10,356 bases of DNA from positions 1 to 10,356 of the forward strand of contig JAJXYA010000432.1 of the NCBI GenBank assembly GCA_021780795.1, in the 5' to 3' direction. Positions 1-10,356 of the stretch are shown piece after piece. This DNA comes from Bacillota bacterium (GTDB lineage Bacteria; Bacillota_A; Clostridia; Clostridiales; Clostridiaceae). The notes beneath the pieces were generated by a model, which was not told the origin of the DNA, ran no database searches, and was given only the letters and a program-made list of their open reading frames with translations. The translations under genes and the position numbers were made by a program. How positions within the stretch are numbered: the first letter of the stretch is position 1; each line of letters begins with the position of its first letter.

Positions 1-1
1 T

Positions 2-355
2 AGAAAAATAAAAGTATTTAAGTTCCATCATATAAAGGAAATCGTTTTAGAGGATGCAATGGTGAAATCCGCTTGTCTAATAATAATATGTTATGTAATA
101 TTATTTTTTATAGGCACTGCACTTGGAACCTATTATGGATATCCAGTGTTGAGTTCAGCTTTTGAAGCTGCGTCAGTTACTGGGAACGTAGGATTATCCA
201 TTGGGGTTACCGCGCCATCAATGCCAACTTTATTAAAGATATATTATATACTTGCAATGTATTTAGGAAGACTAGAATTTATATCTGTGTTTGCATTAAT
301 AGGAGTTACATTTGGAGGCATTAAGAAATTATGGTTAAGACTTTTAAAACAATAA
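2..355 (+). CDS. TrkH/KtrB-family potassium uptake membrane subunit, C-terminal fragment (5' end outside window)
   Basis: The frame is open from base 2 with no stop, so this is the last ~117 residues of a gene that begins before the window; the ATG at 59 is probably internal. The fragment shows a hydrophobic helix (around SACLIIICYVILFF), then FEAASVTGNVGLSIGVT, which matches the fourth pore-loop and selectivity-filter segment of TrkH/KtrB/HKT subunits (G-N-V-G-L-S). It ends with a last transmembrane segment carrying the family-typical M-x-x-GRLE stretch and a basic tail. These proteins conduct K+ (sometimes Na+) through the cytoplasmic membrane, usually with a cytosolic TrkA/KtrA RCK partner that is not visible here. 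The GNVGLS/GRLE form resembles TrkH-like proteins more than classical KtrB, but this is judged by eye. The next gene overlaps its end by 25 nt, suggesting co-transcription. Confidence 0.85.
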   Translation, partial: RKIKVFKFHHIKEIVLEDAMVKSACLIIICYVILFFIGTALGTYYGYPVLSSAFEAASVTGNVGLSIGVTAPSMPTLLKIYYILAMYLGRLEFISVFALIGVTFGGIKKLWLRLLKQ

Positions 356-831
356 TATTAATAGGTATCTTAGTTTTTTCTTTTTCTATAACATGTATGG
401 CGCAGGAATATAGTAATTATAATGAATTAATCGAAAATGGAAAAAAGATTGATAATAGTAAAATTACACTAAAAGGTGAGGCCATTGGGGAATGCATGAA
501 TAGAGGTAAATATTCCTGGGTAAATATCAGTGATGGAAGCACAGCTATGGGAATATGGATTAAAGATGAACAAGCTCGAAGCATAAAAAACTTTGGTAAG
601 TATGGTTATAAGGGAGATATAGTTAAGATAAATGGAACTTTTAATAGGGCCTGCACGGAGCACGGCGGTGATATGGATATCCACGCAATCTCAGTTGAAA
701 TTATAGATGTTGGGGGTAGAGTAACAATTCCTATTAGTAACAGTAAAAAAGTTATAGCAACAATATTAACACTCATCACACTTATTTTAGCTTTTTCATA
801 TGTGAAATTTACTAAAAGCACTTTTAAATAA
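331..831 (+). CDS. Secreted, membrane-anchored OB-fold-like protein of unknown function
   Basis: I cannot name this 166-residue protein. It starts at ATG 331, about 12 nt after a GGAGG (314-318) that lies inside the upstream TrkH gene. Residues 1-24 look like a signal peptide: lysines at 3 and 6, a hydrophobic core, and a plausible signal peptidase I site after CMA. No proper lipobox is seen. Residues ~43-128 alternate beta-like segments and turns (ITLKGEAIGECM, YSWVNISDG, MGIWI, GDIVKINGTFNRACTEHGGDMDIHA), a pattern like small OB-fold nucleic-acid or ligand-binding domains. Residues ~141-158 form a C-terminal transmembrane helix followed by a basic tail, so the domain should face outside and be anchored. 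Overlap with the TrkH gene suggests a linked role in K+ transport or its envelope environment, which is inference only. Confidence 0.8.
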   Translation: MVKTFKTIILIGILVFSFSITCMAQEYSNYNELIENGKKIDNSKITLKGEAIGECMNRGKYSWVNISDGSTAMGIWIKDEQARSIKNFGKYGYKGDIVKINGTFNRACTEHGGDMDIHAISVEIIDVGGRVTIPISNSKKVIATILTLITLILAFSYVKFTKSTFK

Positions 832-842
832 GGTGCTTTTTT
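814..842 (+). terminator. Rho-independent terminator of the trkH / OB-fold gene pair
   Basis: The arms 814-824 and 830-840 form an 11-bp stem with one G-U pair around a 5-nt loop, followed by a T run (837-842). The stop codon of the upstream gene (829-831) lies in the loop and 3' arm. Confidence 0.8.
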
Positions 843-913
843 AAAATCTCAAAACTAAAACTATAACTTGGTAGTTTAGTGGAAAAGGCATTTAGTACAT
901 TGTATTTTTGCAA

Positions 914-946
914 TTGTAAATTGTTTGTAAAGCCATGGGATATAAT
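914..946 (+). promoter_or_regulatory. Candidate promoter of the sensor kinase-kdpE operon with an 11-bp direct repeat
   Basis: A consensus -10 box TATAAT lies at 941-946. There is no good -35 box; instead two identical TTGTAA hexamers sit at 914-919 and 925-930, an 11-bp repeat, with 10 nt between the second copy and the -10. OmpR-family activators bind such repeats. The predicted transcript would carry about 110 nt of leader before the kinase start. The rest of 843-1020 shows nothing recognisable. Confidence 0.5.
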
Positions 947-1045
947 ATTATATGAGAATATATTCCTTTAAGATATAACAATAAATAAATCTAAACAATA
1001 TGGTAAAACCACAATTATTTATAATTTATGTTCAGATACAGTAGC

Positions 1046-1051
1046 AAGGAG
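1046..1051 (+). promoter_or_regulatory. Ribosome binding site that decides the sensor kinase start (TTG 1061)
   Basis: AAGGAG lies 9 nt before an in-frame TTG at 1061. The in-frame ATG at 1028 has only AT-rich sequence and no purine-rich site before it, and the ATG at 1052 directly abuts the AAGGAG. TTG is therefore the better-supported start, although ATG 1028 cannot be excluded. Confidence 0.6.
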
Positions 1052-1060
1052 ATGGAAAGT

Positions 1061-2692
1061 TTGGAAAAAGTAAAATTTTACGAGAGGTTTTTCAAAAAGT
1101 TCAATGAGTATAAATATAGTGATTATGAAGAAATTAAACCTGAAAGAATGATAATTACCAATGCATTTAAAACTATACTAATTATGAGTTTATCCACTAT
1201 ATTATCTCTGATATTTAGAAAAATTGGATTTCATGAATCAAATGTAATAATAGTATTTATCTTAGGGGTATTATTTGTATCAAGAAGCACTGATGGATAT
1301 GTTTATGGTATTTTGGCGGCCATAATGGGAGTGCTGACATTTAATTTTTTCTTTACTATACCATATTATAGCTTTTCAGCTTATAGAGCGGACTATCCAG
1401 TAACTTTTGCTATTATGTTGATAGCTGCAATTATTACGAGCACTTTAACTTCCAGGATTAAAACACAAGCGAAAATATCTTCTATACGTGAAAAGCGGAT
1501 GCAAGTTTTAAATAAAATTAATAAATCATTGCTTACAGCAAGAAATAAAAACCAAGTAGTTGAATTTTGTGGTGATAACTTAGTTGATATGTTTAACAGA
1601 ACTATTATGCTAACTATAGTAGATGATAAAAACAATTTACAAAAGCCAAGTGTTTACAATTTTGATAATCAATATAGTGGCGATATTTTTGAGTCTGAAA
1701 TAGAGCTAGATGCAATTGAAAAATGTTTTAAAACAGGAAAAATCGTGGGTATTGAAGCTGAAATCTCTATAAATAGTGGGGGGTATTATCATCCAATTAA
1801 AGGGCAAAATAAAATACTTGGGGTTATTGGCATAGCTTGCTTGGAAGAAAATACTTTATCAGAGAATGAAAAGATTCTTTTACAGTCAGTTTCTACACAA
1901 ATTGCTTTAGCTGTTGAAAGAGAGGATTTATATGAAAAGAAGAAGCAGATAAATTTAGAGGCGGAGAGAGAAAGGCTTAGGGGCAATCTTTTAAGATCAA
2001 TTTCACATGATTTAAGAACTCCGCTAACAGGAATATTAGGGTCTGCTTCTACTATTAGTGATAATTATGATATACTTGATAATGATACCAAGAAAGAACT
2101 TCTTGAAATTATTTATGAAGATACAAGCTGGCTTATTCATTCAGTTGAAAATATATTAAGCATGACACGAATAGATGAAGGTAAGCTTGAGATTAAAAAG
2201 GATGTAGAGGTTGTTGAAGAAATTATTGCTGAGTCTATATCAAGGGTTAAAAGATTTTCAGGCAATCATAATATTAAGACTCACTTACCAGAAAGTATGG
2301 TTATATTATTTGTTGACGGGTTATTAATAGAGCAAGTTCTTATTAATTTAATTGATAATGCCATAAAGTATACACAGAGTGATTCTATTATAGAAGTTAA
2401 AGTTATAGAAAAGGAAGACGATGTGATTTTCGAGGTATCAGACAATGGAAAAGGTTTGTCAAAAGAAGATATACCAGCTATATTTGATAGGTTTTATACC
2501 AAGAGTAAGGGTGATTCCCTAGAAAAGCGAGGTATTGGACTAGGATTGGCTATTTGTAAGTCTATTATAGAAGCTCATGGTGGAAATATGGAAGCTTTTA
2601 ATAACTCTTCTGGTGGTGCAACCTTTAGATTTAGTTTACCTGCAAGAAGGAGTGATAAAGATGGATATGAAGTCTTTAGTTTTAATAGTTGA
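1061..2692 (+). CDS. kdpD: Sensor histidine kinase equal to the C-terminal half of KdpD (membrane, GAF, kinase domains)
   Basis: This 543-residue protein (554 if started at ATG 1028) senses conditions at the membrane and should phosphorylate KdpE. Order of domains from the TTG start: a short cytosolic lead; four transmembrane helices at ~38-130 of the DUF4118 type found in KdpD (YGILAAIMGVLTFNFFFTIP); a GAF-like domain at ~150-290; HisKA with the H-box SISHDLRTPLTGI (phospho-accepting His316); and HATPase with the N-box LIDNAIKYT (Asn433), DNGKG (~461-465) and RGIGLGLA (~490-497). All catalytic motifs are present. The ~400-residue KdpD/USP N-terminal region of E. coli KdpD is missing; it is encoded alone at 8398-9555. 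The end overlaps kdpE by 32 nt, so the two are co-translated. It could be called a generic DUF4118 kinase, but the context favours a Kdp role. Confidence 0.92.
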   Translation: MEKVKFYERFFKKFNEYKYSDYEEIKPERMIITNAFKTILIMSLSTILSLIFRKIGFHESNVIIVFILGVLFVSRSTDGYVYGILAAIMGVLTFNFFFTIPYYSFSAYRADYPVTFAIMLIAAIITSTLTSRIKTQAKISSIREKRMQVLNKINKSLLTARNKNQVVEFCGDNLVDMFNRTIMLTIVDDKNNLQKPSVYNFDNQYSGDIFESEIELDAIEKCFKTGKIVGIEAEISINSGGYYHPIKGQNKILGVIGIACLEENTLSENEKILLQSVSTQIALAVEREDLYEKKKQINLEAERERLRGNLLRSISHDLRTPLTGILGSASTISDNYDILDNDTKKELLEIIYEDTSWLIHSVENILSMTRIDEGKLEIKKDVEVVEEIIAESISRVKRFSGNHNIKTHLPESMVILFVDGLLIEQVLINLIDNAIKYTQSDSIIEVKVIEKEDDVIFEVSDNGKGLSKEDIPAIFDRFYTKSKGDSLEKRGIGLGLAICKSIIEAHGGNMEAFNNSSGGATFRFSLPARRSDKDGYEVFSFNS

Positions 2693-3362
2693 AGATGATA
2701 AGCCCATTAGAAAATTTATGCAAGTTTCGCTTGAAGCACAGGGATATAAGTGCATTGAAACTGAATTTGGAAATGAGGCTATAGCACTTATTTTTTCTCA
2801 TAATCCAGATATAATAATTTTAGACTTAGGATTACCTGATATTGATGGACTTAATGTTATTGAGAAAGTAAGGGAGTCTACAAAAGCCAAGATTATAGTT
2901 GTTTCAGCTCGCGGACATGAAAGGGAAAAAGTTGAAGCCTTAGATAAAGGTGCAGATGATTACCTGACAAAGCCGTTTAGTGTAGCAGAGCTTTTGGCTC
3001 GAATTAGGGTGGCGTTTAGACAATTTAATCAAGTTAATAATGCACAAAACAATGTGCAATTAGAATTTAAGGTTAAGGATTTAAAGATAGATTTTGAAAA
3101 ACGCAGAGTTACGATTTTAGATGAAGAAATACATTTAACACCAATGGAGTACAAATTAATTCAGTTAATGTCAAAATATGCAGGACGTGTGTTAACTCAT
3201 AAATATATAATTGATGAAATTTGGGGTAGTTATTTTGAGAGTGATACACAGTCGCTTAGGGTGTTTATGGCTAATATAAGAAGAAAAATAGAAAAGAACC
3301 CTGCTGATCCGGAGTATATCATAACGGAGGTTGGAGTAGGATATCGGTTAGTAGATGAATAA
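2661..3362 (+). CDS. kdpE: KdpE, OmpR/PhoB-family response regulator of the Kdp system
   Basis: This 233-residue transcription factor has a receiver domain (~5-118) followed by a winged-helix DNA-binding domain (~135-232). Receiver residues are intact: acidic pocket E11-D12-D13, phospho-acceptor Asp55 in ILDLGLPDIDG, switch Ser82 in VVSARG, and Lys104 in LTKPF. The C-terminal domain shows LTPMEYKLIQLM, a recognition region with SLRVFMANIRRKIEKNP, and the wing end ITEVGVGYRLVDE. The start is ATG 2661, 8 nt after AAGGAG (2647-2652), inside the end of the kinase gene; an open frame extends further upstream but lacks a site and lies within kinase domain coding. In known Kdp systems phosphorylated KdpE activates the pump operon, and the repeat arrays at 3425 and 9738 are candidate binding sites. 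Confidence 0.95.
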   Translation: MDMKSLVLIVEDDKPIRKFMQVSLEAQGYKCIETEFGNEAIALIFSHNPDIIILDLGLPDIDGLNVIEKVRESTKAKIIVVSARGHEREKVEALDKGADDYLTKPFSVAELLARIRVAFRQFNQVNNAQNNVQLEFKVKDLKIDFEKRRVTILDEEIHLTPMEYKLIQLMSKYAGRVLTHKYIIDEIWGSYFESDTQSLRVFMANIRRKIEKNPADPEYIITEVGVGYRLVDE

Positions 3363-3368
3363 TCTTTC

Positions 3369-3400
3369 AAAGATGAAGTTTTTGGCTTCATCTTTTTTTT
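3369..3400 (+). terminator. Rho-independent terminator after kdpE
   Basis: A perfect 10-bp stem (3369-3378 with 3386-3395) with a 7-nt loop is followed by eight T residues (3393-3400). It separates the regulator operon from the pump operon. Confidence 0.9.
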
Positions 3401-3424
3401 ATAAAAAAATAAGATATATTTGTC

Positions 3425-3488
3425 TTAACATAAAATTTATACAGAGATTATCCTCTTTATACTATCTTTATTTTATCTTTGTTAGAAT
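3425..3488 (+). promoter_or_regulatory. Pump operon promoter with a five-hexamer operator, probable KdpE target
   Basis: TTAACA-N5-TTTATA (3425-3441) is followed after 14 nt by TTTATA (3456), TTTATT (3467) and TTTGTT (3478), each 11 nt apart. A -10-like TAGAAT lies at 3483-3488, 10 nt after the TTTATT copy, and there is no good -35 box, as expected of an activator-dependent promoter. OmpR-family proteins bind hexamer direct repeats with 11-bp period; E. coli KdpE and Bacillus PhoP use related T-rich hexamers. Assignment to KdpE is inferred from position, and a PhoP-like regulator is the main alternative. The array recurs at 9738. Confidence 0.6.
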
Positions 3489-3686
3489 GAATGCATAAGG
3501 TGATTAGTCACAATATGTATATTGGTAAAGTAATATGTCCAATTGAAACAGTATAACTTTAAGCTATAGACACAAACTAAAAAACAATAAACTATATTCT
3601 AATGAACATACCGCAAAATATTAATTATTTATGTAAAATATGTAAATAATTAAGAATTTTTAATTTGAAGGAGATGACGTAAATTT
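3489..3686 (+). other. Long 5' leader of the pump operon with an AT-rich hairpin
   Basis: About 190 nt separate the predicted transcription start (near 3495) from the first peptide gene. The clearest structure is at 3621-3653: perfect 11-nt arms (3621-3631 and 3643-3653) that can extend inward by four pairs to a 3-nt loop, followed by a short T run (3657-3661). It could be an attenuator, a processing or stability element, or a chance palindrome in AT-rich DNA. I see no consensus of a known riboswitch, including the c-di-AMP (ydaO) type. A 13-codon frame at 3515-3556 is preceded by AAGGTGAT. Confidence 0.35.
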
Positions 3687-3779
3687 ATGATGGATGTAAT
3701 ATTCATAGCAGTAATAGCGCTTTGTTATTTAGTGCTATTACCGTTTATTAATTGGTGTGAAGCACAAATAAATAAATAA
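3687..3779 (+). CDS. OrfZ-like 30-residue membrane peptide at the head of the kdp operon
   Basis: This tiny gene reads MMDVIFIAVIALCYLVLLPF followed by a short polar tail containing W-C-E (INWCEAQINK). Residues ~4-20 form one transmembrane helix. It begins at ATG 3687, 13 nt after AAGGAG (3668-3673); ATG 3690 is an alternative. It lies 43 nt before kdpF in the same orientation. The Clostridium acetobutylicum kdp operon is reported to begin with two small hydrophobic reading frames, orfZ and orfY, before kdpA; this peptide matches orfZ in position and character, and the next gene matches orfY. Similar short peptides ending in an aromatic- or Cys-Glu-bearing tail precede kdpF in other bacteria as far as I recall. 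Its function is unknown; a role in Kdp complex assembly or stability is a guess from position. Confidence 0.7.
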   Translation: MMDVIFIAVIALCYLVLLPFINWCEAQINK

Positions 3780-3822
3780 AAATCAACATATTACTTAAAG
3801 TTATAATTAAATGGAGGATGCT

Positions 3823-3900
3823 ATGAAATTTTTAATTGTAATCGCGATATTATTATTTTTGTATTTAGGCTATGCATTGTTTAATCCCGAAAAATTTTAA
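3823..3900 (+). CDS. kdpF: KdpF, small stabilising subunit of the Kdp K+ ATPase
   Basis: This 25-residue peptide has one transmembrane helix and the KdpF-typical ending YLGYALFNPEKF. KdpF (29 residues in E. coli) packs against KdpA in the membrane and stabilises the KdpFABC complex. The start ATG 3823 follows GGAGG (3813-3817) by 5 nt, and the stop lies 26 nt before kdpA. It corresponds by position to orfY of the C. acetobutylicum operon. The gene is short enough that automatic annotation often misses it. Confidence 0.9.
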   Translation: MKFLIVIAILLFLYLGYALFNPEKF

Positions 3901-3926
3901 AGAGAATAGATGGAGGAAAGTTATTT

Positions 3927-5603
3927 ATGGACATTTTTCAAATTGCATTAACGCTCATAATTTTTGTATTACTTGTCATCCCAACTGGAAAATATATGTA
4001 TAAAGTTATAAATAATAAGAAGTCTTTTGTAGATCCTGTTATGGATAAGGTAGATAACTTAATATATAAGGTTACAGGAATAACAAAAGAAGAGATGACT
4101 TGGAAGCAATATTCGATTGCTTTCATAGTGTCAAATATGGTTATGGCTTTGACGGCTTATATAGTGCTTAGGATTCAAGGAGTTCATTTCTTAAATCCTA
4201 ATGGTATCAAACCTATGGAGGCTTCACTAAATTTTAATACTATTATTAGTTTTATTACTAATACAAATCTTCAAGACTATAGTGGGGAATGGGGATTATC
4301 ATACTTAAGTCAAATGATAGTTATAACATTTTTTATGTTTACTTCTGCAGCATCAGGATTTGCTGTTGCAGCTGCTTTTATAAGAGGTATTACTGGAAAA
4401 ACTAAAATGTTAGGTAATTTCTTTGTTGATTTAGTAAGAGTTATTACAAGGGTGTTACTTCCGTTTTCAATAATAGTAACAATATTTTTAATGGCGCAAG
4501 GAGTTCCACAGACTTTTTCACCAAATAAAGTTGTAACTACTATAGAAGGGACTAAACAAGTTATTGCACTTGGACCTGTAGCTTCTTTAGAAGCCATTAA
4601 ACATATAGGTACTAATGGTGGTGGTTTCTTCGGAGCAAACTCATCACACCCATTTGAAAACCCTACTCCGCTTACAAATTTAATAGAAATGCTATCTATG
4701 ATGTTGATACCTGGAGCGATAGTTTATTGCTTTGGTTTAATGGTGAAGAATAAAAAGCAAGGATGGGCTATATTTGCAGCAATGTCTATATTGCTTGTAA
4801 TATCTTTAACGGTTTGCTTTAATGCTGAAAAAGCTGGAAATCCTGCAATTGCTAAGCTTAATATAAGTCAAGCTATGGGAAATATGGAGGGAAAAGAAAT
4901 AAGGTTTGGACTTTCCGGTTCAACTCTATTTACAACAATTACGACAGCCTTTACCACAGGTACTGTAAATAATATGCATGACTCATTAACACCTCTTGGC
5001 GGTATGGTTCCTCTGTGGAATATGATGCTTAATGTGGTGTTCGGAGGTAAAGGCGTAGGTTTTATGAATATGATAATGTACGCAGTACTAACAGTATTTT
5101 TATGTGGACTAATGGTTGGAAGAACTCCAGAATTTTTAGGTAAAAAAATTGAGGCAAAGGAAATTAAATTAATATCTTTGGCAATATTAATACATCCTTT
5201 TATAATTCTTGTACCTTCAAGTATAGCGCTACTGACTAAGCAAGGCCTTGCAGGGATAACTAATCCAGGCTTTCATGGGCTAACTCAAGTGCTTTATCAA
5301 TTTACTTCTTCTGCGGCTAATAACGGTTCAGGGTTTGAAGGACTCGCAGATAACACTATGTTTTGGAATGTAAGTACAGGGCTCGTTATGTATGCAGGGA
5401 GATATTTCGCCATGGTTATTCTTTTAGCTGTAGCTGGTTCTTTAGCATCTAAGAAGCTTGTACCAGAATCAAATTCTACATTTAAGACAGATAACACTAT
5501 GTTTACTATAATATTAGTATGTATAGTTTTGATAATTGGAGCGTTAACATTCTTACCAGCTGTAGTACTAGGACCGGTAGCTGAACACTTAATGTTTCAT
5601 TAA
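3927..5603 (+). CDS. kdpA: KdpA, potassium-binding channel subunit of the Kdp ATPase
   Basis: KdpA is the membrane subunit that selects and passes K+ and is a relative of the TrkH/KtrB channels. The 558 residues match the usual full length (557 in E. coli). All four pore-loop filter regions are recognisable: NTNLQDYSGE (112-121), GTNGGGFFGAN (228-238) followed by HPFENPTP, TTGTVNNMHDSLTPLGG (343-359), and TSSAANNGSGFEG (460-472). About ten hydrophobic helices surround them, and the N-terminus begins directly with a helix. The start ATG 3927 follows GGAGGAAAG (3912-3920). No truncation, frameshift or unusual filter residue is seen. It is third in the pump operon, with kdpB 37 nt downstream. 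Confidence 0.98.
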   Translation: MDIFQIALTLIIFVLLVIPTGKYMYKVINNKKSFVDPVMDKVDNLIYKVTGITKEEMTWKQYSIAFIVSNMVMALTAYIVLRIQGVHFLNPNGIKPMEASLNFNTIISFITNTNLQDYSGEWGLSYLSQMIVITFFMFTSAASGFAVAAAFIRGITGKTKMLGNFFVDLVRVITRVLLPFSIIVTIFLMAQGVPQTFSPNKVVTTIEGTKQVIALGPVASLEAIKHIGTNGGGFFGANSSHPFENPTPLTNLIEMLSMMLIPGAIVYCFGLMVKNKKQGWAIFAAMSILLVISLTVCFNAEKAGNPAIAKLNISQAMGNMEGKEIRFGLSGSTLFTTITTAFTTGTVNNMHDSLTPLGGMVPLWNMMLNVVFGGKGVGFMNMIMYAVLTVFLCGLMVGRTPEFLGKKIEAKEIKLISLAILIHPFIILVPSSIALLTKQGLAGITNPGFHGLTQVLYQFTSSAANNGSGFEGLADNTMFWNVSTGLVMYAGRYFAMVILLAVAGSLASKKLVPESNSTFKTDNTMFTIILVCIVLIIGALTFLPAVVLGPVAEHLMFH

Positions 5604-5640
5604 GGCAATAAAATAAAGAAGAGTATAAGGAGTAATATAT

Positions 5641-7704
5641 ATGAGTAATCAAGATGGTAAAAAGAAGTTAATAACTAAAAAGATTTTTAATGATGCAGTT
5701 AAAGATTCTTTTAAAAAGTTAAACCCTAAATTAATGATAAAAAATCCTGTTATGTTTATTGTTGAAATAGGATTTCTTATAACTTTATTTCTTACTTTTG
5801 TTCCTACGGCTTTTGGTGATACAGGTACAAATTTAAGGGGATATAATGGATTAGTTGCTTTTATTCTTTTCATTACAGTTTTATTTGCTAACTTTGCAGA
5901 AGCAGTGGCGGAGGGAAGAGGTAAAGCTCAAGCAGAAAGTTTGAAGAAAACGAAAAAAGATACAACGGCTAAACTTTTGGATAAAGGTGGGAATACAACA
6001 ATTATTAGTGCGTCAGAGCTTAAAAAAGGAGATATAGTTCTTGTTGAAACTGGAGATATCATACCAAATGATGGTGAAATTATTGCGGGACTGGCAGCGG
6101 TAGATGAATCTGCTATAACAGGAGAGTCAGCTCCTGTTATGAAAGAGTCCGGTGGAGATTTTAGCTCCGTTACTGGAGGAACTAAGGTTGTAAGTGATTG
6201 GCTTAAAATTGAAATTACAGCTAGTCCAGGGGAGTCCTTTCTTGATAAAATGATAAGCTTAGTTGAAGGAGCTTCAAGACAAAAAACTCCTAATGAGATG
6301 GCATTAAACATTTTATTAACAGTTTTAACAATGATTTTCCTAATGGTTGTTGTTACTCTACATCCATTAGGCGCTTACGCAGGTGCTAAGATTGCTACGT
6401 CCACATTGATAGCATTGCTTGTATGCTTAATACCAACTACAATAGGTGGTTTATTATCAGCTATAGGAATTGCGGGTATGGATAGAGTTACAAGATTTAA
6501 TGTAATTGCTATGTCAGGTAAAGCAGTTGAAGCTTGTGGAGATGTAGATACCATGATTTTAGATAAGACTGGTACAATAACTTACGGGAATAGACTTGCA
6601 GCTGAATTTACTCCTGTATCTGGATGTGATGAAAATAAATTAATGAAATATGCAGTAATATCTTCGTTAAAGGATGAAACTCCTGAAGGCAGGTCTGTAG
6701 TTGAGCTTGCGAGTAAACTTGGAGTATCTTTAAATGTAGAGGATTATGAAGAAGCGGAATTTATAGAGTTTACTGCTCAAACTAAAATGAGTGGATTAAA
6801 TTTAGGCGATGGAACTATTGTAAGAAAAGGGGCTATTAGTAGTATTATAAAAATGGTACAGGAACTTGGTGGTAAGGTTTCAAAGGATTTAGAAGAAGTT
6901 ACAACAAAAGTTTCTAAGGCAGGGGGAACACCACTAGTGGTTTGTGTAAATAGCGAAATACTTGGAGTTATTTATTTAAAGGATACTGTAAAACCAGGAC
7001 TTGTAGAAAGATTTGAAAGACTAAGACAAATGGGTATAAAAACTATTATGTGTACAGGGGATAATCCACTTACTGCTGCTACAATAGCAAAAGAGGCTGG
7101 GGTAGATGAATTTATTGCAGAGTGTACTCCAGAGGATAAAATTGAAGTTATAAAAAGAGAGCAAGCAGAAGGAAAACTTGTTGCTATGACTGGTGATGGT
7201 ACTAACGATGCTCCAGCACTTGCTCAAGCAGATGTTGGGCTTGCGATGAATAGTGGTACAGTGGCTGCAAAAGAAGCTGCTAATATGGTAGACTTAGATT
7301 CTGATCCTACGAAGATAATCGAAGTAGTAGAAATAGGTAAGCAGTTACTTATAACAAGAGGAGCATTAACTACATTTAGTATAGCAAATGATGTTGCGAA
7401 ATACTTTGCTATAATACCGGCAATATTTACTATAGCTATTCCTACAATGAATGTATTAAATGTAATGAAACTTGCTACGCCTTCAAGTGCAATATTATCA
7501 GCATTAATATTTAATGCAATAATAATACCTCTATTAATTCCAATAGCTATGAGAGGAGTAAAATATAAACCATCAAGTGCTCAAACTCTTCTTTTAAGAA
7601 ATATATTAATTTATGGCGTAGGTGGAATAGTGGTTCCCTTCGTAGGAATCAAAATAATAGATATGATAATATTTCCACTATTAAAAGTGCTTAATGTAGC
7701 ATAA
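5641..7704 (+). CDS. kdpB: KdpB, P-type ATPase catalytic subunit of the Kdp K+ pump
   Basis: KdpB hydrolyses ATP to drive K+ uptake. Its 687 residues (682 in E. coli) show the complete P-type ATPase motif set: actuator loop TGES (160-163), membrane PTTIGG (265-270), phosphorylation motif DKTGT with Asp308, nucleotide-binding FTAQTKMSG (377-385) and KGA (396-398), and hinge TGDGTNDAP (517-525). Ser163 of TGES corresponds to the serine whose phosphorylation inhibits E. coli KdpB at high K+ (Ser162), so that control could operate here. Seven membrane segments are expected: two near 36-56 and 69-88, two near 222-275, and three after ~590. The start ATG 5641 follows AAGGAG (5627-5632) by 8 nt. A short tandem duplication spans its stop codon. 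Confidence 0.98.
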
Positions 7705-7719
7705 GTGCTTATGTAACAT
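7685..7719 (+). repeat. Tandem duplication of about 18 bp across the kdpB stop codon
   Basis: An 18-bp unit (7685-7702) is followed directly by a 17-bp near copy (7703-7719), differing by one missing A and one G/A change. The first copy encodes the last KdpB residues and the second forms the start of the kdpB-kdpC spacer. Slippage is a likely origin. The second half also gives a small CATAAG/CTTATG palindrome (7700-7713). Confidence 0.7.
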
Positions 7720-7740
7720 AATTGAGGAGGATAAGAAACG

Positions 7741-8331
7741 ATGAAAGTATTAAAAAAGTCAATATTAGTTAGTTTGACGTTGATGTTTATATGTGGTTTT
7801 GCATTTCCTACTGTAATGACTGGGATAGGTCAATTATTTTTTAATAATAAAGCTAATGGAAGTATGATAACTGTGAATGGAAAAGAAGTAGGTTCAGAGC
7901 TTTTAGGTCAAAAATTTACAGATGTTCGTTATTTTCATGGAAGAATTTCAGCTGTAGATTATAATACGTACAAGGATGGGGATAAGATTTCAGTATCTTC
8001 TGGGTCTGCAAATCTTGCACCTTCTAATAAGGAGCTAACAGAGAGAATACAAAAGGATTTAGATGCATTTTTGAAGGCTAATCCTGAAGTTAAAAAAGAA
8101 GATATTCCAGCGGATTTTTTAACAAGTTCAGGTTCAGGTCTTGACCCACATATAAGTCCAGAAGCTGCAAAGATACAAATACCAGCTATTTCAAAAGCTA
8201 CAGGCATTAATAAAAGTGATTTAGAACAAATGGTTAAGAATAATACAGAGGAAAGACAACTTGGTGTGTTTGGGAATAGAAGGGTCAATGTGCTGAAACT
8301 TAATATTGAAGTTAATAATAAGCTTCATTAG
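7741..8331 (+). CDS. kdpC: KdpC, periplasm/exterior-facing accessory subunit of the Kdp ATPase
   Basis: KdpC is an essential single-span subunit that binds KdpA and KdpB and is proposed to assist K+ or nucleotide affinity. The 196 residues (190 in E. coli) begin with a basic start and one transmembrane helix (~8-28), followed by an extracytoplasmic domain. Family signatures are clear: FHGRISAVDYN (65-75), PADFLTSSGSGLDPHISPEAA (spanning ~123-143), and a C-terminal FGNRRVNVLKLN. The start ATG 7741 follows GAGGAGG (7724-7730). It is the last gene of the pump operon, 36 nt after kdpB, and is followed by a strong hairpin. It looks intact. Confidence 0.97.
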   Translation: MKVLKKSILVSLTLMFICGFAFPTVMTGIGQLFFNNKANGSMITVNGKEVGSELLGQKFTDVRYFHGRISAVDYNTYKDGDKISVSSGSANLAPSNKELTERIQKDLDAFLKANPEVKKEDIPADFLTSSGSGLDPHISPEAAKIQIPAISKATGINKSDLEQMVKNNTEERQLGVFGNRRVNVLKLNIEVNNKLH

Positions 8332-8338
8332 TAGAGAG

Positions 8339-8390
8339 TTGAAAGTGGAGAGTTAACAAATAAGTTAGCTCTCCACTTTCAATTTTTAAT
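8339..8390 (+). terminator. Strong terminator between convergent kdpC and the KdpD N-terminal gene
   Basis: The arms 8339-8357 and 8364-8382 form a 19-bp stem with a single G-U pair around a 6-nt loop, followed on the plus strand by ATTTTTAATTCTT. The opposite strand has the same stem but no clear T run after it, so it mainly ends the pump transcript and may only partly stop the minus-strand gene. GAGAGTT occurs twice (8334-8340, 8348-8354), which resembles dispersed palindromic repeats I associate with clostridial intergenic regions. Confidence 0.85.
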
Positions 8391-8397
8391 TCTTAAC

Positions 8398-9555
8398 TTA
8401 ATCAAAAGATGCAATATCAGGAATTACGTGTATTTCTATGTCCTTAGCATGGCGTAAAACTTTTGTCACCGAAGAACCTCTAATTGCCATTTGCCAAAAG
8501 GAGCGGTTAGCATGACCAATTATCAGTTGTGTTATATGCTTTTGTGAAGCGAATCTTACTAGCTCTCTAGAAACACTTTTGCCAGATAAGGTTACAGTAT
8601 CAGCACCAAGTTGCTCAGCTAATTTAAAGTGGCTTTCTAAGATATCTAAATCTTTTTGAGAAGGAGTAGATGCTAAAGCATGAGTACAGTTTACTGTGGC
8701 TACAATCCATTCGCATTTATAACGTTTTGCTATTCGTGCGCCTCTTCTTATTAATTTTTTTCCAAAAGGATTAGCACTTACACAAACCATAACCCTTTCG
8801 GCAGTATGCCAGTTTTCTCTAATATTATGTTTTTTCATATACGCTTCTAAATCACTATCAACTTCTTCAGCAATTTGCCTTAAAGTTATTTCTCTTAAGG
8901 CATTTAAATTGCCACCTCTGAAAAAGTTTTTTAATGCTCTTGCAACATTCTCTTTTTTATAGATATTACCTCTTTTTAATCTAGATTGAAGTGCTGAAGG
9001 AGTAATATCAATAACAACGACTTCATCAGCATTTTCAACTATAACATCAGGAATTGTTTCTCTTACTGTCACACCTGTTATTTGTTTTACAACATCATTG
9101 AGACTTTCTAAATGTTGAATGTTTAAGGTAGTAACTACATCTATTCCATGTGCGAGTATTTCTAAAACATCTTCATATCTTTTTTTATTTTTAGAGCCCG
9201 GCGCATTAGTATGTGCTAATTCGTCTATAAGTGCTATTTTAGGTTTACGCTTTAACACCTCATCTACATCAAGTTCTTCTAAAATCATATTATTGTAGTT
9301 TATTTTTTTTCTAGGTAATATTTCAAGAGAGCCTACTTGAGAATTAGTCTCGATTCTTCCGTGGCCTTCAAGATAGCCTATAACAATATCTTGTCTTCTG
9401 CTGAGCATTCTATTAGCTTCATTAAGCATAGAATACGTTTTTCCAACACCGGGAGCATAGCCTAAAAATATTTTCAAATGCCCTTTTTGGGCTTCTTTTT
9501 TTACTGCTCTGAATGCCTCTTCTGGTGTAGTTCGTTTAAAAGAATTATTACTCAT
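8398..9555 (-). CDS. kdpD: Stand-alone N-terminal half of KdpD (ATP-binding KdpD domain plus USP domain)
   Basis: This 385-residue soluble protein equals the cytosolic N-terminal region of KdpD, with no transmembrane helices and no kinase domain. Residues ~24-233 form the KdpD domain, with Walker A GYAPGVGKT (32-40), the family region GYLEGHGR (60-67) and Walker B-like IALIDELAHTNAPGS (107-121). Residues ~254-379 form a universal stress protein domain (VMVCVSANPFGKKLIRRG, then GHANRSFWQMAIRGSS with the nucleotide-binding glycine pattern). It starts at ATG 9555 after AAGGAT and stops 66 nt from kdpC in convergent orientation. E. coli KdpD fragments of about this length are known to affect kdp expression on their own, and truncated KdpD proteins exist in cyanobacteria and Deinococcus. 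It probably modulates the membrane kinase in trans, which is inference. Confidence 0.93.
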   Translation of the reverse strand: MSNNSFKRTTPEEAFRAVKKEAQKGHLKIFLGYAPGVGKTYSMLNEANRMLSRRQDIVIGYLEGHGRIETNSQVGSLEILPRKKINYNNMILEELDVDEVLKRKPKIALIDELAHTNAPGSKNKKRYEDVLEILAHGIDVVTTLNIQHLESLNDVVKQITGVTVRETIPDVIVENADEVVVIDITPSALQSRLKRGNIYKKENVARALKNFFRGGNLNALREITLRQIAEEVDSDLEAYMKKHNIRENWHTAERVMVCVSANPFGKKLIRRGARIAKRYKCEWIVATVNCTHALASTPSQKDLDILESHFKLAEQLGADTVTLSGKSVSRELVRFASQKHITQLIIGHANRSFWQMAIRGSSVTKVLRHAKDIEIHVIPDIASFD

Positions 9556-9625
9556 TTATATCAATCCTTTATTTGTAAGATTTTATTTATTCAAGTAAAA
9601 GGTTATAAATTTTAAACATACATTC

Positions 9626-9655
9626 ATTATACAAGTATTTCATATTTTTTGAAAA
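9626..9655 (-). promoter_or_regulatory. Candidate promoter of the KdpD N-terminal gene
   Basis: On the minus strand a consensus -10 TATAAT (9631-9626) lies 18 nt after TTTTCA (9655-9650), a 4/6 match to the -35 consensus. The start codon is about 70 nt further on. No 11-bp hexamer array is seen in this orientation, suggesting constitutive expression. Confidence 0.5.
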
Positions 9656-9737
9656 TTACACATTTACATTATAGAGAATACAAAAAGCATTGAAATATCA
9701 CAGTTCATGAAAAAAATTAATGTTAGATCATAAAATC

Positions 9738-9812
9738 TTAACATAATCTTTATACGACGCGATTTATCTTTATATTTTGCTAACACCATATTTATAGTGA
9801 TTCTGATAAAAT
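9738..9812 (+). promoter_or_regulatory. TPR gene promoter with the same five-hexamer operator as the kdp pump operon
   Basis: Hexamers TTAACA (9738), TTTATA (9749), TTTATA (9769), CTAACA (9780) and TTTATA (9791) have exactly the spacing of the pump operon array. The 20-nt stretches 9736-9755 and 3423-3442 differ at only two positions. An extended -10, TG-A-TAAAAT (9804-9812), follows the last hexamer by 10 nt; TATAAT (9812-9817) overlaps it. The rest of the 301-nt divergent spacer (9556-9856) holds only the minus-strand promoter and AT-rich sequence. Confidence 0.6.
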
Positions 9813-9856
9813 ATAATTATGAAAGATTGAGTCAAAGAATAACTTGAGGTGATTAT

Positions 9857-10183
9857 ATGTTAACAAGTGGTAATGAAGAAAGTTCTTTTCAACATAACAT
9901 AAAACAAGCTATTGGTGCAATAAAATCAAAAAAATATGATTTAGCACGAAAGCATTTATATGCAGCAATGATTGAAAATGACCATTCAGCAGAAGTTTAC
10001 AATTTACTAGGAGTTATTTCTGAATATAAAGGTGATGAACTTTTGGCATGTAAACATTATAGAGCGGCATACGTATTTGATCCAACTTGTAAATCAGCAG
10101 ATAAAAATTTAGAAAGATTAACTTCATTTTTTTATAGATTTAATGAAGCTAGTATAGATTATGGAGATAATATGGCAAAATAA
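9857..10183 (+). CDS. Small TPR-repeat protein, probable member of the Kdp regulon
   Basis: This 108-residue cytosolic protein consists of two tetratricopeptide-like helical pairs. TPR1 (~14-43) contains AIGAIKSKKYDLARKHLYAA, and TPR2 (~45-78) contains AEVYNLLGVISEYKGDELLA followed by CKHYRAAYVFDP with the typical closing D-P. A third helix (~79-95, NLERL) and an acidic tail follow. TPRs bind other proteins, so a partner is expected, but nothing shows which. There is no signal peptide or membrane segment. ATG 9857 follows GAGGTGAT (9846-9853). It is transcribed alone, divergently from the KdpD N-terminal gene, from a promoter whose operator matches that of kdp. The C. acetobutylicum kdp locus has an extra K+-regulated gene of its own, kdpX; whether this is its relative I cannot tell without alignment. 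Confidence 0.85.
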   Translation: MLTSGNEESSFQHNIKQAIGAIKSKKYDLARKHLYAAMIENDHSAEVYNLLGVISEYKGDELLACKHYRAAYVFDPTCKSADKNLERLTSFFYRFNEASIDYGDNMAK

Positions 10184-10186
10184 CAT

Positions 10187-10257
10187 AAGAAATCATAATT
10201 TCTTTAGTACATTGCAATGCATGTTGGAAATCTAAAGAATAGCAGGAAAGTCTAAAG
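10187..10257 (+). repeat. Small inverted and direct repeats downstream of the TPR gene
   Basis: A 7-bp hairpin with a CATA loop (10187-10204) follows the TPR stop at once. TTCTTTAG (10200-10207) can also pair with CTAAAGAA (10232-10239). GGAAA-TCTAAAG (10226-10237) is nearly repeated at 10245-10257. These may be a structured 3' end, a leader of the next gene, or chance. Confidence 0.3.
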
Positions 10258-10313
10258 TCAGTGTGGTATTAGTTTTCTATAATTAAAGAGATAGTTAAAG
10301 TCATTAATTAACG

Positions 10314-10352
10314 ACTTCAGAAAGAGATTTTTACTCTTCCTGAAGTTTTTTT
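10314..10352 (+). terminator. Rho-independent terminator at the window end
   Basis: The arms 10314-10326 and 10334-10346 pair over 13 positions with one A-C mismatch around a 7-nt loop, followed by seven T residues (10346-10352). It would end the TPR transcript about 130 nt after its stop codon, or act as an attenuator for a gene beyond the window. Confidence 0.85.
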
Positions 10353-10356
10353 ATTT

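What the first reader, a model, noticed from the sequence alone, without database searches (positions are those of the whole stretch)
3423..9812. Identical five-hexamer operator architecture upstream of the kdp pump operon and of a TPR gene
Hexamers of TTAACA/TTTATA type start at offsets 0, 11, 31, 42 and 53 in both regions (3425-3483 and 9738-9796). The first 20 nt differ at only two positions, and TCTTTATA recurs around the third hexamer in both. Spacing kept over 31 and 53 nt, where the intervening bases differ, points to selection for a bound regulator on fixed helix faces rather than a recent duplication. The natural candidate is KdpE, whose gene lies between. This would extend the regulon beyond the pump and provide a clostridial KdpE operator model. 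AT-rich DNA makes single hexamers cheap by chance, but not the whole spaced pattern.
Basis: partly seen in the sequence, partly recalled or inferred. Interest (0 to 1): 0.75.

Follow-up and report, generated by a model that had tools for sequence, protein, structure and literature searches.

The report
KdpE operators beyond the kdp pump
Two matching four-box DNA arrays in a Clostridium potassium-uptake locus are very probably binding sites of the potassium regulator KdpE, and one of them drives a small helical-repeat protein gene that goes with this regulator in several clostridial genera, so the potassium response appears to reach beyond the pump.

Summary
The arrays are real, but share four hexamers, not five (offsets 0, 11, 31, 42): two pairs of 11-bp direct repeats followed by an extended -10 promoter. 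The kdp 'fifth hexamer' is part of that -10; the TPR one lies in an 11-bp insert absent from two of three close relatives. A matrix trained on kdp arrays of 12 other species recovers both window arrays and 13 of 14 TPR promoters among fetched loci, with no hit away from kdp, kdpD, kimA or TPR genes. In 146 family genomes, strong arrays occur in 45 of 48 with KdpE and 2 of 98 without (p 2e-31), and at kdp in 0 of 25 with KdpA but no KdpE. Targets are kdp, the K+ importer kimA, kdpDE and the TPR gene; five TPR genomes have no KdpA match. The TPR domain is also the output domain of response regulators beside kdp or trkAH, and the gene heads trkA-trkA-trkH in three genomes. KdpE control of both genes is well supported by computation; binding is untested and the TPR protein's role in K+ uptake is inferred. 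A C. acetobutylicum KdpE site is already published, with KdpE said to control kdp only.

The parts
3425..3472 (+). KdpE array upstream of kdpFABC: half-sites 3425-3430, 3436-3441 (distal pair) and 3456-3461, 3467-3472 (proximal pair)
   Evidence: conserved in CS001, CF012 and C. tagluense
9738..9785 (+). KdpE array upstream of the TPR gene: half-sites 9738-9743, 9749-9754, 9769-9774, 9780-9785
9791..9796 (+). possible fifth half-site TTTATA, inside an 11-bp stretch not present in CF012 and C. tagluense
9804..9812 (+). extended -10 (TGATAAAAT) of the TPR promoter, TG 24 nt after the start of the 4th half-site
9857..10183 (+). TPR protein gene (108 aa, two TPR hairpins plus cap helix); the inferred KdpE target
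2661..3362 (+). kdpE, response regulator, the inferred binder
1028..2692 (+). kdpD kinase half (DUF4118, HisKA, HATPase)
8398..9555 (-). kdpD N-terminal, non-kinase half (KdpD sensor + Usp), divergent from the TPR gene
3823..3900 (+). kdpF
3927..5603 (+). kdpA
5641..7704 (+). kdpB
   Evidence: name by homology with the gene order of kdp loci
7741..8331 (+). kdpC

Best explanation
Both arrays are operators of KdpE. Each holds two KdpE dimer sites (pairs of TTWAYA half-sites 11 bp apart), 31 bp from pair to pair, so all four half-sites lie on about one face of the helix. An extended -10 promoter follows, its TG 13 nt after the start of the fourth half-site or one helical turn further (24 nt, as at the window's TPR gene). 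At low K+, KdpD would phosphorylate KdpE; the proximal dimer would take the place of a -35 element and recruit RNA polymerase while the distal dimer strengthens occupancy. This would switch on kdpFABC and, in step, the TPR gene. The TPR protein is most likely an adaptor of K+ uptake, probably acting on Trk or on the split KdpD, because its domain also serves as the output domain of response regulators beside kdp or trkAH. Shown by computation: the arrays, their conservation, their spacing and their tie to KdpE. Inferred: binding, activation at low K+, and the protein's function. The confidence below is for KdpE control of both genes; the adaptor role alone I put at about 0.4.
For: Conservation at both promoters in three close relatives. 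Held-out matrix trained on 12 kdp arrays outside this species group: of 40 hits over 18 bits in 2.1 Mb (both strands), 12 are training sites, one overlaps a training site, and the other 27 lie at kdp (10), TPR (13), kimA (2) or kdpD (2). Pair distances 31, 32, 33 give 17, 15 and 1 hits over 24 bits; each other distance from 14 to 60 gives 0 to 5. Of 60 arrays distinct in their first 60 nt, 39 have TGnTAnnnT at 13 nt, 10 at 24, 1 at 14, 10 at none of these; background 0.0025 per position. Genome-wide: array in 45 of 48 KdpE genomes, 2 of 98 without, Fisher p 1.7e-31. Array at kdp in 0 of 25 KdpA-positive, KdpE-negative genomes. 13 of 14 stand-alone TPR genes carry it; those 13 genomes all have KdpE, and 5 of them have no KdpA match. 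E. coli half-sites are the same; the best solved match of the window's KdpE is a chain named KdpE. TPR is followed by trkA-trkA-trkH in L074, L078, L084; receiver-TPR regulators lie by kdp or trkAH in L079, L080, L082, L083.
Against: No binding or expression data. Model R1 was built from 30 arrays that include the window's and other TPR and kdp sites and one kimA site, so the kdp and TPR rows are partly circular; one search also used stricter filters and scored only the best 34 candidates of each genome, and I set the cut-off (E 1.1e-3) after seeing the list. Three KdpE genomes lack a strong array (G043, G050, G140; G043 has a weak one at E 0.0023); two array genomes lack a KdpE match (G029, and G117, which is 82% complete). 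Nine of 39 KdpA+KdpE+ genomes have no strong array at kdpF/A: in G061, G083, G091, G120, G132 it lies before kimA, in G017 before kdpD, in G114 and G133 before kimA and before a second kdpE-kdpA locus, and G050 has none. Six of 67 arrays precede genes with no evident K+ link. One stand-alone TPR gene (G140) has no array. The title of the C. acetobutylicum paper says KdpE controls kdp only. TPR function rests on gene neighbourhood.
Confidence: 0.9

Rival explanations
1. PhoP (or another OmpR-family regulator with TTAACA-like direct repeats) binds the arrays, and the kdp link is incidental.
For: TTAACA resembles the Bacillus PhoP box (recalled, no call); PhoB and PhoP families also use 11-bp direct repeats (recalled).
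Against: Arrays follow KdpE presence (45 of 48 against 2 of 98), are absent from the kdp promoters of all 25 genomes with KdpA but no KdpE match, and mostly lie before K+ transporters, kdpDE or TPR; no phosphate gene was recognised among the downstream genes read.
Confidence: 0.04
2. The array at 9738-9785 serves the divergent kdpD N-terminal gene, and the TPR gene is a bystander.
For: In the window and three relatives the array lies between the two genes; self-regulation of kdpD would be natural.
Against: The extended -10 follows on the TPR side in the orientation of the array in the window and its three relatives; I did not look for the mirror arrangement. In L071-L075, L077 and L078 TPR carries the array and no kdpD N-terminal gene was found in the fetched stretch. 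The kdpD N-terminal gene has its own conserved TATAAT on the minus strand at 9631-9626, far from the array.
Confidence: 0.05
3. The TPR protein has no part in K+ transport; it is a general adaptor that happens to sit under KdpE control.
For: The fold is generic (designed TPRs among the best matches, none under E 0.001); no functional data; only 3 of 14 stand-alone genes were seen heading trkA-trkA-trkH.
Against: All 14 genomes with a stand-alone TPR gene have KdpE; it persists with kdpDE in five genomes without a KdpA match, and shares its domain with receiver-TPR regulators beside kdp or trkAH.
Confidence: 0.4
4. The two arrays are a recent duplication and carry no regulatory meaning.
For: The first 20 nt are nearly identical.
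Against: Bases between boxes differ while boxes and spacing hold in four species, and other genera have the same spacing with different fill.
Confidence: 0.01

Closest known systems
E. coli KdpE site upstream of kdpFABC (TTTATA-N5-TTTACA; PMC3264566, abstract and passages read)
   Same: Same half-sites, same 11-bp period. If the start site lies 7 nt after the -10 (assumed), the distal pair falls at about -70 to -54, where the E. coli footprint (-72 to -50) lies.
   Different: Here a second pair lies 31-33 bp downstream over the -35 region, and the promoter mostly has an extended -10; the passages I read describe one pair in E. coli.
C. acetobutylicum KdpE site (Behrens and Duerre 2000, seen only as a citation and in remarks in PMC5401905)
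   Same: Clostridial KdpE with a site said in PMC5401905 to be similar to the T-rich one of E. coli.
   Different: That paper's title says KdpE controls only the kdp operon; here the same operator lies before the TPR gene, kimA and kdpDE in other species. Its text was not seen, so its box number is unknown to me.
PhoB/PhoP tandem direct-repeat boxes (recalled)
   Same: OmpR-family activator on 11-bp direct repeats covering the -35 region.
   Different: Other half-site sequence and no link to KdpE.
c-di-AMP riboswitch control of kdp and kimA in Bacillus thuringiensis (PMC6488665, abstract and passages read)
   Same: The same two K+ importers are co-regulated.
   Different: Here by KdpE operators on DNA; no riboswitch was found in the window.

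Membership tests
KdpE operator | Two TTWAYA half-sites as direct repeats, 5 bp apart | tested here: met
KdpE operator | Present upstream of kdpFABC in relatives that have KdpE and absent where KdpE is missing | tested here: met
   30 of 39 against 0 of 25
KdpE operator | Cognate KdpE encoded in the genome | tested here: met
   the NCBIfam KdpE model is the best of 100 matches but below its curated cut-off (217 of 325 bits)
KdpE operator | Bound by KdpE in vitro and needed for K+-dependent expression | not testable with these tools
   needs EMSA, footprint, reporter
PhoP box | Upstream of phosphate-starvation genes | tested here: not met
   of 67 arrays, 45 were assigned by position and 22 by reading the downstream ORF; none was recognised as a phosphate gene, though six of the read genes were named by eye or not at all
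TPR protein family | Helical hairpin repeats | tested here: met
   (best model pLDDT 86, two hairpins plus cap); Pfam TPR_2 E 8e-4, under its cut-off
KdpD (full sensor kinase) | Sensor and kinase in one protein | tested here: not met
   split into 8398-9555 (non-kinase) and 1028-2692 (kinase)

The most novel reading that the evidence does not exclude
The TPR protein is an undescribed regulator of K+ uptake in clostridia that couples two-component signalling directly to transporters: in some lineages it is made on demand through KdpE, in others it is fused to a receiver domain and switched by a dedicated histidine kinase, and its target is Trk or the kinase-less KdpD rather than DNA. In lineages that lost the Kdp pump it is what keeps KdpDE in the genome.
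Probability: 0.35. Interest if true: 0.8.

Novelty: new variant of a known kind. Interest (0 to 1): 0.62.

Why it matters
It sets against 'KdpE controls only kdp' (the C. acetobutylicum title) a testable clostridial K+ regulon (kdp, kimA, kdpDE, TPR), gives a precise operator and promoter geometry that can be scanned in other genomes, and points to a small protein family of unknown function whose control and nearest relatives lie in K+ homeostasis. Genomes without a KdpA match that keep kdpDE plus the TPR gene offer a clean way to find out what KdpDE does besides making the pump.

Tried and rejected
Five-box model: rejected, see observation check. Riboswitch control: no Rfam match at gathering score in the window; in 14 fetched loci, 11 of them among the 15 kdp loci without linked KdpE, the only matches were an M-box, a T-box and a glmS, none within 4 kb upstream of kdpA. 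A leader insert of about 160 nt in the window's kdp transcript: no second copy in the held genome and no unusual RNA fold. Structure comparison of the TPR model: only generic TPR folds, no E-value under 0.001.

Literature: 9 searches. KdpE with tetratricopeptide: 5 papers, listing only, none on this by title. 'KdpE regulon': 0. KdpE with kimA: 15 listed, no title on KdpE control of kimA; passages of PMC6488665 read. Response regulator, TPR, output domain, potassium: 3 listed, passages of PMC3333781 read. Tetratricopeptide, potassium uptake, response regulator, TrkA: 2 listed. KdpE, Clostridium, binding site: 27 found, 20 listed; of these only PMC5401905 and passages elsewhere named here were opened. 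So I found no print record of this regulon or of the TPR protein, in an open-access library that lacks most subscription journals.
Full report
What is there. The window is a Clostridium K+-uptake locus: end of trkH, a 166-aa ORF without a Pfam match, kdpD kinase half, kdpE, a 29-codon ORF, kdpF, kdpA, kdpB, kdpC, then on the minus strand a KdpD N-terminal half without kinase, and on the plus strand a 108-codon TPR gene. The held genome of the window is 52% complete. Its nearest named relatives with the same locus are Clostridium sp. CS001 (L002), sp. CF012 (L023) and C. tagluense (L031), kdpA 89-90% identical.

The observation. Four hexamers per site fit TTWAYA at offsets 0, 11, 31, 42, scoring 23 of 24 at both; such scores are not reached in 40 simulations of the window nor in 2000 simulations with intergenic composition. 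That estimate is after the fact, since box and spacing came from the same two sites. The fifth hexamer is not shared. At kdp, offset 53 is TTTGTT, and its TG is the TG of an extended -10 (TGTTAGAAT). At TPR it lies in an 11-bp stretch present in the window but absent from CF012 and C. tagluense; CS001 has the 11 bp with a hexamer that fits at 4 of 6 positions. In CF012 and C. tagluense both promoters have one geometry: boxes 0, 11, 31, 42 and TG at 55. In the window and CS001 the TPR -10 is moved by 11 bp, one helical turn.

Held-out test. I trained an 11-column box matrix on the kdp arrays of 12 species outside this group (picked by eye) and scanned 56 sequences (the window and 55 loci), 2.1 Mb on two strands. 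40 hits exceed 18 bits. 12 are training sites and one overlaps a training site. The other 27 lie upstream of kdpF/A (10), TPR homologues (13), a kimA-like permease (L019 and L020; the ORF was read in L020 only) and kdpD or a small gene before it (L009, L025). None lies elsewhere; but these loci were fetched around kdp or TPR, so this is not a genome-wide false-positive rate. Wrong spacings are a second control: pair distances 31, 32, 33 give 17, 15, 1 hits over 24 bits; each other distance from 14 to 60 gives 0 to 5, and the small peaks at 21 and 42-43 are what box-to-box harmonics of the same arrays would give.

Promoter geometry. Over all loci then held, 60 arrays distinct in their first 60 nt exceed 24 bits. 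In 39 the motif TGnTAnnnT starts exactly 13 nt after the start of the fourth half-site, in 10 exactly 24 nt, in 1 at 14, in 10 at none of these; by eye several of the 10 show near-matches at the same place and two are shifted hits on another array. Background is 0.0025 per position. Near-copies from sister species are among the 60. Taking the start site 7 nt after the -10 (assumed), the distal pair falls at about -70 to -54, where E. coli KdpE was footprinted (-72 to -50, PMC3264566, passages read), and the proximal pair covers about -39 to -23, where a -35 element would be.

Which regulator. A profile of 30 arrays was searched in 146 genomes of the family (stricter filters, 34 candidates scored a genome): 67 matches at E <= 1.1e-3 in 47 genomes, a cut-off set after seeing the list; below it most matches are partial, though one or two weak ones (G043, G144:C3) lie near kdpE and may be real. 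By position, 30 precede kdpF/A, 13 precede TPR, 24 are others. Of those 24, 14 precede a kimA-like gene, recognised by likeness to the L020 protein, which matches the solved KimA at E 1e-148; in 8 of the 14, kdpE lies about 2 to 5 kb downstream on the same strand. Two (G114, G133) lie about 3 kb upstream of kdpE and 4 kb upstream of kdpA on one strand (not read). One precedes kdpD (L129), one a small exported-looking ORF followed by kdpD (L134). Six precede other genes: a MarR-like gene, an aspartokinase-like gene, a 126-aa ORF, a CBS protein close to kdp, a 70-aa ORF and a 144-aa ORF in L128. KdpE (E <= 1e-60) is in 48 of 146 genomes. Array and KdpE coincide in 45 genomes, KdpE alone in 3, array alone in 2, neither in 96; p = 1.7e-31, without correction for kinship. 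Among 39 genomes with KdpA and KdpE, 30 have the array at kdpF/A; among 25 with KdpA only, none. The smaller set agrees: of 41 kdp loci, an array over 18 bits lies upstream of kdpA in 18 of 26 with KdpE linked (12 of these 18 are the training loci) and 1 of 15 without; the 8 misses have KdpE only 45-54% identical. KdpE is thus the binder by inference, and PhoP is unlikely.

The TPR gene. In the 146 genomes, 26 had a match to the TPR protein. I set aside eight genomes with weak matches inside longer ORFs, and two fragments in genomes that also have a full match. Fourteen genomes hold stand-alone genes and four hold fusions to a receiver domain. 13 of the 14 stand-alone genes have the array 17-70 bp before the match; G140 has none. 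All 14 genomes have KdpE. Five (G024, G037, G049, G135, G141) have no KdpA match, four of which are rated at least 99% complete and the fifth 97%. Gene order varies: beside kdpD-N (L045-L047), after kdpE (L071-L074, L081), before kdpD (L077), divergent from kdpA with an array for each direction (L076). In L074, L078 and L084 the gene is followed by two trkA-like genes and trkH (TrkA domains confirmed for both in L078 and the first in L074, the others named by likeness).

The domain. Receiver-TPR regulators with a partner kinase lie beside kdp in L079, L080, L082 and directly before trkA-trkA-trkH in L083. Their TPR part groups with the stand-alone proteins (support 99/98), apart from a second receiver-TPR family found in seven kdp loci without linked KdpE and in four loci of the tagluense group. 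The predicted structure is two TPR hairpins and a cap helix, pLDDT 86 in the best of five models, 67-71 in the other four. This suggests a protein-binding output acting on transporters or KdpD; no call tests that.

What was known. The E. coli site and half-site logic are established. A KdpE site in C. acetobutylicum has been published by Behrens and Duerre (2000), whose title says KdpE controls only kdp; I saw it only as a citation in PMC5401905. New here, to the extent of nine searches of an open-access library: the two-pair array with fixed extended -10, its presence at kimA, kdpDE and TPR, and the TPR family's tie to K+ genes.

Limits. Genomes are related, so counts are not independent events. 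The profile includes window, TPR, kdp and one kimA array. Nothing was measured at the bench.

Noticed in passing
L079:8013-8690, L080:8204-8875, L082:7598-8260, L083:8529-9227: Response regulators whose output domain is the same TPR module, with a partner histidine kinase, beside kdp or trkAH: a second two-component link to K+ uptake, for which two literature searches listed nothing by title.
   Followed up: partly
L004, L010, L016, L022, L035, L036, L042; L023, L031, L072, L073: A second family of short receiver-TPR regulators, in seven kdp loci without linked KdpE and four loci of the tagluense group. The seven kdp loci have neither the array nor a c-di-AMP riboswitch at gathering score, so their control is unknown.
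   Followed up: partly
L020:7447-9487, L086-L088, L118-L126, L130, L132: kimA-like K+ importer genes carrying the same KdpE array in 14 of 146 genomes; in 8 of the 14, kdpE lies a few kb downstream on the same strand.
   Followed up: partly
window 8398-9555: The KdpD half here is closer (64-72%) to KdpD-like proteins of nine kdp loci without linked KdpE than to the KdpD N-termini of KdpE-linked Clostridium loci outside its group (about 40%): a mixed locus.
   Followed up: partly
window 9857-10183: The TPR protein of the window ends about 29 residues before most homologues and lacks their conserved C-terminal tail; the 97% identical copy in the held genome is equally short.
   Followed up: no
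window 3506-3668: About 160 nt in the kdp leader that the three close relatives lack; single copy in the held genome, no notable fold.
   Followed up: yes
window 3690-3779: A 29-codon ORF upstream of kdpF conserved in L002, L017, L019-L021, L023, L031, L033 and L076 (38-79% identity); no family match.
   Followed up: no
window 331-831: A 166-aa protein with a signal-like N-terminus (by eye) that follows trkH in the tagluense group and in L078; no Pfam match.
   Followed up: no
L132: The kimA-like reading frame behind the array in G104 is interrupted early (151 codons).
   Followed up: no
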